NCBI RefSeq assembly: GCF_031458255.1
Contig: NZ_JAVDYC010000001.1
Coordinates: 5,589,001-5,653,000 of the forward strand
From: Catenuloplanes niger
GTDB taxonomy: Bacteria; Actinomycetota; Actinomycetes; Mycobacteriales; Micromonosporaceae
Direction: 5' to 3'
Length of the DNA stretch: 64,000 nucleotides
This document shows positions 1 to 64,000 of the stretch, one piece after another. Made by a program: the position numbers and the translations under genes. Below the pieces are notes generated by a model. It saw nothing but the letters and a program-made list of their open reading frames with translations, did no database searches and was not told where the DNA came from. Position 1 is the first letter of the stretch, and each line of letters opens with the position of its first letter.

Positions 1-43
1 GGACGGCAGCGCGGAACCCTTAGCGATCGTTAAGGTTGCGCCC

Positions 44-56
44 TAGACTGTGCGGC
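44..56 (+). promoter_or_regulatory. Predicted -10 element, leaderless start of the mutase gene
   Basis: TAGACT at 44-49 is followed by exactly 7 nt and then the ATG at 57. This is the spacing expected for an actinobacterial leaderless mRNA, and no Shine-Dalgarno sequence precedes the ATG. No convincing -35 hexamer is visible. Inference from sequence only. Confidence 0.45.
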
Positions 57-1730
57 ATGGATGCCGAGCAGATCGCCGCCGGACGTGCCCGCTGGCAGGC
101 GCGGTACGACGCGGCCCACAAACGGGACGCCGACTTCACCACGCTCTCCGGCGAGACGGTCGCGCCGCTCTACGGCCCGCCGGACGGCGCCGGGTACCCC
201 GGCTTCGCGCGGATCGGCTGGCCCGGCGAGTTCCCGTACACGCGCGGGCTCCACCCGACCGGCTACCGCGGGCGGGCCTGGACGATTCGGCAGTTCTCCG
301 GGTTCGGCAACGCGCGGCAGACCAACGAGCGGTACCGGATGCTGCTCGCGGCCGGCGGCGGTGGCCTGTCCGTGGCGTTCGACATGCCGACCCTGATGGG
401 GTACGACTCGGACGATCCCCAGGCGCTCGGCGAGGTCGGGCACTGCGGCGTCGCGATCGACTCGGCCGCGGACATGGACGTGCTCTTCGACGGCATCGAC
501 CTGGGCGCGGTCACCACCAGCATGACCATCTCCGGTCCGGCCGTGCCGATCTTCTGCATGTACCTGGTGGCGGCCGAGCGGCAGGGCGCGGACCTGTCCG
601 GTCTGGACGGCACGCTGCAGACCGACATCTTCAAGGAGTACATCGCGCAGAAGGAGTGGCTGTTCGCGCCGGAGCCGCACCTGCGCCTGATCGGTGACCT
701 GATGGAGTACTGCGCGGCGGAGATCCCGCGCTACAAGCCGCTGTCCGTCTCCGGCTACCACATCCGGGAGGCCGGCTCGACCGCCGCGCAGGAACTGGCG
801 TACACGCTGGCGGACGGTTTCGGGTACGTCGAACTCGGCCTGTCCCGCGGGCTGGACGTCAACCGGTTCGCGCCCGGCCTGAGCTTCTTCTTCGACGCGC
901 ACGTGGACTTCTTCGAGGAGATCGCGAAGTTCCGGGCCGCGCGGCGGATCTGGGCGCGCTGGCTGCGGGACGTCTACGGCGCGACCGACGAGCGGGCGCT
1001 GTGGCTGCGCTTCCACACCCAGACCGCGGGCGTCTCGCTGACCGCGCAGCAGCCGGTCAACAACGTGGTGCGGACCGCGGTGGAGGCGCTCGCGGCCGTG
1101 CTCGGCGGCACCAACTCGCTGCACACGAACGCGCTGGACGAGACGCTCGCGCTGCCCACCGAGGAGTCGGCGGAGATCGCGCTGCGCACCCAGCAGGTGC
1201 TGATGGAGGAGACCGGCGTCGCGAACGTGGCCGACCCGCTCGGCGGCTCCTGGTACGTGGAGGCGCTCACCGACCGGATCGAGGCGGCCGCGGAGGAGAT
1301 CTTCACCCGGATCCGGAACCTCGGCGCGGACGGCACCATCACGTCCGGCATCCTGCGCGGCATCGAGGACGGCTGGTTCACCTCGGCGATCGCGGAGTCG
1401 GCGTTCGCGTACCAGGCGGCGCTGGAGAAGGGCGACAAGCGGATCGTCGGCGTGAACGTGCACACCGGGACGGTCGCGAAGGACCTGGAGATCCTGCGGA
1501 TCTCGCACGAGGTGGAGCGCGAGCAGCGGCGGGTGCTGGCCGCGCGGCGGGCGGAACGGGACGACGCGGTGGTCCGGCGGGTGCTGGGCGAGCTGGCGGC
1601 GGCCTGCCGGACCGAGGCGAACCTGATCCCGCCGATGCTCGCGGCGGCCCGCGCGGAGGCCACGCTCGGCGAGATCTGCGGCGTGCTGCGCGAGGCGTGG
1701 GGCGTCTACCGGGAGCCCGCCCGGTTCTGA
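57..1730 (+). CDS. icmA: Coenzyme-B12 acyl-CoA mutase large subunit, isobutyryl-CoA mutase type
   Basis: 557 aa; large (substrate-binding TIM-barrel) subunit of an adenosylcobalamin-dependent acyl-CoA mutase, which rearranges the carbon skeleton of short acyl-CoA thioesters (isobutyryl-CoA to n-butyryl-CoA in the IcmA family). There is no C-terminal B12-binding domain, so a separate small subunit is needed; none is visible in this window. With the ATG at 57 the two residues that distinguish isobutyryl- from methylmalonyl-CoA mutase fall at Phe80 (TIRQF) and Gln198 (EYIAQKEW). These are the isobutyryl-type residues at the numbering known for Streptomyces IcmA; methylmalonyl-CoA mutases have Tyr and Arg there. 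The same agreement supports this start over the in-frame TTG at 36. Family call is firm; exact substrate is inferred. Confidence 0.85.
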
Positions 1731-1770
1731 ACGTTATCCACAGGGGACCTCGGACCTGCCCCGGATCGCC

Positions 1771-1776
1771 TATCGT
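1771..1776 (+). promoter_or_regulatory. Possible -10 element (TATCGT) upstream of permease operon
   Basis: TATCGT lies 35 nt before the GTG start of the first permease gene, in the 81-nt gap after the mutase gene. The same hexamer type recurs before other genes here. The gap also holds TTATCCACA at 1734-1742, a match to the general DnaA-box consensus. Confidence 0.3.
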
Positions 1777-1811
1777 CGCTACCACGATCAGCGATCCATG
1801 GGGGGTGGCAC

Positions 1812-4800
1812 GTGCTGGGACTGCTGGCCGGCCTGATCCGGGGCCACCGCGCCCGGCTGCTGATCTTCGCGTTGCTCGCCGGCCTGACGGTCGCGGCCGC
1901 GGCCGCCATCCCGGCCTGGGCCGGTGCCGCCGTCGCCGGCACCACGGCCGCGGCGCTCGACGACACCGCGGCCGGGGCCCGCGCGGTGCGGCTCGGCGGC
2001 GTCATGCTCGGCGACGCCAACCGGATCGCGGCGTCCTGGACCGTGGCGGCCGACCTGCTGCCCGCCGCCCGGTTCAACCGGTACGGGTCGGTCGGCGCCA
2101 CCGTCACCGGCGCCGGCCCGCGCGGGCCGGAGACGTTCCGGATGAACTGGGTGGACGGCGCCTGCGACCACCTGGAGGTGGACGGCGCCTGCGCGACCCG
2201 GGCGGACGAGATCGTGCTCGGGCCGCAGACCGCCGCGCGCTTCGGGGTGGCCGCCGGCGACACGATCGACCTGGCCGGCGTGCCGGGCGCGTCCGTGCCG
2301 CTCACCGTCACCGGCGTGTTCCGCTCGGCCGACCCGGACGACGAGTTCTGGACCGCGCGCACCGCGCCCGGCCTGGCGCTGGACCGTGGCGCGCTGCTCG
2401 GCGACCGCGGCGGGTTCGAGCTGCTCGGCACGCCGATCGTGGACGTCACGCACGACTACGTGCTGCGCACCGACGTGGCGCTGGACTTCGCGGCGACCCG
2501 CGCCGACCTGGCCGGGCTCACCCCGCAGCGGATCGGTGACCTGCGGCTGACCAGCCGCCTGCCGGACCTGCTCACCGCGCTGCGCGGCAACGAGGACGCG
2601 CTGTTCCGGGGCGCCGCGATCACCGCGGCCCAGCTCGGCCTGATCGGCGGGTTCGTGCTGCTGCTGGCCGCGGCGCAGCTCGCCGCGGAGCGCCGGGACG
2701 AGGCCGCGCTGGCCGCGCTGCGCGGCGCGCCGGCCGGCACCCGGGCGCTGATCGCGGTCACGCCCGGCCTGCTCGCGATCCCGGTCGCGGCCCCGGCCGG
2801 GTTCCTCGCCGGGTTCGGCGCGACCGCGCTCGCCGCCCGCGCCGAGTTCGGCTTCGGACCGCCGGTCGTTCCGTCGCTGATCTGGGCCGGCGCCGCCGCG
2901 CTCGGCTGCGTCGCCGTGGTGGTCGCGGCCGCGGTCGCGCACCGCCCGCGCGGCCCGGTGCTGGAAGGGCTGCGCCGCACGCCGTCCCGGCTGCGGATTC
3001 GGCCGCTGGACGCGGTCACGCTGGTGGTCGTCGCGCTCGCGGCCGCGGCCCGGTACGAGATCGGCAACGTCGGCGCGGCGAACGCGGAGGGCATCGCGCT
3101 GCTCGGTCCCGCGCTGGTCGCGCTGGCCGGCGGACTGCTCGCGGCCCGGCTGGTCCCGCCGCTGGCCGCGCGCGTCGCGACCTCCCGGCTGCGCACCGGG
3201 CGGCTCGGCCCCGGCCTGGCCGCGCTGCAACTGGCGCGGCGGCCCGGTGGGCACCGGGTGCTGGCGCTCTTCGCGATCGCGATCGCGCTGCTGGTCCAGG
3301 CCGTCACCGCGGTCGACCTCGGCGCCCGGGCCGCGGACGAGCGCGCGCGGTGGGAGGTCGGCGCGGACCGGGTGCTGGCGGTGCGCGCAGCCACGCCACA
3401 AGCGCTGCGCGACGCGGTGCACGCGGCGGACCCGGACGGCCGGTTCGCCATGCCGGTGCTGCGGACCCGGCAGGGCGGCACCGCGCTGGTCGCGGTGGAA
3501 CCGGACCGGCTGGCGACGGTCGCGGCCCGGCCGCGCGGGCTCGACCAGGACAGGTTCCGTGCGCTGACCGGCCTGCTGCACGCGGACGCGCACCCGCCGG
3601 TGCGCGTCGACGGCACCGCGCTGGTGCTCGACGTGGAGGCGGACGACCTGGTCAGCGCCACCGACATCGCGGTGCACCTGGTGGACCCGGGCGGCCGGCC
3701 GATCACGGTGCGGCTGTCCCTGCCGGAGGGTCCGGGACCGGCCACGGTGCGCGCGCCGGTGGACGGCTGCGCGGGCGGCTGCCGGCTGTCCCACTTCGGC
3801 TTCCAGCCCCGGCCGAACGGGTTGCGCCTGTTCGAGATGCGCCAGGAGGGCCCGGCCCGGACCGTGCTCACCGGCGCGGACCTCGGCTCGCCCGGCCGCT
3901 GGCGGCCCGGCTTCAACCTCGGCGCCGCGCTGCTCACCATGCAGCAGGACGGGCCGTGGCTGGCCGCCTCGTTCACCGGCGTGAGCCCGCGGGACTCGGT
4001 GGTCGAGGTGCGGCTGCGGTCGTCGGACGTGCCGGTGCCGGTCCCGGTCGTGGTGGCCGCGCCCGAGGAGGGGGTGAACGCGGACGGCATCCGGGAGGCC
4101 GCCGGCTTCGACCTGAGCCCCTGGCCGGTCGCCATGGTGGGCGGGCTGCCCTCGCTGCCCGGCCTGGGGCACAACGGCATGCTGATCGACTACGAGTACG
4201 CGACCCGGCTGATCGAGGGCTCCGACCTGAACACGGCGTACGAGGTGTGGCTGTCCCCGGACGCGCCGGCCGGCCTGCCCGGCGAGCTGCACGCGGCCGG
4301 GTTGACCGTGGCGGCCGAGACCTCGGTCGCCGGGCGCGCCGCGCAGCTCGTCGCGGAGGGCCCCGGGCAGTCCACCCGGCTCTACCTGGCCGCGGCCGTG
4401 TTCGGGCTGGTGTTGGCGCTGGCCGGGGCACTGCTGATCGTGACCGTGGAACGGCCGCGGCGGTCCGCCGACCTGACCGCGCTGCGCGCGCAGGGCCTCT
4501 CCGCGGCCGTGGTCGGCGTCGCCTCCCGCTGGGACCGGGTGGTGCTCGTGCTGACCGGCGTCACGGCCGGTGTGCTGCTCGGCTGGCTCAGCTGGACCGT
4601 GCACCACGACCTGCTGCCGGTCTTCGCGGACGGGCGGCCACCGACGGTGCCACCGTTGCCGTACTGGGCCGCCGCGGCCGTGCTCGCCGCGACCGCCGCG
4701 CTGCTCGCGCTGGCGGCCCGGCGGGACGTGGGCGGTGCCGTGACCCGGGGCGTGGGCGGCTCCGTCACCCGGCGGGACACGGCTGGACCCGCGGCGCGCG

Positions 4801-4871
4801 GGGACGCGGGTGGTTCCGCGGTCCGTGGGGACGCGGGTGGTTCCGTGGCACGGCGGGACGGTCGGTCATGA
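1812..4871 (+). CDS. FtsX-like ABC transporter permease, large
   Basis: 1019 aa membrane protein. One N-terminal membrane segment (about residues 10-30) precedes a large extracytoplasmic domain. A cluster of hydrophobic segments follows (about 270-480), then a second large extracytoplasmic domain and three C-terminal segments (about 860-975). This two-block topology is that of MacB/FtsX-type permeases, which usually act mechanically on lipoproteins, lipids or cell-wall enzymes. The GTG start follows a GGGGGTGG sequence. The last 50 residues are a degenerate repeat of the type RGDAGGSV and look disordered. The gene overlaps the next permease by 4 nt (ATGA), and an ABC ATPase lies just downstream, so the three probably form one exporter-like complex. 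Substrate unknown. Confidence 0.8.
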   Translation: MLGLLAGLIRGHRARLLIFALLAGLTVAAAAAIPAWAGAAVAGTTAAALDDTAAGARAVRLGGVMLGDANRIAASWTVAADLLPAARFNRYGSVGATVTGAGPRGPETFRMNWVDGACDHLEVDGACATRADEIVLGPQTAARFGVAAGDTIDLAGVPGASVPLTVTGVFRSADPDDEFWTARTAPGLALDRGALLGDRGGFELLGTPIVDVTHDYVLRTDVALDFAATRADLAGLTPQRIGDLRLTSRLPDLLTALRGNEDALFRGAAITAAQLGLIGGFVLLLAAAQLAAERRDEAALAALRGAPAGTRALIAVTPGLLAIPVAAPAGFLAGFGATALAARAEFGFGPPVVPSLIWAGAAALGCVAVVVAAAVAHRPRGPVLEGLRRTPSRLRIRPLDAVTLVVVALAAAARYEIGNVGAANAEGIALLGPALVALAGGLLAARLVPPLAARVATSRLRTGRLGPGLAALQLARRPGGHRVLALFAIAIALLVQAVTAVDLGARAADERARWEVGADRVLAVRAATPQALRDAVHAADPDGRFAMPVLRTRQGGTALVAVEPDRLATVAARPRGLDQDRFRALTGLLHADAHPPVRVDGTALVLDVEADDLVSATDIAVHLVDPGGRPITVRLSLPEGPGPATVRAPVDGCAGGCRLSHFGFQPRPNGLRLFEMRQEGPARTVLTGADLGSPGRWRPGFNLGAALLTMQQDGPWLAASFTGVSPRDSVVEVRLRSSDVPVPVPVVVAAPEEGVNADGIREAAGFDLSPWPVAMVGGLPSLPGLGHNGMLIDYEYATRLIEGSDLNTAYEVWLSPDAPAGLPGELHAAGLTVAAETSVAGRAAQLVAEGPGQSTRLYLAAAVFGLVLALAGALLIVTVERPRRSADLTALRAQGLSAAVVGVASRWDRVVLVLTGVTAGVLLGWLSWTVHHDLLPVFADGRPPTVPPLPYWAAAAVLAATAALLALAARRDVGGAVTRGVGGSVTRRDTAGPAARGDAGGSAVRGDAGGSVARRDGRS

Positions 4872-7837
4872 TCGGGCTGATCCGCGCCGCGTTGCGCGCC
4901 CGGTGGCGGTCCGCGCTGGTGATGATGGCGCTGGCCGCGGCCGCCGCGGCGGCCGCGGCCGCACCGCTGCTCTACGCCTCGGCGGCGGAACGCGCGGCCA
5001 CCGCCGTCGAGGTCGCGGCCGCGACCCCGGCCGAGCGCCGGATCACGGCCGAGCGGCACCTCTCCCCGGTCGTGCCGGACCGCCAGCAGCCCAGCCGCGC
5101 CTTCCCGCCGGAGCTGTCCCCGGACCTGCCGGCCGTGCCCGGGTTCGACACGATCGGCGGACTCTGGATCACCGGTCGGATCGCCGATCCCGCGGACGTG
5201 CCGCCGCCACCGGGTGAGCTGCCGGACGGGCTGGACGGCTCGCTCGGCTGGCGCACCGGCGTCTGCGCCCACCTGACGATCACGGCCGGGCGCTGCGCCA
5301 CCGGCTGGAACGAGGTCGTGGTCAGCGCGCGGGTGGCGGACCGGGCCGCGCTGTCGCTCGGCGGCACCGCGATCCTCTACACCGGCGAGAAGTACCCGAT
5401 CAGCCGGTTCACGGTGGTCGGGCTGTACACGCCGGTCGACCCGTCCGGGGACTACTGGGCGGGGCGGACGTTCTTCGCCGGATGGCAGGCGCGGGAGCCG
5501 ATCGCGGACCCGATGTTCACCACCCGGGAAACCGTGCACCGCACGCTCGCGGCGGACTACGTCGAGTCCGCCGACCTGATCGGCCGCCCGGAGGCGTTCC
5601 CGGACGCGGCGCGCACCGCGCCGCCGACCGTGGGCGCCTGGGCACCCGGGTACGACTGGGCGGTCCGCACCGACCTGCCGGCGCTCGACGCCCGGATCGT
5701 CGCCAGCGGTGCGCAGCTGCGCGACGGCCTGGAACTGGCCGGGCTGCCGCTGGTGCTGCTCGCCTGGCTGGTGCTCTGGTTCGCGGTCTCGTTCGGTGTC
5801 GCGCTCCGCCGCACCGAGGCCGGCCTGTTCGCGCTGCGCGGCACCCCGGCCGCGCTGCGCTGGGTGCTGGTCGTCGCGGAGGCGGTGCTGCCGGTGCTGG
5901 CCGGCACGCCCCTCGGATATCTCGCGGCCTGGGCGATCGTCGCCGTGCTGTCCGCGACCACGCTGGACGGCGCGCCCGCGGTGCTGCCCGACACCAACTC
6001 GATGATCTGGGCGGTCGCCGCGGTCACCGGCGCGCTGCTGGTCGGCCTGGCCGCGCAGTGGCGCGCCGTGGTGGCGCCGGTCGCGGTGCTGCTGCGCTCC
6101 ACCCCGGCCCGGCACCGGCAGGCCCTGGCCGGCACGGCCGAGCTGGTCGCGGGCGCGCTCGCCGCGGCCGCGGCCTACCAGGTGACCACCGTGGACGAGC
6201 CGGCCGGCGGGCTGGAGCTGCTGGTACCGATGCTGGTCGCGCTCACCGCCGGGCTGCTCGGCGCGCGGATCGCCGGGCTGCTGGCCGGGCGCGCGGCCGG
6301 CCGGGCACTGCGCCGCGGCCGGCTGGTGCGCGGGCTCGCCGCGGCCGAGTTCGCCCGGCAGCCGGCCCAGCTGCGCGTGGTGGCGCTCGCCGTGATCGTG
6401 TTCGCGATGGTCGCGTTCTCCGGCACGGCGTCCGCGGTGGCGGCGGCTGGCCGGGCCGAGCGGGCCCGCATCGACGTCGGCGCGGCGCGCGTGCTCACCG
6501 TCGCGCCGCTCGGCGAGCAGGACCTGCTCCGCGCGGTCCGGGACGCCGACCCGGACGGGCGGTACGCGATGGCGGCCGCGCGGATCACCCGCGCCGAACT
6601 GAACGCGCTCGCGGTCGACAGCACCCGGCTGGCCACGGTCGCCGCCTGGAGCCCGCGCTACGGGCCGGACGCGGCCACGGTCGCGTCGCTGATCCGGCCG
6701 CGGCCGCCGGCGCCGCTGCGGGTCGCCGGTGACACGCTGACCGTGCGCGCCACCGCGGTCGCACCGCCGCCGAACAGCCGGCTCTGGGTCACGCTGCTGC
6801 CGGTCACCGGCCCGATGGTGCGCGTGCAGGCGGGGACGCTGGTGGCCGGCCCGCACACGTACAGCGCCCCGGTCGAGGCCTGCGCCGCCGGCTGCCGGCT
6901 CGGTGCGATGGAGGTGGAGACGCCGTACACGCTGGAGTACGCGATCGACGTGACCGTCACCGAGATCGCGGACGCGTCCGGGCCGATCGATGCCGGTCTG
7001 ACCGACCCGGCTCGCTGGCGCACCGTCTCCGGGACCGTGCTGGAGACCCCGCAGCTGACCGTCGACGCGGCCGGCGCGCGCCTGTCGTACCGCTCCCGCG
7101 GGCGACCAGACCTGCGGCTGGTGTCGACCGCCACGCCGATGCCGCTGCCCGTGGTCACCGGTGGCGAACCGGCCGACGCGGTGCCGTCCGCCACCGGGCC
7201 GATGCCGATCGGGCGCGCCGGGCGGCTCACGGCCGGACCGGCCGGCGCGGTCACGCTCGTCGACCTGGAGTACGCGGACATCGCCGCCTACGACGCCGCG
7301 GCCGCGGTCGAACCGCAGGTGTGGCTGCGCGCGGACACGCCGGACGCGGTGGTCGCGGCGCTCACCCGGAACGGCCTGAGCATCACGGGCGAACGGTCGA
7401 TCGCGGAACGGGCGACGGTGCTGGCCGGCCAGGGGCCCGCGCTGGCGCTGCGGTTCCACCTGCTCACCGCGGCCGGCGCGGTGCTGCTCGGCGTGGGCGC
7501 GCTGGTCGTGCTCGGCGCGGACCGGCCCCGGCGCGTGAGGCAGCTGCGGGCGCTGCGCGCGCAGGGACTGCGAGCCGGTCCGGCGTGGCACAGCCAGCTG
7601 GTCGCACAGCTCGCGGTGGTCGCCGCCGGCGCGGTGCTCGGACTGGCCGCGGGCGCGCTGTCCTGGTGGATGACCCGCGACGCGATCACCTACTACGTGG
7701 ACGGCGTGGGCCCGCTGGCGCCGCCGGAGTGGCCGGGGGCCGGGGCGGCGCTCGGCCCGGTCGTCGCGCTCGTGGTGATGTCCGGTGTCGCGGCCGGTTC
7801 GGCGATGTCCCTGCGGCGAGCGGTGGAGGAGCGATGA
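4868..7837 (+). CDS. FtsX-like ABC transporter permease, second copy
   Basis: 989 aa paralogue of the preceding permease. It has an N-terminal membrane segment ending in an Ala-rich run, a first external domain, a central membrane block (about residues 290-520), a second external domain with the same features (a paired-Cys CAAGC motif, compare CAGGC in the first permease) and a C-terminal membrane block ending near 985. The ATG overlaps the previous stop (ATGA), which argues for translational coupling and fixes the start; reading further upstream in this frame would run antiparallel to nothing but through the first permease. The two permeases are probably the two membrane halves of a heteromeric ABC system with the ATPase encoded downstream. 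Confidence 0.8.
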   Translation: MIGLIRAALRARWRSALVMMALAAAAAAAAAAPLLYASAAERAATAVEVAAATPAERRITAERHLSPVVPDRQQPSRAFPPELSPDLPAVPGFDTIGGLWITGRIADPADVPPPPGELPDGLDGSLGWRTGVCAHLTITAGRCATGWNEVVVSARVADRAALSLGGTAILYTGEKYPISRFTVVGLYTPVDPSGDYWAGRTFFAGWQAREPIADPMFTTRETVHRTLAADYVESADLIGRPEAFPDAARTAPPTVGAWAPGYDWAVRTDLPALDARIVASGAQLRDGLELAGLPLVLLAWLVLWFAVSFGVALRRTEAGLFALRGTPAALRWVLVVAEAVLPVLAGTPLGYLAAWAIVAVLSATTLDGAPAVLPDTNSMIWAVAAVTGALLVGLAAQWRAVVAPVAVLLRSTPARHRQALAGTAELVAGALAAAAAYQVTTVDEPAGGLELLVPMLVALTAGLLGARIAGLLAGRAAGRALRRGRLVRGLAAAEFARQPAQLRVVALAVIVFAMVAFSGTASAVAAAGRAERARIDVGAARVLTVAPLGEQDLLRAVRDADPDGRYAMAAARITRAELNALAVDSTRLATVAAWSPRYGPDAATVASLIRPRPPAPLRVAGDTLTVRATAVAPPPNSRLWVTLLPVTGPMVRVQAGTLVAGPHTYSAPVEACAAGCRLGAMEVETPYTLEYAIDVTVTEIADASGPIDAGLTDPARWRTVSGTVLETPQLTVDAAGARLSYRSRGRPDLRLVSTATPMPLPVVTGGEPADAVPSATGPMPIGRAGRLTAGPAGAVTLVDLEYADIAAYDAAAAVEPQVWLRADTPDAVVAALTRNGLSITGERSIAERATVLAGQGPALALRFHLLTAAGAVLLGVGALVVLGADRPRRVRQLRALRAQGLRAGPAWHSQLVAQLAVVAAGAVLGLAAGALSWWMTRDAITYYVDGVGPLAPPEWPGAGAALGPVVALVVMSGVAAGSAMSLRRAVEER

Positions 7838-7989
7838 GCGGCGGAGCCAGGCGGTACGGGACGGGACGCGACCACGGTGGCACGGTCCCGGCGGGCGGCG
7901 ACGGCGCGGTTGCTCCCCGGCACGGTGCGGGTGCGCTCCGCGTACCCACCGATGGTTTTGATCTTCTGCGTTGTGGGGTGATCGGGTGA
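7834..7989 (+). CDS. Doubtful 51-residue ORF bridging permease and ATPase genes
   Basis: The ORF starts with ATG overlapping the permease stop (ATGA) behind GAGGAG, and its TGA overlaps the GTG of the ATPase gene. The arrangement would couple all three genes. The product is Gly/Arg-rich with no domain I recognise, and its last third loses the G/C third-position bias of its neighbours. It may be a real small peptide, or only a translated spacer that keeps ribosomes moving to the ATPase gene. Confidence 0.25.
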   Translation: MSGGARRYGTGRDHGGTVPAGGDGAVAPRHGAGALRVPTDGFDLLRCGVIG

Positions 7990-8840
7990 ACGGCATCGCG
8001 GTGGTCTGCCGGCGGGTGGTGCACATCTACCGGGTCGAGGGCAACGACGTGGTCGCGCTGTCCGGCGTCGACCTGGACATCGCGCCCGGCAGCACGGTCG
8101 CGCTGGTCGGGCCGTCCGGCTCCGGCAAGTCCACGTTGATCGCGCTGCTCGGCGGCCTGATGCGGCCGTCCGCCGGGCGGGTCCAGGTCGGGCTGGTCGA
8201 CCTGGGCAAGGCCGCCGACGCGGAACTGGCCCGCATGCGCGGCACCGACATCGGCGTGGTGCTCCAGGGCGCCGCGCGCAACCTGCTGCCGCACGCCACG
8301 CTGGCCGCGAACATGTGGCTGGCCCAGCGGCGCGCCGCCAAGGTCCGGCCGGCCGACGTGGAACCGTTCGAGCGGATCCTCGGGCTGGTCGGGCTGGGCG
8401 GTTTCGGCGAGGCCACGGTCGGCGAACTGCCGCCCGGCGCCCAGCAGCGCGCCGCGCTCGCGGTCGGCATGGCCGCCTCACCCGGGCTGCTGCTGGTCGA
8501 CGAGCCCACGTCCCGGCTGGACCGGTCCGCGCGCGACGAGGTCCTGGACGCGCTGGACACCGTCAACCGCGAACGGGGCACCACGATCGTGGTGGTCACG
8601 CACGACCCCGAGGTCGGCGCGCGGCTCGGCCGGGCGATCACCATCCGGGACGGACGGGTCGGCGCGGAGGGCCGCGACGGGCAGGAGTTCGCGGTCGTCG
8701 CGGGCGACGGCACCGTGCAGCTGCCACCGGCGATGCTGGAGAACTACCCGCCCGGCACGCTGCTCGCGGTGGAGAGCGTGGACGGGCAGGTCGTCATGGT
8801 CAGCGCGACGCACGAACCTGTAGGGGACGGCACACCGTGA
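7986..8840 (+). CDS. ABC transporter ATP-binding protein
   Basis: 284 aa ATPase of the MacB/LolD class, the expected partner of the two FtsX-like permeases upstream. Walker A GPSGSGKST is at residues 42-50, Walker B reads LLLVDEPTS, and the switch His is in VVTHD. The signature loop is unusual: LPPGAQQ where LSGGQ/LSGGEQQ is expected. The C-terminal ~60 residues after the switch His form an extra segment rather than a second ATPase. The GTG at 7986 is chosen because GGGGTGA precedes it and it overlaps the previous stop. A TTG at 7971 is the only other in-frame option. Cytoplasmic face of the membrane. Confidence 0.85.
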   Translation: MNGIAVVCRRVVHIYRVEGNDVVALSGVDLDIAPGSTVALVGPSGSGKSTLIALLGGLMRPSAGRVQVGLVDLGKAADAELARMRGTDIGVVLQGAARNLLPHATLAANMWLAQRRAAKVRPADVEPFERILGLVGLGGFGEATVGELPPGAQQRAALAVGMAASPGLLLVDEPTSRLDRSARDEVLDALDTVNRERGTTIVVVTHDPEVGARLGRAITIRDGRVGAEGRDGQEFAVVAGDGTVQLPPAMLENYPPGTLLAVESVDGQVVMVSATHEPVGDGTP

Positions 8841-8892
8841 TCGGCGTCCGGTCAGGGCGACGGCCCGGCTTCGCGTGCGAGACTAGACAACC

Positions 8893-9810
8893 ATGAGCGA
8901 CCCACGGATCACCTCGTCGATCTTCACCCGCGGCGCGGTCGACCTCGGTGCGCTGCGGAGCACCCCGCAGCCGACCGCCGCGTCCGCGCCCGCGGCGCGT
9001 CCAGCCGCCCCCACCGCGGCCCCCGCCTCGCCGTCCGGAGCCGTCACCGTCATCGACGTGACCGACGCCGACTTCCGGACCGAGGTGCTGGAGCGGTCCC
9101 TGACCACGCCGGTCATCCTCGACTTCTGGGCCGAGTGGTGCCAGCCCTGCAAGCAGCTGTCCCCGGTCCTCGAGCGGCTCGCCGAGGAGGGCGGCGGCTC
9201 CTGGATCCTCGGCAAGGTCGACGTGGACGCCAACCCGGGCCTGGCCCAGGCGTTCCAGATCCAGAGCATCCCGATGGTCGCGGCCGTGGTCGGTGGCCAG
9301 CCCGTGCAGGGCTTCCAGGGCGCGCTGCCCGAGGCCCAGGTCCGGCAGTACATCGAGGCCGTGCTCAAGGCCGCCGGCGTGCAGGCACCGCAGCACGAGG
9401 ACCCGCGGCTGGCCGAGGCCGACGACGCGATGATGGACGGTGACCTGGACGCGGCCGAGGCGGCGTACAAGAAGATCCTCAACGAGTCACCGGCCGACGC
9501 GGCCGCCGAGTCCGGGCTCGCCCAGGTCTCGCTGTTCCGCCGGGTGCAGGGCGTCGACCCGGGCGCCACGCTCTCCGTCGCGGCCGGCGCGCCCGACGAC
9601 GTCAAGGCCCAGCTGCTCGCGGCGGACGTCGAGGTGCTCAACGGCAACGCGGCCGAGGCGTACGACCGGCTGATCAAGCTCATCCGCCGCGTCTTCGGCG
9701 ACGAGCGCGAGACGGTGCGCCGCCACCTGCTCTCGCTCTTCACCGTCGCCGGCCCGGACGACCCGGCCGTCGCGAGCGCCCGCCGCGCGCTGGCGAACGC
9801 GCTGTTCTAA
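8893..9810 (+). CDS. YbbN-like thioredoxin/TPR co-chaperone
   Basis: 305 aa cytoplasmic protein. Residues 1-50 are a Pro/Ala-rich linker; residues about 53-165 form a thioredoxin fold with the motif WCQPC (82-86). About 175-305 is a helical, tetratricopeptide-like C-terminal half (repeated AEAAYKKIL- and AEAYDRLI-type helices). That domain order is typical of YbbN/CnoX, which protects proteins from chlorine or oxidative stress and hands clients to GroEL or DnaK. Here both cysteines are present, so redox activity is possible, unlike the SXXC form in E. coli. The gene stands 12 nt upstream of the arginase-family gene and may be co-transcribed with it. Confidence 0.85.
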   Translation: MSDPRITSSIFTRGAVDLGALRSTPQPTAASAPAARPAAPTAAPASPSGAVTVIDVTDADFRTEVLERSLTTPVILDFWAEWCQPCKQLSPVLERLAEEGGGSWILGKVDVDANPGLAQAFQIQSIPMVAAVVGGQPVQGFQGALPEAQVRQYIEAVLKAAGVQAPQHEDPRLAEADDAMMDGDLDAAEAAYKKILNESPADAAAESGLAQVSLFRRVQGVDPGATLSVAAGAPDDVKAQLLAADVEVLNGNAAEAYDRLIKLIRRVFGDERETVRRHLLSLFTVAGPDDPAVASARRALANALF

Positions 9811-9822
9811 GAGGCCGCCGCC

Positions 9823-12800
9823 ATGCGCCGGATCGCCGTCCTCGACGCACCCTCCAACCTCGGTCTGCGCCCGCCGACCGAGACGTCGGTGCCGGGCTGC
9901 GCCAAGGCGCCGGGCGCGCTGCGGGACGCGGGGCTGCTCCACCGGCTCCGCGCCCGGGACGCCGGCTGCCTCACCCCGCCGCGGTACGACCCGGGCGACT
10001 GGCGGCCCGGCGACGGCGTCTGCCACGCGCCCGCGATCGGGGCGTACTCGGTGGCGCTCGCCGACCGGATCGGCGCGATCATCGACAACGGCGAGTTCCC
10101 GGTGATCCTGGGCGGCGACTGCTCGGTGTCGCTCGGCTCCGCGCTGGCCATGCGGCGCCTCGGCCAGTCCGTCGGCGGGCACGTCGGGCTGGTGTTCGTG
10201 GACGGCCACTCCGACTTCCGGCACCCCGGCAACGCGTCCTACGTGGGCGCGGCCGCGGGTGAGGGCCTCGCGCTGATCACCGGCCGCGGGCAGGCGGACC
10301 TGACCGCGCTGGAGGGGCGCCGGCCGTACTACCGGGACGTCGACGTGGTGGTGGTGGGCATCCGGGCCAACGACGAGTACCGGCTCGACCTGCAGGCCGC
10401 CGGGATCGTGACGCGCCCGGTCCCGGCGCTGCGCGCGGAGGGTGCGCCACGGTCCGCGCAGTGGGCACTGGACCAGATCGCCGACTGCGCCGGGTTCTGG
10501 GTGCACATCGACGTGGACGTGCTCGACCCGGCCGTGATGCCGGCCGTCGACGCGCCGGAACCGGGCGGGATCGCGTTCACCGAACTCGAAGCCCTCCTCG
10601 AACACCTCGTGGGTACGCCGCACTGCCTCGGCATGGAGATCACGGTCTTCGACCCGGACTACGACCCGGACGGCTCGTACGCGGCCGAGATCGTGGCCAC
10701 GGTCAGCGCCGGCATCGAGGCGGCCGGCCGGCTGCTGGCGGCGCCACGACCGCGCGGCGAGAACACGACGGAGCCGTCCGGCCCGGTCGAGTCGGTGACG
10801 GCGCCGTCCGACGGCGACCGGGCGGAGATGTCGACGTACCAGGCGCTGGTGGCGCGGGGCACGGGCGGGTTCGCCGGCCTGAGCGCCCCCGCCGTTCAGG
10901 ACCCGGCGGACTCGGCCGGCGGCGCCGGACCGCTGAGCGGTGCCGGTGATGCCGGGCCGTTCGGCGGTGTCGGCGGTGCTGGATCGTCGGGCGGTGCCGG
11001 CCGCGACGGGTCGTCCGGCGGTGCCGGCGGGTTCGGGCCGTTGGGTCGTGACGCAGCGGGCGGGCCGTCGGACTCCGCCGGCGGTGGCGGTCCGCTGGAC
11101 GCCACCGGTGGCGGGGCGCCGCTGGACCCGGCCGGCGGTGACCGGTCACCGGGTGATGCCACCGACGACGGCGTGGGCCCGGCCGACGACGACGGGACGG
11201 CCTTCACGGCGGCCGGAGACGGCGTCCGCGGTCCGGTACCGGCGCAGCCGGGCCCCCGCTCGGCCGGCGACGCCGTCCGGTTCGGCCCGGGCACCGGAGA
11301 GGCGGGCCGGTTCCGATCGGGCGCCGGAGAGGCTGGCCGGTTCGGATCGGGCGCGGGAGAGGCCGGCCGGTTCGGATCGCGCGCCGGTGAGGCCGGCCCG
11401 TTCGGATCGGGCACCGGAGAGACCGGCCGGTTCCGATCGCGCGCCGGCGAGGCTGGCCCGTTCGGATCGCGCGCCGATGACGCCGGACGGTTCGAGGCAC
11501 GTGACGATGACGCCGGACGGTTCGGGACGCGCGTCGACGAGTCCGTTCGGTTCGGGGCGCGTGACGATGACGCCGGACGGTTCGGGGCGGGCGACGGCGA
11601 CGGCGATCCGGTGCCGGGTTCCGGCCCGGCGACCGCGTTCGGCGCGCGGAGCGGTGCGGACGCCGACGAGAGTGACGTCGATCCGGTGGCACGGCTGCGA
11701 TCGCGTCTGATCGCCGACCGGGGACGTGCGGTGCGGTTCGGGGACGGTGCCGGCGACGACACGCTGTCGCCCGGCGGCCCGCACCCGGCCGACGACGCGG
11801 GCGGTCCCGCGGTGCCGAACACGGTGCGGGAGGCGCTGGCCCGCCGCGAGGCACAGGCCCGCAAGTCCAGCCCCACCTCCATAGCCGAGGCCGCGGCGCT
11901 GGCCAAGGCCCGGTTCGCGGCCGCGGCCGCCGCGGCCGCGAAACCCGAGCCGGACGACCCGGACCTGCCGCTCTCCGTCAGCGGACCGGCCGGCGGCGTC
12001 ATCCCGGCCCCGCTCACCATCGCCGGGCAGCACGTGGACGCGTCCCGCCGGACCGGCGGCCAGCGCCCCGGAAAGCCGGCCAAGCGCGCCGACGCCCCCG
12101 CGCGCCGCACCGGCTGGGACCTCGACGACCTGACCAGCCGCTCCGGCCTGCTCGCACCACGCCGGCCGGCCGACCCCGGCGACGCCGACTCGGACTCCCC
12201 GCGCCCCGGCGGCCTGCGTCGCCGTCCGCCGGCCGACGACGTGCCCCCGAGCGAACCCATCACCAGCACCAGCGTCACCAACCCCGACGTGGTACGCCCG
12301 GGCGGCCTGCGCCGCCGCCCACCACACCAGGGCGGATCCCTGCGCCGCCCGTCCCCGGGCACCCCCGCCGGCGGCCCGGACGACGCGGGCCCCGATGCCG
12401 AGGAGCCCGCCCCGGCCGCGTCCCCCACCGTGGGCAGCACTGCGTCCCCGGCCGGCGACACCACATCCGCTGAGGACGTCTCCCCGTCAGCGGACGGCGG
12501 TGGCACGTCTGCGCAGGACGTCTCCGTGTCTGCGGAGGACGATGCCGGGTCCGTTTCCGAGCCGCAGCAGGAGGAGGGTGGCGGCGATCTCGTTCCCAAC
12601 GCCGCCTCCTCGGCACCCATCGAATCCGAGGCGGCTACCGAGGCCCAGCAGACCGACGGCGCCGGTATCGAGTCACCGGGCGAGACCGAGTCGTCCGCTG
12701 AGATCGAGTCGTCCGGTCAGATCGAGTCGTCCGGTGAGGTCGAGTCGCCGGGCGATGTCGAGTCGCCGGGCGAGGCCGAGGCCGTCGATGGCGAGGCTGT

Positions 12801-14283
12801 TGGCGAGTTCGAGCCGGCCGACGAGGTGGAAGCTGCCGCGGTTGCCGAGGCGCCCGACGACCGCGAGGCGGCCGACGAAGCCGGCGCCACGGGTGCCGAG
12901 GCCTCCGATGAGGATGAGCCGGCCGACGCGGGCGACGCTGTCCCGGATGCCGAGGTGCTCGGCGAGGTCGGGTTGGCCGACGACGCTGAGGTCGATGCGG
13001 GCGCCGAGGCGTTCGGCGCGATTGAACCGATCGACGGAGCCGTGACTGCCGCTGATGCCGGGACGTCCGGCGAGCATGAGTCGCCCGCCGATGCCGAGGC
13101 GGTCGGCGATGCTGAGACGGTCGACGGGGCGGACACTATCGGCGGTACCGCAGCGGCCGAGGAGGTCTCGTCAAACGAGATCGTCGAGGTAGCGGAGGGG
13201 TCCGAGACGGACCACGGCGCGGCGGCCAACGAGGTTGTGCCGACTGGCGCCGCCGAGGCCGGCAATGCCGCTGAGGCTGCCGGCGCTGGTGAGGCTGAGG
13301 GCGCTGCCGGAACTGGTGCCGCTGAAGACATCGTTGAGCCCGCTGTCGCCGGTGGCGATGAGAACTTCACTGAGGCTGCTGGTGCTGCTAAGGCCCCTGG
13401 CCCCGACGCTGGCGAGGCTGAGCGCCTCGCTGGTGCTGCTGGTGCTGGTGACATCGGCGAGGCCGCTGGTGCTGAGGTCGCTGGTGCTGCTGAGGCTGCT
13501 AGTGCTGAGGCCGGCGTCGCCGAGGCCGCTGGTGTTGCTGAAGCCGGCACCGTCCCTGAGACGGGTGGCGATGCTGAAGCCAGCTTCGCCGAGCCCTCCG
13601 GCACTGCTGAGATCAGCGGTGCTGCTGAGCCGACGAGCGAGTCTGACGCGGACGACGAAGCTGCGCCAAAGGCAGAAATTACGCCGAAGACGGACGGGGA
13701 CGCCGAGAGCGGCCCCGGCGACGAGGTCGACCTGGATGACGCCGATTCGGCAGCGGAAGCCGCTTCTGTCACGGAGGCCGAGCCCGCAGCGGAAGCAGCT
13801 GATTCCGTCAGGCAGGCCGAGCCTGCTGCGGAGGCCGAGCTCACTGCGGAGGCCGAGCCTGCTGCGAAGGTCGAGCTCACTGCGGAGGCCGAGCCTGCTG
13901 CGGAGGCCGAGCTCACTGCGGAGGTCGAGCTCACTGCGGAGGCCGAGCCTGCTGCGGAGGCCGACCTCACTGCGGAGATCGAGCCTGCTGCGGAGGCCGA
14001 GCCCGCCGCGGAAGCCCGTTCATCCGAGCAAGGCGACCCGGTCGCGGACCCCGCGGGGAAGCCGGACGACGAGCCCGAACCGACGACGGCGGCCGGCGAG
14101 TCCGTCGCCCCGGCGACGGCTGGTTCGCCGTCGGTGGCAGGCCAGCCCGACGACCGGCCATCGCCTACGGTTCTGGGCCGTCTCCGACGCCTCATCGGTG
14201 CGAATCCCACGCAGCCCGGCCAGCCGTCGGCCGCTCCGGGACGGCTTCGTCGCGCAACCCCCGCTCCCGGCGACGCCGACTGA
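9823..14283 (+). CDS. Arginase-family hydrolase with a giant low-complexity tail
   Basis: 1486 aa. Residues 1 to about 310 form an arginase/agmatinase-type (ureohydrolase) domain: GGDCS at 97-101, DGHSD at 127-131 and HIDVDVLDP at 228-236. Five of the six family manganese ligands are recognisable (D127, H129, D131, D230, D232). The usual first His is Cys100. The remaining ~1,170 residues have no recognisable fold: a Gly-rich stretch, ten 10-residue repeats (about 490-589), a basic segment with repeated RPGGLRRRPP, then a long Ala/Glu/Asp-rich acidic region with EAEPAAEAELT-type repeats ending in a short basic end. Third-position GC falls around 13,200-13,650, within the acidic part. The frame stays open throughout, so I keep it as one gene, though the tail could be a recent expansion. 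GAGG precedes the ATG. Substrate not determinable. Confidence 0.75.
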   Translation: MRRIAVLDAPSNLGLRPPTETSVPGCAKAPGALRDAGLLHRLRARDAGCLTPPRYDPGDWRPGDGVCHAPAIGAYSVALADRIGAIIDNGEFPVILGGDCSVSLGSALAMRRLGQSVGGHVGLVFVDGHSDFRHPGNASYVGAAAGEGLALITGRGQADLTALEGRRPYYRDVDVVVVGIRANDEYRLDLQAAGIVTRPVPALRAEGAPRSAQWALDQIADCAGFWVHIDVDVLDPAVMPAVDAPEPGGIAFTELEALLEHLVGTPHCLGMEITVFDPDYDPDGSYAAEIVATVSAGIEAAGRLLAAPRPRGENTTEPSGPVESVTAPSDGDRAEMSTYQALVARGTGGFAGLSAPAVQDPADSAGGAGPLSGAGDAGPFGGVGGAGSSGGAGRDGSSGGAGGFGPLGRDAAGGPSDSAGGGGPLDATGGGAPLDPAGGDRSPGDATDDGVGPADDDGTAFTAAGDGVRGPVPAQPGPRSAGDAVRFGPGTGEAGRFRSGAGEAGRFGSGAGEAGRFGSRAGEAGPFGSGTGETGRFRSRAGEAGPFGSRADDAGRFEARDDDAGRFGTRVDESVRFGARDDDAGRFGAGDGDGDPVPGSGPATAFGARSGADADESDVDPVARLRSRLIADRGRAVRFGDGAGDDTLSPGGPHPADDAGGPAVPNTVREALARREAQARKSSPTSIAEAAALAKARFAAAAAAAAKPEPDDPDLPLSVSGPAGGVIPAPLTIAGQHVDASRRTGGQRPGKPAKRADAPARRTGWDLDDLTSRSGLLAPRRPADPGDADSDSPRPGGLRRRPPADDVPPSEPITSTSVTNPDVVRPGGLRRRPPHQGGSLRRPSPGTPAGGPDDAGPDAEEPAPAASPTVGSTASPAGDTTSAEDVSPSADGGGTSAQDVSVSAEDDAGSVSEPQQEEGGGDLVPNAASSAPIESEAATEAQQTDGAGIESPGETESSAEIESSGQIESSGEVESPGDVESPGEAEAVDGEAVGEFEPADEVEAAAVAEAPDDREAADEAGATGAEASDEDEPADAGDAVPDAEVLGEVGLADDAEVDAGAEAFGAIEPIDGAVTAADAGTSGEHESPADAEAVGDAETVDGADTIGGTAAAEEVSSNEIVEVAEGSETDHGAAANEVVPTGAAEAGNAAEAAGAGEAEGAAGTGAAEDIVEPAVAGGDENFTEAAGAAKAPGPDAGEAERLAGAAGAGDIGEAAGAEVAGAAEAASAEAGVAEAAGVAEAGTVPETGGDAEASFAEPSGTAEISGAAEPTSESDADDEAAPKAEITPKTDGDAESGPGDEVDLDDADSAAEAASVTEAEPAAEAADSVRQAEPAAEAELTAEAEPAAKVELTAEAEPAAEAELTAEVELTAEAEPAAEADLTAEIEPAAEAEPAAEARSSEQGDPVADPAGKPDDEPEPTTAAGESVAPATAGSPSVAGQPDDRPSPTVLGRLRRLIGANPTQPGQPSAAPGRLRRATPAPGDAD
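11290..11589 (+). repeat. Ten 30-bp in-frame repeats inside the arginase-family gene
   Basis: Ten consecutive units encode 10 residues each, from GTGEAGRFRS and GAGEAGRFGS to RDDDAGRFGA. The conserved core is (E/D)AGRFG. The unit length is a multiple of three, so copy-number change would keep the frame. Confidence 0.8.
13816..14016 (+). repeat. Acidic AEPAAEAELT repeat block in the tail
   Basis: Alternating AEPAAEA and (A/V)ELTAE modules, nearly identical at DNA level with gaggccgagcctgctgcg recurring. All are in frame with the arginase-family gene and code for a highly acidic, probably disordered segment. Confidence 0.7.
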
Positions 14284-14446
14284 CGCGAACCTGCCCGGCT
14301 GAACGCTAGGAAACCCACGGACCCTGTCGGCTGGATTCAACCCAACCGGCCGAACCCGCCCGCCTGGATGCGTTCGGAACCGGTGAAGTCCGCAGGCACC
14401 GCCCCGGCTCAGCCGGTGGCTCTTGCCGCTCCGCCGTGCGCCGCTC

Positions 14447-14877
14447 CGCCACGCGCCGCACGCCACGCGCCGCACGCCACGCGCCGCACGCCACGCGCCG
14501 CACGCCACGCGCCGCACGCCACGCGCCGCACGCCACGCGCCGCACGCCACGCGCCGCACGCCACGCGCCGCACGCCACGCGCCGCACGCCACGCGCCGCA
14601 CGCCACGCGCCGCACGCCACGCGCCGCACGCCACGCGCCGCACGCCACGCGCCGCACGCCACGCGCCGCACGCCACGCGCCGCACGCCACGCGCCGCACG
14701 CCACGCGCCGCACGCCACGCGCCGCACGCCACGCGCCGCACGCCACGCGCCGCACGCCACGCGCCGCACGCCACGCGCCGCACGCCACGCGCCGCACGCC
14801 ACGCGCCGCACGCCACGCGCCGCACGCCACGCGCCGCACGCCACGCGCCGCACGCCACGCGCCGCACGCCACGCGCC
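14447..14877. repeat. Perfect 14-bp tandem array, about 30.8 copies
   Basis: The unit CGCCACGCGCCGCA repeats without a single mismatch over 431 bp. 14 is not a multiple of 3, so all frames stay open on both strands but none is under a coding pattern. It lies 164 bp after the arginase-family stop and just before a strong stem-loop. The flanks (14442-14446 and 14878 onward) diverge sharply. Confidence 0.95.
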
Positions 14878-14890
14878 ACGCTGAATGTGA

Positions 14891-14937
14891 TTCGAGGCGT
14901 CATCCGGTCGTCGGTATGACGTGGATGACGCCTCGAA
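14891..14937. terminator. 15-bp perfect stem-loop between convergent genes
   Basis: Arms 14891-14905 (TTCGAGGCGTCATCC) and 14923-14937 pair perfectly around a 17-nt loop. It sits between the array downstream of the arginase-family gene and the 3' end of the penicillin-binding-protein gene on the other strand, so it can serve both. No T-tract, as is common in actinomycetes. Confidence 0.65.
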
Positions 14938-14955
14938 GTGCAGGAGGAATGCCCG

Positions 14956-16851
14956 TTACAGGGCCGAGAAGAAGTTCTTGACCAGTGGTACCGCCGCGCC
15001 TCCGCCGGTGCCGCCCTCCTCGACGAAGACCGCCACCGCGATGTCGCCGCGCCAGCCCACGAACCAGCCGTGCGTCTTGTCCAGGTTCGCGTCGTCGAAC
15101 TCGGCGGTGCCGGTCTTGCCGTACACCGGGTCGCCCTTGACCGACTTGAGGTCGGTGGCCGTGCCGGCCGTGACCACCTCGCGCATCATCTCCTTCAGCG
15201 GCGTCACCGACGTCTCCTTGAGCGGCGCCACCGGCGCGGGGGACCCGGCCGGGGCCGGGTCGAGGACGAGCTTCGGTGCGACGAACGCGCCGCGGGCGAC
15301 CGCGGCCGTGGCCGTGGCCATCGCGAGCGGGCTGACCACGGTCTTGCCCTGGCCGAACGCGGCCGCGGCCAGTTCCGCGGCGGGGGTGCCGGTGGAGACC
15401 TTGCCGGTGTACGCCTCCGCGCCCACGTCCCAGGTTCCGCCGATGCCGAGCTGCGCGCTGGCCGCGGCGAGTCCGGGCGCGCCGAGCTTGGTCGACAGCG
15501 CGGCGAACGCGGTGTTGCAGGACCGGGCGAAGTCGGTGTGGAACGGCACGGTGCCGAGCTGCATGTCGTACGCGTTGTTGAAGGTCCGGCCCTCGACCGT
15601 GTACGTCTTCGGGCAGTCGACCGGGCTGTCCTTGCCGACGATGTTCGCGTCCAGCAGTCCGAGCGCGGTGACCATCTTGTACGTCGAGCCGGGCGGCACC
15701 TGCGCGGTGAACGCGAGGTTCTCCGCGCCGCCGTTCGGCCCGTTCGCCACCGCCACGATCGAGCCGTCCGAGATCTTGATGGCGACCAGCGCGGCCCGTT
15801 TCGTCTCCGTGGAGACCGCGTCGTCCGCGGCCGTCTGGATCTTCGGGTCGAGCGTGGTCCGGACCGGCTTCCCGGCGGCCGGTTCGGCGCGCCACAGCTC
15901 GGTGAACGTGGGTTCCCCGGCCGGCGCCGCCTGCGTGATCACCACGGCCTCGCCGGGCGTGCCGCGCAGCTGCTCGTCGTACCGTTCCTGGAGCCCGCCG
16001 TGCCCGGTCTGGTCGCCGATCTCGAACGTGCCCGGCGCCGCGTCCATGTCCTCCTTGGTCACGTCGCCGACCGTGCCGAGCAGTGCGCGGGCGAACACCC
16101 GGGTCGGCGCCAGGACCCGGTTCTCCTCCCGCGTCTGCACGCCCGGCAGCTTCTCGATCTTCGCCTTGACCTTGGCGTAGTCGGTGTCCCGGAGCGTGGC
16201 GACGACCACCTCGTCGTCCGGCTCGGCGGCCTCCACCTCGGCCTTGAGCCCGCCCAGGTCCACGCCGAACTGTTTCATCTCCGCGCTGAGCGTGGTGACG
16301 GTGCCGGCCAGGTCGGTGGCGAGCTTCGGGTGGATGCCGACCACGACCACCTTGCGGTCGCTGAAGATCGGTGCGCCGGCCGCGTCCAGGATGGGTGCGC
16401 GGGTGCCGGCGATCCGCTGGACGCGCAGCTCGTCGCCCTCCTTGAGCTGCGGGTGGACGACCGCGGGTTCCCACACCACGCGCCACGCGTCGTCGCCCTT
16501 GCTGAGCCGGACCGGTGCCTGGTACTCCCAGCGCCGCCCGCCCGGCAGCGTCCAGGAGACCTTCACGTCGCCGGTGGCCAGCGTCTTGTCCTCGGCTGGT
16601 TCGGGCGCGCTCAGCTCCGGCGGCGTGTCCGCCAGCTCGCCGGAGAGCGCCCGGATCGCGGCGTTCACGTCCGCCGGGCTCATCGTCTGCCCGGCCGCGG
16701 AGACGACGCCGACGCCGTCGAGGTTGCCGGAGCGCCAGCCGGCCAGGAACGCGTTCAGTGTGTCGCCGGGGCCGTCCGAGCCGGAGCACGCGGTGAGTGA
16801 CGTGCTCGCGAGGACCAGTGCCGTCACTGCGGCCGTGCGGAGCCTGAGCAT
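14956..16851 (-). CDS. Class B penicillin-binding protein, lipoprotein
   Basis: 631 aa cell-wall transpeptidase. A signal peptide ends in the lipobox LTAC with Cys22 as the lipidated residue. Next come an NTF2-like domain (about 28-150, MecA-N type), a dimerisation domain (about 150-330) and the transpeptidase domain. Catalytic motifs are SxxK at S389-K392 (STYK), SxN at S444-N446 (SCN) and KTG at 579-581. This architecture matches actinobacterial PBP-lipo/PbpA-like proteins that cross-link peptidoglycan; resistance to beta-lactams cannot be read from it. GGAAGG precedes the ATG. It is transcribed away from the glutamate dehydrogenase gene, from a shared 294-bp spacer. Confidence 0.9.
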   Translation of the reverse strand: MLRLRTAAVTALVLASTSLTACSGSDGPGDTLNAFLAGWRSGNLDGVGVVSAAGQTMSPADVNAAIRALSGELADTPPELSAPEPAEDKTLATGDVKVSWTLPGGRRWEYQAPVRLSKGDDAWRVVWEPAVVHPQLKEGDELRVQRIAGTRAPILDAAGAPIFSDRKVVVVGIHPKLATDLAGTVTTLSAEMKQFGVDLGGLKAEVEAAEPDDEVVVATLRDTDYAKVKAKIEKLPGVQTREENRVLAPTRVFARALLGTVGDVTKEDMDAAPGTFEIGDQTGHGGLQERYDEQLRGTPGEAVVITQAAPAGEPTFTELWRAEPAAGKPVRTTLDPKIQTAADDAVSTETKRAALVAIKISDGSIVAVANGPNGGAENLAFTAQVPPGSTYKMVTALGLLDANIVGKDSPVDCPKTYTVEGRTFNNAYDMQLGTVPFHTDFARSCNTAFAALSTKLGAPGLAAASAQLGIGGTWDVGAEAYTGKVSTGTPAAELAAAAFGQGKTVVSPLAMATATAAVARGAFVAPKLVLDPAPAGSPAPVAPLKETSVTPLKEMMREVVTAGTATDLKSVKGDPVYGKTGTAEFDDANLDKTHGWFVGWRGDIAVAVFVEEGGTGGGAAVPLVKNFFSAL

Positions 16852-17145
16852 GATTACCTTCCGACAGGCCGGAATCGATGCCCGCAACGGTAGTGGAGAT
16901 CGGTTTACAAGTGGTGGACGTTCCGAACCACCCAATCGGTGGGAAAGAGCGGTCCACCGTACCCGGGATCGGGTTTGAAGGTTTTGACCAGCGGAAATCC
17001 CGTTGTGGCAGAGGATGGGACGGTGCGGCCCGGCCCGACTGGCGGGACACCGGCACAGTCGCGCGGCGGATCTGCCGTGCCGAGGGCCTAGGCTCAGGGT
17101 CGAGGAACAGACCCACAGCGTGGTGGGGCGAGGGGAGCTGCACCG
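16852..17145. promoter_or_regulatory. Divergent promoter region, PBP and glutamate dehydrogenase
   Basis: The 294-bp spacer is richer in A+T than its surroundings. TAGGCT at 17089-17094 is a plausible -10 for the dehydrogenase gene, giving a leader of about 45 nt with AGGGGAG ahead of its ATG. No clear -35 or operator was found, and nothing convincing for the PBP direction. Confidence 0.4.
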
Positions 17146-20100
17146 ATGGACCGGCGCCAGGTGACCGGCGGGGACGACAACACCCAGGACGACGAGGGGG
17201 CCGTCCCGGCACCCGGGTCCGAGGCGATCGAGTCGGGGGTGAGCGCTCGCGAGGTGGAGGACACCGAGCTCGAGGAGCCCCTGCCGAACGCGGAACGGCT
17301 GGTCGCGCAGGCGGTCGCGCTGGCCGGCGACGATCACGACACCGCGAGCCTGGTGGACCGGTTCTGGCGGTTCGCGGCCGACGAGGAGCTGGTCGGCTAC
17401 ACGCCGAAGTCGCTGCTCGACGCCGCGCTCCAGCACCGTGAGCTGGCCGCTCAGCGCGTTCCGGGCGAGCTGAAGCTCTCCATCGACGAGCTGTCCGAGC
17501 AGGGCCGCACCGTCATCCAGGTGATCACGGACGACATGCCGTTCCTGGTCGACTCGGTGACCGCGCTGCTGGAGGGCTACCACCTCGACATACATCTGCT
17601 GGCCCACCCGCTGCTGGTGGTGCGCCGCGAGCCGCTGGGCGCGCTGACCGAGGTCGCGGCCGAGGTCGAGCCGGACGAGGGCATCGACGGTGACCTGGTC
17701 GAGAGCTGGATGCGGATCGACGTCGACCCGGTGCGTGACACGGTCACCCGCGACCAGCTCTACCGGGAGCTGCAGCGGGTGCTCACGGACGTGCGGGACG
17801 CGGTCGAGGACTGGCCGCGGATGCGGCAGCGCGCGCTCGACATCGCGGTGGAGCTTTCCGCGGTGCGGGACACGCCGGACCGTCCGCCGGTGCCGGAGAA
17901 GGACCTGACCGACTCGATCGAGTTGCTGAACTGGCTGGCCGAGGAGCACTTCACGTTCCTCGGCTACCGGGAGTACGAGCTGGTCGACGGCGACGGCGAC
18001 GAGAAACTGCTGCGCGCCACGATGGGCTCCGGGCTGGGCATCCTGCGGGCCGACCAGCAGGCGCCGCGCGTGCTCTCCACGATGACGCCGGAGGCGTACG
18101 CGAAGGTGCTGGAGAAGCGCCTCCTGATCATCACGAAGGCGAACTCGCGCGCCACCGTGCACCGCTCCGCCTATCTCGACTACATCGGCATCAAGATGTT
18201 CGACGCGGCCGGTGAGGTGGTGGGGGAGCGGCGCTTCCTGGGCCTGCTCGCCACGGACGCGTACCGGACCAGCGTGACCGAGCTGCCGGTGGTCAAGCGC
18301 AAGGTCGCGGAGATCCTGGAGCGTTCCGGCCTGTCGCCGCGCAGCCACTCCGGCAAGGACCTGATGGCGATCCTGGAGACGTACCCGCGGGACGAGCTCT
18401 TCCAGATCAAGGTGGACGACCTCTACCACGCGGTGATCGGCGTGCTGCGCATGGCCGGGCGCCGGCAGCTGCGGCTGTTCCTGCGACGGGACGGGTACGG
18501 CCGGTTCATCTCCTGCCTGATCTATCTGCCGCGGGACCGGTTCACCACGGTCAACCGGCTGCGCATGCAGGAGATCCTGCTCCGCGAGCTGAACGGCGTC
18601 GGCGTCGACTACACCACCCGGGTCAGCGAGACGATGCTGGCCCGCGTGCACTTCATCGTGCGCACCGACCCGGCGAACCCGCCCGGCGCGGTGAACGCGG
18701 ACGCGCTGGCCGAGGACCTGGCCTACGCCACCCGGCTGTGGGACGACGACTTCCGCCTGGTGCTGGACCGCAAGCTCGGCGACGGCCAGGCGAAACGCCT
18801 CTACAGCCGGTACGTGGAGGCGCTGCCGGAGAGCTACAAGGACGAGTACAACCCGTACGAGTCCGTGCAGGACCTGGCGAAGCTGGAGCTGCTCGAAGAG
18901 GCCGGCCAGCTGGAGATGCACCTGTTCCCGAAGGACGACGAGGTCCGGTTCAAGGTCTTCCGGTACGGCGAGCCGATGGTCCTCTCCGACGTGCTCCCGG
19001 TGCTGCACTCGCTCGGCGTCCGGGTGCTGGACGAGCGCCCGTTCGAGATCTCGCTCGATCCCGCCTCGGTCTTCCTCTACGACTTCGGCCTGCGGCTGCC
19101 CGACTCGCACCGCGCGCTGCAGGAGGTCCGGCCGCACGTGGAGAACGCGTTCGCGGCCGCCTGGCGCACCGAGGCCGAGGTCGACGGCCTGAACGAGCTG
19201 GTGCTCCGGGCCGGCCTCACCTGGCGGCAGGTAGTGGTGCTCCGGGCGTACGCGAAGTACCTGCGGCAGGCCGGCGCGGTCTACTCGCAGGAGTACATGG
19301 AGTCCACGTTCGTGCAGTACCCGGCGATCGCGGCACTGCTGGTCCGGCTGTTCGAGACCCGGTTCTCGCCGTGGCTGCAGCTGGGCGAGGCCGAGCGCAC
19401 CACGCGCGCGGACGCGATCGTCGCCGAGATCACCGAGCGGCTGGACGAGGTGAGCAGCCTCGACCAGGACCGGATCATGCGGTCCTTCCTGACGCTGCTG
19501 CAGGCCACCCTGCGCACCAGCTTCTACCAGCGCGGCAAGGACAACCGGCCGAAGTCGTACGTGGCGTTCAAGCTCGACCCGCAGGCGATCCCGGACCTGC
19601 CCGCGCCGCGCCCGATGTACGAGATCTTCGTCTACTCGCCGCGCTTCGAGGGCGTGCACCTGCGCTTCGGCGCGGTCGCGCGCGGCGGCCTGCGCTGGTC
19701 CGACCGGCGCGAGGACTTCCGCACCGAGATCCTCGGCCTGGTCAAGGCGCAGATGGTGAAGAACGCGGTGATCGTGCCGGTCGGCGCGAAGGGTGGTTTC
19801 GTCCTCAAGCAGGCACCGCCCGCGTCCGACCGCGACGCGTTCCTGGCCGAGGGCGTGGCCTGCTACCGGCAGTTCATCGCCGCGCTGCTGGACGTCACGG
19901 ACAACATCTCCGGTGGCAAGATCGTGCCGCCGCGCGAGGTGGTCCGGCACGACGGCGACGACCCGTACCTCGTGGTCGCGGCGGACAAGGGCACGGCCAC
20001 GTTCTCCGACATCGCGAACGAGATCTCGGTCGCGGCGGACTTCTGGCTCGGTGACGCGTTCGCGTCCGGCGGCTCGGCCGGCTACGACCACAAGAAGATG

Positions 20101-22080
20101 GGCATCACCGCGCGCGGCGCCTGGGAGTCGGTCAAGAAGCACTTCCGCGACCTGGGGCTGAACACGCAGGCCGAGGACTTCACCGTGGTCGGCGTGGGCG
20201 ACATGTCCGGCGACGTGTTCGGCAACGGCATGCTGCTCTCCGAGCACATCCGGCTGGTCGCGGCGTTCGACCACCGGCACATCTTCCTCGACCCGACGCC
20301 GGACGCGGCCACCTCGTTCGCGGAACGGCAGCGGATGTTCGCGTTGCCGCGCTCGTCGTGGGCCGACTACGACACCTCGCTGATCTCCGCGGGCGGCGGC
20401 GTCTTCCCGCGTACCGCGAAGTCCATCCCGGTCTCCGCGGAGGCGGCGCGGGCGCTCGGGCTGCCCGGCCCGGCGAGCCTGAGCCCGCAGGAGCTGATGC
20501 GGGCGATCCTGCTCGCCCCGGTCGACCTGCTGTTCAACGGCGGCATCGGCACCTACGTGAAGGCCGCGTCCGAGTCGCACGGCGACGTCGGCGACAAGGC
20601 CAACGACCCGATCCGGGTCAACGGCGGCCAGTTGCGCGTGCGGGTGGTCGGCGAGGGCGGCAACCTGGGCCTGACCCAGCGCGGCCGGATCGAGTTCGCG
20701 CTCAACGGCGGCAAGATCGGCACCGACTTCATCGACAACTCGGCCGGCGTCGACTGCTCCGACCACGAGGTCAACATCAAGATCCTGCTCGGTGGCGCGG
20801 TCGCGGACGGCGACCTGACCGTCGCCGACCGGGACGCGCTGCTGGCCGAGATGACGGACGAGGTCGCCGCGCTGGTGCTGCGCGACAACTACGAGCAGGC
20901 CGGGGCGCTCGGCACCGCGTGCGCGCAGTCCCGGTCGCTGCTGCCCGTGCACCGGCGGATGATCTCCGACCTGGTCGCGGCCGGGCACCTCGACCGCGAG
21001 CTGGAGGCGCTGCCGAGCGACGCGGAGCTGGACGCGCGCGAGCACGGACTCTCCGCGCCCGAGTTCGCGGTGCTGCTCGCGTACACCAAGATCGTTCTGG
21101 AGAAGGAGATCCTGGAGGACTCGATCGCGGACGAGCCGTGGACCGCGGACGTGCTCACCCACTACTTCCCGACCGCGCTGCGCGAACGCTACGCCGACCG
21201 CATGCCCGGCCACCGGCTGCGCCGCGAGATCGTCACGACCGTGCTGGTCAACGAGGTGGTCAACCGCGGCGGCACGTCGTTCGTCTACCGTGCGATGGAC
21301 GAGTCCGGCGCGTCCGCCTCCGACGTCATCCGGGCGTACACGGTGGTCCGCGACGTCTTCGGCCTGCGCGACCTGTGGGCCGCCGTCGAGGCCCAGGACA
21401 ACGTCATCCCGACGTCCGCGCAGATCCTGGTCTACCTGGAGGGCCGCCGGCTGCTCGACCGCGCGGTCCGCTGGATCGTCGGCAACCGGCGCTCCCCGCT
21501 GGACGTACCCGACGAGACCGCCCGCCTCCGGGCCGGTATCGCCGCGCTGCTCCCGCGCCTGGAACGTCAGCTCCAGGGCGCCGAACTGCAGGCCTTCGAG
21601 GCGCGCGTCGCCGAGATGACCGAACAGCACGTGCCGCGCGACCTCGCGGTCTGGGCCACCCGCCTGGTCTACAGCTTCGGCCTGCTCGACATCGTCGAGA
21701 CCGCGTCCGTCACCGGCCGGGACGTCAACGAGGTCGCCGAGGTCTACTTCGTCCTCTCCGAACGCCTCCGCGTCGACTCGCTGCTCTCCAAGGTCTCCGC
21801 GCTCCCGCGCAACGACCGCTGGCAGACCCTCGCCCGGATGGCGCTCCGCTACGACCTCTACGCCGCGCTGGCCGCGCTCACCGCCGAGGTCCTCCAGTCC
21901 TCCGACGACACCATCGCCGCCGAGGACCGCGTCAACGCCTGGGAACGGGCCAACTCGTCCGCGCTCACCCGCGCCCGCAAGTCGATGACCGACTTCGGCG
22001 AGTCCGCCGGCGACCTGGCCGCGCTCTCGGTGCTCCTCCGCCAGATCCGCACCCTGGTCAAGACCTCAGCCGCAGGCTGA
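17146..22080 (+). CDS. NAD-dependent glutamate dehydrogenase, large (GDH-180 class)
   Basis: 1644 aa; oxidises glutamate to 2-oxoglutarate and ammonia with NAD+, a catabolic enzyme of nitrogen and carbon balance in the cytoplasm. The size and the arrangement (long N-terminal ACT-like regulatory region to about 700, central catalytic domain, helical C-terminal region) are those of the 180-kDa bacterial NAD-GDH family. The central region holds RGGLRWSDR starting at residue 846 and the GAKGGF segment with Lys882, both typical of the glutamate-dehydrogenase active site. The ATG is preceded by AGGGGAG. It ends 9 nt before a strong GC stem-loop. In related organisms this enzyme is controlled allosterically and, in mycobacteria, by GarA; nothing here tests that. 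Confidence 0.93.
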   Translation: MDRRQVTGGDDNTQDDEGAVPAPGSEAIESGVSAREVEDTELEEPLPNAERLVAQAVALAGDDHDTASLVDRFWRFAADEELVGYTPKSLLDAALQHRELAAQRVPGELKLSIDELSEQGRTVIQVITDDMPFLVDSVTALLEGYHLDIHLLAHPLLVVRREPLGALTEVAAEVEPDEGIDGDLVESWMRIDVDPVRDTVTRDQLYRELQRVLTDVRDAVEDWPRMRQRALDIAVELSAVRDTPDRPPVPEKDLTDSIELLNWLAEEHFTFLGYREYELVDGDGDEKLLRATMGSGLGILRADQQAPRVLSTMTPEAYAKVLEKRLLIITKANSRATVHRSAYLDYIGIKMFDAAGEVVGERRFLGLLATDAYRTSVTELPVVKRKVAEILERSGLSPRSHSGKDLMAILETYPRDELFQIKVDDLYHAVIGVLRMAGRRQLRLFLRRDGYGRFISCLIYLPRDRFTTVNRLRMQEILLRELNGVGVDYTTRVSETMLARVHFIVRTDPANPPGAVNADALAEDLAYATRLWDDDFRLVLDRKLGDGQAKRLYSRYVEALPESYKDEYNPYESVQDLAKLELLEEAGQLEMHLFPKDDEVRFKVFRYGEPMVLSDVLPVLHSLGVRVLDERPFEISLDPASVFLYDFGLRLPDSHRALQEVRPHVENAFAAAWRTEAEVDGLNELVLRAGLTWRQVVVLRAYAKYLRQAGAVYSQEYMESTFVQYPAIAALLVRLFETRFSPWLQLGEAERTTRADAIVAEITERLDEVSSLDQDRIMRSFLTLLQATLRTSFYQRGKDNRPKSYVAFKLDPQAIPDLPAPRPMYEIFVYSPRFEGVHLRFGAVARGGLRWSDRREDFRTEILGLVKAQMVKNAVIVPVGAKGGFVLKQAPPASDRDAFLAEGVACYRQFIAALLDVTDNISGGKIVPPREVVRHDGDDPYLVVAADKGTATFSDIANEISVAADFWLGDAFASGGSAGYDHKKMGITARGAWESVKKHFRDLGLNTQAEDFTVVGVGDMSGDVFGNGMLLSEHIRLVAAFDHRHIFLDPTPDAATSFAERQRMFALPRSSWADYDTSLISAGGGVFPRTAKSIPVSAEAARALGLPGPASLSPQELMRAILLAPVDLLFNGGIGTYVKAASESHGDVGDKANDPIRVNGGQLRVRVVGEGGNLGLTQRGRIEFALNGGKIGTDFIDNSAGVDCSDHEVNIKILLGGAVADGDLTVADRDALLAEMTDEVAALVLRDNYEQAGALGTACAQSRSLLPVHRRMISDLVAAGHLDRELEALPSDAELDAREHGLSAPEFAVLLAYTKIVLEKEILEDSIADEPWTADVLTHYFPTALRERYADRMPGHRLRREIVTTVLVNEVVNRGGTSFVYRAMDESGASASDVIRAYTVVRDVFGLRDLWAAVEAQDNVIPTSAQILVYLEGRRLLDRAVRWIVGNRRSPLDVPDETARLRAGIAALLPRLERQLQGAELQAFEARVAEMTEQHVPRDLAVWATRLVYSFGLLDIVETASVTGRDVNEVAEVYFVLSERLRVDSLLSKVSALPRNDRWQTLARMALRYDLYAALAALTAEVLQSSDDTIAAEDRVNAWERANSSALTRARKSMTDFGESAGDLAALSVLLRQIRTLVKTSAAG

Positions 22081-22088
22081 CAACCACA

Positions 22089-22133
22089 CCGCCCCGGGGG
22101 TACGCGCGCCCCGCGCGCATCCCCCCGGGGCGG
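22089..22133 (+). terminator. Terminator after glutamate dehydrogenase
   Basis: Arms 22089-22100 (CCGCCCCGGGGG) and 22122-22133 pair over 12 bp. An inner GCGCG/CGCGC pairing extends the stem. Placed 9 nt after the stop codon. Confidence 0.75.
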
Positions 22134-22329
22134 CTTCGCCGGTCCGGGCGCCGCCCGGCCCAGCGGAACGCTACCCCTCGCCGCCCCCCATTCCCGGCCG
22201 CGCCGCCCGCACTCGCTACCGCACCCGGTCGCCCGTCCCGCCCGGTGCAGCGTCTTGCCCGATATTTCGTAATAGATGCGCTTTCGGGTGACCCCTCACC
22301 TTGCGAGGTGGGTTTGCATCGTGGGCGGC

Positions 22330-22398
22330 GATCATTGACCGATGCGTAAGTGAGGTCATCTGGCGACATCGACCTCACTTACGCATCGATCAATGATC
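22330..22398. repeat. 28-bp inverted repeat with 13-nt loop
   Basis: Arms 22330-22357 and 22371-22398 are complementary at 27 of 28 positions. The single mismatch (22339 against 22389) is C-A in plus-strand RNA but would be a G-U pair in minus-strand RNA, so the stem is continuous only in a leftward transcript. Base composition is much lower in GC than the surroundings. A smaller hairpin (CACCT-tgcg-AGGTG) lies about 20 nt to its left. It could be a terminator, an operator or the core of a small RNA. Confidence 0.85.
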
Positions 22399-22578
22399 CA
22401 CGGCCTGCGGCGCGGCACGGGTGGGTCACGACGTTCGCACGCCGGGGCGGGGAATGCCGGAAGATCGTCGACACTAGCGTCGTCTTCTGTGGCGTTGGTC
22501 AGCGTCGCTTGCATCGCCCGCGCGGTGCCGGAAAGCTGATTGACTCCACTCACCCGAGCATCGGCAAGGAGCGCCACA

Positions 22579-23244
22579 ATGCTGGACAAGCGCCTCTATC
22601 ACCATCTGGTGGCGTGGCTCGGGCAGTGGCCCCCGCGGCAGACCGTGGCGGTCGTCGGCTCCGAGCGCCGCATACTCCCCGGCTGGGATGGCAAGATCCA
22701 CCCGTTCCTCGGCGTCGGCTCCCCGGCCACCGGCACGGTGCTGTCCGCCGCGGTGCCGCGCGTGCCGGCCCTGCGCGCGCTGACCGACCTGCCGATCGAC
22801 GACCTGCTCGCCAAGGTGCCGGACGCGGTCGGCGCACCGGACCGGCAGGCGTTCCACGGCCTGTTCCGCTGGACCACCGACCCGGCCCCGTTCCCCGACG
22901 CCGGCGAATGGACCCCGGTCACCGACCCGGTGGTCCCGGAGTGGCTGCGCGTCTTCGCCCCCGAGGTGCTCATCCACCGCGACCCGGAGACCGGCGCCTA
23001 CCTGGCCGGCGTCGGCATCAAACGGCACGACCAGCACGGCAACGAGATCTCCGTCGGCACCGAACCGGCCGCCCGCGGCAAGGGCCTGGCCCGCATGCTG
23101 GTCGCCCAGGCCGCCCGCCGGATCCTGGACGAGGGCGCGATCCCCACCTACCTGCACGACGTCACCAACATCGCGTCGTCCCGGGTCGCCGAGAACGCCG
23201 GCTTCCCCGACCGCGGCTGGTCCTTCTACGGCCTGGAGGACTGA
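22579..23244 (+). CDS. GNAT-family N-acetyltransferase
   Basis: 221 aa. The N-terminal half (about 1-120) is not recognised. Residues about 130-221 carry an acetyl-CoA-binding GNAT core: EVLIHRDPETGAYLAGVGI strand, then the pyrophosphate loop EPAARGKGLARMLV, followed by the typical late segment NIASSRVAENAGF. GNATs transfer acetyl groups to amines of proteins, amino acids, antibiotics or metabolites; the substrate cannot be told. The ATG is preceded by AAGGAG at good distance. It stands alone, between two repeat- and hairpin-rich spacers of about 500 and 630 bp. Confidence 0.75.
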   Translation: MLDKRLYHHLVAWLGQWPPRQTVAVVGSERRILPGWDGKIHPFLGVGSPATGTVLSAAVPRVPALRALTDLPIDDLLAKVPDAVGAPDRQAFHGLFRWTTDPAPFPDAGEWTPVTDPVVPEWLRVFAPEVLIHRDPETGAYLAGVGIKRHDQHGNEISVGTEPAARGKGLARMLVAQAARRILDEGAIPTYLHDVTNIASSRVAENAGFPDRGWSFYGLED

Positions 23245-23394
23245 CCCCGCACACCCAACTCCCCGGCGCGCCGGGCGCAGCCGTTAAAAGCCGATATTTC
23301 GGGCGCGGAGCGCCCGGCCGCACATCACCTGTCGCTCGCAGGCGCGACTGGCCCCACGGCGATGCATCGTGACAGCGATACGGCCGATACGGCC

Positions 23395-23506
23395 GCGCGG
23401 CGTGGGCCGCGCGGCGTGGGTTGCGCGGTGTGGGTTGCGCGGCGTGGGCCGCGCGGCGTGGGTTGCGCGGTGTGGGTTGCGCGGCGTGGGCCGCGCGGCG
23501 TGGGTT
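23395..23506. repeat. 14-bp repeats in a 42-bp higher-order pattern
   Basis: Eight exact 14-bp units in the order A-B-C-A-B-C-A-B: A GCGCGGCGTGGGCC, B GCGCGGCGTGGGTT, C GCGCGGTGTGGGTT. The next C copy is broken. The period and the GCGGCG/GTGG core resemble the reverse complement of the 14-bp array at 14.4 kb. The spacer 23245-23877 (about 630 bp) otherwise shows no gene. Confidence 0.9.
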
Positions 23507-23670
23507 GCGGTGGTGCGACGGCGGTGAGTTCGCGCGGCGGAGGGCGGGCGGCGGAGCGTTTGTAAGCGGTGCGGTCGCAGTAGCGGTGCGGACGCCTGCA
23601 CCGCAAAGCTGAGAACCGGAAGCGAAACCGCGGAGCGGGCCCCGAGGCCGGGAACCGCCCGTGCGCGGTA

Positions 23671-23775
23671 CCGCCGGGCAGGAAACCGTCGGGCAGGAAA
23701 CCGTCGGGCAGGAAACCGCCGGGCAGGAAACCGCCGGGCAGGAAACCGCCGGGCAGGAAACCGCCGGGCGGAGAA
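23671..23775. repeat. 15-bp tandem repeats, six copies plus one degenerate
   Basis: Unit CC(G)(C/T)CGGGCAGGAAA-type, read as CCGCCGGGCAGGAAA or CCGTCGGGCAGGAAA, six times from 23671 to 23760. A degenerate seventh reaches 23775. In one frame it would encode AGQET repeats, but that reading lacks a ribosome site and neighbours' codon bias, so I treat it as non-coding. Confidence 0.9.
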
Positions 23776-23877
23776 CCGCCGGGGCCGGCGACGGGGTGGA
23801 ACGCACCGCGCCCGCCGCCGGGCCGAGGGGCCGGTGGCGGGCGCGGTGCGCGGATGCGTACCCCCGTGGGCCGGGTG

Positions 23878-25335
23878 TCAGGGTTTGAGCAGTGCGGCTG
23901 CGGCCTTTGCGAGTGGCTGGGTGGCGCCGTGGGTGCGGATGACCGCGCACGCGCCGGCCGGGCGCCAGGAGGACGACGGCCAGCCGAGTTCGACGATCAC
24001 GGTCGGGTGCGTGGCGGCGAGGGACTCGGCGAGTGCGCGGCTGGCCGGGAAGCGGTGGATGTGCCGGCCCACCAGGATGATCGGCCGGGTGCCGGCGCGG
24101 TCGCACAGCGATTGTGCCGTGACCTCGGCCGCGGCCACGTGGATCAGGTCGGCGTGCGGCAGGAAGCCGCCGAGCCCCCACGGTACGCGTCCCTCCGCCA
24201 TGTTCGAGGTGGAGCCGAGCTGCACCATCAGCGGGCCGGTCAGGTCGAGTCCGGCGACGGAGCCGTCGATCCGGACGGCCCGGCGGGCGACGGTGTCCGG
24301 CAGTGACGGGTCGACCGGTCCGGCCGCGGCGGGCTGCGCGGTCCAGGCGGCGAGCGCGGCGTTGCGGCCGGCCGCGTCCGCGAGCCGGTCGGGGGCGAGG
24401 CGGCCGTCCGCGACCGCGGTCACGATCTCCGTGACGATCTCCTCGACCAGTTCCGCGTCGACGTCCGCGCCGATGCAGAGCAGGTCGGCGCCGGCGGCCA
24501 GCGCGCGGACCGCGGCGGGTGCGATGCCGCCGGCCGCGACGGCTGCGCCCTTCATCTCCAGCGCGTCGGTGATCACCGCGCCGGTGAAGCCGAACTCGGT
24601 GCGCAGCAGGTCGTGCAGCACGGCGGGGCTGAACGTGGCCGGGTCGTCGCCGGTCAGCACCGGCACCCGGATGTGCGCGGTCATCACGGTGCGCGCGCCC
24701 GCGCCGATCGCGGCCTCGAACGGCGGCAGTTCCCGTTCGCGGAGCACGGCGAGCGGCACGTCCACGGTCGGCAGTTCGGTGTGCGAGTCCGCCACCGTGT
24801 CGCCGTGTCCGGGGAAGTGCTTGGCGCAGGCGGCGACGCGTGCCTCCTGCAGTCCGGCGACCGCGGCCGCGGCGTGTGCCGCGACGAGCGTGGGGTCGGC
24901 CCCGAACGAGCGGGTGCCGATCACCGGGTTGTCGTCCGCGGAGTTCACGTCCACGGTCGGCGCGAGGTTGACGTTGATGCCGAGCGCGGCCAGGTCCAGG
25001 CCGATCGACCGGTAGATCGCGCGGGTCGCCTCGACGTCACCGGCGGCGCCGAGCGCGGCGTTCCCGGGGTACGGACTGCCGGTCGCGTGTGCGAGCCGGG
25101 TGACGTCGCCACCCTCCTCGTCGATCGCGAGCAGCACGGACGGGCGGATCTCGCGCAGCGACGCGGTCAGCGCGGCCAGCTGGTCCGGCGTCTCCACGTT
25201 GTAGCCGAACAGCGTGAACCCGGCGAGGCCCTCGGCGGTCAGGTCGCGGGCCCACTCCGGCGCGACCGGGCCCCGGAACGCCGCCAGCAGCGTTCCCAGT
25301 GCCAGGCGCCGCAGCCCGGGATCGATGGTGGTCAT
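23878..25335 (-). CDS. Glycoside hydrolase family 3, NagZ-like
   Basis: 485 aa. The N-terminal TIM barrel (about 1-330) holds the family 3 beta-N-acetylglucosaminidase signature KHFPGHGDTVADSH, whose Asp-His pair acts as general acid/base in NagZ enzymes, and DALEMK, which contains the nucleophile Asp. A C-terminal domain (about 340-485) is present, as in the longer Gram-positive members. No signal peptide is seen, so the enzyme is probably cytoplasmic, releasing N-acetylglucosamine (or a related sugar) from oligosaccharides of chitin or cell-wall turnover. The ATG at 25335 is preceded by GGGGGAA; a TTG one codon earlier is less likely. It diverges from the ROK regulator gene, which may control it. 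Confidence 0.85.
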   Translation of the reverse strand: MTTIDPGLRRLALGTLLAAFRGPVAPEWARDLTAEGLAGFTLFGYNVETPDQLAALTASLREIRPSVLLAIDEEGGDVTRLAHATGSPYPGNAALGAAGDVEATRAIYRSIGLDLAALGINVNLAPTVDVNSADDNPVIGTRSFGADPTLVAAHAAAAVAGLQEARVAACAKHFPGHGDTVADSHTELPTVDVPLAVLRERELPPFEAAIGAGARTVMTAHIRVPVLTGDDPATFSPAVLHDLLRTEFGFTGAVITDALEMKGAAVAAGGIAPAAVRALAAGADLLCIGADVDAELVEEIVTEIVTAVADGRLAPDRLADAAGRNAALAAWTAQPAAAGPVDPSLPDTVARRAVRIDGSVAGLDLTGPLMVQLGSTSNMAEGRVPWGLGGFLPHADLIHVAAAEVTAQSLCDRAGTRPIILVGRHIHRFPASRALAESLAATHPTVIVELGWPSSSWRPAGACAVIRTHGATQPLAKAAAALLKP

Positions 25336-25437
25336 CAATTCCCCCCAGTGTCAGCCGGAGACAGCGGCGTCCTGACCGTACGTGGGACCAGGGTGTCAGG
25401 GTGTCACAGCTACGCTACGGCTTAGTCCAGTCAAGGC

Positions 25438-25470
25438 TTGCCACAGTAATTGGAAAGTTTCCTAAATACT
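25438..25470 (+). promoter_or_regulatory. ROK-type operator and promoter in the divergent spacer
   Basis: TTGCCA at 25438-25443 can be a -35 and TAAATA/TACT around 25463-25470 a -10 for the ROK gene. Between them lies TTGGAAAGTTTCCTAA (25450-25465), a near-perfect palindrome around one G. Its place between promoter elements and between a sugar hydrolase and a ROK gene suggests autoregulation and sugar-responsive repression. Inference. Confidence 0.55.
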
Positions 25471-25480
25471 AGGGGGATGG

Positions 25481-26656
25481 ATGGCCGTCACGCCGAGACC
25501 CGGCACTCCACGCCTGCTCCGCGCCCTGAACGACCGCGCCGCCCTGGAGCTTCTGCTGGCCCGCGGACCGCTCACCCGCGCGCAGCTCGGCGAGATGACC
25601 GGGCTCAGCAAGGTCACCGCATCCCAGCTGGTGGAACGGTTGGAGGAGCGCGGGCTCGTCACCCGGGTGGGTGAGCAGGCCGGCGGGCGCGGGCCGAACG
25701 CGCAGCTCTACGCGGTCACGCCGGGCAGCGCGCACGTGGTCGGCGTGGACTTCGGCCCGGACCGGGTGGTGGCCGCGTGCGCGGACATCACCGGCGCGGT
25801 GATCGGCCGGGTCGAGCTGTCCACGAAGGACACCGACGACCCGGTCGGCGTGGTGCACACCGCGGTCGTCCAGGCCGCCACCAGCGCACACGCGGAGATG
25901 GCGACGGTCCGGCGGGTGGTGCTCGGCACCCCCGGCCTGGTCGAGCCGGACACCGGCGACATCCGGTTCGCCTGGGATCTGCCCCGCTGGCGGCACGGCC
26001 TCCGGGACGCGCTCGGCGAGGACCTGCACACGCCGATCGCGTTCGCCAACGACGTGAACCTGGCCGCGGTCGCCGAGGCGCACGTCGGCGCGGCGCGCGG
26101 CGTCGACGACTTCCTGCTGCTCTGGGCCGGCCGCGGCGTCGGTCTCGCGGTCGTGCTCGGCGGCCGCCTGCACCAGGGCTCGACCGGCGCGGCCGGCGAG
26201 ATCGGCTACCTGCCGGTGCCCGGCGCGCCGATTCCGCGGGACACCGGCAAGCGCGGCGCCAAGGGCGCGTTCCAGCTGCTGGCGGGCGCGGAGGCGGTCC
26301 GCGTGGCCGGTCGTGAGCACGGTTTCCGGGGCGCGTCCGCGGCCGACGTGGTGCGCGCCGCCGTCGCGGCCGGGACCAGGGGCGGCCCGTTCCTCGACGA
26401 CCTGGCGGCCCGGCTCGCGCTCGGCGTGGCCAGCGCGGCCGTGGTGCTGGACCCGCCGATGGTGGTGCTGGCCGGCGAGGTCGGCCGGGCCGGCGGCAGC
26501 GCGCTCGCGGAACGGGTGCAGCACGAGGTCGCGGCCACCACGCTGGTCGCGCCGAAGGTGGTGGTCACCGAGGTGACCGAGGAGCCGGTCCTGCAGGGCG
26601 CGCTCCGCACCGCGCTGGACGCCGTCCGCGACGAGGTCTTCGGCAGCACCGTGTAG
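25481..26656 (+). CDS. ROK-family transcriptional regulator
   Basis: 391 aa. An N-terminal winged helix (about residues 12-75; TRAQLGEMTGLSKVTASQLV) precedes a ROK actin-like sugar-binding domain (about 85-385) with VGVDFGPDRVVA, the FANDVNLA segment and GSTGAAGEIGYLPV. The usual zinc motif CxCGxxGCxE after the GE(I/L)GH segment is absent, as is its His, so this is a non-zinc ROK repressor. Such proteins repress sugar genes until a sugar or sugar phosphate binds. AGGGGGATGG precedes the ATG. The divergent NagZ-like gene and the palindrome between them are the likely targets. Confidence 0.88.
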   Translation: MAVTPRPGTPRLLRALNDRAALELLLARGPLTRAQLGEMTGLSKVTASQLVERLEERGLVTRVGEQAGGRGPNAQLYAVTPGSAHVVGVDFGPDRVVAACADITGAVIGRVELSTKDTDDPVGVVHTAVVQAATSAHAEMATVRRVVLGTPGLVEPDTGDIRFAWDLPRWRHGLRDALGEDLHTPIAFANDVNLAAVAEAHVGAARGVDDFLLLWAGRGVGLAVVLGGRLHQGSTGAAGEIGYLPVPGAPIPRDTGKRGAKGAFQLLAGAEAVRVAGREHGFRGASAADVVRAAVAAGTRGGPFLDDLAARLALGVASAAVVLDPPMVVLAGEVGRAGGSALAERVQHEVAATTLVAPKVVVTEVTEEPVLQGALRTALDAVRDEVFGSTV

Positions 26657-26675
26657 CCGCTGTCCTCCGGCCCGG

Positions 26676-26704
26676 CCGGCCCACAGCCGCGAGCTGTGGG
26701 CCGG
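26676..26704. terminator. Bidirectional terminator between convergent genes
   Basis: Arms 26676-26687 (CCGGCCCACAGC) and 26693-26704 are perfectly complementary, loop CGCGA. Located 20 bp after the ROK stop. A 12-bp palindrome TCAAGATCTTGA lies about 25 bp further on; the rest of the spacer to 26844 shows nothing else. Confidence 0.75.
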
Positions 26705-26844
26705 GCAGGTCCAGGTCAAGGACTCCAGTCAAGATCTTGATCTGCCCGCTTCCGGCGGGGCCGGATTCCGCATGCTCCCGCGGGCAACGGTCGTCGCCGG
26801 CGCTCCTCCCTGCCGGTGCCGTGGGGGCCGGGCCAGCCCTCTGA

Positions 26845-28461
26845 CTACGCCAGGTTGCTGGACCTCGGGTAGGCGTCGGTGGGGTCGGTGAGCACGTTGA
26901 CCAGGTAGGGGACGCCCGCGGCGAACGCGCGCTCCAGCGCCGGGCCCAGGTCGCCGGCCTTCGCCACGGTCTCGCCCGCGCCGCCGAGCGCGCGCACGAT
27001 GTCGTCGTAGCGCAGCTCCGGCTGCAGGTCGGCGGCCACGTCGTACCCGTACATCGCGCGCATCGGGTGTTTCTCCAGGCCCCAGATGCCGTTGTTGCCG
27101 ACCACGATGACCACCGGCAGGTTCTGCCGGACCAGGGACTCCGCGTCCATCAGCGAGAAGCCGGCCGCGCCGTCGCCCATCAGCACGCAGATCTGCCGGT
27201 CCGGGTACGTGACGCGGGCACCCATCGCGTAGCCCGTGCCGGTGCCGAGGCAGCCGTACGGTCCCGGGTCCAGCCAGGTGCCGGGGCGCGCCGGTTCCAG
27301 GTAGCGGCCCGCGTACGACACGAAGTCGCCGCCGTCACCGATCGTGATCGCGTCCGGCTCCAGCACCTTGCGCAGCTCGCCGTAGACCCGGCCCGGCTTG
27401 ATCGGGTCGCTCTCCGCCGCCATCTCCGCCGCGTGCTTCGCGGCCGCCGCGTCCTCCGTCTCGCGCAGCCCGCGCACCCAGTCGTCGTGCGGCGTGCGCG
27501 CCCCGGCGTGGTCCGCGAACGCGGTCAGGATCGCCCGCAGGTCCCCGGCGGGCGAGGCGGCCGGGGTGACGTGCGTGGCCCGCTGCGCCGGCGCGTCCAC
27601 CACGTGCACCACGGTGGCCGCGCCGAAGTCGCCGAAGCCGAGCCGGAAGTCCAGCGGCGTCCCGATCACCGCGACCACGTCCGCGCCCTTGAGCGCGGCC
27701 CGGCGGGACTTGGCGAACGTCAGCCGGTGGCCGGGCGGCAGCGCGCCGCGGCCCATCCCGTTCGTGAACACCGGCACGTCCAGTGCCTCGGCCGCGGCCC
27801 GCAGCGCGTCGACGGCGTCGCCGGCCCAGACGTCCGAGCCCGCGATGATCACCGGCCGCTCGGCGCCGGCCAGCAGTGCGGCGGCGCGGGATACCTCGTC
27901 GGGGTCGGCCTCGGCGAGCTCGACGGGTGCCGCGGAGATCTCGGCCGACGCCACCGAGAAGACCACCTCCAGCGGCAGGTCCAGGAACGCCGGCCCCCGG
28001 TGCGGCGCGAGCGCGGTGCGCAGCGCGAGCCCGATCGCGGCCGGGATGTCCGGCGCGGACGCGACCGTGGCCGCGTGCTTCGTCACCGGCGCCACGATCG
28101 GCACGTGATCGATCTCCTGCAGCGACCCGGAGCCCCACCGGAACGACGGCGCCCGGCCGCCCAGCACCAGCACCGGCGACCCGTTGAAGAACGCGCTGGT
28201 CAACCCGGACACGCCGTTTGTGACGCCCGGACCGGCGGTCAGCACGGCCAGCCCGGGCGTGCGCCGCAGCTTCGCCACCGCCTCGGCCGCGAACACCGCG
28301 GACTGCTCGTGCCGCACGTCGTAGATCGGGAACCCGGCCTTGTGCGCCGCGTCGTACAGCGGGAAGACGTGCCCACCGGAGAGCGTGAACATCTCCGTGA
28401 CGCCGTACGCGCGGAGCGCCGCCAGTGCCAGGTCGCCGCCGTGCCCCTCGATCATCGTCAT
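26845..28461 (-). CDS. Thiamine-diphosphate enzyme, acetolactate-synthase-like
   Basis: 538 aa with the three-domain layout of the POX/AHAS family: N-terminal Pyr domain with the catalytic Glu in RHEQSAVF (about residue 52), central domain about 190-320, and C-terminal PP domain with the thiamine-diphosphate motif GDGAAGFSLMD ... VVGNN (about 435-470). Actinobacterial relatives are annotated as acetolactate synthase, but no ilvN regulatory subunit or other branched-chain genes lie nearby. The enoyl-CoA hydratase gene is 30 nt upstream, which points to acyl-CoA chemistry, for example an oxalyl- or 2-hydroxyacyl-CoA-type lyase. I leave the substrate open. ATG at 28461 preferred; GTG at 28470 is possible. 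Confidence 0.75.
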   Translation of the reverse strand: MTMIEGHGGDLALAALRAYGVTEMFTLSGGHVFPLYDAAHKAGFPIYDVRHEQSAVFAAEAVAKLRRTPGLAVLTAGPGVTNGVSGLTSAFFNGSPVLVLGGRAPSFRWGSGSLQEIDHVPIVAPVTKHAATVASAPDIPAAIGLALRTALAPHRGPAFLDLPLEVVFSVASAEISAAPVELAEADPDEVSRAAALLAGAERPVIIAGSDVWAGDAVDALRAAAEALDVPVFTNGMGRGALPPGHRLTFAKSRRAALKGADVVAVIGTPLDFRLGFGDFGAATVVHVVDAPAQRATHVTPAASPAGDLRAILTAFADHAGARTPHDDWVRGLRETEDAAAAKHAAEMAAESDPIKPGRVYGELRKVLEPDAITIGDGGDFVSYAGRYLEPARPGTWLDPGPYGCLGTGTGYAMGARVTYPDRQICVLMGDGAAGFSLMDAESLVRQNLPVVIVVGNNGIWGLEKHPMRAMYGYDVAADLQPELRYDDIVRALGGAGETVAKAGDLGPALERAFAAGVPYLVNVLTDPTDAYPRSSNLA

Positions 28462-28470
28462 GTGACGCAC

Positions 28471-28486
28471 GTTACCCTGAGGTAAC
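28471..28486. promoter_or_regulatory. Inverted repeat between hydratase and TPP-enzyme genes
   Basis: GTTACC-ctga-GGTAAC lies in the 30-nt gap between the two leftward genes, just upstream of the downstream start. It is too short for a strong terminator; it could be an operator or a weak translational hairpin. Confidence 0.35.
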
Positions 28487-28491
28487 CTCGC

Positions 28492-29265
28492 TCAGGAACC
28501 GGTGAACCGGGGTTTCTCCTTCGCCACGAACGCGTCCATCCCGATCTTCTGGTCCCGGGTGGCGAACAGCGACGCGAAGAGCTGACTCTCCCAGGCGAGC
28601 CCGGCCGCGAGGTCCATCCCCAGCCCGCCGTCGATCGCGGCCTTCGCCGCCCGCAGCGCCTGCGCCGGCCCGGTCCGGAACGCGGACACCAGCTCCACCG
28701 CGGTGGGGTAGACCTCGGCCGCCGGCACCACCCGGTCGGCCAGCCCGATCCGCAGCGCCTCGTCCGCGTCCACCATCCGCCCGGTGAAGATCAGGTCCTT
28801 GGCGCGGGCCGGGCCGATCAGCCGGGCGAGCCGCTGGGTGCCGCCCGCGCCCGGGATGACACCGAGCTTGATCTCCGGCTGGCCGAGCCGGGCATCGTCC
28901 GCGATCACCCGCCAGTCGCAGGCGAGCGCGAGTTCGCAGCCGCCGCCCAGCGCGTACCCGGTGATCGCGGCGACGACCGGCTTCGGGATCTTCGCGACCG
29001 CGTCGAACGCGCTGGACAGCGCGCCGGCCCGGGCGCTCATCCGCGCGTAGTCCAGGCCGGCCATCTCCTTGATGTCGGCGCCGGCCGCGAAGACCTTCTC
29101 GCCGCCGTGGACCACCACCGCGCGTACCGCGTCGTCGCCGGCCGCGGCCGTGGCCGCCGCCCGCAGTTCCTCCTGCACCTGGGTGTTCAACGCGTTCATC
29201 GGCGGCCGGTCCAGCCGGATCGTCCCGATGCCGTCCGCGATCTCCAGCCGCACGAACTCGCCCAT
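28492..29265 (-). CDS. Enoyl-CoA hydratase/isomerase family protein
   Basis: 257 aa crotonase-fold enzyme that adds water across the double bond of trans-2-enoyl-CoA esters in beta-oxidation or related degradation. Both catalytic glutamates of true hydratases are present: Glu111 in GGGCELALACD and Glu131 in LGQPEIKLGVIPG. The oxyanion-hole segment FAAGADIKEM (59-68) is also intact. GGGAGGAC precedes the ATG at 29265. Probably transcribed with the thiamine-diphosphate enzyme gene 30 nt downstream. Physiological substrate unknown. Confidence 0.88.
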   Translation of the reverse strand: MGEFVRLEIADGIGTIRLDRPPMNALNTQVQEELRAAATAAAGDDAVRAVVVHGGEKVFAAGADIKEMAGLDYARMSARAGALSSAFDAVAKIPKPVVAAITGYALGGGCELALACDWRVIADDARLGQPEIKLGVIPGAGGTQRLARLIGPARAKDLIFTGRMVDADEALRIGLADRVVPAAEVYPTAVELVSAFRTGPAQALRAAKAAIDGGLGMDLAAGLAWESQLFASLFATRDQKIGMDAFVAKEKPRFTGS

Positions 29266-29328
29266 CAGACAGTCCTCCCGTCGGGTACGGATCAGACTAC
29301 GGACCGGAACTTCGGGTAAACAGGAAGC

Positions 29329-29889
29329 ATGGCCACGTACTACCGGGACCCGGCGGTCGAGATAACGTCGGACCGGATAGCGCTCGGCGACCGCGCCTAC
29401 CCGATCGCCGCACTGCACCGCGTCTGGCACCGGCGCGGCGCCCGCCGCTGGTCCGGCGTCGTCAACCGCGGCGCGCTCGGCCTGCTCATGCTCGGCCCGC
29501 TGGTCGCCGCCACGTTCGGCATCCTGCTCGCGCTGCTGCTCGAGACCTCGCTGGTGACCACCGCCGCGATCGTGGCCGGCTCCGTGGTCGTCGGGCTGGC
29601 CGCGGTCCCGCTCGCCGACCTCCTCCTCGATCAGGTCGACCGCTCCTACGACCGCGGCACCCGCGAGCTCGAGCTGTGGGCCCTGGTCGGCGGCGTCCCG
29701 GTCCGGCTGCTGCACAGCACGGACGCCCGCCGCTTCAACCAGATCTACCGGGCGCTGCAACGCGCCGTCGAGAGCAGCCCCGCGACCCCGGTGAACGCGG
29801 ATCCGCGGCCGGTGCTCCGGCGGGCACCCGGGCGCGGTGCGGTCGCGGGTCAGCCGGTCTCCTCCACGGCGCGCTGGACCGCGCGGTAG
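29329..29889 (+). CDS. DUF6232-like membrane protein, paralogue 1
   Basis: 186 aa. It starts with YYRDPAVEITSDRI, has two hydrophobic segments (about 50-75 and 80-105) and the conserved tail TDARRFNQIYRALQRAVE near residue 145, followed by a 35-residue extension. I recognise it as the small actinobacterial DUF6232-type family with two membrane helices and a PH-like soluble part; function unknown. AGGAAG precedes the ATG. Its last 40 nt overlap, tail to tail, the 3' end of a paralogue on the other strand. The C-terminal extension is therefore written in the antisense of the neighbour's conserved end. Confidence 0.7.
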   Translation: MATYYRDPAVEITSDRIALGDRAYPIAALHRVWHRRGARRWSGVVNRGALGLLMLGPLVAATFGILLALLLETSLVTTAAIVAGSVVVGLAAVPLADLLLDQVDRSYDRGTRELELWALVGGVPVRLLHSTDARRFNQIYRALQRAVESSPATPVNADPRPVLRRAPGRGAVAGQPVSSTARWTAR

Positions 29890-30326
29890 ATCTGGCCGAA
29901 CTTCGTCGCGTCGTGCGTCCGCAGCAGCAGGACCTGCTCGCCGACGATCTGCGCCCATAGTTCGTGCTGCTCCACGCCACGGTCGTTGATCCGGTCCAGC
30001 ATGGTGAGCGGGACCTCCAGCAGCGGTGCGAGCGCGAGCGCCAGCACCACGCACGCGGCCACGCCGAGCGCCAGCACGCCGACGTTCAGGTCGCCGTCGA
30101 CCTGGATGAACGGCAGTCCGATCAGGAAGAGCGCGAGCAGCACGCCGGGAATCGTGAGCGCCGTGACGATCAGCCAGCGGACCAGGCGCCGGGCCGCGCC
30201 GCGCGAGGTGAAGCGGCTGCGGGTGTGCCAGACGTACTCCAGTTGCGAGATCGGGTAGGCGGCCGCCTCGACCCGGAGCCGGCTGGAGGTCACCTCGACG
30301 CTGTCGTCCCGGTAGTAGACGGTCAC
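29850..30326 (-). CDS. DUF6232-like membrane protein, paralogue 2
   Basis: 158 aa, clearly homologous to the convergent neighbour: VYYRDDSVEVTSSRL at the start, two hydrophobic segments (about 50-72 and 80-100) and the end KFGQIYRAVQRAVEETG. It starts at GTG 30326, where the family start VYYRD begins; no ATG is available nearby. The gene ends at the conserved motif, so the overlap of 40 nt is created by the extension of the other paralogue. Function unknown. Confidence 0.7.
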   Translation of the reverse strand: MTVYYRDDSVEVTSSRLRVEAAAYPISQLEYVWHTRSRFTSRGAARRLVRWLIVTALTIPGVLLALFLIGLPFIQVDGDLNVGVLALGVAACVVLALALAPLLEVPLTMLDRINDRGVEQHELWAQIVGEQVLLLRTHDATKFGQIYRAVQRAVEETG

Positions 30327-30444
30327 GCCTACAAGGGAACCTCATCCGCGTACCGGCCGGAAAGTCTCCCAAACCCCCGTCATGAAGTCGCCCGATCGCG
30401 CACCATTCTCATGAACGCTCTTTTCACGCGGGGGTGGTGAGGGC

Positions 30445-31206
30445 ATGAGACGAACAGCCGTACAGCCGACCGGCATCGAGCGGACCTTCGCCGATCACGA
30501 GATCATCGTGACCAAGACGGACATGAAGGGCCTGCTCACGTACGCCAACGACGTTTTCCTGCGCCTCTCCGTCTTCGACGAGGAGGACGTGATCGGGAAG
30601 CCGCACAACATCATTCGGCATCCCGACATGCCCCGCGTCGTGTTCAAGCTGCTCTGGGACACGCTGCGCGAGGGCCGCGAGATCTTCGCCTATGTGGTGA
30701 ACATGGCCTCGGACGGCGCGGAGTACTGGGTGCTCGCGCACGTCACGCCGTCCCGCGACGCGTCCGGCCGGATCATCGGCTACCACTCGTCGCGGCGGCG
30801 CCCGGACCGGGCCGCGGTCAACGCGGTCAAGGAGCTCTACGGCCGGCTGCGCGCGGAGGAGAACCGGCACCGCAGCCCGTCCGACGGGCTGGACGCGTCG
30901 TGGCGGATGCTCCAGGAGGAGCTGGCCGCGCGCGGCCGCACGTACGAGGAGTTCGTCTTCGACCTCACGCTCGGTGCGGCCGGGACGGCGACGACCACCT
31001 CGTCGCACGCGCCGGTCCCGGGCACGGCGGCCGGGGACGGCCGGCGCAACGCCGGCCCGGCTCCGTCGGCGGACCACACCGCGTCCCCGTCGCGGGCCAA
31101 CGCGCCGCGGGCCGGCACCGGGAGGGTGCACGTGACCACGAACGCCGCCAGGCACCAGAAACCGATCAAGATCGTGCGGAACGTGACGTCCGGCAGGAAC
31201 GCGTGA
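30445..31206 (+). CDS. PAS-domain sensor, Aer-like, soluble
   Basis: 253 aa cytoplasmic protein. Residues about 18-120 form a PAS domain closely resembling the FAD-binding PAS of aerotaxis receptors: [18 protein letters not shown], then [24 protein letters not shown] and the late strand [11 protein letters not shown]. After a helical segment (to about 180) comes an Ala/Pro/Thr-rich linker with a basic end. There is no membrane segment. It overlaps the next gene, a methyl-accepting signalling domain, by 4 nt. The two together have the parts of one Aer-type receptor split into two polypeptides. GGTGAGGG precedes the ATG. It probably senses redox state or oxygen; cofactor binding is inferred. 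Confidence 0.8.
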
Positions 31207-32123
31207 GGCGCCGCGCCAAGGGTTCGGCGCCCGCCGACGACGGCGAGGCGCTGACCGTCATCGCCCAGATCTGTGACCGGGCCGCGGCCGGTGACCTGGA
31301 GGCACGGATCCCGCAGCTCGGCGACGACCCGCGGGCCGAGGCCGCGCGCCAGGCCGTGAACCGGCTGCTCGACACCACGGACGCGTTCGTCCGGGAGTCC
31401 GGCGCCGCGCTCACCGCGTCCGCCGAGAACCGGTTCCACCGCCGCTTCCTGCCGCGCGGCATGCGCGGCTCGTTCGAGCAGGCCGCCACCACGATCAATC
31501 TGGCCAGCGACAACATGAAGGAGGGCGTGCACGCGGTCGACGCCGCCAAGTTGGGCCGGCTGGAGCTCGCCGACCAGCTGGAGTCCGCCGTGCTCACGGT
31601 CTCCGAGCAGGTCGCGACGGCGGCCACCGAGATGGGCGCGACCGCGAACAACCTCTCCACGTTCGCCCGGGACGCGGTCGCGGACGCGGAGCGCGGGCTC
31701 GGCTCGGTCAGCTCGCTGCGCGACGCGTCCGACCAGATCCGCCAGGCCGTCGACCTGATCACGCAGATCGCGTCGCAGACCCGCCTGCTGGCGCTGAACG
31801 CGACCATCGAGGCCGCCCGCGCCGGTGAGGCCGGGCGCGGCTTCAGCGTGGTCGCGAACGAGGTCAAGACGCTCGCCACCGAGACCGCGAACTCCAGCGA
31901 GAGCATCATCAACCAGGTCTCCACCGTCCAGGCGGCCGCGGTCGGCGCGATCTCCGTCCTGGAGCGGGTGACCGGCAACATCCGCGAGATGTCCGGCCTG
32001 GTCGAGGGCATCGCGGCCGCGGTCGACGGCAGTCACGACGTCAACCAGGCCGGCCTGTCGCAGCTGGCCGAGGTGCTGCGCTCCGAGGTGAGCCGCTTCG
32101 TCACCCTGGTCCGCGAGTCCTGA
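31203..32123 (+). CDS. Soluble methyl-accepting chemotaxis signalling protein
   Basis: 306 aa, no membrane segment or ligand domain. It is almost entirely coiled-coil helix, with the MCP hairpin tip [20 protein letters not shown] (a slight variant of QTNLLALNA) and downstream [15 protein letters not shown]. In chemoreceptors the tip binds CheA and CheW. The GTG overlaps the stop of the PAS gene (GTGA), so both are made together, presumably to act as a two-part receptor feeding flagellar or another Che-like pathway. No che or flagellar genes are in this window. The N-terminal RRRAKG stretch continues the basic end of the PAS protein. Confidence 0.85.
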
Positions 32124-32249
32124 ACCCCACCGGCAACACCCGTGCGGCGGTACGGCAGCCCGCACCACGTCCCGCTCGGAGCCCGACGACCCGCCCGTCC
32201 GCGTCCGGCCGCCGACGCGACGATCAGAGCGTGCGCGAAGCCCCGGTGC

Positions 32250-33146
32250 TCACGGGGTGGCGGCGGCGTAGAGCGCGTCGATGTCCGCGCGGGTCGGCAG
32301 CGAGTTGCTGGCACCGAGGCGGCGCACGCAGGCCGCACCGGCGGCGCAGGCCCAGCGGACCGCGTCCGGCAGGTCCCGCCCCTCGCCCCAGGCCACGGCC
32401 AGCGCGCCGGTGAACGCGTCGCCGGCGGCGGTGGAGTCCACGGTCTCGACCGCGAAGGGCGGCACGCGCAGCTCGGTGCCGTCCCGGTCGACGAAGCAGG
32501 CGCCCTCCGCGCCGAGCGTGAGCACGGCCCGGCTGACGTAGTCGAGCAGCGCGCGCGGCTCGTCCCGGCCCCTGCCGGTGATCATCGCGGCCTCGCCCTC
32601 GTTCACCACCAGCAGGTCCACCGCGTCCAGCAGCTCGGACGGCAGCCGCTGGGCGGGCGCCGCGTTGAGGATCACCCGGGTGCCGGCCGCGTGCGCCGTG
32701 ACCGCGGCCTCGGTGACCGTCTCGACCGGGATCTCCAGCTGGCAGACGAGCACGTCCGCGTCCCGTACCGCGGTCAGCTCCTGATCGGTGAGCCGGGTGA
32801 ACGCGGCGTTCGCGCCCGGCGTCGCGATGATCGAGTTCTCGCCCCTGGTGTCGACCATGATGACCGCGACGCCGGACGTGCCGTAGACGATCCGGACCCG
32901 GGACGCGTCCACGCCGGACGCGCCGAGCCGGGCCTTCAGCGTCACACCGAACGCGTCCGACCCGATCGCGCCCAGGAAGCAGGTCTGCGCACCGGCGCGC
33001 GCGGCCGCGATCGCCTGGTTCGCGCCCTTGCCGCCGGGCATCTGCAGGAACTCGGTGCCGAGCACGGTCTCGCCGGGCTGCGGCAGCCGCGGCGCGATCC
33101 CGACCAGGTCCATGTTCGCGCTGCCGGCGACGACCACCCGAGTCAT
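32250..33146 (-). CDS. rbsK: Ribokinase
   Basis: 298 aa PfkB-family sugar kinase; phosphorylates D-ribose at O5 with ATP so it can enter the pentose phosphate pathway. N-terminal GSANMDLVG, the sugar-binding PGGKGANQA (about 38-46), and the C-terminal catalytic motif DSTAAGDAFTGA with the base Asp, close to the ribokinase consensus DTTGAGDAF. No ribose transporter or regulator lies beside it. AAGGGGG precedes the ATG. Twenty bp upstream ends an unrelated ABC ATPase gene on the same strand. Confidence 0.88.
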   Translation of the reverse strand: MTRVVVAGSANMDLVGIAPRLPQPGETVLGTEFLQMPGGKGANQAIAAARAGAQTCFLGAIGSDAFGVTLKARLGASGVDASRVRIVYGTSGVAVIMVDTRGENSIIATPGANAAFTRLTDQELTAVRDADVLVCQLEIPVETVTEAAVTAHAAGTRVILNAAPAQRLPSELLDAVDLLVVNEGEAAMITGRGRDEPRALLDYVSRAVLTLGAEGACFVDRDGTELRVPPFAVETVDSTAAGDAFTGALAVAWGEGRDLPDAVRWACAAGAACVRRLGASNSLPTRADIDALYAAATP

Positions 33147-33165
33147 CCGCGCCCCCTTCGGCGAG

Positions 33166-33963
33166 TCAGGCCGCGCGGGCGGTGTACCGCCCGGCGGAGC
33201 GCTCCACCACCAGCGGCAGGCCGAACGCCTTGGACAGATTGTCACCCGTGATCACGTCGGTGAGCAGGCCTTGCGCCACAACCGACCCCTCGCGCAGCAG
33301 CAGCGCGTGGGTGAAGCCCGGCGGTATCTCCTCGACGTGGTGGGTGACCAGCACGGTGGCCGGCGCGTCCGGGTCCATCGCGAGCGTGGACAGCCGGCCG
33401 ACCAGGTCCTCGCGCGCGCCCAGGTCCAGCCCGGCGGCCGGCTCGTCGAGCAGCAGCAGCTCCGGGTCGGTCATCAGCGCCCGGGCGATCAGCACCCGCT
33501 TGCGCTCGCCCTCGGACAGCGTGCCGAACGTGCGGTCGGCCAGCTGGCCGACGCCGAACTGGTGCAGCAGCGCCCGGCCGCGCGACTCGTCCTGCTTCTC
33601 GTAGCTCTCCCGCCAGCGGCCGACCACCGACCAGGCCGCGGTGAGCACCGCGTCGACCACCCGCTCCTCGCCCGGGATCTGCTGGGCCAGGTGCGCGGTG
33701 GAGATGCCGATCCGGGTGCGCAGCTCGTTGACGTCGGTGCGGCCGAGCCGCTCGTTCAGCACGTGCACCGTGCCGGTGCTCGGGTGCAGCCGGCCGGCGG
33801 CCAGGTTGAGCAGCGTGGTCTTGCCCGCGCCGTTCGGCCCCAGCACGACCCACCGTTCGTCCAGCTCGACCTGCCAGCTCACGTCCCGCAGGAGATGCGT
33901 GCCGGAACGCACGACGCTGGCCGACTCCAGGGCGATCACGAGATCCTCAGACACGCTTCCCAT
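33166..33963 (-). CDS. ABC transporter ATP-binding protein, stand-alone
   Basis: 265 aa single ATPase domain. Walker A GPNGAGKTT, signature LSEGERKR (a conserved variant of LSGGQ), Walker B LLLLDEPAAGLD and switch His in LVTHHVEEIP. The THHVEEIP end and overall pattern resemble the COG1119/ModF-like ATPases widespread in actinomycetes, whose partner and substrate are unknown; no permease gene is adjacent on this strand. The ATG at 33963 has only a weak ribosome site; a GTG three codons in is the alternative. Confidence 0.8.
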   Translation of the reverse strand: MGSVSEDLVIALESASVVRSGTHLLRDVSWQVELDERWVVLGPNGAGKTTLLNLAAGRLHPSTGTVHVLNERLGRTDVNELRTRIGISTAHLAQQIPGEERVVDAVLTAAWSVVGRWRESYEKQDESRGRALLHQFGVGQLADRTFGTLSEGERKRVLIARALMTDPELLLLDEPAAGLDLGAREDLVGRLSTLAMDPDAPATVLVTHHVEEIPPGFTHALLLREGSVVAQGLLTDVITGDNLSKAFGLPLVVERSAGRYTARAA

Positions 33964-34057
33964 CCAACCACGCAACCACGGCCGGGCCCCGGCTGGGGAA
34001 GCGCTCGTCACGTTCCGGTCGTGCCCGAACCTGCCGCGCGCGCCGGTCGCCGAGCCG

Positions 34058-34063
34058 TAGGCT
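34058..34063 (+). promoter_or_regulatory. Possible -10 element (TAGGCT) for ABC operon
   Basis: TAGGCT lies 26 nt before the ATG at 34090. A transcript starting about 7 nt later would carry a short leader with GAGGGGAGA as ribosome site. Confidence 0.35.
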
Positions 34064-34089
34064 GCCCGCGTGACGACGAGGGGAGACGG

Positions 34090-35112
34090 ATGCCTCCGGT
34101 GATCGAGATCGCGGGGCTCCGGAAGGAGTACCGCAAGCTGCGCGGTGGGACGCATCGCGCGCTGGACGGGTTCGACATGCTGGTCGAGCCGGGCCAGGTG
34201 CACGGCTTTCTCGGGCCGAACGGATCGGGCAAGACCACCACGCTGCGCGCGCTGCTCGGCCTGGTGCGCGCGGACGCCGGGGAGATGCGGATTCTCGGGC
34301 ACGCCTCGCCGGGCGCGCTGCCGCAGGTGATCGGCCGGGTCGGCGCGATCGTGGAGAGCCCGCAGTTCTTCGGCAACTTCAGCGGGCGCCGGATGCTGTC
34401 GCTGCTGGCCACCGCGGGTGGCGTGCCGCAGAGCCGGGTCGAGGAGGTGTTGGCCCAGGTCGGGCTGCGGGACCGCGGCAAGGACATCATCAAGACCTAC
34501 TCGCTCGGCATGCGACAGCGGCTCGCCGTGGCGTCCGCGCTGCTCAAGGCGCCGGAGCTGCTGATCCTGGACGAACCGGCGAACGGACTGGACCCGGCCG
34601 GCATCCGGGAGATGCGCGACCTGGTCCGCGCGCTCGCGGGGCACGGCGTCACGGTGCTGATCTCCAGCCACATCCTGGCCGAGATCCAGCTGATCTGTGA
34701 CTCGGTCACGATCATCTCGCGTGGCCGGCGGGTGCTGGCCGGGCCGGTCAGCGACGTGCTGGCCAGCTTCGACCACGGTGACTTCCGGGTCCGGACGGCC
34801 GACCTGCCGCGCGCCGCGCAGGTACTCGCCGCGGCCGGCGTGGCGGTGACGGCCGCGCCGGACCACCTGGTCGCGCACCGGGTCACCGAGCCGGCCCGGC
34901 TCACCGAGCTGCTCGGCGGCCAGGGCCTGTGGGTGGCCGAGCTGACGCCGCTCACGCCGGACCTGGAGAGCGTCTTCCTGCGGCTCACCGGCACCGCGCC
35001 GGCGCCGGACGGGGACCGGCAGGTGGACGACGCCGTGCTCCCGCCGGCGCCGTCCGCACCGCTCAACGAGTTCTCGTTCCAGCCCGGCCCGGCCCCGGAG
35101 GTGCCCCGGTGA
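34090..35112 (+). CDS. ABC transporter ATP-binding protein (BcrA-like)
   Basis: 340 aa. ATPase domain at about 1-230: GPNGSGKTTT (Walker A), YSLGMRQRLAVASALL (signature), LLILDEPANGLDP (Walker B), ISSHILAEI (switch His). A C-terminal part with a DUF4162-like region ends in a Pro-rich tail. This is the type that drives small-drug, antibiotic or lantibiotic efflux or lipid flipping (BcrA/NatA class). The last 4 nt overlap the permease gene. GAGGGGAGA precedes the ATG. Substrate unknown. Confidence 0.87.
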   Translation: MPPVIEIAGLRKEYRKLRGGTHRALDGFDMLVEPGQVHGFLGPNGSGKTTTLRALLGLVRADAGEMRILGHASPGALPQVIGRVGAIVESPQFFGNFSGRRMLSLLATAGGVPQSRVEEVLAQVGLRDRGKDIIKTYSLGMRQRLAVASALLKAPELLILDEPANGLDPAGIREMRDLVRALAGHGVTVLISSHILAEIQLICDSVTIISRGRRVLAGPVSDVLASFDHGDFRVRTADLPRAAQVLAAAGVAVTAAPDHLVAHRVTEPARLTELLGGQGLWVAELTPLTPDLESVFLRLTGTAPAPDGDRQVDDAVLPPAPSAPLNEFSFQPGPAPEVPR

Positions 35113-36062
35113 ACCTGCTCCACGCCGAGGCCCGCCGGCTGGTGGCGCGCCGGTTCGTACAGCTGATGGCGGTGCTCCTCATCGGCACCTGCCTGGTCGC
35201 GGTGGTCAGCACCGTGGCGAGTTCGCACACGCCGACCGACGTGGAGCTGCGCGAGGCCACCGAGCAGGCGGCCGTCAACTACGGGTACGCCCGCCAGGAC
35301 TACGAGATGTGCCGGACCGAGCGGCCCGGCCCGACCTGCGTGCCGCCGGACCCGGCCGACTTCCGGCCGGAGGACCAGCTCTACGGCACGTTCGTGTTCG
35401 CCCGCGAGATCAGCGGCCTGGTCTACTTCGTGGCCGCGTTCCTGGCGCTGTTCGGCTTCCTGGTCGGCGCGTCGTTCATCGGCGCCGAGATGTCGTCCGG
35501 CGGTCTGACGAACCTGCTGCTCTGGCGGCCGCGACGGCCGGTCGTGCTGGGCGCGAAGTTGGCCGTGGTGACCGGTGCGGTGTTCGCGGTCTCGGTCGTG
35601 GTGACCACCGCCTACATCGCCGCGTTCTGGGGCGTGAGCACGATCAGCGGCTTCGCCGGTGACACCTCCGGCACGTTCTGGGCGGACCTGGTGCTGGTGG
35701 CCGTGCGCGCGCTGCTGCTCGTGCTCGGCACCACCGTGGTCGGCTTCTCGCTCGCGACGCTGGGCCGGCACACCGCGGCCGCGCTCGGCGTGGTCGCGGC
35801 GTACGTGGTGCTGTGGGAGATCGGTCTGCGGATCGTGCTGAGCACCGTGGAGGTGCCCGAGGCGGACCGGTGGATGCTGAGCAGCTATCTGGCCGCGTTC
35901 GTCAACGGCCGGGTGGTGCTCTGGAACTCCGCCTGCGCGACGCCGGACTGCACCGCCGAGTACGCGCTGACCTGGGTGGACGGCACGCTGGTCGGCGGCG
36001 CGGTGACGCTGCTGACCGCGGTGGCCGCGTTCGTGCTGACCCAGCGGCGCGACATGGCCTGA
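35109..36062 (+). CDS. ABC-2-type transporter permease
   Basis: 317 aa with about six membrane segments (near 15-37, 100-125, 145-170, 195-222, 228-250, 285-308). An N-terminal external loop of some 55 residues contains two Cys about 10 residues apart (MCRTERPGPTC) that may form a disulfide. It is the membrane half of the transporter with the ATPase encoded immediately upstream. GTG start within the upstream stop overlap (GTGA) indicates coupling. Followed by a stem-loop terminator. Confidence 0.82.
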   Translation: MNLLHAEARRLVARRFVQLMAVLLIGTCLVAVVSTVASSHTPTDVELREATEQAAVNYGYARQDYEMCRTERPGPTCVPPDPADFRPEDQLYGTFVFAREISGLVYFVAAFLALFGFLVGASFIGAEMSSGGLTNLLLWRPRRPVVLGAKLAVVTGAVFAVSVVVTTAYIAAFWGVSTISGFAGDTSGTFWADLVLVAVRALLLVLGTTVVGFSLATLGRHTAAALGVVAAYVVLWEIGLRIVLSTVEVPEADRWMLSSYLAAFVNGRVVLWNSACATPDCTAEYALTWVDGTLVGGAVTLLTAVAAFVLTQRRDMA

Positions 36063-36077
36063 CACCGGCCGTTCGTT

Positions 36078-36107
36078 CGAGGCGGGCGCGACCACGCGCC
36101 CGCCTCG
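36078..36107 (+). terminator. Terminator after ABC operon
   Basis: Arms 36078-36090 (CGAGGCGGGCGCG) and 36095-36107 pair perfectly over 13 bp with loop ACCA. It starts 15 nt after the permease stop. The following 160 bp (36108-36270) are AT-richer and contain the next gene's promoter, with a small hairpin (AGTGCC ... GGCACT, 36232-36251) in its probable leader. Confidence 0.75.
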
Positions 36108-36270
36108 CGTCATATATCCGTTTTGTGGGGTTTGACCATGTGTCCGGTCGGGCATCAACCGTTCAGCCATAACTGATGGTCATCATACGGTTTCGGTTAG
36201 TGAAGTCCGGAAAGTCCGACATGATCCTCTCAGTGCCTCATTGCGGGCACTCTGAAGGGAGATGTCTGAG

Positions 36271-36654
36271 ATGCGAAGTGTGAAGCGTTCCGTTGCCCTG
36301 GCGCTGGTCGCCCTCGCCGCCGGCGGCGCGGTCAGCCTGAGCGCGGCCGGTGCCGCCCAGGCCGCGCCGTCGTTCGAGGCCACCAAGTCCGCCGCGGTCC
36401 ACCAGGACCGGGACCGCGACCGGGACCGCTGGGACCGCGACCGGGACCGGGACCGCTGGGACCGCGACCGGCACAACGGCCACGGCTGGGGCCACAAGCG
36501 GGCGAACTGGCAGTACGCCGGCAGCTACCGCAGCAAGCGCGCCTGCGAGCGGGTCGCCTGGCTCGGCGAGCGCGCGGACCGCTGGGACGACTCGAAGTGC
36601 GTCGGCGGCGGCTGGGGCGTGAAGCTGTTCGTCAAGCAGTACCGCTGGGGCTGA
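36271..36654 (+). CDS. Small secreted protein with DRDRW repeats
   Basis: 127 aa. Signal peptide with MRSVKRS basic start, hydrophobic core and cleavage near AQAAP (about residue 32). Then a stretch of Asp-Arg repeats (RDRDRDRW), then a compact C-terminal domain (about 75-127) with two Cys that may pair, ending VKQYRWG. This resembles small exported proteins of unknown function in actinomycetes. ATG 36271 is chosen because AAGGGAG lies 9 nt upstream; ATG at 36262 would sit directly on that ribosome site. Confidence 0.7.
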   Translation: MRSVKRSVALALVALAAGGAVSLSAAGAAQAAPSFEATKSAAVHQDRDRDRDRWDRDRDRDRWDRDRHNGHGWGHKRANWQYAGSYRSKRACERVAWLGERADRWDDSKCVGGGWGVKLFVKQYRWG

Positions 36655-36663
36655 GAAACCACG

Positions 36664-36697
36664 CGGCCGGGTGCGCCCATCGGGGTGCGCCCGGCCG
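36664..36697. terminator. Terminator between convergent small genes
   Basis: Arms 36664-36677 (CGGCCGGGTGCGCC) and 36684-36697 pair over 14 bp with two G-T wobbles; loop CATCGG. Between the secreted-protein gene and the leftward PLDc_N gene. Confidence 0.7.
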
Positions 36698-36706
36698 TTC
36701 TCGCTG

Positions 36707-37093
36707 TCAGGCGTCGCCGTTGCGCAGCTCCGGGTTCTTCGGGTCCTCGTCGCGGCGCAGTTTCTCCTCGCGCCGTCGGAGGTCCTCCTCCCACCGCTCG
36801 AACTGCTCCCGGTCCCGGCGGGCCTTGTCCGAGTCCAGCGTGCGCAGGAAGTCCGGGTTGTCGTCCGGCGCGAGCGGCCGGCGCGGTGCCCCCGCCGCCC
36901 CCCGGCCCGGCCGGACCCGCCCGGCCAGGAACCACAGGATCGGGCCGGCCACCGGAATCAGCACGATCACCACCGCCCACACCAGCCGCGGCAGGCGGCG
37001 GATCTGCTCCGGCTCCGCGGAGAGGCAGCTGATCAGGGCCACGACCGCCATCGCGATCTGCAGCAGGAAGACGAACGCGAACAGTCGAGCCAT
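36707..37093 (-). CDS. PLDc_N-domain membrane protein
   Basis: 128 aa. Two membrane helices (about 3-24 and 36-58) with the conserved ending of the second, PVAGPILWFLAGR, typical of the phospholipase-D-nuclease N-terminal domain. There is no catalytic HKD motif, as usual in these short proteins. The C-terminal half is charged, coiled-coil-like (KARRDREQFERWEEDLRRREEKL cut into shorter heptads) and cytoplasmic. Function unknown; likely a small membrane scaffold. Weak ribosome site. Confidence 0.75.
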   Translation of the reverse strand: MARLFAFVFLLQIAMAVVALISCLSAEPEQIRRLPRLVWAVVIVLIPVAGPILWFLAGRVRPGRGAAGAPRRPLAPDDNPDFLRTLDSDKARRDREQFERWEEDLRRREEKLRRDEDPKNPELRNGDA

Positions 37094-37138
37094 GCCGCAA
37101 TGATGCCGCGCGAAACGCCCGATCGGCAGGCGGAGGCA

Positions 37139-37453
37139 TCAGAGGATCATCAGGACGGCACCGATCAGGGCGTAGCCGAGCGTCAGAACGGCGCAGAGTA
37201 ACAGCGAGTGTCCGCTCGGTGAGGTGCGGCCGTGTCGGAGGTCGGCCACCCGGCGCCGCACCACGACCAGCGCGGTCCCGCACGCGGCGAGCGCGGCCAG
37301 CGCGCCGGCCACGGCCACCGGCACGCCGCCGTCCGAGGTGAGCGTGAGCCGCAGCGTCAGCAGCGTGACCGCGGCGAACGACAGCGCGGTCCGCCGCCAG
37401 GCCAGCCCGGTCCGGATGATCGGCACGCCCGGCCCGTGCACCGGCTGGGTCAT
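37139..37453 (-). CDS. DUF202-type small membrane protein
   Basis: 104 aa with three hydrophobic segments (about 24-40, 45-63, 82-103) and the DUF202 hallmark RTGLAWRRTALSFAA at the start. It overlaps the upstream DUF202 gene by 4 nt (ATGA), so the two are coupled and may form a heteromer. Function of the family is unknown. Confidence 0.75.
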   Translation of the reverse strand: MTQPVHGPGVPIIRTGLAWRRTALSFAAVTLLTLRLTLTSDGGVPVAVAGALAALAACGTALVVVRRRVADLRHGRTSPSGHSLLLCAVLTLGYALIGAVLMIL

Positions 37454-37836
37454 CCGAGGACCTGCAGGACCAGGGCCGCCGCGAGCACCAGCGCGCCGAG
37501 CGTGACGCCGCCGGCCAGCAGCGCCGGGAAGTGCGACGGCGGCAGGTCCTCGTCCAGCCGCATGGCCCGCTCGGTGCGCGTCCAGTGCCGCACCGAGTGG
37601 AACGCGACCGCGCCGCCGAGCAGGAGCAGCACCACCGCGATCGTCTCGCGCAGGTACGTCGTCGGCATGCGGGGCAGGAACTGGAACGCGGCCAGCCCGC
37701 CCGCCACCAGCGCCAGCCCGGTGCGCACCCAGGCGAGGAACGTGCGCTCGTTGGCCAGCGAGAAGCGGTAGTCCGGGGTGGAGCCGACCCGCTGCACGTC
37801 CCGGGGATCGAACCAGCTCTTGAGCAGCGCGCGCAC
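37450..37836 (-). CDS. DUF202 (YidH-type) membrane protein
   Basis: 128 aa. Soluble start, then the DUF202 signature NERTFLAWVRTGLAL (about 29-43) and three membrane helices. It resembles YidH of E. coli, whose role is unknown. GTG start at 37836. First of a coupled pair with the smaller DUF202 gene downstream. It diverges from an acetyltransferase gene with only 54 bp between the starts. Confidence 0.8.
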   Translation of the reverse strand: MRALLKSWFDPRDVQRVGSTPDYRFSLANERTFLAWVRTGLALVAGGLAAFQFLPRMPTTYLRETIAVVLLLLGGAVAFHSVRHWTRTERAMRLDEDLPPSHFPALLAGGVTLGALVLAAALVLQVLG

Positions 37837-37890
37837 GAACCGACCCTAACCGGCTCGCGTGAACATCCGTGCTGTGATGGGCTGGACGGC

Positions 37891-38706
37891 GTGACCACAC
37901 CGGATCTTGATGCCACGGCCCTGCTCGCCACGTACGACGCCCAGTTGCGGGCGCACCTGCCGAACCCGTTGCCGGCGGGCGCGACCGTCGAGCGGGACGG
38001 CCCGCTGGTGCGGCTGCGCGGGCTGGACGAGGGCGGGTTCATCACGTACACCGACCTCGGCGACCTGGACGGCGCGGAGCTGGACGCGCTGATCGCCCGG
38101 CAGACCGCGCTCTTCACCGAGCTGGGCGAGAGCGTGGAGTGGAAGCTGCACGGCCACGACCTGCCCCGCGATCTCGCCGACCGGCTCACCGCGGCCGGGT
38201 TCGCCGCCGAGGAGCGGGAGACCGTGGTGGTGGGCGCGGTCGCGCCGCTCGCGGCCGCGGTGCCGGTGGTGCCCGAGGGGGTACGGCTGCGCGAGGTCAC
38301 GTCCCGCGAGGACCTGGACCGGATCGCCCGGCTCGGCGAGCTCATCTACCCCGGTACGTCCCGTCAGTGGTGGGCGGACGCGATGGAGCGGGAGATCGCG
38401 GCGGACCCGCAGTCGGTCACGATCGTGGTGGCGGAGACGGACGACGAGGCCCGCACGCTGGTCTGCGCGGCCTGGATCCGCTACGTCACCGGCACCGCGT
38501 TCGGCACGCTGTGGGGCGGCGGCACGCACCCGGAGCACCGGCGGCGCGGCATCTACAAGGCGCTGGTGGCATACCGGGCGCGGCTCGCCGAGCAGCGCGG
38601 GTTCACGTTGCTGCAGGTGGACGCGTCGGACGAGAGTCGGCCGATCCTGGAGCGGCTCGGCTTCACGGCGCTGACCACCACCACGCCGTACGTCTTCCGG
38701 CCGTAG
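37891..38706 (+). CDS. GNAT-family N-acetyltransferase
   Basis: 271 aa. N-terminal segment (to about 125) of unknown role, then a GNAT domain (about 130-271). The acetyl-CoA loop THPEHRRRGIYKALVAYRA is the Q/RxxGxG/A-type pyrophosphate site, and DASDESRPILERLGF is the typical late motif. Substrate unknown. The GTG at 37891 is the best start in frame; the ribosome site is weak. Followed after 3 nt by a small convergent ORF on the other strand. Confidence 0.75.
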   Translation: MTTPDLDATALLATYDAQLRAHLPNPLPAGATVERDGPLVRLRGLDEGGFITYTDLGDLDGAELDALIARQTALFTELGESVEWKLHGHDLPRDLADRLTAAGFAAEERETVVVGAVAPLAAAVPVVPEGVRLREVTSREDLDRIARLGELIYPGTSRQWWADAMEREIAADPQSVTIVVAETDDEARTLVCAAWIRYVTGTAFGTLWGGGTHPEHRRRGIYKALVAYRARLAEQRGFTLLQVDASDESRPILERLGFTALTTTTPYVFRP

Positions 38707-38709
38707 CGG

Positions 38710-38889
38710 TCAGACGCTCCACAGCGCGCGGACGGCGACGCGTACGCACTCGTCGCGGAGCCGTCCGCAGACGCAGCGGTGGTCGTCCGGCCGTTTCCGC
38801 CGATGGTGGCCGAACGACACGAGGCTGCCGCCGGTCAACCAGAGATCCGGTGGAGCGATCCGCCGCACCGGGGCGATTTGCACTGACAT
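38710..38889 (-). CDS. Small Cys-containing protein, 59 residues
   Basis: A complete small ORF with GGGAGGAG 7-8 nt ahead of its ATG, one of the best ribosome sites in the window. The protein is basic and ends with HRCVCGRLRDECVRVA: three Cys within 9 residues plus nearby His, which could bind a metal. No homologue recognised. It fills the gap between the acetyltransferase gene (convergent, 3 bp away) and the etfBA promoter region. Real on the strength of its ribosome site and codon bias, but unproven. Confidence 0.5.
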   Translation of the reverse strand: MSVQIAPVRRIAPPDLWLTGGSLVSFGHHRRKRPDDHRCVCGRLRDECVRVAVRALWSV

Positions 38890-38978
38890 ATCGCGACTCC
38901 TCCCGCCGGCTCGACTCTAGCGGGTTTCGGGTGCCATGGGGTGAGGTGTGTCACTCTCCGTGCCCGCGATCAGGAACC

Positions 38979-39030
38979 TACTAGTAAGTAACATGGGTCG
39001 TGGTCAAGTCCACACGCATCGTGGTTGACC
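38979..39030 (+). promoter_or_regulatory. Palindrome and hairpin upstream of etfBA
   Basis: TACTAGTA (38979-38986) is a perfect palindrome inside an AT-rich patch. At 39002-39030 an inverted repeat GGTCAA-gt-CCAC ... GTGG-TTGACC forms a 10-bp stem with a 2-nt bulge. Both lie in the 258-bp spacer before etfB and could be regulator sites. Not matched to a known motif. Confidence 0.35.
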
Positions 39031-39147
39031 CTGGAGGCGCAGCCGAGCAAGCCTGAACCAGCCCCCGGCTCACCGCGGGCTCCGGTTCCGGACGAGAATT
39101 CGTAACGTCGGGCGAGAACCGTTTAACAGGAGGGTCGTCGAAGCGCG

Positions 39148-39927
39148 ATGAACATTGTGGTACTGGTCAAGCAGGTACCGGACTCCGGTGCCGAACGGTC
39201 TCTGCGTGCCGACGACAACACCGTTGACCGCGGTGCGGCGAGCAACGTCATCAACGAGATGGACGAGTACGCGATCGAGGAGGCACTGCGCCTCACCGAG
39301 GCGCACGGCGGCGAGGTCACGGTGCTGACCATGGGCCCGTCCGGCGCCACCGAGTCGATCCGCAAGGCGCTCTCCATGGGCCCGGCCAAGGCCGTGCACA
39401 TCGTCGACGACGCGCTGCGCGGCTCCTGCGCCGTCGCCACCTCCAAGGTGATCGCGACCGCGCTCGGCCGGCTGAACGCGGACGTGATCCTCTGCGGCTC
39501 GGAGTCCACCGACGGCCGCGTCCAGGTGCTCCCGCACATGCTCGCGGAGCGGCTCGGCGTCGCGGCGCTCACCGGCGCGCGCAAGCTCACCGTCGACGGC
39601 AGCACGCTGACCGTCGAGCGGCAGACCGACGAGGGGTACGAGGTGGTCACCGCCTCGACGCCGGCCGTCGTCTCGGTGTGGGACACGATCAACGAGCCGC
39701 GGTACCCGTCCTTCAAGGGCATCATGGCCGCGAAGAAGAAGCCGGTGGAGACGCTGTCCCTGGCCGACCTGGGCGTGGACCCGTCCGAGGTCGGCTTCGC
39801 GGGCGCCACCAGCACGGTGATCGAGCACGCGCAGCGCCCGCCGCGCTCCGCCGGTCAGCGGGTCGTCGACGAGGGCGAGGCCGGCGTGAAGCTGGTCGAG
39901 TTCCTCGCCACCGAGAAGTTCGTCTGA
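39148..39927 (+). CDS. etfB: Electron transfer flavoprotein beta subunit
   Basis: 259 aa; with EtfA it forms the soluble FAD/AMP heterodimer that accepts electrons from acyl-CoA and other dehydrogenases and passes them to the quinone pool through ETF dehydrogenase. Family features: start MNIVVLVKQVPD, the EMDEYAIEEALRL segment, LTMGPSGATESIRKALSMG, and the recognition-loop region around residues 185-205. AGGAGGG precedes the ATG. etfA follows after 17 nt, so the two are one operon. Confidence 0.95.
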   Translation: MNIVVLVKQVPDSGAERSLRADDNTVDRGAASNVINEMDEYAIEEALRLTEAHGGEVTVLTMGPSGATESIRKALSMGPAKAVHIVDDALRGSCAVATSKVIATALGRLNADVILCGSESTDGRVQVLPHMLAERLGVAALTGARKLTVDGSTLTVERQTDEGYEVVTASTPAVVSVWDTINEPRYPSFKGIMAAKKKPVETLSLADLGVDPSEVGFAGATSTVIEHAQRPPRSAGQRVVDEGEAGVKLVEFLATEKFV

Positions 39928-39944
39928 GAAGGGGGTACCGAGAC

Positions 39945-40901
39945 ATGGCAGAGGTTCTCGTCGTCGTCGAGGCCGCCGCCTCGGGCGTGAAGAAGGTCAC
40001 CCTGGAGCTGCTCACGCTCGCGCGGGAGATCGGCTCGCCGTCCGCGGTCGTGCTGGGCGGGCCCGGCGCCGCGGAGGCGCTCACGCCCCGGCTCGCGGAG
40101 TACGGCGCGGAGAAGGTCTACGCGGCGGAGAGCGAGGAGATCGACGGCTACCTGGTCGCGCCCAAGGCGACCGTGCTGGCCGAGCTGGTCAGGCGCGTCT
40201 CCCCGGCCGCCGTGCTGCTCGCCTCCAGCCAGGAGGGCAAGGAGATCGCGGCCCGGCTGGCCATCAAGCTGGACAACGGCGTGCTCACCGACGCGGTCGG
40301 GCTGGACGCGGACGGCACGGCCACCCAGGTCGCGTTCGCCGGCGCCACCATCGTCAAGTCCAAGGTGACCCGCGGCCTGCCGATCGTGGCGCTCCGGCCC
40401 AACTCGCTGACCCCCACGCCGGCCCCGGCGTCCCCGTCGGTCGAGTCGCTCCCGGTCACCGCGACCGAGTCCGACAAGCTGGCCAAGGTCGTCGAGCGGG
40501 TCGCGGAGCAGAAGGGCGCGCGCCCGGAGCTCTCCGAGGCGTCCGTGGTCGTCTCCGGCGGCCGCGGCGTGGGCGGCGCGGACGGCTTCAAGCTGGTCGA
40601 GGAGCTGGCCGACCTGCTCGGCGGCGCGGTCGGCGCGTCCCGCGCGGCGGTCGACTCCGGCTTCTACCCGCACCAGTACCAGGTCGGGCAGACCGGCAAG
40701 ACGGTGTCCCCGCAGCTCTACATCGCGCTCGGCATCTCCGGCGCGATCCAGCACCGGGCCGGCATGCAGACGTCGAAGACGATCGTCGCGGTGAACAAGG
40801 ACGGCGAGGCGCCGATCTTCGAGCTGGCCGACTACGGCGTGGTGGGCGACCTCAACAAGGTGGTCCCGCAGGCCGCGGACGAGATCCGCAAGCGCAAGTA
40901 G
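39945..40901 (+). CDS. etfA: Electron transfer flavoprotein alpha subunit
   Basis: 318 aa. N-terminal alpha/beta domain (about 1-190), then the FAD-binding domain with the conserved [49 protein letters not shown] region (given here in its key parts), and [19 protein letters not shown] near the end. It partners EtfB encoded 17 nt upstream. A strong stem-loop follows 12 nt after the stop, which closes the etfBA operon. Confidence 0.95.
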
Positions 40902-40913
40902 GTGTTCCGCCCG

Positions 40914-40969
40914 GGTGGTCCGGGCGGCGTCCAGGTCGGGAGCCCGACACGGATGCCGCCCGGACCACC
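40914..40969 (+). terminator. Terminator of etfBA
   Basis: Arms 40914-40932 and 40951-40969 pair over 19 positions with one G-T wobble (GGTGGTCCGGGCGGC core). The loop has its own small hairpin (TCGGG-agc-CCGA). A second perfect 24-bp palindrome centred on GGATCC follows at 40977-41000. Confidence 0.8.
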
Positions 40970-41146
40970 GGTACCGGGGCCGGGCGGATCCGCCCGGCCC
41001 TTACGTATGACCAGCTCCCGGCCGGGTTCCTCGGCCGGTGCCGGGCGCTCCCTCCCCGTATCGTGGCGGATTTCGGGTTTTGCCGGGGTTTGAACGGCGG
41101 CGCTCAGACTGTGGTCCGGGCCGATGGAGCACTCGGTAAGGACCGG

Positions 41147-41160
41147 TAGGCTGAGGGGCG
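41147..41160 (+). promoter_or_regulatory. Predicted -10 element of the cysteine desulfurase gene
   Basis: TAGGCT at 41147-41152, then 8 nt to the ATG at 41161. Consistent with a leaderless or near-leaderless mRNA, although GAGGGG within those 8 nt could also act as a ribosome site on a longer transcript. Confidence 0.45.
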
Positions 41161-42339
41161 ATGGCCTACCTGGATCACGCCGCGACCACGCCGATGCTCA
41201 GCGAGGCGCTCGAGGCATACGTCGCCACGGCCCGCGAGGTCGGCAACGCGTCGTCGTTGCACGCCGCCGGCCGCCACGCACGTCAGCGCGTCGAGGAGTC
41301 CCGGGAACGGATCGGTGCGGCGCTCGGCGCCCGGCCCTCCGAGGTGATCTTCACGAGCGGCGGGACCGAGAGCGACAACCTCGCGGTCAAGGGCATGTTC
41401 TGGGCGCGGCGCGCGGTGGACGCGGCCCGCACCCGGGTGGTGGCCAGTGGCGTCGAACATCACGCGATCATGGACTCGGTCGACTGGCTGGTCGCGCACG
41501 AGGGCGCGAGCGCGGGCTGGCTCGACGCGGACGCGATCGGCCGGATCCGGCCCGCGACGCTCGAGGCCGAGCTCGACGCGTACGGCGACGCGATCGCGAT
41601 GATCACCGTCATGTGGGCGAACAACGAGGTCGGCACCGTGCAGCCGATCGCGGAGCTGGCCGCGCTCGCGGCCGCGCGCGGTATCCCGTTCCACACCGAC
41701 GCGGTGCAGGCCGTCGGTCAGATCCCGGTCGACTTCGGCGCCAGCGGCGCGTCCGCGCTCACCCTCACCGGGCACAAGGTGGGCGGCCCGGTCGGCGTCG
41801 GCGCGCTGCTGCTCGGCCGCGACGTGGCCGTGACGCCGCTGCTGCACGGCGGCGGCCAGGAGCGCGACGTCCGGTCCGGAACGCTGGACGCGGCCGGCAT
41901 CGTCGCGTTCGCGGTCGCGGTCGAGACCGCGGTCAAGAACCAGCAGGAGTACGCGGCCCGCGTCGGCGGACTCCGCGACCGGCTGGTCGCGGGCGTGCAC
42001 GGCGTGGTGCCGGACGCGATCCTGAACGGCGCGCCCGAGGACCGGCTGCCCGGCAACGCGCACTTCTCCTTCCCCGGCTGCGAGGGCGACGCGCTGCTGC
42101 TCCTGCTGGACGCGCAGGGCATCGACTGCTCCACCGGCTCGGCCTGCTCGGCCGGCGTCGCGCAGCCGTCGCACGTGCTGGTCGCGATGGGCGCGGACGA
42201 CGACCGCGCGCGCTCGTCGCTGCGGTTCACGCTCGGCCACACCTCGACGGCCGCGGACGTGGACGCGCTGATCGCCGCGCTGCCCGCCGCGGTCGAGCGG
42301 GCCCGCCGGGCCGGGGTAATCAAATCGGTTCTCGGCTGA
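41161..42339 (+). CDS. iscS: Cysteine desulfurase (IscS/NifS family)
   Basis: 392 aa PLP enzyme; takes sulfur from cysteine as an enzyme persulfide and gives it to thiolation and Fe-S pathways. PLP Lys206 lies in LTGHKVGGP; the catalytic Cys329 in STGSACSAG; substrate-site residues in LDHAATTP at the start. The class with the short SACSAG loop (IscS-like, class I) fits. The next gene, mnmA, uses this sulfur for tRNA 2-thiouridine, so the pair makes a functional unit. Confidence 0.93.
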
Positions 42340-42387
42340 GCCGCTAGTACCGTTGATCTGAGGCTTTACCCGGGGAGGGTGTTTCAC

Positions 42388-43467
42388 GTGCGTGTTCTCG
42401 CGGCGATGTCCGGCGGTGTCGACTCGGCGGTGGCGGCGGCCCGCGCCGTCGAAGCCGGTCATGACGTGACCGGCGTCCACCTGGCGCTCTCCCGCAACCC
42501 GCAGACGTTCCGGACCGGCGCGCGCGGCTGCTGCACGATCGAGGACTCCCGCGACGCGCGCCGCGCCGCCGACGTGCTCGGCATCCCGTTCTACGTGTGG
42601 GACATGGCCGAGCGCTTCCACGCGGACGTGGTCGACGACTTCGTCGCGGAGTACGCGGCCGGCCGCACGCCGAACCCGTGCCTGCGCTGCAACGAGAAGA
42701 TCAAGTTCGCCGCGGTGCTGGACCGGGCGATCGCGCTCGGCTTCGACGCGGTGGTCACCGGCCACCACGCCCGGCTCGGCGCCGACGGCCTGCTGCGGCG
42801 CAGCGTCGACCTGCCCAAGGACCAGTCGTACGTGCTGGCCGTGCTCAACCGGGCACAGCTGGACCGGTCGCTCTTCCCGCTGGGCTCGTCGACCAAGGCG
42901 CAGGTGCGCGCCGAGGCGGCCGAGCGCGGGCTGGGCGTCGCGGAGAAGCCGGACTCGCACGACATCTGCTTCATCGCCGACGGTGACACGCGCGGCTTCC
43001 TGGAGTCGAAGCTGGGCTCCGCGCCGGGCGACATCGTGGACTCGACGACCGGCGAGGTGGTGGGCGCGCACAGCGGGGCGTACGCCTACACGGTCGGACA
43101 GCGCAAGGGGCTGGGCCTGACGGTCCCGGCCGCGGACGGCCGGCCGCGCTACGTGCTGTCGATCACCCCGAAGACGAACACGGTGACGGTCGGCCCGGCG
43201 GCCGCGCTGGCGGTGTCCACGGTGTACGCGGGCCGGCCGGTCTGGACCGGGCTGCCCGGCGCGCCGGCCGAGCCGCTGGACTGCGTGGTGCAGCTGCGGG
43301 CGCACGGCGAGACGTACCCGGCGCGGGTGTCCGTGGTGGACGGCGGGCTGGTGGCGGCGCTGTCCACGCCGGCCCGTGGGGTGGCGGCCGGGCAGGCCCT
43401 GGTGATGTACCGCCCGGACCCGGACGGGGACGTCGTGCTGGGCTCGGGCACGATCACCCACACCTGA
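42388..43467 (+). CDS. mnmA: tRNA-specific 2-thiouridylase MnmA
   Basis: 359 aa; adenylates and then thiolates U34 of Lys, Glu and Gln tRNAs, with sulfur from the desulfurase upstream. PP-loop SGGVDSAV at residues 8-15, Cys pair in [14 protein letters not shown], catalytic second Cys in [16 protein letters not shown], and the C-terminal beta-barrel. The GTG at 42388 ([10 protein letters not shown]) is preferred because GGGGAGGG is 8-9 nt upstream; the in-frame GTG at 42379 overlaps that ribosome site. Confidence 0.95.
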
Positions 43468-43525
43468 GCGGGCCGGCGCGCCGGTCTTCCGTCGCTCCGG
43501 GCACGGGGCGGCCGGTCCGGCTCAG

Positions 43526-43538
43526 TAGAGTCGGCGGC
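43526..43538 (+). promoter_or_regulatory. Predicted -10 element, leaderless start
   Basis: TAGAGT at 43526-43531 is followed by 7 nt and the ATG at 43539. There is no purine-rich ribosome site, so a leaderless mRNA is likely for the methionine-synthase-like gene. Confidence 0.45.
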
Positions 43539-44555
43539 ATGAGTGACGCAGCGGTGTGGCCGTGGCCGGAAGGGGCGGCGACCGGGATCGGATCGCTGCC
43601 GGGGATCGATGTCGCCGAGGCCCAGCGGGTGGTCCTGGGGGATCTTCCCGACTTTCCGCATCTGCCGGAGCTGCCCGCGCGCGGACCCGGCGCCGACCTC
43701 GTCGGCCGCGGCGCCGGTTTCCTGGTCGAGCTGCCGGTCGAGCTCTACGCCGGCCGCTGGCGGGTCGCGGCCCGGCCCGGCAAGGACCTGCGGCGCACGC
43801 GTGACCTGCTGGACCGCGACGTCGATCAGCTGACCGAGCAGGCCGCCGAGTTCACCGGCCCGGTCAAGGTCCAGGCGGCCGGGCCGTGGACGCTCGCCGC
43901 GAGCATCGAGCTGCCGATCGGCGGCCGGCTGCTGCGCGATCCCGGCGCGGTCCGCGACCTGACCGCGTCGCTCGCCGAGGGCGTGGCCGCGCACGTCCGG
44001 GACGTCGCGGCCCGACTGCCCGGCGCCACCGTCGTGCTGCAGCTGGACGAGCCGTCGATGCCGGCCGTGCTGGCCGGCCGGGTGCGCACCGAGAGCGGGC
44101 TGGGCACGTACCGGGCGGTCGAGGCGACGCTCGCGTCGGAACTGCTCCGGCAGGTCGTGGACGCGGCCGGGGTGCCGGTCGTGGTGCACTGCTGCGCGCC
44201 GGACGTGCCGCTGGACGTGATCCGTTCGTCCGGTGCCGCCGGCGTCGCACTGGACCTGTCCCTGGTCGAGCGGCTCGATCCGCTCGGCGAGGCGCTCGAC
44301 GCGGGCCTGGGCCTGCTGGCCGGCGCCGCACCCACCGGGCTGTCGTCCGGCCCGGCCGGGGTCGCGTCCGCCGTGGTCGCGGACCGGGTGCGGAAGCTGT
44401 GGCGGGAGCTGGGCTTCCCGGCGGCGCAACTGGCGAAACAGGTGGTGGTGACGCCCGCGTGCGGCCTGGCCGGTGCGACCCCGGCGTTCGCCCGCGCCGC
44501 GCTGGCCGCCTGCCGCGACGCCGCCCGGCGACTGCACGAGGACGCGCTGAGCTGA
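43539..44555 (+). CDS. Cobalamin-independent methionine-synthase-like protein
   Basis: 338 aa, corresponding to the C-terminal catalytic barrel of MetE only. Zinc-type ligands are visible: His and Cys in VHCCAPD (about 210-216) and Cys in VTPACGLAG (about 305). The N-terminal folate domain of MetE is missing. Such short proteins are common in actinomycetes and archaea and may use another methyl donor; the actual reaction is not established. The next gene starts within the stop codon (TGATG), which implies coupling to the class IV aminotransferase. Confidence 0.78.
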   Translation: MSDAAVWPWPEGAATGIGSLPGIDVAEAQRVVLGDLPDFPHLPELPARGPGADLVGRGAGFLVELPVELYAGRWRVAARPGKDLRRTRDLLDRDVDQLTEQAAEFTGPVKVQAAGPWTLAASIELPIGGRLLRDPGAVRDLTASLAEGVAAHVRDVAARLPGATVVLQLDEPSMPAVLAGRVRTESGLGTYRAVEATLASELLRQVVDAAGVPVVVHCCAPDVPLDVIRSSGAAGVALDLSLVERLDPLGEALDAGLGLLAGAAPTGLSSGPAGVASAVVADRVRKLWRELGFPAAQLAKQVVVTPACGLAGATPAFARAALAACRDAARRLHEDALS

Positions 44556-45349
44556 TGACGGTCGCGCAGGTCGACGGCGCCGAGGCCACGGCGGAGCAGC
44601 TGCGGGCGCTGGCCGTGACGAACTACGGGCACTTCACCTCCCTCCAGGTGCGCGCGGGAGCCGTGCACGGCCTGACGCATCACCTGGAGCGGCTGGATCG
44701 GCAGTCGCACGCGTTGTTCGGCCGTGGCCTGGACGGTGCGCGAGTGCGCGGCCTGCTGCGCCACGCGCTGGCCGGGACGCCGGACGCGTCGGTCCGGGTG
44801 ACGGTCTTCTCCGGCGAGGGCCGGCGGCCCAGCGCGGTCGCGCCCGCGGAGCCGCACGTGCTGGTCACCGTGGACCCGCCGGTCCCGGCGCTGACGTCGC
44901 CGCTGCGGGTGTGCACGGTGTCGTACGAGCGGGACCTGCCGGAGGTGAAGCACGTCGCCACGTTCGGCCTGACCTGGCACTGGCGCCGGGCCCGGGCACA
45001 GGGCGCCGACGACGCGCTGTTCGTCGACCGGAACGGCCTGGTCAGCGAGGGTACGGTGTGGAACGTCGGCTTCTCCGACGGCGACCGGGTGGTCTGGCCG
45101 GCGGCCGGCATGCTGCACGGCGTGTCGATGCGGCTGCTCAAGGACGGCCTCGACCGGCTCGGCGTGCCGTGGGAGGTGCGGCCGGTGCCGGTGGCGGAGG
45201 TGTCCCGGTTCCGGTTCGCGTTCGCCAGCAACTCGATCAGTCCGGTGCGCCCGCTGGCCGCGATCGACGGGACGCAGTTCGCACCGGACGACGCGCTGGT
45301 GACACTGTTGGGGTCCGCGTACCGGGCGATCCCGGCGGAGCCGGTCTGA
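44555..45349 (+). CDS. Class IV aminotransferase
   Basis: 264 aa PLP enzyme of the fold type IV family (branched-chain or D-amino-acid aminotransferase, or 4-amino-4-deoxychorismate lyase). The expected PLP Lys is K132 in LPEVKHVATFG; downstream are DDALFVDRNGLVSEGTVWNV and the phosphate-binding SNSISPVRPL. The sequence does not decide between transaminase and lyase. It overlaps the MetE-C-like gene by 1 nt, so the two are probably one functional unit. Confidence 0.8.
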   Translation: MTVAQVDGAEATAEQLRALAVTNYGHFTSLQVRAGAVHGLTHHLERLDRQSHALFGRGLDGARVRGLLRHALAGTPDASVRVTVFSGEGRRPSAVAPAEPHVLVTVDPPVPALTSPLRVCTVSYERDLPEVKHVATFGLTWHWRRARAQGADDALFVDRNGLVSEGTVWNVGFSDGDRVVWPAAGMLHGVSMRLLKDGLDRLGVPWEVRPVPVAEVSRFRFAFASNSISPVRPLAAIDGTQFAPDDALVTLLGSAYRAIPAEPV

Positions 45350-45382
45350 CCCGGCCGGCCCGCGTCGCGCGAGCCGGCCGGG
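45350..45382. terminator. Terminator between convergent genes
   Basis: Arms 45350-45359 (CCCGGCCGGC) and 45373-45382 pair perfectly; an inner CGCG/CGCG pairing shortens the loop. It lies in the 51-bp gap between the aminotransferase and TrpB2 genes. Confidence 0.7.
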
Positions 45383-45400
45383 ACGGCGTGGCCCGGTGCC

Positions 45401-46768
45401 CTACCCGGTCACCGTCGGCAGCCCCGCGAGCGCGGCGTCGAGCCGGCCGGCCGGGAGCGTGTGGTCGGTCATCTCACCGGCCAGGTAGGCGCCGTACGCG
45501 GCCAGATCGAGGTGGCCGTGCCCGCACAGCGCGGTGAGGATCACCTTCGGCTCGCCCGACTCCTTGCAGCGCAGCGCCTCGTCGATGCAGGCGGCCAGCG
45601 CGTGCGTGGGCTCGGGGGCCGGGACGATGCCCTCGGTGCGGGCGAAGCGCACGCCGGCCGCGAAGCACTCGGACTGCGGGATCGCGACCGCCTCGATCAG
45701 GCCCAGCTCGTAGACGTGCGAGATGAGCGGGGACATGCCGTGGTAGCGCAGGCCGCCGGCGTGGATCGGGTCCGGGATGAAGTCGTGCCCGAGCGTGTGC
45801 ATCTTCATCAGCGGCGTCAGCCCGGCGGTGTCGCCGAAGTCGTAGGCGTAGACGCCCCGGGTCAGCGACGGGCAGCCGGCGGGCTCGGCGGCCCGGATCG
45901 TCACGTCCAGCCGGCCGGCCAGCTTCTCGCGCAGGAACGGGAAGGTCAGGCCGCCGAAGTTCGACCCGCCGCCGGTGCAGCCGACGATCACGTCCGGGGT
46001 GACACCGATCTTCGCGAACTGGAGCAGCGCCTCCTCACCGATCACGGTCTGGTGCAGCAGCACATGGTTGAGGACGCTGCCGAGCGCGTAGTTCGTGTCC
46101 GGGTTCCGGGCCGCGATCTCGACCGCCTCGGAGATCGCGATGCCGAGTGAGCCGGGCGAGTCCGGATCCTTCTCCAGCACCGCGCGCCCGGCCGCGGTCA
46201 GCGTCGACGGCGACGGATGGATCACGCCGCCGAACGTCTCGATCATGATTTTCCGGTACGGCTTCTGGTCGTACGAGGACCGCACCTGCCACACCTCGCA
46301 CTCCAGCCCGAACTGCGCCGCCGCGAAGCTGAGCGCGGTGCCCCACTGGCCGGCACCGGTCTCCGTGGTCAGCCGCCGGATTCCGGCCTCGGCGTTGTAG
46401 TAGGCCTGCGGGACCGCGGTGTTCGGCTTGTGCGAACCGGCCGGCGAGACACCCTCGTACTTGTAGTAGATCTTCGCCGGCGTGCCGAGCGCCTTCTCCA
46501 GCCGGTGCGCCCGGTAGAGCGGCGACGGCCGCCACAGCCGGTACACGTCGAGCACGTCCTCGGGGATGTCGACGTACCGCTCGGCCGTGACCTCCTGCTC
46601 GATCAGCGACATCGGGAACAGCGGCGCGAGATCGTCCGGGCCGACCGGCGCGTGCGTGCCCGGGTGCAGCACCGGTGGGGGCGGGGACGGCAGGTCGGCG
46701 ACGAGGTTGTACCAGCGGCGCGGCATCTCCGACTCGTCGAGAAGTACCTTGGTGAGGTTGCGGTCCAT
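45401..46768 (-). CDS. TrpB2-type tryptophan synthase beta-like protein
   Basis: 455 aa PLP enzyme. The PLP Lys is K114 in [13 protein letters not shown] and the phosphate loop is GCTGGGSNF. At 455 residues with the extended N-terminus and [14 protein letters not shown] segment it belongs to the TrpB2 family, which does not need TrpA and makes tryptophan from indole and serine or salvages indole. No trpA is nearby. The ATG at 46768 begins the conserved region; upstream in-frame codons lack a ribosome site. Confidence 0.88.
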
Positions 46769-46908
46769 CGCGTTCGTCGCCCCTGTCCCGGTTCGTGGCA
46801 CCCGCCGTGCCGGGTGCACCTGACCGCGACGCTAACGCCGGGACCGCGTCCGCACCCGCAGGCGCGACGCCACCGGTGGGCGACCTGTGCTCAGCGGAGC
46901 GCGCCGGC

Positions 46909-47145
46909 TCAGTCCTCCGGCGGCTCCCCGGGCTTGTGGCGCACGTACATGGCGTCGCCCTGATAGCCGACGATCAGCTTCTCGAGCTTCAGCATGTTGA
47001 TCACAAGATTGAGCGTGCCGTACGAGACGCCGTACTCCTCCTGGAGCAGCCGGATCGGCGGCAGCTTGTGCCCGGCCGGCAGGTCTCCGCTGAGGATCTT
47101 CGCCCGGATGGCGTCGTACACCCGATCCTTTTTCGACGTACCCAT
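46909..47145 (-). CDS. Minimal GntR-type winged-helix protein
   Basis: 78 aa; essentially only a GntR DNA-binding domain: KKDRVYDAIRAKILSGDLPAG, then RLLQEEYGVSYGTLNLVINML as the helix-turn-helix and a wing reading LIVGYQGDAMYVR. The effector domain of GntR proteins is absent. The second half of the recognition helix reads YGTLNLVINML where the family has SRTTVRRALRRL-like sequence. AGGAGA lies 12 nt before the ATG, inside a 15-nt sequence repeated in the divergent transcript. Small inverted repeats in the 500-bp upstream spacer are likely its operators. Confidence 0.75.
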   Translation of the reverse strand: MGTSKKDRVYDAIRAKILSGDLPAGHKLPPIRLLQEEYGVSYGTLNLVINMLKLEKLIVGYQGDAMYVRHKPGEPPED

Positions 47146-47157
47146 GAATTCGTCCAA

Positions 47158-47172
47158 TCTCCTGGCTCGCAA
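47158..47172. repeat. 15-bp direct repeat, copy 1, covering the gntR ribosome site
   Basis: TCTCCTGGCTCGCAA on the plus strand. In the leftward gntR mRNA it reads TTGCGAGCCAGGAGA, which includes the AGGAGA ribosome site. The identical second copy is at 47368-47382. Confidence 0.9.
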
Positions 47173-47212
47173 TGCCAAGTAGATCACCGAATTCGAATTC
47201 TGGTCAATCAAG

Positions 47213-47234
47213 TCGACATAGTTGACGTAGTCGA
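47213..47234. promoter_or_regulatory. Double inverted-repeat operator near the gntR promoter
   Basis: TCGAC-ATA-GTTGA (47213-47225) overlaps TTGAC-GTA-GTCGA (47222-47234). Both are 5-3-5 inverted repeats with one departure from TCGAC-N3-GTCGA. They lie just upstream of the likely gntR -35 region (47202-47211). Confidence 0.6.
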
Positions 47235-47328
47235 TGACGTCACATCGCGGAGCAGGCGCCGGACAGCCGCCGGACGGCCGCCGGGCGGTCGCCGGGCAAT
47301 GTCGACACAGATCGACCGGGGAACCTGG

Positions 47329-47357
47329 TCGACATAGTCGATTAAGTGCCCTAGGCT
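47329..47357 (+). promoter_or_regulatory. Operator overlapping the promoter of the divergent transcript
   Basis: A perfect TCGAC-ATA-GTCGA lies at 47329-47341. TCGACA (47329-47334) can serve as -35, with 17 nt to TAGGCT (47352-47357) as -10. A repressor on this site would block the rightward promoter. Confidence 0.6.
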
Positions 47358-47363
47358 GATGAG

Positions 47364-47445
47364 CGTCTCTCCTGGCTCGCAACTACGGAGAGGCCCGAGC
47401 CCCGGCGTCGACTCCTCCGAGCGGTGTGACGCCGGGGCTCCCCGT
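47364..47445 (+). ncRNA. Predicted small RNA or leader, antisense to the gntR ribosome site
   Basis: Start estimated 7 nt after TAGGCT. Hairpin 1: CTCTCC (47367-47372) with GGAGAG (47387-47392), its 14-nt loop beginning TGGCTCGCAA. Hairpin 2: GAGCCCCGGCGTC (47397-47409) with GACGCCGGGGCTC (47428-47440), a perfect 13-bp stem. The segment 47368-47382 is fully complementary to 15 nt at the gntR mRNA start, including its AGGAGA. It could act as an antisense RNA, or the second hairpin could be an attenuator in a long ligA leader. An overlapping reading frame from ATG 47359 is unconvincing. The rest of the spacer to 47649 shows only a weak CCAGG ... CCTGG hairpin. Confidence 0.45.
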
Positions 47446-47607
47446 GCGGCCGGGGTGACACGTAGGGGGCGGCATGCCGTCCAGGTGGCTTATGTGTCGC
47501 CCTGGCGACCCCGGTCCGCCGCGGCGCCGATCGCCCGTTCACGGCGGTTCCCGGCCGTCGACGTCGAAAACGTCGGACCTCCTCGTTACCGTGCTGGAGA
47601 CGGCTGA

Positions 47608-49848
<2,241 letters not shown>

Positions 49849-49986
49849 GGATCATCCCCCGCCCCGATGATTGCATCCGCAACTGAGCGTCATTGCCGTA
49901 CGACGCAAGGTGATTGCGGTTGCATGTGACGTATATCAAGTTAGTCACGGCTACGCCCGTTTCATGCCTCGCTGGGTCCGTCGACC

Positions 49987-49992
49987 TATCGT
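49987..49992 (+). promoter_or_regulatory. Possible -10 element for the GGDEF-EAL gene
   Basis: TATCGT 60 nt before the GTG start, in the 204-bp spacer after ligA. The spacer is AT-richer around 49,900-49,960. No clear operator seen. Confidence 0.3.
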
Positions 49993-50052
49993 GAATGCCG
50001 TCGACGCAGGCCTACGAGTCGACCGAGGCCTACAACACCCGGGGGAGGTCTC

Positions 50053-52401
50053 GTGGAGCCCGCATCGCTGCGCAACATGGTGCCGGCCGAGCGCGCGGTG
50101 CCGTTCCTCGGCTTCGTGTGGGCCGTGAGCCTGGCCGCCGCCGCCGCGTCGGTGCCGGCCCTGCTCGCGCTCCCCGGCCAGGTCGCCGATCTCCCGCTCG
50201 CCTTCTGGGTGCTGGCCGCGCTCGCCGTGCTGATCGACGCGCGGCCGTTCACGCCGATCGGGCGGCGCCGGCTCGGCGCGGCCATCCTCGCCTCGGTCTC
50301 GCTCACGTTCGCGATCCTGCTGGGCTGGGGTCTGGGCCCGGCGATCGTCGTGCAGGTGGTCGCGGTCGGGGTGTGCGGCGTTCGGATGCGCAGCAGCGTC
50401 TGGCGCACCGGCTTCAACACCGCCCAGCACGTGCTCGCGCTGGCCGCGGCCGCCGCGGTGCTCACGGCCGGGCCGGAGCTGGCGTTCCGGGCCGGCGGCA
50501 ATCCGTCGTGGACGGACGTGCTGGCGGTCGTCGCGGCCTCGGCGGCCTGGTTCGCGGTCACCTACGGCACCGTCACGGTCGCGGTCTGGCTGCGCTTCGG
50601 CGGACGGTGGCCGGCGATGTTCGTCAGCGGTCTCGGCTTCGAGCTGCTGTCCGCGGGCGCGCTGCTGTTCCTCGGCCCGCTGCTGGTGGTCGCGGCGCAC
50701 CTGAGCGCCGCGCTGATCCCGCTCATCCTGGTGCCGCTCTACGCGGTCTACCGGATGGCGCGGCTCACCACCGCGCACGAGAAGATCTCCCGGCTCGACC
50801 CGCTCACCGGCCTGGGCAACCGCAAGGCGCTGCTCACCGAGGTCGCGGACCAGATCGCCGGGCACGCGGAGCGCGCCGCCCGCGGCGAGGCGAACGGGCA
50901 CATGGCGCTGCTCCTGCTGGACCTCGACCGGTTCAAGCGGGTCAACGACGCGCTCGGCCACGCGGTCGGCGACCGCCTGCTGACCGAGGTCGCCAAGCGG
51001 CTGGCCACCGTGGTCGGGCCGCCGGCCACGCTAGCTCGTCTCGGCGGCGACGAGTTCGCGGTGCTCGCGCCCCGGCTGGCGGACGCCACGGCCGCCCGGC
51101 GGCTGGCGGTCGAGATCGCCGGGGCGCTGGACGAGCCGGTCCCGCTCGACGGGCTGCCGCTCGACATCGGCGGGTCGATCGGCGTCGCGGTCTACCCGGA
51201 GCACGGCACCGACTTCGAGACGCTGATGCGGCACGCGGACGTCGCGATGTACGAGGCGAAGCACCGCGGCGACGCGGTCGCGGTCTACGCGCCGGAGGCC
51301 GACCACAACTCGCCGGAACGGCTCAGCCTGCTCGGCGACCTGCGCACCGCACTCGAGGTGACCGGCGGCGTGCGCGCCGAGCCCGGCGGGACCGGACTGC
51401 CGCAGCTGCCCGGCGCCGGCGAGATCCGGATGTACTACCAGCCGCAGGTCGCGATCGACACCGGCGAGGTGGTCGGCGTCGAGGCCCTGCTGCGCTGGCG
51501 GCACCCGGAGCGCGGCATGGTGCACCCGGAAGAGCTGATCAAGGCGGCCGAGCACACCGCCGTGATGCGGCTGCTCACCCGCCGCGTTGTCGACGACGTC
51601 ATCGAGCAGCTCGCGGCGTGGCGGGACGCGGGCCTGCCGATGCGGGCCGCGCTCAACGTGAGCGTCCGGGACCTGCACACCGGCGACATCGTCGACCAGA
51701 TCGAGGACCGCCTCGCCCGCTACCGGTTGCCCGCCGACCGCCTGCAGCTGGAGATCACCGAGAGCGCGCTGATGGCGGACCCGCGCCGGGTCCTGGTCAC
51801 GCTCTCCCGGCTCTCCCGGCTCGGCATCGCGATCGCGCTCGACGACTTCGGCACCGGCTACTCGTCCATGCAGCACCTGCGCCGGCTGCCGCTGTCCGAG
51901 GTGAAGATCGATCGCTCGTTCGTGCTGGGCATGACCGCGGACGGCGACGACGCCGCGATCGTCCGGTCCATGATCGAGCTCGCCGGCGCGCTCGGCCTGC
52001 GCGTGGTCGCCGAGGGCGTCGAGGACGAGCGCACCTGGCGGATGCTGCACGCGGCCGGCTGCCACGTGGCGCAGGGCTGGTTCTACGGCCGGCCGATGCC
52101 GGCCGAGGAGTTCGGCGTCTGGCTGTCCCGCTACCGCCCGCCGGTCCTCCAGGACGCCCACCGCGCCGAGAGCCGCCCGGCCCCGGGGAGCCGGGCGCCG
52201 CGGGAGAGCCCGGCGGACACCCCGCCGCGGCGGACCGGCCGGCGCCCCACCAACCGGCGCGGGCACCAGTCCGACGGCGTGCCGGAGAGCCGGGCGGAGA
52301 GCGTGCTGGAAGGGCTCGGCGACACGCCGCCCGGCACCTCCGCGAGCACCGGCCGATCCATCCGGGGAGTCGCCCGGGCCGGTGCCGAGGGTGACAAATA
52401 G
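50053..52401 (+). CDS. Membrane GGDEF-EAL protein, both sites intact
   Basis: 782 aa c-di-GMP enzyme. About seven membrane helices (residues 15-240), then GGDEF domain with GGDEF at 331-335, then EAL domain with E477-A-L. The EAL domain has all usual catalytic motifs: [40 protein letters not shown] and QGWFYGRPM. So both synthesis and hydrolysis are possible. No RxxD inhibitory site precedes GGDEF. The last ~75 residues are a disordered Arg/Pro-rich tail. GTG start behind GGGGGAGG. Situated between ligA and gatCAB. Confidence 0.88.
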
Positions 52402-52520
52402 ACTCGCACAGGTCACCGACCCGTGCGACGCTGCGCGCGAGCGTAAGTGCACGCCGGCCCTGCCCAGCGCTACGCCGGTCACAGGTCACCCGAAGAGCGA
52501 ACTACCGAGGGGGCAATCCC

Positions 52521-52820
52521 ATGGCCGCCATCTCCCGCGAGGAGGTCGCGCACCTGGCGCGCCTGTCGCGGCTAGCCGTGACGGAGCAGGAGCTGGACGT
52601 CTTCGCCGGCCAGCTCGACGTGATCCTGCAGTCGGTCGCCCGGATCGGCGAGGTCGCCGCGACGGACATCCCGCCGACCTCGCACTCGGTGCCGCTGACC
52701 AACGTGTTCCGCGACGACGTCGTGGTCCCCGGGCTGACGCAGGAGGCCGCGCTCTCCGGCGCCCCCGACGCCGAGGACGGGCGATTCCGCGTCCCGCGCA
52801 TCCTGGATGAGGAGGCCTGA
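52521..52820 (+). CDS. gatC: Glu-tRNA(Gln)/Asp-tRNA(Asn) amidotransferase subunit C
   Basis: 99 aa. Small helical belt subunit that holds GatA and GatB together. Typical start [20 protein letters not shown] and end with FRVPRIL. GAGGGGG precedes the ATG. gatA follows 3 nt after the stop. Confidence 0.95.
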
Positions 52821-52823
52821 GCC

Positions 52824-54299
52824 ATGTCGGATCTCACCCGGCTGACCGCGGCCGAGCTGGCCGCCACCATCGCGTCCGGTGACGTCTCCGCGGTCGAGGT
52901 GGCCCAGGCGCACCTGGACCGGATCGCCGCCGTGGACGAGCGCGTGCACGCGTTCCTGCACGTCGACACGGAGGGCGCGCTCGCCGCCGCCCGCGACGTG
53001 GACGCGCGGCGCGCCGCGGGCGAGGAGCTCGGCCCGCTGGCCGGCGTCCCGGTCGCGGTCAAGGACGTGCTCGCCACGAAGGGCGTCCCGACCACCGCGG
53101 CCTCCAAGATCCTGGAGGGCTGGCGCCCGCCGTACGACGCCACGATCGTCGAGCGGCTGCGCGCCGCCGGCACCGTGATGCTCGGCAAGACCAACATGGA
53201 CGAGTTCGCGATGGGCTCGTCCACGGAATACTCGGCCTACGGCCCGACGAACAACCCATGGGACCTGGGCCGCATCCCCGGTGGTTCCGGCGGCGGCAGC
53301 GCGGCGGCCATCGCCGCGTACGAGGCACCGCTGGCCATCGGTACGGACACCGGTGGCTCGATCCGGCAGCCGGGCGCGGTGACCGGCACGGTCGGCGCCA
53401 AGCCGACCTACGGCGGTACGTCCCGGTACGGCCTGATCGCGTTCTCCTCCTCGCTGGACACGCCCGGCCCGTGCGCGCGCACCGTGCACGACGCGGCGCT
53501 GCTGCACTCGGTCATCGCCGGCCACGACCCGCGCGACTCCACCTCCATCCCGCAGCCGGTGCCGGACGTGGTCGCGGCCGCGCGGCTCGGCGCGACCGGC
53601 GACCTGACCGGCGTCAGGATCGGCCTGGTCACCGAGTTCGGCGGCGAGGGCGCGGAGCCCGGCGTGATGGCGGCGTACCGGGACTCGGTCGAGGCGCTGA
53701 CCAAGCTCGGTGCCGAGATCGTCGAGATCTCCTGCCCGCACTTCCAGTACGCGCTGCCCGCCTACTACCTGATCGCGCCGAGCGAGGCCTCGTCGAACCT
53801 GGCCCGGTTCGACGGCGTCCGGTTCGGCCTGCGCACCGGCGACGACGGCAGCCACTCGCTGGAGGAGGTCATGTCGCTGACCCGCGAGGCCGGCTTCGGC
53901 CCCGAGGTCAAGCGCCGGATCATCCTGGGTACGTACGCGCTCTCGTCCGGCTACTACGACGCCTACTACGGCCAGGCGCAGAAGGTGCGCACGCTCATCA
54001 CGCGCGACTTCACGTCCGCGTTCGAGCAGGTCGACGTGCTGGTCTCGCCGACCACGCCGTTCGTGGCGTTCCCGTTCGGCTCGCGCACCGGCGACCCGTA
54101 CCAGATGTACCTCGCCGACCTGTTCACGATCCCGACGAACCTGTACGGCGGCCCGGCGATCTCCGTGCCGTGCGGTCTCTCCGAGGGCCTGCCGGTCGGG
54201 CTGCAGATCATGGCGCCGACGATGGCCGACGACCGGATGTACCGGGTCGCGGCCGCGCTGGAGTCCACGGTCGGCGTGCTCACACCGCCGGCGCTGTAA
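52824..54299 (+). CDS. gatA: Glu-tRNA(Gln)/Asp-tRNA(Asn) amidotransferase subunit A
   Basis: 491 aa amidase that releases ammonia from glutamine for transamidation of mischarged tRNA. Ser-cisSer-Lys triad: Lys80 in AVKDVL, Ser155 in [10 protein letters not shown], Ser179 in [11 protein letters not shown]. The spacing corresponds to the numbering known for bacterial GatA. Follows gatC by 3 nt. A 13-bp perfect stem-loop lies between it and gatB. Confidence 0.96.
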
Positions 54300-54309
54300 A
54301 GCCGTAGAC

Positions 54310-54340
54310 ACGGCGGGAGCCGGTCAGCGGCTCCCGCCGT
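54310..54340 (+). terminator. Strong stem-loop between gatA and gatB
   Basis: Arms 54310-54322 (ACGGCGGGAGCCG) and 54328-54340 pair perfectly with loop GTCAG. It starts 10 nt after the gatA stop, 60 bp before gatB. It looks like an intrinsic terminator or processing site within what should be one operon. Confidence 0.6.
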
Positions 54341-54400
54341 ACCCCCGCCGCCCGTTGCTCTTGATCGCCGCGGAAGCCTGAAGAATCCGGGAGAAAGTTC

Positions 54401-55906
54401 ATGACCACGACCGTGCTGCCGCCGTACGACGACGTCGTCGCGCGCTACGAGCCGGTGATCGGCCTGGAGACGCACGTCGAGCTCGGGACGAACACGAAGA
54501 TGTTCTGCGGGTGTCCGACCGAGTTCGGCGCGGAGCCCAACACCCAGGTCTGCCCGGTCTGCCTCGGCCTGCCCGGCGCGCTGCCGGCACCGAACCGCGC
54601 CGCGATCGAGGCGACCATCCGGATCGGTCTCGCGCTCAACTGCTCGATCGCCGAGTGGTGCCGCTTCGCCCGGAAGAACTACTTCTACCCGGACATGCCG
54701 AAGAACTTCCAGACCAGCCAGTACGACGAGCCGCTGTGCGTCGACGGCTACCTGGACGTCGAGGTGGACGGCGAGATGGTGCGCGTCGAGATCGAGCGCG
54801 TGCACCTGGAGGAGGACACCGGCAAGACGCTGCACGTCGGCGGCGCGACCGGGCGCATCCACGGCGCCACCGAGTCGCTGGTGGACTACAACCGGGCCGG
54901 CATCCCGCTGGTCGAGATCGTCACCAAGCCGATCCCGGGCACCGGGGCCAAGGCGCCGCTGGTCGCGCGCGCCTACGTGACCGAGCTGCGCGACATCATC
55001 CGCTCGCTGGACGTCTCCGACGTGCGGATGGAGCAGGGCTCGATGCGCTGCGACGTGAACACCTCGCTCAGCCCGGCCGGTTCCACCGAGTGGGGCACCC
55101 GCACCGAGACCAAGAACGTGAACTCGCTGCGCTCGGTCGAGCGCGCGGTCCGCGCCGAGATGATCCGGCAGGCGTCCGTGCTCGACTCCGGCGAGCGGAT
55201 CTTCCAGGAGACCCGGCACTTCCAGGAGGACACCGGCGACACCCGTCCCGGCCGGTCCAAGGAGGAGGCGACCGACTACCGGTACTTCCCGGAGCCGGAC
55301 CTGGTGCCGATGGCGCCGGACGCCGCCTGGGTGGCCGAGCTCAAGGCCGCGCTGCCGGAGCCGCCGCGGGTGCACCGCAAGCGGCTGCAGGAGGAGTGGG
55401 GCCTGACCGACCTGGACATGCAGTCCGTGGTCAACGCGGGCGCGGTCGAGCTGATCGAGGCGACCATCGCGGCCGGTGCGACCGCCGCGGGCGCGCGCAA
55501 GTGGTGGCTCGGCGAGCTGGCCCGGCGCGCGAACGAGGAGGGCATCGAGCTGTCCGCGGTCGGCGCCACCCCGGCGCAGGTCGCGGAGCTTCAGCAGCTG
55601 GTCGACGAGGGCAAGCTCAACGACAAGCTGGCCCGCGCGGTCCTGGAGGGCGTCGTCGCCGGCGAGGGCTCGCCGCGCGAGATCATGACCGCCCGCGGCC
55701 TGGGGGTCGTGTCCGACACCGGCGCGCTCACCGCCGCGGTCGACGAGGCGATCGCTGCGAACCCGGACATCGCCGCGAAGATCCGCGACGGCAAGGTCGC
55801 GGCCGCCGGCGCGCTGGTCGGCGCTGTCATGAAGACCACCCGCGGCCAGGCCGACGCCAAGACCGTCCGCGAACTGATCCTCTCCCGCCTCGGCGCCCAG
55901 GGCTGA
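54401..55906 (+). CDS. gatB: Glu-tRNA(Gln)/Asp-tRNA(Asn) amidotransferase subunit B
   Basis: 501 aa kinase/transamidase subunit that activates the misacylated Glu or Asp and binds the tRNA through its C-terminal tail. Signature [20 protein letters not shown] with Cys residues for zinc, later [25 protein letters not shown] and KNVNSL, and the YqeY-like C-terminal domain (about 355-501). The ATG is preceded by GGGAGAAAG. The window has gatC, gatA and gatB in this order. Confidence 0.96.
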
Positions 55907-55940
55907 CCGGGACGGCCGGCACACGAGCCGGTGACGCAGA

Positions 55941-55978
55941 CGCGGCCCGGCCGGAGGGCGCCCTCCGGCCGGGCCGCG
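55941..55978 (+). terminator. Perfect 38-bp palindrome after gatB
   Basis: Arms 55941-55959 (CGCGGCCCGGCCGGAGGGC) and 55960-55978 are perfectly complementary, giving a stem of about 17 bp with a tight loop. It is 34 nt after the gatB stop. Confidence 0.8.
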
Positions 55979-56022
55979 CCGCACCGGGCGATCCCGCACG
56001 CCGGTTACCTGGACTCCCGTCC

Positions 56023-56493
56023 ATGCCGGACACCCCGACCACGCGCCAGCGCGCCTACCTCTCCTTCTACGAGGCCACCGAGGCCGGGCCCGGCCTCGTG
56101 CCCGACGAGATCACCGAGATCGTCGGACTGCAGCCCACCGAGGCTCACCGGCGCGGCGACCCGGCGACCGGCCGGCCCTGGCCGCGCCATCGGTCCAGCG
56201 CCTGGCGGTACGAGCAGCCGGCGGCCGCCACCTACGACACCGAGGACGTCGTCCGCCGGCTCCTCGACGCGATCGAGCCCCACGCGGACGGCATCCGCGC
56301 CGCCTGCCGCACGCTCGGGCTGGGGGCGCGCGCCGAGGTGGTCATCGAGATGCACGCCACCCGGAAGAACACCTACGACGACGCGCTGGTGGTCACCACC
56401 CCGGCGATCTCCTACTCCGCGGAGACCGTGGCCCGCCTGGCCGCCCTGGACCTGTCGATCGACCACGACCAGTACGTCTTCCTGGGCGACTGA
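56023..56493 (+). CDS. DUF4279-like protein
   Basis: 156 aa, soluble. The pattern EITEIVGLQPTEAHRRGD ... SSAWRYE, followed by a helical DVVRRLLDAIEPHADGI segment and the end YVFLGD, fits the DUF4279 family of unknown function. Some members of that family lie beside toxin-immunity genes, but nothing of the kind is seen here. Weak ribosome site. Its stop codon abuts the stop of the leftward GGDEF-EAL gene without a spacer. Confidence 0.65.
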   Translation: MPDTPTTRQRAYLSFYEATEAGPGLVPDEITEIVGLQPTEAHRRGDPATGRPWPRHRSSAWRYEQPAAATYDTEDVVRRLLDAIEPHADGIRAACRTLGLGARAEVVIEMHATRKNTYDDALVVTTPAISYSAETVARLAALDLSIDHDQYVFLGD

Positions 56494-59097
56494 TCAGGAC
56501 AGCGTCGTCGGTTCGGTCAGGAACGCCTCGACGCGTTCCGCCGGTGCCGGCCGGGACAACCGGAAGCCCTGGCCCCGGCCCAGCCCGGCCCGCACCGCCT
56601 CGCGGACCTGCTCGGTGGTCTCCAGCCGCTCCGCCACGATCTCCAGGCCGAGCCGCCGGCCCAGCCCCACGATCACGTCGATCAGCGGCTGGCCGCCGGA
56701 CTCCGGATCGACCGGACGGGAGATCAGCTCGCCGTCCACCTTCAGCATGTCCACCGGCATCCGGCGCAGCTGCGCCAGCGACGCCTGACCCGCGCCGAAG
56801 TCGTCGATCGCGGTCCGCACGCCCAGCGCCCGCAGCTTCGCGAACTGGGTGACCACCGCCGGCATGTCGTCCGGGATCCGGTCCTCCGCGACCTCCATGC
56901 ACAGCCGCTCCGGCGCGATCCCGTGCGCGTTCAGCATCGCCGCGACCCGGTGCACGAAGTCCGGCACGGCCAGCTCGCGCGGCGACACGTTCACGGTCAG
57001 CGTCAGCGCCGGGTACCCCGGCGTCCAGTCCGCCAGCTGGCGCAGCGCGGTGGACAGCACCCACGTCCCGATCTCCGGCAGCACGCCGAGATCCTCCGCG
57101 ACCGGCAGCAGCTCGCCGGGGTGCACCGTGCCGAGCACCGGGTTCCGCCACCGCAGCAGCGCCTCGACGCCGGCCGTGGTGCGGTCCGGCAGCGACAGGA
57201 TCGGCTGGTAGACCAGGTCCAGCTCGCGGCGCTCGACGACGCCGACGATCTCCCGCTCGACGTCCATCCGCCGGACGAGCTGTTCCTCCAGGTACGAGTC
57301 GTACCACTCGATCCGGTCCGGTCCCTGCTGGCGTGCCCGGCGGCGGGCCAGGTCGGCCCGGTTCAGCACCTCGTCGATGCTGCTGGAGGACGGGCCCACC
57401 TCGGCCAGGCCGATGCTCACGTGCAGATCGATGATCGTGCCGGGCAGCTGGTACGGCGCGGTCAGTACGGTCAGCAGCCGGGTGCCCAGCGCGTACGCCA
57501 GCACCGGCCCCTGCACGGTGAGCACCGCGAACTCGCCGCCGCCGAGCCGGCCGGGCAGGTCGTCCGGCGTGAGCAGCGTCCGCATCCGCCGCCCGGCCTC
57601 GACCAGCAGCGCGTCCGCGGTCTCCCGCCCGCGCTGGTCGCTGATGTCCGCGATGCCGAGCAGTTCGACGACGAGCAGCGCGCCGGTGTGCCCCGGCACC
57701 GCCCGCTGCGCGGTCAGCGTCCGCATGATCTCGCGCCGGTTCGGCAGGCCGGTGAGCTGGTCCGTGTACGCCACCTCGTGCAGCTGCCGCTGCAACGCCA
57801 CCCGGTCGCCGACGTCGCGCACGTGCACGACCAGCGCGTTCACCGCGGGCACGTCGCGCTGGTCGCTGATCGTCGACTCGGTGTCGCGCCACGCGCCGTA
57901 CCCGTCCCGCAGCCGCGCCGTGACCAGCGGCGGCCGCTCCCCGCGCGTGCCCTCGAGCACCTCGCGGAGCGCGCCGGCCACGTCGGACCGGTCGTCCGGG
58001 TGCAGCAGCGACGCGAACGAGTGCCCGACCACCTCCGCGTCGGAGAGCCCGAACAGCCGGGCCGCGGCCGGCGACTGCCAGCGGACCACCAGGTCGGTGT
58101 CGAGCATCAGCGTGAGGTCGTTCGCGCCGGAGACCAGCGACCGGAACTGCGCCTCCTGCGCGGCGAGCCGCCGGCTGTACCGCCGGATGTCGACCACGGC
58201 CAGGATCTCCCGGAGCACCACACACGGGATGATCGAGAGCCCGAGCAGGACGGCTCGGGTGTCGAACGTGTGGCCGGCGAGCAGGTGGTAGACCGCGCTG
58301 CCGAGAGCGATCAGCATCGGCACCGCGAGCACCGGATAGCCGCTGAGCACGGACTCGGGCGTACCGGCGGGCGCGGGCGTGGGACCCTGCGAGGTGCGCT
58401 CCGCGCCGGCCGCCGCGACCAGCGGCCCGACCGCCACGGCGATCGTGGCGCCGAGCAGCACGAACGGGTTCCCCTCGTACGCGTAGTGCACGATCCCGCC
58501 GAGCCCGAGGATGGCCGTGACCGCGCCGGTGCCGCACAGCCAGGCGGCCGGGCGATAGGTCGTGACCCGCAGCGCGGTGATCACTATGACCGAGAGCGCG
58601 GCCGCGGCCAGCAGCGTGGCGGCCAGCGCGGCCGCCGGCATCGGCTCGTCGCCGGGTATCAGGTACGCCGCGAACGCCAGACTGGTGCCGACGCCCGCGC
58701 CGTCGATCCCGCGCCGGAGCCGGGCCGGGATAGTGGTGACCGTGCCCGGCATCAGGATGATCCCGGACAGGTAGACCAGCGCGGACGCGACGAGCCCGCC
58801 CAGCGCCACGTGCTCCCGCACGCCCGGCGGGGTGAGCAGCACGCCGAGCACGGTGCACCCCGCGGTGACCGCGCCCATGCCGAGCAGCCCGGCGCCGCGG
58901 CACGGCCCGAACGTCCGGGTGGCCGCGTGGATCTGCAGCGCCCGGCGGATCAGCGCGCCGGCGGCCTGCGCGGTGACCAGCACGATCGCCCCGCCGGCCG
59001 CGCCCGGTGCGGGCAGGCCGGGTGCGCCGAGCAGCGCCGCGAGACCGGCGGCGAGCAGCAGCGCGCCGGCCGCGGGCAGAACAATGGACGTGGGCAC
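56494..59097 (-). CDS. Membrane PAS-GGDEF-EAL protein with degenerate GGDEF
   Basis: 867 aa from the GTG at 59097, where CAGGA stands 7 nt upstream; an ATG at 59169 would add 24 residues. Nine or so membrane helices (to about 305), PAS domain (about 320-440) with LHPDDRSDV, then GGDEF domain with GGGEF at 519-523: the catalytic acidic residue is Gly, so cyclase activity is unlikely. The EAL domain keeps E645 (EALLRW), NVSPREL, EVAEDR, IDDFGAG, LKVDGE and AERLET. The predicted role is a phosphodiesterase lowering c-di-GMP, perhaps with GTP as regulator. Confidence 0.85.
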   Translation of the reverse strand: MPTSIVLPAAGALLLAAGLAALLGAPGLPAPGAAGGAIVLVTAQAAGALIRRALQIHAATRTFGPCRGAGLLGMGAVTAGCTVLGVLLTPPGVREHVALGGLVASALVYLSGIILMPGTVTTIPARLRRGIDGAGVGTSLAFAAYLIPGDEPMPAAALAATLLAAAALSVIVITALRVTTYRPAAWLCGTGAVTAILGLGGIVHYAYEGNPFVLLGATIAVAVGPLVAAAGAERTSQGPTPAPAGTPESVLSGYPVLAVPMLIALGSAVYHLLAGHTFDTRAVLLGLSIIPCVVLREILAVVDIRRYSRRLAAQEAQFRSLVSGANDLTLMLDTDLVVRWQSPAAARLFGLSDAEVVGHSFASLLHPDDRSDVAGALREVLEGTRGERPPLVTARLRDGYGAWRDTESTISDQRDVPAVNALVVHVRDVGDRVALQRQLHEVAYTDQLTGLPNRREIMRTLTAQRAVPGHTGALLVVELLGIADISDQRGRETADALLVEAGRRMRTLLTPDDLPGRLGGGEFAVLTVQGPVLAYALGTRLLTVLTAPYQLPGTIIDLHVSIGLAEVGPSSSSIDEVLNRADLARRRARQQGPDRIEWYDSYLEEQLVRRMDVEREIVGVVERRELDLVYQPILSLPDRTTAGVEALLRWRNPVLGTVHPGELLPVAEDLGVLPEIGTWVLSTALRQLADWTPGYPALTLTVNVSPRELAVPDFVHRVAAMLNAHGIAPERLCMEVAEDRIPDDMPAVVTQFAKLRALGVRTAIDDFGAGQASLAQLRRMPVDMLKVDGELISRPVDPESGGQPLIDVIVGLGRRLGLEIVAERLETTEQVREAVRAGLGRGQGFRLSRPAPAERVEAFLTEPTTLS

Positions 59098-59253
59098 CGG
59101 GTGGTCCTGTCGCCGAGGGAACGCGAAAGGGTGGATCCGCCGCACCACGGCACGGCCGCACCTATCCATCAGCAACGATTGTTGCCTCGGTGAGTTACGG
59201 CACAGTAGCCGGGCCGGTCCCCAACCTACCGGGTACGCGCGGGGCGGTGCGCG

Positions 59254-59532
59254 TCACCCGCCCGCGACGGACGGAATGATCTGAATTTCCGCGCCGTCCG
59301 GCACCGGCGTATCGAGACCGCTCATCCGCCGGCACTCCTCGCCGTCGACATAGAGATTGACGTACCGCCGGAGCTCGCCCCGCTCGTCGCGTAGCCGCCT
59401 GGCCAGCCGCGGCCACCGCGCCGTGACCTCGGCCAGCACGTCGCGGACCGTGCCGGGCGCGGCCACCTCCAGCCGGGACGCGCCGGCCGCCTCGGGGCGG
59501 AGCACGCCGGGCAGCAGGATCACCGCGCCCAT
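59254..59532 (-). CDS. MoaD/ThiS-family ubiquitin-like protein
   Basis: 92 aa beta-grasp protein that ends in VAGG, the C-terminal Gly-Gly used for adenylation and thiocarboxylation in sulfur-carrier proteins. Its ATG overlaps the stop of the upstream BNR-repeat gene (TGATG), so both are coupled. Partner enzyme (MoeB/ThiF type) is not in the window. It may serve molybdopterin, another sulfur pathway or protein modification; the sequence does not decide. Confidence 0.75.
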   Translation of the reverse strand: MGAVILLPGVLRPEAAGASRLEVAAPGTVRDVLAEVTARWPRLARRLRDERGELRRYVNLYVDGEECRRMSGLDTPVPDGAEIQIIPSVAGG

Positions 59533-60611
59533 CAGATCACCGCCGCCCGCACGCAGAGCACGGCCGGCAGGTGCGCGGCGACCCGCGTCCACGAGTCGCC
59601 CTCGTCCAGGCTGGCGAAGACCTCACCGGACTTGGCGCCGAAGTAGACGCCGGCCGGGTCGCCCGCGTCCACGCACATCGCGTCGCGCAGCACGGACGGG
59701 TAGAACGGCGCGCTGGGCAACCCGGCGGACAGCGGCTCCCAGGACGCGCCGGCGTCCCGCGACCGGTAGACCCGGCAGCGGTGGTCGGCCGGGAACCGGT
59801 CCATGTCGGCGATCATCGGGAAGTTGTAGATCGTGCCGGGCCTGGACGGGTGCGCCACGATCGGGAAGCCGAAGTCGCCCGGCAGCGGGTCGGCGATCGA
59901 CGTCCAGCTCGCCGCGCCGTCGTCGGACCGGTAGACGCCGTGGTGGACCTGCGCGTAGAACCGGTCCGGGTCGGCGCCGTCCCGTGCCACCTTGTGGACA
60001 CACTGCCCGTACTCCGGGAAGGGGTCGGGCACGTGCACCGCGCGGATGCCCGCGTTGCCGGGCGTCCAGGTCTCGCCGCGGTCCGCCGTGCGGTAGACGC
60101 CGCCGGTGGACATCGCCACCACCATGCGCCCGTCGTCGCGCGGGTCGGGCAGGATCGTGTGGATCGCCTGACCGCCGCCGCCCGGCTCCCAGGTCGGCCG
60201 GTGCGGGTGCTCCCACAGGCCGCGGACCAGGGAGAACGAGCGCCCACCGTCCTCCGAGCGGAACAGCGCGGACGGCTCCGTACCCGCGTAGACGATCTCC
60301 GGCCGGTCCGCCGGCCCCGGGGCCAGCTGCCACACCCGCTCCAGCGCGGCACCGGTGTCCTCCGGGAAGACGATGGCCGGGTCGTCCGGCTCCACCCAGG
60401 TCCTGCCGAGGTCGGAGCTGATCGCCACGCTCGGTCCCCAGTGCGCGCTCGACGCGCCGACCAGGATCCGTGGCGTGCCGCCGCGCGTGTCGATCGCGAC
60501 CGCGTACACCGACTTCACCGCGAAGTGGAGCGCGCTCACCTCCCACTCCCCGCCGTCGTGGGTCGCGAGGAACAACCCCTTCTCCGTGCCGATCGCCACC
60601 AGTCGCGCCAT
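59532..60611 (-). CDS. BNR-repeat beta-propeller protein
   Basis: 359 aa with at least five Asp-box/BNR motifs of the form SxDxGxxW: SSDLGRTW, SEDGGRSF, TADRGETW, SDDGAASW, SRDAGASW and LDEGDSW. No signal peptide is seen. The fold is like sialidases and photosystem-stability-factor proteins but the catalytic Arg triad of sialidase is not apparent. Coupled to the MoaD-like gene downstream. Function unknown. Confidence 0.75.
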   Translation of the reverse strand: MARLVAIGTEKGLFLATHDGGEWEVSALHFAVKSVYAVAIDTRGGTPRILVGASSAHWGPSVAISSDLGRTWVEPDDPAIVFPEDTGAALERVWQLAPGPADRPEIVYAGTEPSALFRSEDGGRSFSLVRGLWEHPHRPTWEPGGGGQAIHTILPDPRDDGRMVVAMSTGGVYRTADRGETWTPGNAGIRAVHVPDPFPEYGQCVHKVARDGADPDRFYAQVHHGVYRSDDGAASWTSIADPLPGDFGFPIVAHPSRPGTIYNFPMIADMDRFPADHRCRVYRSRDAGASWEPLSAGLPSAPFYPSVLRDAMCVDAGDPAGVYFGAKSGEVFASLDEGDSWTRVAAHLPAVLCVRAAVI

Positions 60612-60742
60612 GTCGATACCTCGATCCCCAAGGTCGGATAACCGCTGCTCATGACCGTTCCGCGGTCAGTATGCCGGGCACCTGCGACAATTCCGCGCAC
60701 CCGCCGTCCACGGCCGGGTGACGCCGGTGGGAGGATGCGGGG

Positions 60743-61123
60743 GTGAGCAGCGGAAAGTCCACGGTGATCCGATACCGCCAGGCCGGCCCGATCGCGATCG
60801 CGGCCGCGTTCGCGACGGTCGGCGCGCTGCCGGTGGCCGCGGAGAACCCGTGGTTGCTCACCGTCTGCCTGATCCCGCTGGCCGTGCTCGTCTGGGCGGT
60901 CCGTTCCGGCACCGACGCCGGCCCGCAGGGCCTGCGGGTCCGCGCGCTGCTCGGCTCGCGGCGGATAGCGTGGCCGGAGGTCGCCGAGATCGCGCCGGGC
61001 GGCCGCAACCGGGTCTTCGCGCTGCTCACCGACGGCACCGTGATCCGCCTGACCGGCGTCCCGGCCCGCGCGGTCCCGCAGCTGCTGAAGGCCGGCGAGC
61101 AGACGCTGGCCACCGAGGACTGA
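60743..61123 (+). CDS. PH-domain small membrane protein
   Basis: 126 aa. Two hydrophobic segments (about 16-33 and 38-55) are followed by a short PH-like beta domain (about 60-120): GPQGLRVRALLGSRRIAWPEV. This is the usual make-up of actinobacterial DUF/PH_6-type proteins of unknown function. The GTG is preceded by GGGAGGATG. Confidence 0.65.
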   Translation: MSSGKSTVIRYRQAGPIAIAAAFATVGALPVAAENPWLLTVCLIPLAVLVWAVRSGTDAGPQGLRVRALLGSRRIAWPEVAEIAPGGRNRVFALLTDGTVIRLTGVPARAVPQLLKAGEQTLATED

Positions 61124-61160
61124 AATTCCGAAATAAGCCCTGAATCGGGCGTGCTGGTCA

Positions 61161-61173
61161 TATCGTCCGAGGC
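61161..61173 (+). promoter_or_regulatory. Predicted -10 element of the lipase gene
   Basis: TATCGT at 61161-61166, then exactly 7 nt to the ATG at 61174. Fits a leaderless transcript, although GAGG in the gap could also serve as a ribosome site. Confidence 0.4.
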
Positions 61174-61914
61174 ATGCGCCGCCCGCTCCTCGCCGCCCGC
61201 ACGGCCGCCGCCGCCCGCGCCACTGCCGCCGCCCGCGCCCGCGCCACCGCCGCCGCCCGCGCCACTGCCGCCCTCGCGGCCGCGATCCTCACCGTAGCGG
61301 TCCCCGCCGCGCCCGCGCGGGCCGCGACGGCCGGCCCGGTGATCCTGATCCACGGGTACAACAGCTCCACCGCCACCTGGGACCTGCTGGTCACCCGGCT
61401 CCGCGCGGCCGGCTACGACAGCGGCGACATCCACACGTTCGGCTACCGGTACCGCCAGTCCAACGTCACCTCGGCCGAACGCCTCGCCGACTACGTACGG
61501 GACGTCCGCGAGGACCACGGCGGCGCGAAGGTCGACCTGGTCGGGCACTCGATGGGCGCGGTGGTCGCCCGCTACTACGTGCGCACCCTCGGCGGCACCG
61601 CCACCGTCGACGACCTGGTCTCGCTCGCCGGCCCGCACCATGGCACCCACATGCTGTCGGTCTGCCGCTTCCACGCCTCCTGCCGCGAGGTGCTCCCCGG
61701 CTCGGCCTTCCTGCGCGCGCTCAACGCCGGCGACGAGACCCCCGGCGCCGTCGACTACCGCACGTTCTACTCGAAGTGCGACCTGGTCGTCGTCCCGTAC
61801 ACCAGCGCGATGCTCGACGGCGCCCGGAACACCGACGCGGGCTGCGTCGGGCACACCGAGTTCCGGCTGGTGCCGTCCGTGGCCGAGCAGGTCATCGCGG
61901 AACTGCGGAACTGA
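61174..61914 (+). CDS. Secreted alpha/beta-hydrolase lipase
   Basis: 246 aa. Long signal peptide, unusually rich in alternating Ala/Arg/Thr (residues 8-32), cleaved near APARAAT (about 52). The mature part has ILIHGYNSS (oxyanion hole), nucleophile Ser in GHSMG, and His late in GHTEF; the catalytic acid is probably in KCDLVV. It belongs to the class 2 lipase/triacylglycerol-lipase group of actinomycetes. Four Cys may form two disulfides. Exported, acting on ester lipids or similar; substrate not proven. Confidence 0.82.
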   Translation: MRRPLLAARTAAAARATAAARARATAAARATAALAAAILTVAVPAAPARAATAGPVILIHGYNSSTATWDLLVTRLRAAGYDSGDIHTFGYRYRQSNVTSAERLADYVRDVREDHGGAKVDLVGHSMGAVVARYYVRTLGGTATVDDLVSLAGPHHGTHMLSVCRFHASCREVLPGSAFLRALNAGDETPGAVDYRTFYSKCDLVVVPYTSAMLDGARNTDAGCVGHTEFRLVPSVAEQVIAELRN

Positions 61915-61964
61915 CGCCGCGCCGCCCGAACCCGCACGGTGCCGGGCTCGACGCAGCCACCGGT

Positions 61965-61988
61965 GCCCGGGCGCGGTGACGCCCGGGC
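61965..61988. terminator. Terminator between lipase and dehydrogenase genes
   Basis: GCCCGGGCG (61965-61973) pairs with 61980-61988, loop CGGTGA. The right arm lies 10 nt before the 3' end of the leftward gene. Confidence 0.65.
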
Positions 61989-61997
61989 CGGCGATGC

Positions 61998-62927
61998 TCA
62001 GTATCCGTCGGTGACCACGTTCTCCAGGGGCCGGCCGGCCGCGAACCGGCGGAGCTGGGCGCCGGCCAGCGCGTAGGCGCGGCGGTGGAGCCCGTGCACG
62101 GAACCGGCGACGTGCGGGGTGATCAGGACGTTCGGCAGGGTCCAGAGCGGATGGTCGGTGGGCAGCGGCTCCGGGTCGGTGACGTCGAGGGCGGCGCGAA
62201 GCCGGCCCGAGGACACCTCGGCGAGCAGGGCCTCCGTGTCGAGGACGGGGCCGCGGGCCGCGTTGACCAGCAGCGCGCCGTCGGGCATCGCGGCCAGGAA
62301 GCCGGCGTCGGCCAGGCCGCGGGTGGCGTCGGTGAGCGGGACGAGCAGCACCACGACGTCGGCGTGCGGGAGCAGCGCGGGCAGGTCCTCGACCGCGTGC
62401 ACGTCGTCGGCGGGCCGGGCGCGGCGGGCGACCAGCGTGACCGTCGTCTCGAACGGGCGGAGGCGGGCGGCGAGCGCGGTGCCGATCGAGCCGGCGCCGA
62501 CGATCAGCACGCGCTTGCCGGCCAGCTCGTCCGTGGGGGTGTGCGCGGCGTAGGCCCACTCCCGGCCGGCCTGCGCCCGGACGAAGGCCGGGAAGGCGCG
62601 CAGGTGGCTCAGGATCGCGGTCATCGCCCACTCGGCCGTGGAGGAGTCGTGCACGCCGCGGGCGTCGCAGAGCGTCACGTGCGCGGGGAGCTGGCCGGTC
62701 CAGACCTCGGCACCCGCGCTGAGCAGCTGCACGACCTCGAGGTCGGGGAAGCGCGCGGCCAGGGCGGCGGCGCCGTCGCGGGCCAGGAACGGCGGCACCC
62801 AGAACCGGACGCCGTCCGGCGCGGACGGCATCGGTGCGTCGGGGCCGGACAGCACCTCCACGGTCGTGTCCGGCGGCAGCGGACCCAGCAATCCGGCGCC
62901 GTGCTCGTGCGGAACCCAGATCTTCAT
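61998..62927 (-). CDS. D-isomer-specific 2-hydroxyacid dehydrogenase
   Basis: 309 aa NAD(P)-dependent oxidoreductase. Rossmann motif GAGSIG (about residues 144-149); Arg of the substrate site in NAARGPVLD; Glu in DPEPLPTDHPLW; catalytic His in TPHVAGS. The core is that of D-lactate, phosphoglycerate or glyoxylate reductases, and the particular substrate is open. Its start lies 59 bp from that of the divergent sugar dehydrogenase-like gene. Confidence 0.85.
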   Translation of the reverse strand: MKIWVPHEHGAGLLGPLPPDTTVEVLSGPDAPMPSAPDGVRFWVPPFLARDGAAALAARFPDLEVVQLLSAGAEVWTGQLPAHVTLCDARGVHDSSTAEWAMTAILSHLRAFPAFVRAQAGREWAYAAHTPTDELAGKRVLIVGAGSIGTALAARLRPFETTVTLVARRARPADDVHAVEDLPALLPHADVVVLLVPLTDATRGLADAGFLAAMPDGALLVNAARGPVLDTEALLAEVSSGRLRAALDVTDPEPLPTDHPLWTLPNVLITPHVAGSVHGLHRRAYALAGAQLRRFAAGRPLENVVTDGY

Positions 62928-62973
62928 GCTGACGACGTTATCCGGCGGTCCGGGAACGCTCAGGGAGCCTGGT

Positions 62974-62986
62974 TACTCTGGATCGC
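62974..62986 (+). promoter_or_regulatory. Predicted -10 element, leaderless GTG start
   Basis: TACTCT at 62974-62979 followed by 7 nt and GTG at 62987. No ribosome site within 15 nt; AGGGAG is about 20 nt away. Confidence 0.4.
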
Positions 62987-64000
62987 GTGATCCGAGCCCG
63001 CCGTCGACCGGCCACCCGCGCGCTGCTCGCCGGGGCGCTGGTGTTCCCGCTGCTCACCGCGTGCTCCTTCGGGCCGCCGAGCGAGGAACAGGCGGGTTCA
63101 CCGCCGCGGTTCCCCACCCCGAGCGGCAGCGTCGCACCGCGCGGTGGCGGAGGCAGCGGTGAGGCGGCGGTGACCGTGCTGGCGCGCGGCCTGGACGTAC
63201 CGTGGGGGATCGGTTTCCTGCCGGACGGCGGCGCCCTGGTCACCGAGCGCGACACGGGACGGCTGGTGAAGGTCGGGCCGGAGTCGGACCGGACCGGGCC
63301 GCGGGTGTCCGCGATCGCGGACCTCAGCGACGCGATCGAGCCGGGCGGCGAGGGTGGCCTGCTCGGCATCGCGGTGTCGCCGGATTTCAAGGCCGACCGT
63401 ACGGTGTTCGTCTACTACACGACCGCGGAGGACAACCGCGTCGGCCGGTTCACGCTGGGCGCGGACCCGGCCGGCGAGGACCTTCCGATGGTGACGCCGG
63501 AGCCGATCCTGACCGGCATCCCGCGCAGCGGCGTGCACAACGGCGGGCGGCTCGCGTTCGGGCCGGACGGGTTCCTCTACGCGACCACCGGCGACGGCTC
63601 GGACGGCGACCTCGCGCAGGACCCGAAGAGCCTCGGCGGCAAGATCCTGCGGATCACCCGGGACGGGAAGCCGGCCGAGGGCAACCCGGACGCGGCGTCA
63701 CCGGTCTGGTCGCTCGGCCACCGCAACGTGCAGGGGCTGGCCTGGGACGAGGGCAAGCGGATGTACGCGACCGAGTTCGGCCAGGACACGTTCGACGAGC
63801 TGAACGTGATCGAGCCGGGGAAGAACTACGGCTGGCCGGCCGTGGAGGGCGCACCGCCGTCGCCGGACCCGGCGTTCACCGCGCCGCTGGTCACCTGGCC
63901 GACCGACGAGGCGTCCTGTTCCGGCCTGGCGATGGTGGAACGCACGCTGGTCGCGGCCTGCCTGAAGGGCCAGCGGCTGTGGCTGGTCGAGACGACCGAG
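62987..64000 (+). CDS. PQQ-type glucose/sorbosone dehydrogenase lipoprotein (3' cut by window)
   Basis: 338 residues visible, open at the window end. Lipoprotein signal peptide with the lipobox LLTAC (Cys about 27). Then a six-bladed beta-propeller of the glucose/sorbosone-dehydrogenase family: LDVPWGIGFLPDGGALVTER, GGEGGLLGIAVSPDF, FVYYTTAEDNRVGRF, HNGGRLAFGPDGFLY, HRNVQGLAWDEGKRMYATEFG and DELNVIEPGKNYGWP. The His and aspartate residues around these loops match the PQQ and calcium sites of the family; whether PQQ is bound is unknown. Anchored on the outer face of the membrane. Confidence 0.85.
   Translation, partial: MIRARRRPATRALLAGALVFPLLTACSFGPPSEEQAGSPPRFPTPSGSVAPRGGGGSGEAAVTVLARGLDVPWGIGFLPDGGALVTERDTGRLVKVGPESDRTGPRVSAIADLSDAIEPGGEGGLLGIAVSPDFKADRTVFVYYTTAEDNRVGRFTLGADPAGEDLPMVTPEPILTGIPRSGVHNGGRLAFGPDGFLYATTGDGSDGDLAQDPKSLGGKILRITRDGKPAEGNPDAASPVWSLGHRNVQGLAWDEGKRMYATEFGQDTFDELNVIEPGKNYGWPAVEGAPPSPDPAFTAPLVTWPTDEASCSGLAMVERTLVAACLKGQRLWLVETTE

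Follow-up and report, generated by a model that had tools for sequence, protein, structure and literature searches.

A gene of Catenuloplanes niger (ORF 9823-14283 on the forward strand of the 64,000-nucleotide stretch analysed here, the window) encodes a putative metallohydrolase of the arginase fold that continues into a predicted-disordered C-terminal tail of 1,186 residues. We consider it about an even call that this tail serves as a flexible tether, with short motifs, chiefly near its end, docking the enzyme on a partner. The ORF starts with ATG, encodes 1,486 aa with no internal stop, and lies in a 9.74-Mb genome on a single contig; Pfam Arginase (PF00491) matched its residues 5-293 (E = 2.9e-30). 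The original prediction, made from the DNA letters and their open reading frames, had placed an arginase-family enzyme with a long tail at 10770-14283. The feature is real, but that interval covers only the tail (residues 316-1486, 1,171 aa). A very long, charge-segmented and predicted-disordered tail on an arginase-fold protein was borne out by Pfam, AlphaFold and composition (Table 1).

Table 1. Features of the tailed arginase-fold gene and its neighbours, in window positions
Feature	Position	Strand	Basis
Thioredoxin + TPR gene, 12 nt upstream of ORF 9823-14283	8893..9810	+	Pfam Thioredoxin, TPR_20
Arginase-fold core, residues 1-300	9823..10722	+	Pfam PF00491, AlphaFold, Foldseek, aligned residues
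Disordered C-terminal tail (predicted), residues 301-1486	10723..14280	+	AlphaFold pLDDT, composition, open frame in 5/5 Catenuloplanes
Conserved island TYxALVAR, residues 338-345	10834..10857	+	7/8 positions invariant, 5-row Catenuloplanes alignment
10-residue (30-bp) repeat section, hypervariable across species	11263..11602	+	Tandem Repeats Finder; alignment
Conserved island, two predicted helices (VPNTVREALARREAQARKSSPTSIAEAAALAKARFAAA), residues 664-705	11812..11937	+	Alignment; AlphaFold
Conserved island DLPLSVSGPAGGVIPAPLTI...GWDLDDLTSRSGLL, residues 714-778	11962..12156	+	Alignment; dN/dS
PG-x-LRR motif copy 1, RPGGLRRRPP, residues 794-803	12202..12231	+	Motif scan
PG-x-LRR motif copy 2, RPGGLRRRPP, residues 825-834	12295..12324	+	Motif scan; alignment
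Acidic, repeat-rich section, residues about 880-1400	12460..14022	+	Composition; alignment
TVLGRLRRLIG, residues 1449-1459, predicted helix	14167..14199	+	5/5 Catenuloplanes identical; AlphaFold
C-terminal PG-x-LRR motif (PGRLRR), residues 1472-1477	14236..14253	+	Motif scan; other genera have a counterpart
Penicillin-binding protein, MecA_N/dimerisation/transpeptidase	ORF from 14956	-	Pfam
Large NAD-glutamate dehydrogenase	17146-22080	+	Pfam

The core scored 106.2 bits against PF00491, for which the curated cut-off is 22, placing it within the superfamily. Its AlphaFold model (mean pLDDT 77.5, 16-row alignment) retrieved B. subtilis arginase 6nfp as the first Foldseek match (E = 9.6e-19, TM 0.73, rmsd 5.9), and the two methods together indicate the alpha/beta/alpha fold of arginases. 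The core fell below the curated cut-offs for L-arginase RocF (TIGR01229, 84.2 against 227.6 bits), agmatinase (TIGR01230, 43.4 against 174.3) and formimidoylglutamase HutG (TIGR01227, 58.8 against 229.15). These cut-offs rule out a standard arginase, agmatinase or HutG identity, and the core is therefore a superfamily member outside these three enzyme families.

Bacterial L-arginases (RocF; Thermus 2eiv and 2ef4, B. subtilis 6nfp) share the fold and five of six metal ligands with the core (phmmer E = 1.6e-25 against 2eiv), whereas the core has Cys for the first ligand His, replacements at the arginine site and an added tail. In the six-ligand map that we take to describe L-arginase, the first ligand is His; the position aligned with it in the core is Cys100, which was found in all 135 aligned family rows. 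The other five ligands are kept, with D127, D131, D230 and D232 in 135 and H129 in 134 of the 135 rows. Substrate contacts were assigned to aligned core positions from the residues presumed to bind arginine (Asn130, Asn139/His141 and Glu277, rat numbering), and none of them is retained: Arg133 aligns with the Asn that follows the Asp-x-His-x-Asp motif, Ala occupies both the Asn and the His position of the SGNxHG loop (Ala/Ala), and the guanidinium-binding Glu is aligned with Val275. On these profile and residue comparisons the core is not a standard arginase. Most likely it is an arginase-fold metallohydrolase whose metal site contains Cys; we infer that it is catalytic, and free L-arginine is probably not its substrate.

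No part of the protein is better conserved than the core, with 94-99% identity within Catenuloplanes, 81-86% to other genera in the listed rows (59-85% over genus representatives) and a dN/dS of 0.03-0.15. The suggestion that the tail points to a role instead of catalysis found no support, as the conservation of the core and its metal ligands within the family speaks for catalysis. Caution comes from more distant Cys-type arginase-like proteins of other actinobacteria (L098-L118), about 42-53% identical to the core. They share Cys100 (21 of 21) and mostly Arg133 (20 of 21), but metal-binding His129 is kept in just 8 of the 21, so that the metal site is not preserved throughout this wider group. 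In the other 13 (L099-L102, L104-L107, L109-L112 and L114), the His is Ser, Leu or deleted. At L161 (genome G043) the core match is split, with query 2-119 and query 118-295 separated by about 147 bases of one open frame, so that an insertion interrupts the arginase-like core. The genome of L158 (G017) carries two arginase-like genes, 62% and 51% identical to the core.

Disorder of the tail was assessed from an AlphaFold model built on a 5-row alignment, in which 1125 of 1186 residues had pLDDT below 50; composition agrees with a disordered region. The Gly-rich, 10-residue-repeat, RPGGLRRRPP and acidic sections described at the outset are each present. The label "basic" suits the RPGGLRRRPP motifs themselves but not a broad block, the net charge per residue over residues 661-880 being +0.014. 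The Gly-rich stretch begins near residue 360, residues 301-600 having 25-29 Gly per 100, and the other four Catenuloplanes show gaps or a different sequence where the 10-residue repeat section lies. Residues 901-1400 contain 137 D/E against 8 K/R; the acidic section has a net charge per residue of about -0.25 to -0.27 and is not reliably alignable across species. Composition and helix moment were scored with TOP-IDP disorder, hydropathy and hydrophobic-moment scales. Across the family, the last residue is Ala in 77 of 118 tails, often as DTA, DIA or GIA, which could reflect shared descent or a degradation signal.

All five Catenuloplanes keep the tail's reading frame open from end to end, for 874-1,231 residues past the core; the other five of the six frames are never fully open. 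An antisense gene within the tail was rejected, the antisense frames carrying 2 to 22 stops in each of the five species. The last 40 codons gave a dN/dS of 0.10-0.36 at high synonymous divergence (0.29-0.63 of sites) and residues 664-872 gave 0.27-0.35, both indicating purifying selection, while values for the variable sections were set aside because of unreliable alignment and near-saturated sites. Tandem Repeats Finder placed 46 repeat rows within the ORFs of four Catenuloplanes (window 16, L093 7, L092 13, L095 10; rows overlap); every one has a period divisible by 3, and the repeat units differ from species to species. The open frame, the selection at the far end, the invariant TVLGRLRRLIG described below and the in-frame repeats argue that translation does not stop near residue 320 in Catenuloplanes, and sequence evidence of this kind indicates that the tail is translated to its end. 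We give hardly any credence to an early stop or a tail that is an artefact of gene calling: the GC content of codon position 3, which is 0.92-0.99 in the core but 0.60-0.94 in the tail, would suit it, as would the apparent frameshifts of some relatives, yet only this frame is open in all five species and its far end is under purifying selection.

Those frameshifts were seen when PG.LR[RPK] was sought in 118 distinct tails of at least 40 aa. The motif was absent in frame from 34 tails, and six of the 34 (L049, L063, L125, L127, L166 and L176) have it in another frame. These could be either draft errors or real; the contig of L049 has undetermined bases within the tail, and L063, L166 and L176 show positive charge in the open frame. 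Relatives with a stop or frameshift had been named in advance as evidence against the long tail. They exist to this extent, but early termination as a rule is disfavoured because the far C-terminus is conserved in other species.

Within Catenuloplanes the middle of the tail is not alignable, unlike the core, and conserved islands stand out from it. AlphaFold predicted three tail helices of at least eight residues, at tail positions 368-379 and 387-404 (mean pLDDT 65-77 in blocks 371-400) and 1150-1159 (block pLDDT 64), and all three coincide with conserved islands; a five-residue helix at tail 322-326 falls outside them. The most distal island, TVLGRLRRLIG, is identical in all five species although it lies 836-1,191 residues past the core and, in the window, follows some 570 variable residues. 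TVLGRLRRLIG resembles MinD tails, but its moment of 0.606 is ordinary, being reached by 24% of its own shuffles, and a MinD-type membrane-targeting helix was therefore not adopted.

PG.LR[RPK] was present in 84 of the 118 tails, with 143 occurrences in total, whereas shuffled tails with the motif numbered 0.66 on average and 5 at most. The median distance from the start of its last copy to the C-terminus is 31 residues. Copy number ranges from 1 to 13 per motif-bearing tail, 64 of the 84 having a single copy, the window tail three, L165 twelve and L178 thirteen. The ten residues preceding the motif read EPVGPPASAG, each position agreeing in 42-68 of 84 tails (14-31 of 84 further out), and these positions lie outside those fixed by the search pattern. 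As a small conserved island in variable, predicted-disordered surroundings, the motif has the form of a short linear motif. Tails lacking the motif in frame include both Salinispora rows and several from Micromonospora, and the C-terminal copy in L093 reads PARLRR, outside the pattern. Five tails cut by a contig end (L028, L045, L064, L073 and L087) belong to the 118; without them the count is 83 of 113. Since the pattern was picked after the tails had been read, and since related species share motifs partly by descent so that rows are not independent, these counts describe rather than strictly test the motif, for which dN/dS provides independent support. With this reservation, the sequence patterns indicate that the frame of the tail has been kept and its motifs selected.

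We then examined how widely the protein is distributed. The core was found in 246 of 250 Micromonosporaceae genomes at E <= 1e-40. Among the four misses, G028 is 80% complete and G152, G172 and G246 are 99-100% complete; the latter three had no core match even at E <= 1e-15. G198, counted among the 246, has a best match just 45% identical that may be a paralogue. Class-wide, 35 of 296 genomes matched at E <= 1e-20, three of them from this family, the window genome included. The named loci are the best 80 of 271 matches and therefore lean to close relatives; of four genera not fetched as loci, three had a match (G009, G036 and G041) and one had none (G028). In 130 distinct complete Micromonosporaceae relatives the tail measures 0 to 1,231 aa (median 159.5), with 5 having none, 17 under 40 aa, 27 of at least 300 aa and 5 of at least 1,000 aa, one of the last (L166) apparently frameshifted. 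The search in related genomes thus found a tail common to much of the family and not a one-off fusion. Outside the family, among L098-L118, the tail is shorter than 10 aa in 18 of the 20 proteins whose end is visible, and PG.LR[RPK] occurs in none of these relatives. Duplicate loci (L094, L168 and L169) were dropped before motif counts, residue table and tree, and L164, which is without a core, was also dropped. As the insertion splits its core, L161 does not figure in the residue table, the length summary or the tree, and the five contig-end-cut tails entered neither the 130 nor the tree. Of 136 distinct rows, 84 were used for the core tree, Micromonospora-type rows being sampled one in four. 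The tree, rooted at its midpoint, places the five 0-aa rows and one 28-aa row on one branch beside the root and has long tails arising in several separate lineages; many of its inner branches are weak, and its bootstrap had not settled.

The main rival to a tether is a tail of mostly tolerated filler: GC-rich in-frame minisatellites at a permissive C-terminus, where selection only purges frameshifts and the motifs have a minor role, for instance in solubility or turnover. The variation just described suits this rival, as tail length differs widely even between close relatives, repeat units change between species, five relatives are tailless, and 34 of 118 tails are without the motif in frame, six of them apparently frameshifted. 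Given these absences, motif and tail are dispensable in some lineages. Against filler stand the purifying selection seen both in residues 664-872 and over the last 40 codons, a motif count far above that of shuffles, and an invariant TVLGRLRRLIG beyond such a long variable stretch, and we hold this alternative to be doubtful.

A variable tail with few short motifs, most of them near its end, suggests instead a tether to a partner. On this tether reading, an arginase-fold putative metallohydrolase would carry a disordered tail as a flexible tether, and its sparse motifs, chiefly PG-x-LR[R/P/K] near the C-terminus, would bring the enzyme to a docking partner. Between the motifs, the long and mostly acidic stretches built of repeats would be spacers; tandem repeats gained or lost in frame would lengthen or shorten them, and selection would have to preserve no more than their frame and composition. 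Binding of a partner by the motif and tethering by the spacer are, like catalysis by the core, what we infer from these patterns. A more specific version, which we think possible while leaning against it, makes this near-universal Micromonosporaceae enzyme a tethered or multivalent hub: the lineage-specific motif PG-x-LR[R/P/K] would recruit it to a dedicated partner, with reach and valency tuned by in-frame repeat expansion (1-13 copies, 0 to about 1,230 residues).

Multivalency could also produce a scaffold or condensate, in which PG-x-LRR copies and acidic low-complexity stretches would concentrate the enzyme and its clients; the original prediction had suggested scaffolding, phase separation or cell-pole targeting as possible roles of the tail. 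Charge segmentation of the tail and the multiple motif copies of the window, L165 and L178 are compatible with such a role, but most motif-bearing tails have one copy and many tails are short, as the median length indicates. Aromatic residues, which often drive phase separation, are also few (2% in the window tail, and a median of 1.2% across the 72 tails that reach 150 aa). We regard a scaffold or condensate as unlikely for the family, although phase separation in the multi-copy lineages is possible.

A second protein with the motif would point to a shared receptor. A PG-x-LRR motif profile (A3), with which 150 of 1,039-1,373 first-look candidates were scored in each of five genomes, detected no clear copy outside this gene, and no partner was found. 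Among the candidates scored, E < 0.001 was reached solely by this gene in four of the five genomes, and in G088 the gene's best E was 0.0015 and that of another place 0.0022. Ten of the other matches were read in translation. The best two (L188 and L189) run opposite to the coding strand of a gene for a UvrD-like helicase, L195 is part of a DUF2264 domain, and the remaining seven look by eye like wrong frames or, in L200, like sequence upstream of a start. Residues 663-856 matched only themselves across the genome (other match E = 2.29), and no paper on the three motif strings was found in the open-access literature.

Absence of a clear copy in other proteins among the candidates scored in the five genomes, together with the pairing of an arginine motif and an arginase-fold enzyme in one lineage, would also fit a motif that acts on its own enzyme. 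PG-x-LRR could inhibit the enzyme from a place in or near the active site, or could supply arginines as substrate, as for peptide arginases. The Glu that holds the guanidinium is absent from the core (Val275) and tailless relatives with the same Cys100 exist, which makes such self-action quite improbable.

We also examined the gene neighbourhood across 139 loci, and it names no substrate. In 138 of the 139, the thioredoxin-TPR gene, which we take to be CnoX/YbbN-like, precedes the arginase-like gene on the same strand; the exception, L061, starts too near the gene to reveal it, and the spacing is larger in L158 (about 2.2 kb) and L160. A methylmalonyl-CoA-mutase-like gene recurs in at least 103 loci, the oppositely oriented penicillin-binding protein gene in at least 110 and the large NAD-glutamate dehydrogenase gene in at least 98, all lower bounds because the loci end. 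A 14-bp unit (GCGCCGCACGCCAC) is repeated between the stop of the ORF and the convergent penicillin-binding-protein gene, in 31 near-perfect copies at 14438-14877. The exact two-unit pattern occurs 29 times in the genome, all within this array, and not at all in the four other Catenuloplanes. Further tandem arrays of 14/42-bp and 15-bp units lie about 9 kb downstream (23391-23509 and 23670-23783).

Comparison with other systems places both parts of the protein in context. DcsB, an N-omega-hydroxy-L-arginine amidinohydrolase (6lug), belongs to the same superfamily (phmmer E = 1.7e-9) with low overall similarity, and probably also has Cys at a metal-binding His position; at 281 aa it is without a long tail. 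The Cys-type proteins of other actinobacteria are mostly tailless and motif-less. RNase E and FtsZ combine a conserved core, a variable disordered spacer and conserved short motifs, and their partners are known; their architecture is like that described here, although the cores are unrelated. The mammalian agmatinase-like protein LIMCH1 is reported to have agmatinase activity and about 60% disordered regions, to differ markedly from known ureohydrolases and to be without their metal residues (PMC12650571); we claim no homology between it and the Catenuloplanes protein. The original prediction knew of no described arginase of this form; we likewise found no description of a long tail on an arginase-like protein in the open-access literature. 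Arginase-fold proteins themselves are known.

The arginase-fold core, present in 246 of 250 Micromonosporaceae genomes (the G198 match perhaps being a paralogue), has a Cys-type metal site, and the loss of the metal His in 13 of the 21 outside relatives raises the question of what those proteins do. To our knowledge, well-studied bacterial metabolic enzymes that combine a long disordered tail with conserved binding motifs are few. The family offers a natural series of closely related cores with tails of 0-1,231 residues and 0-13 motif copies, which would make the effects of tether length and valency directly testable.
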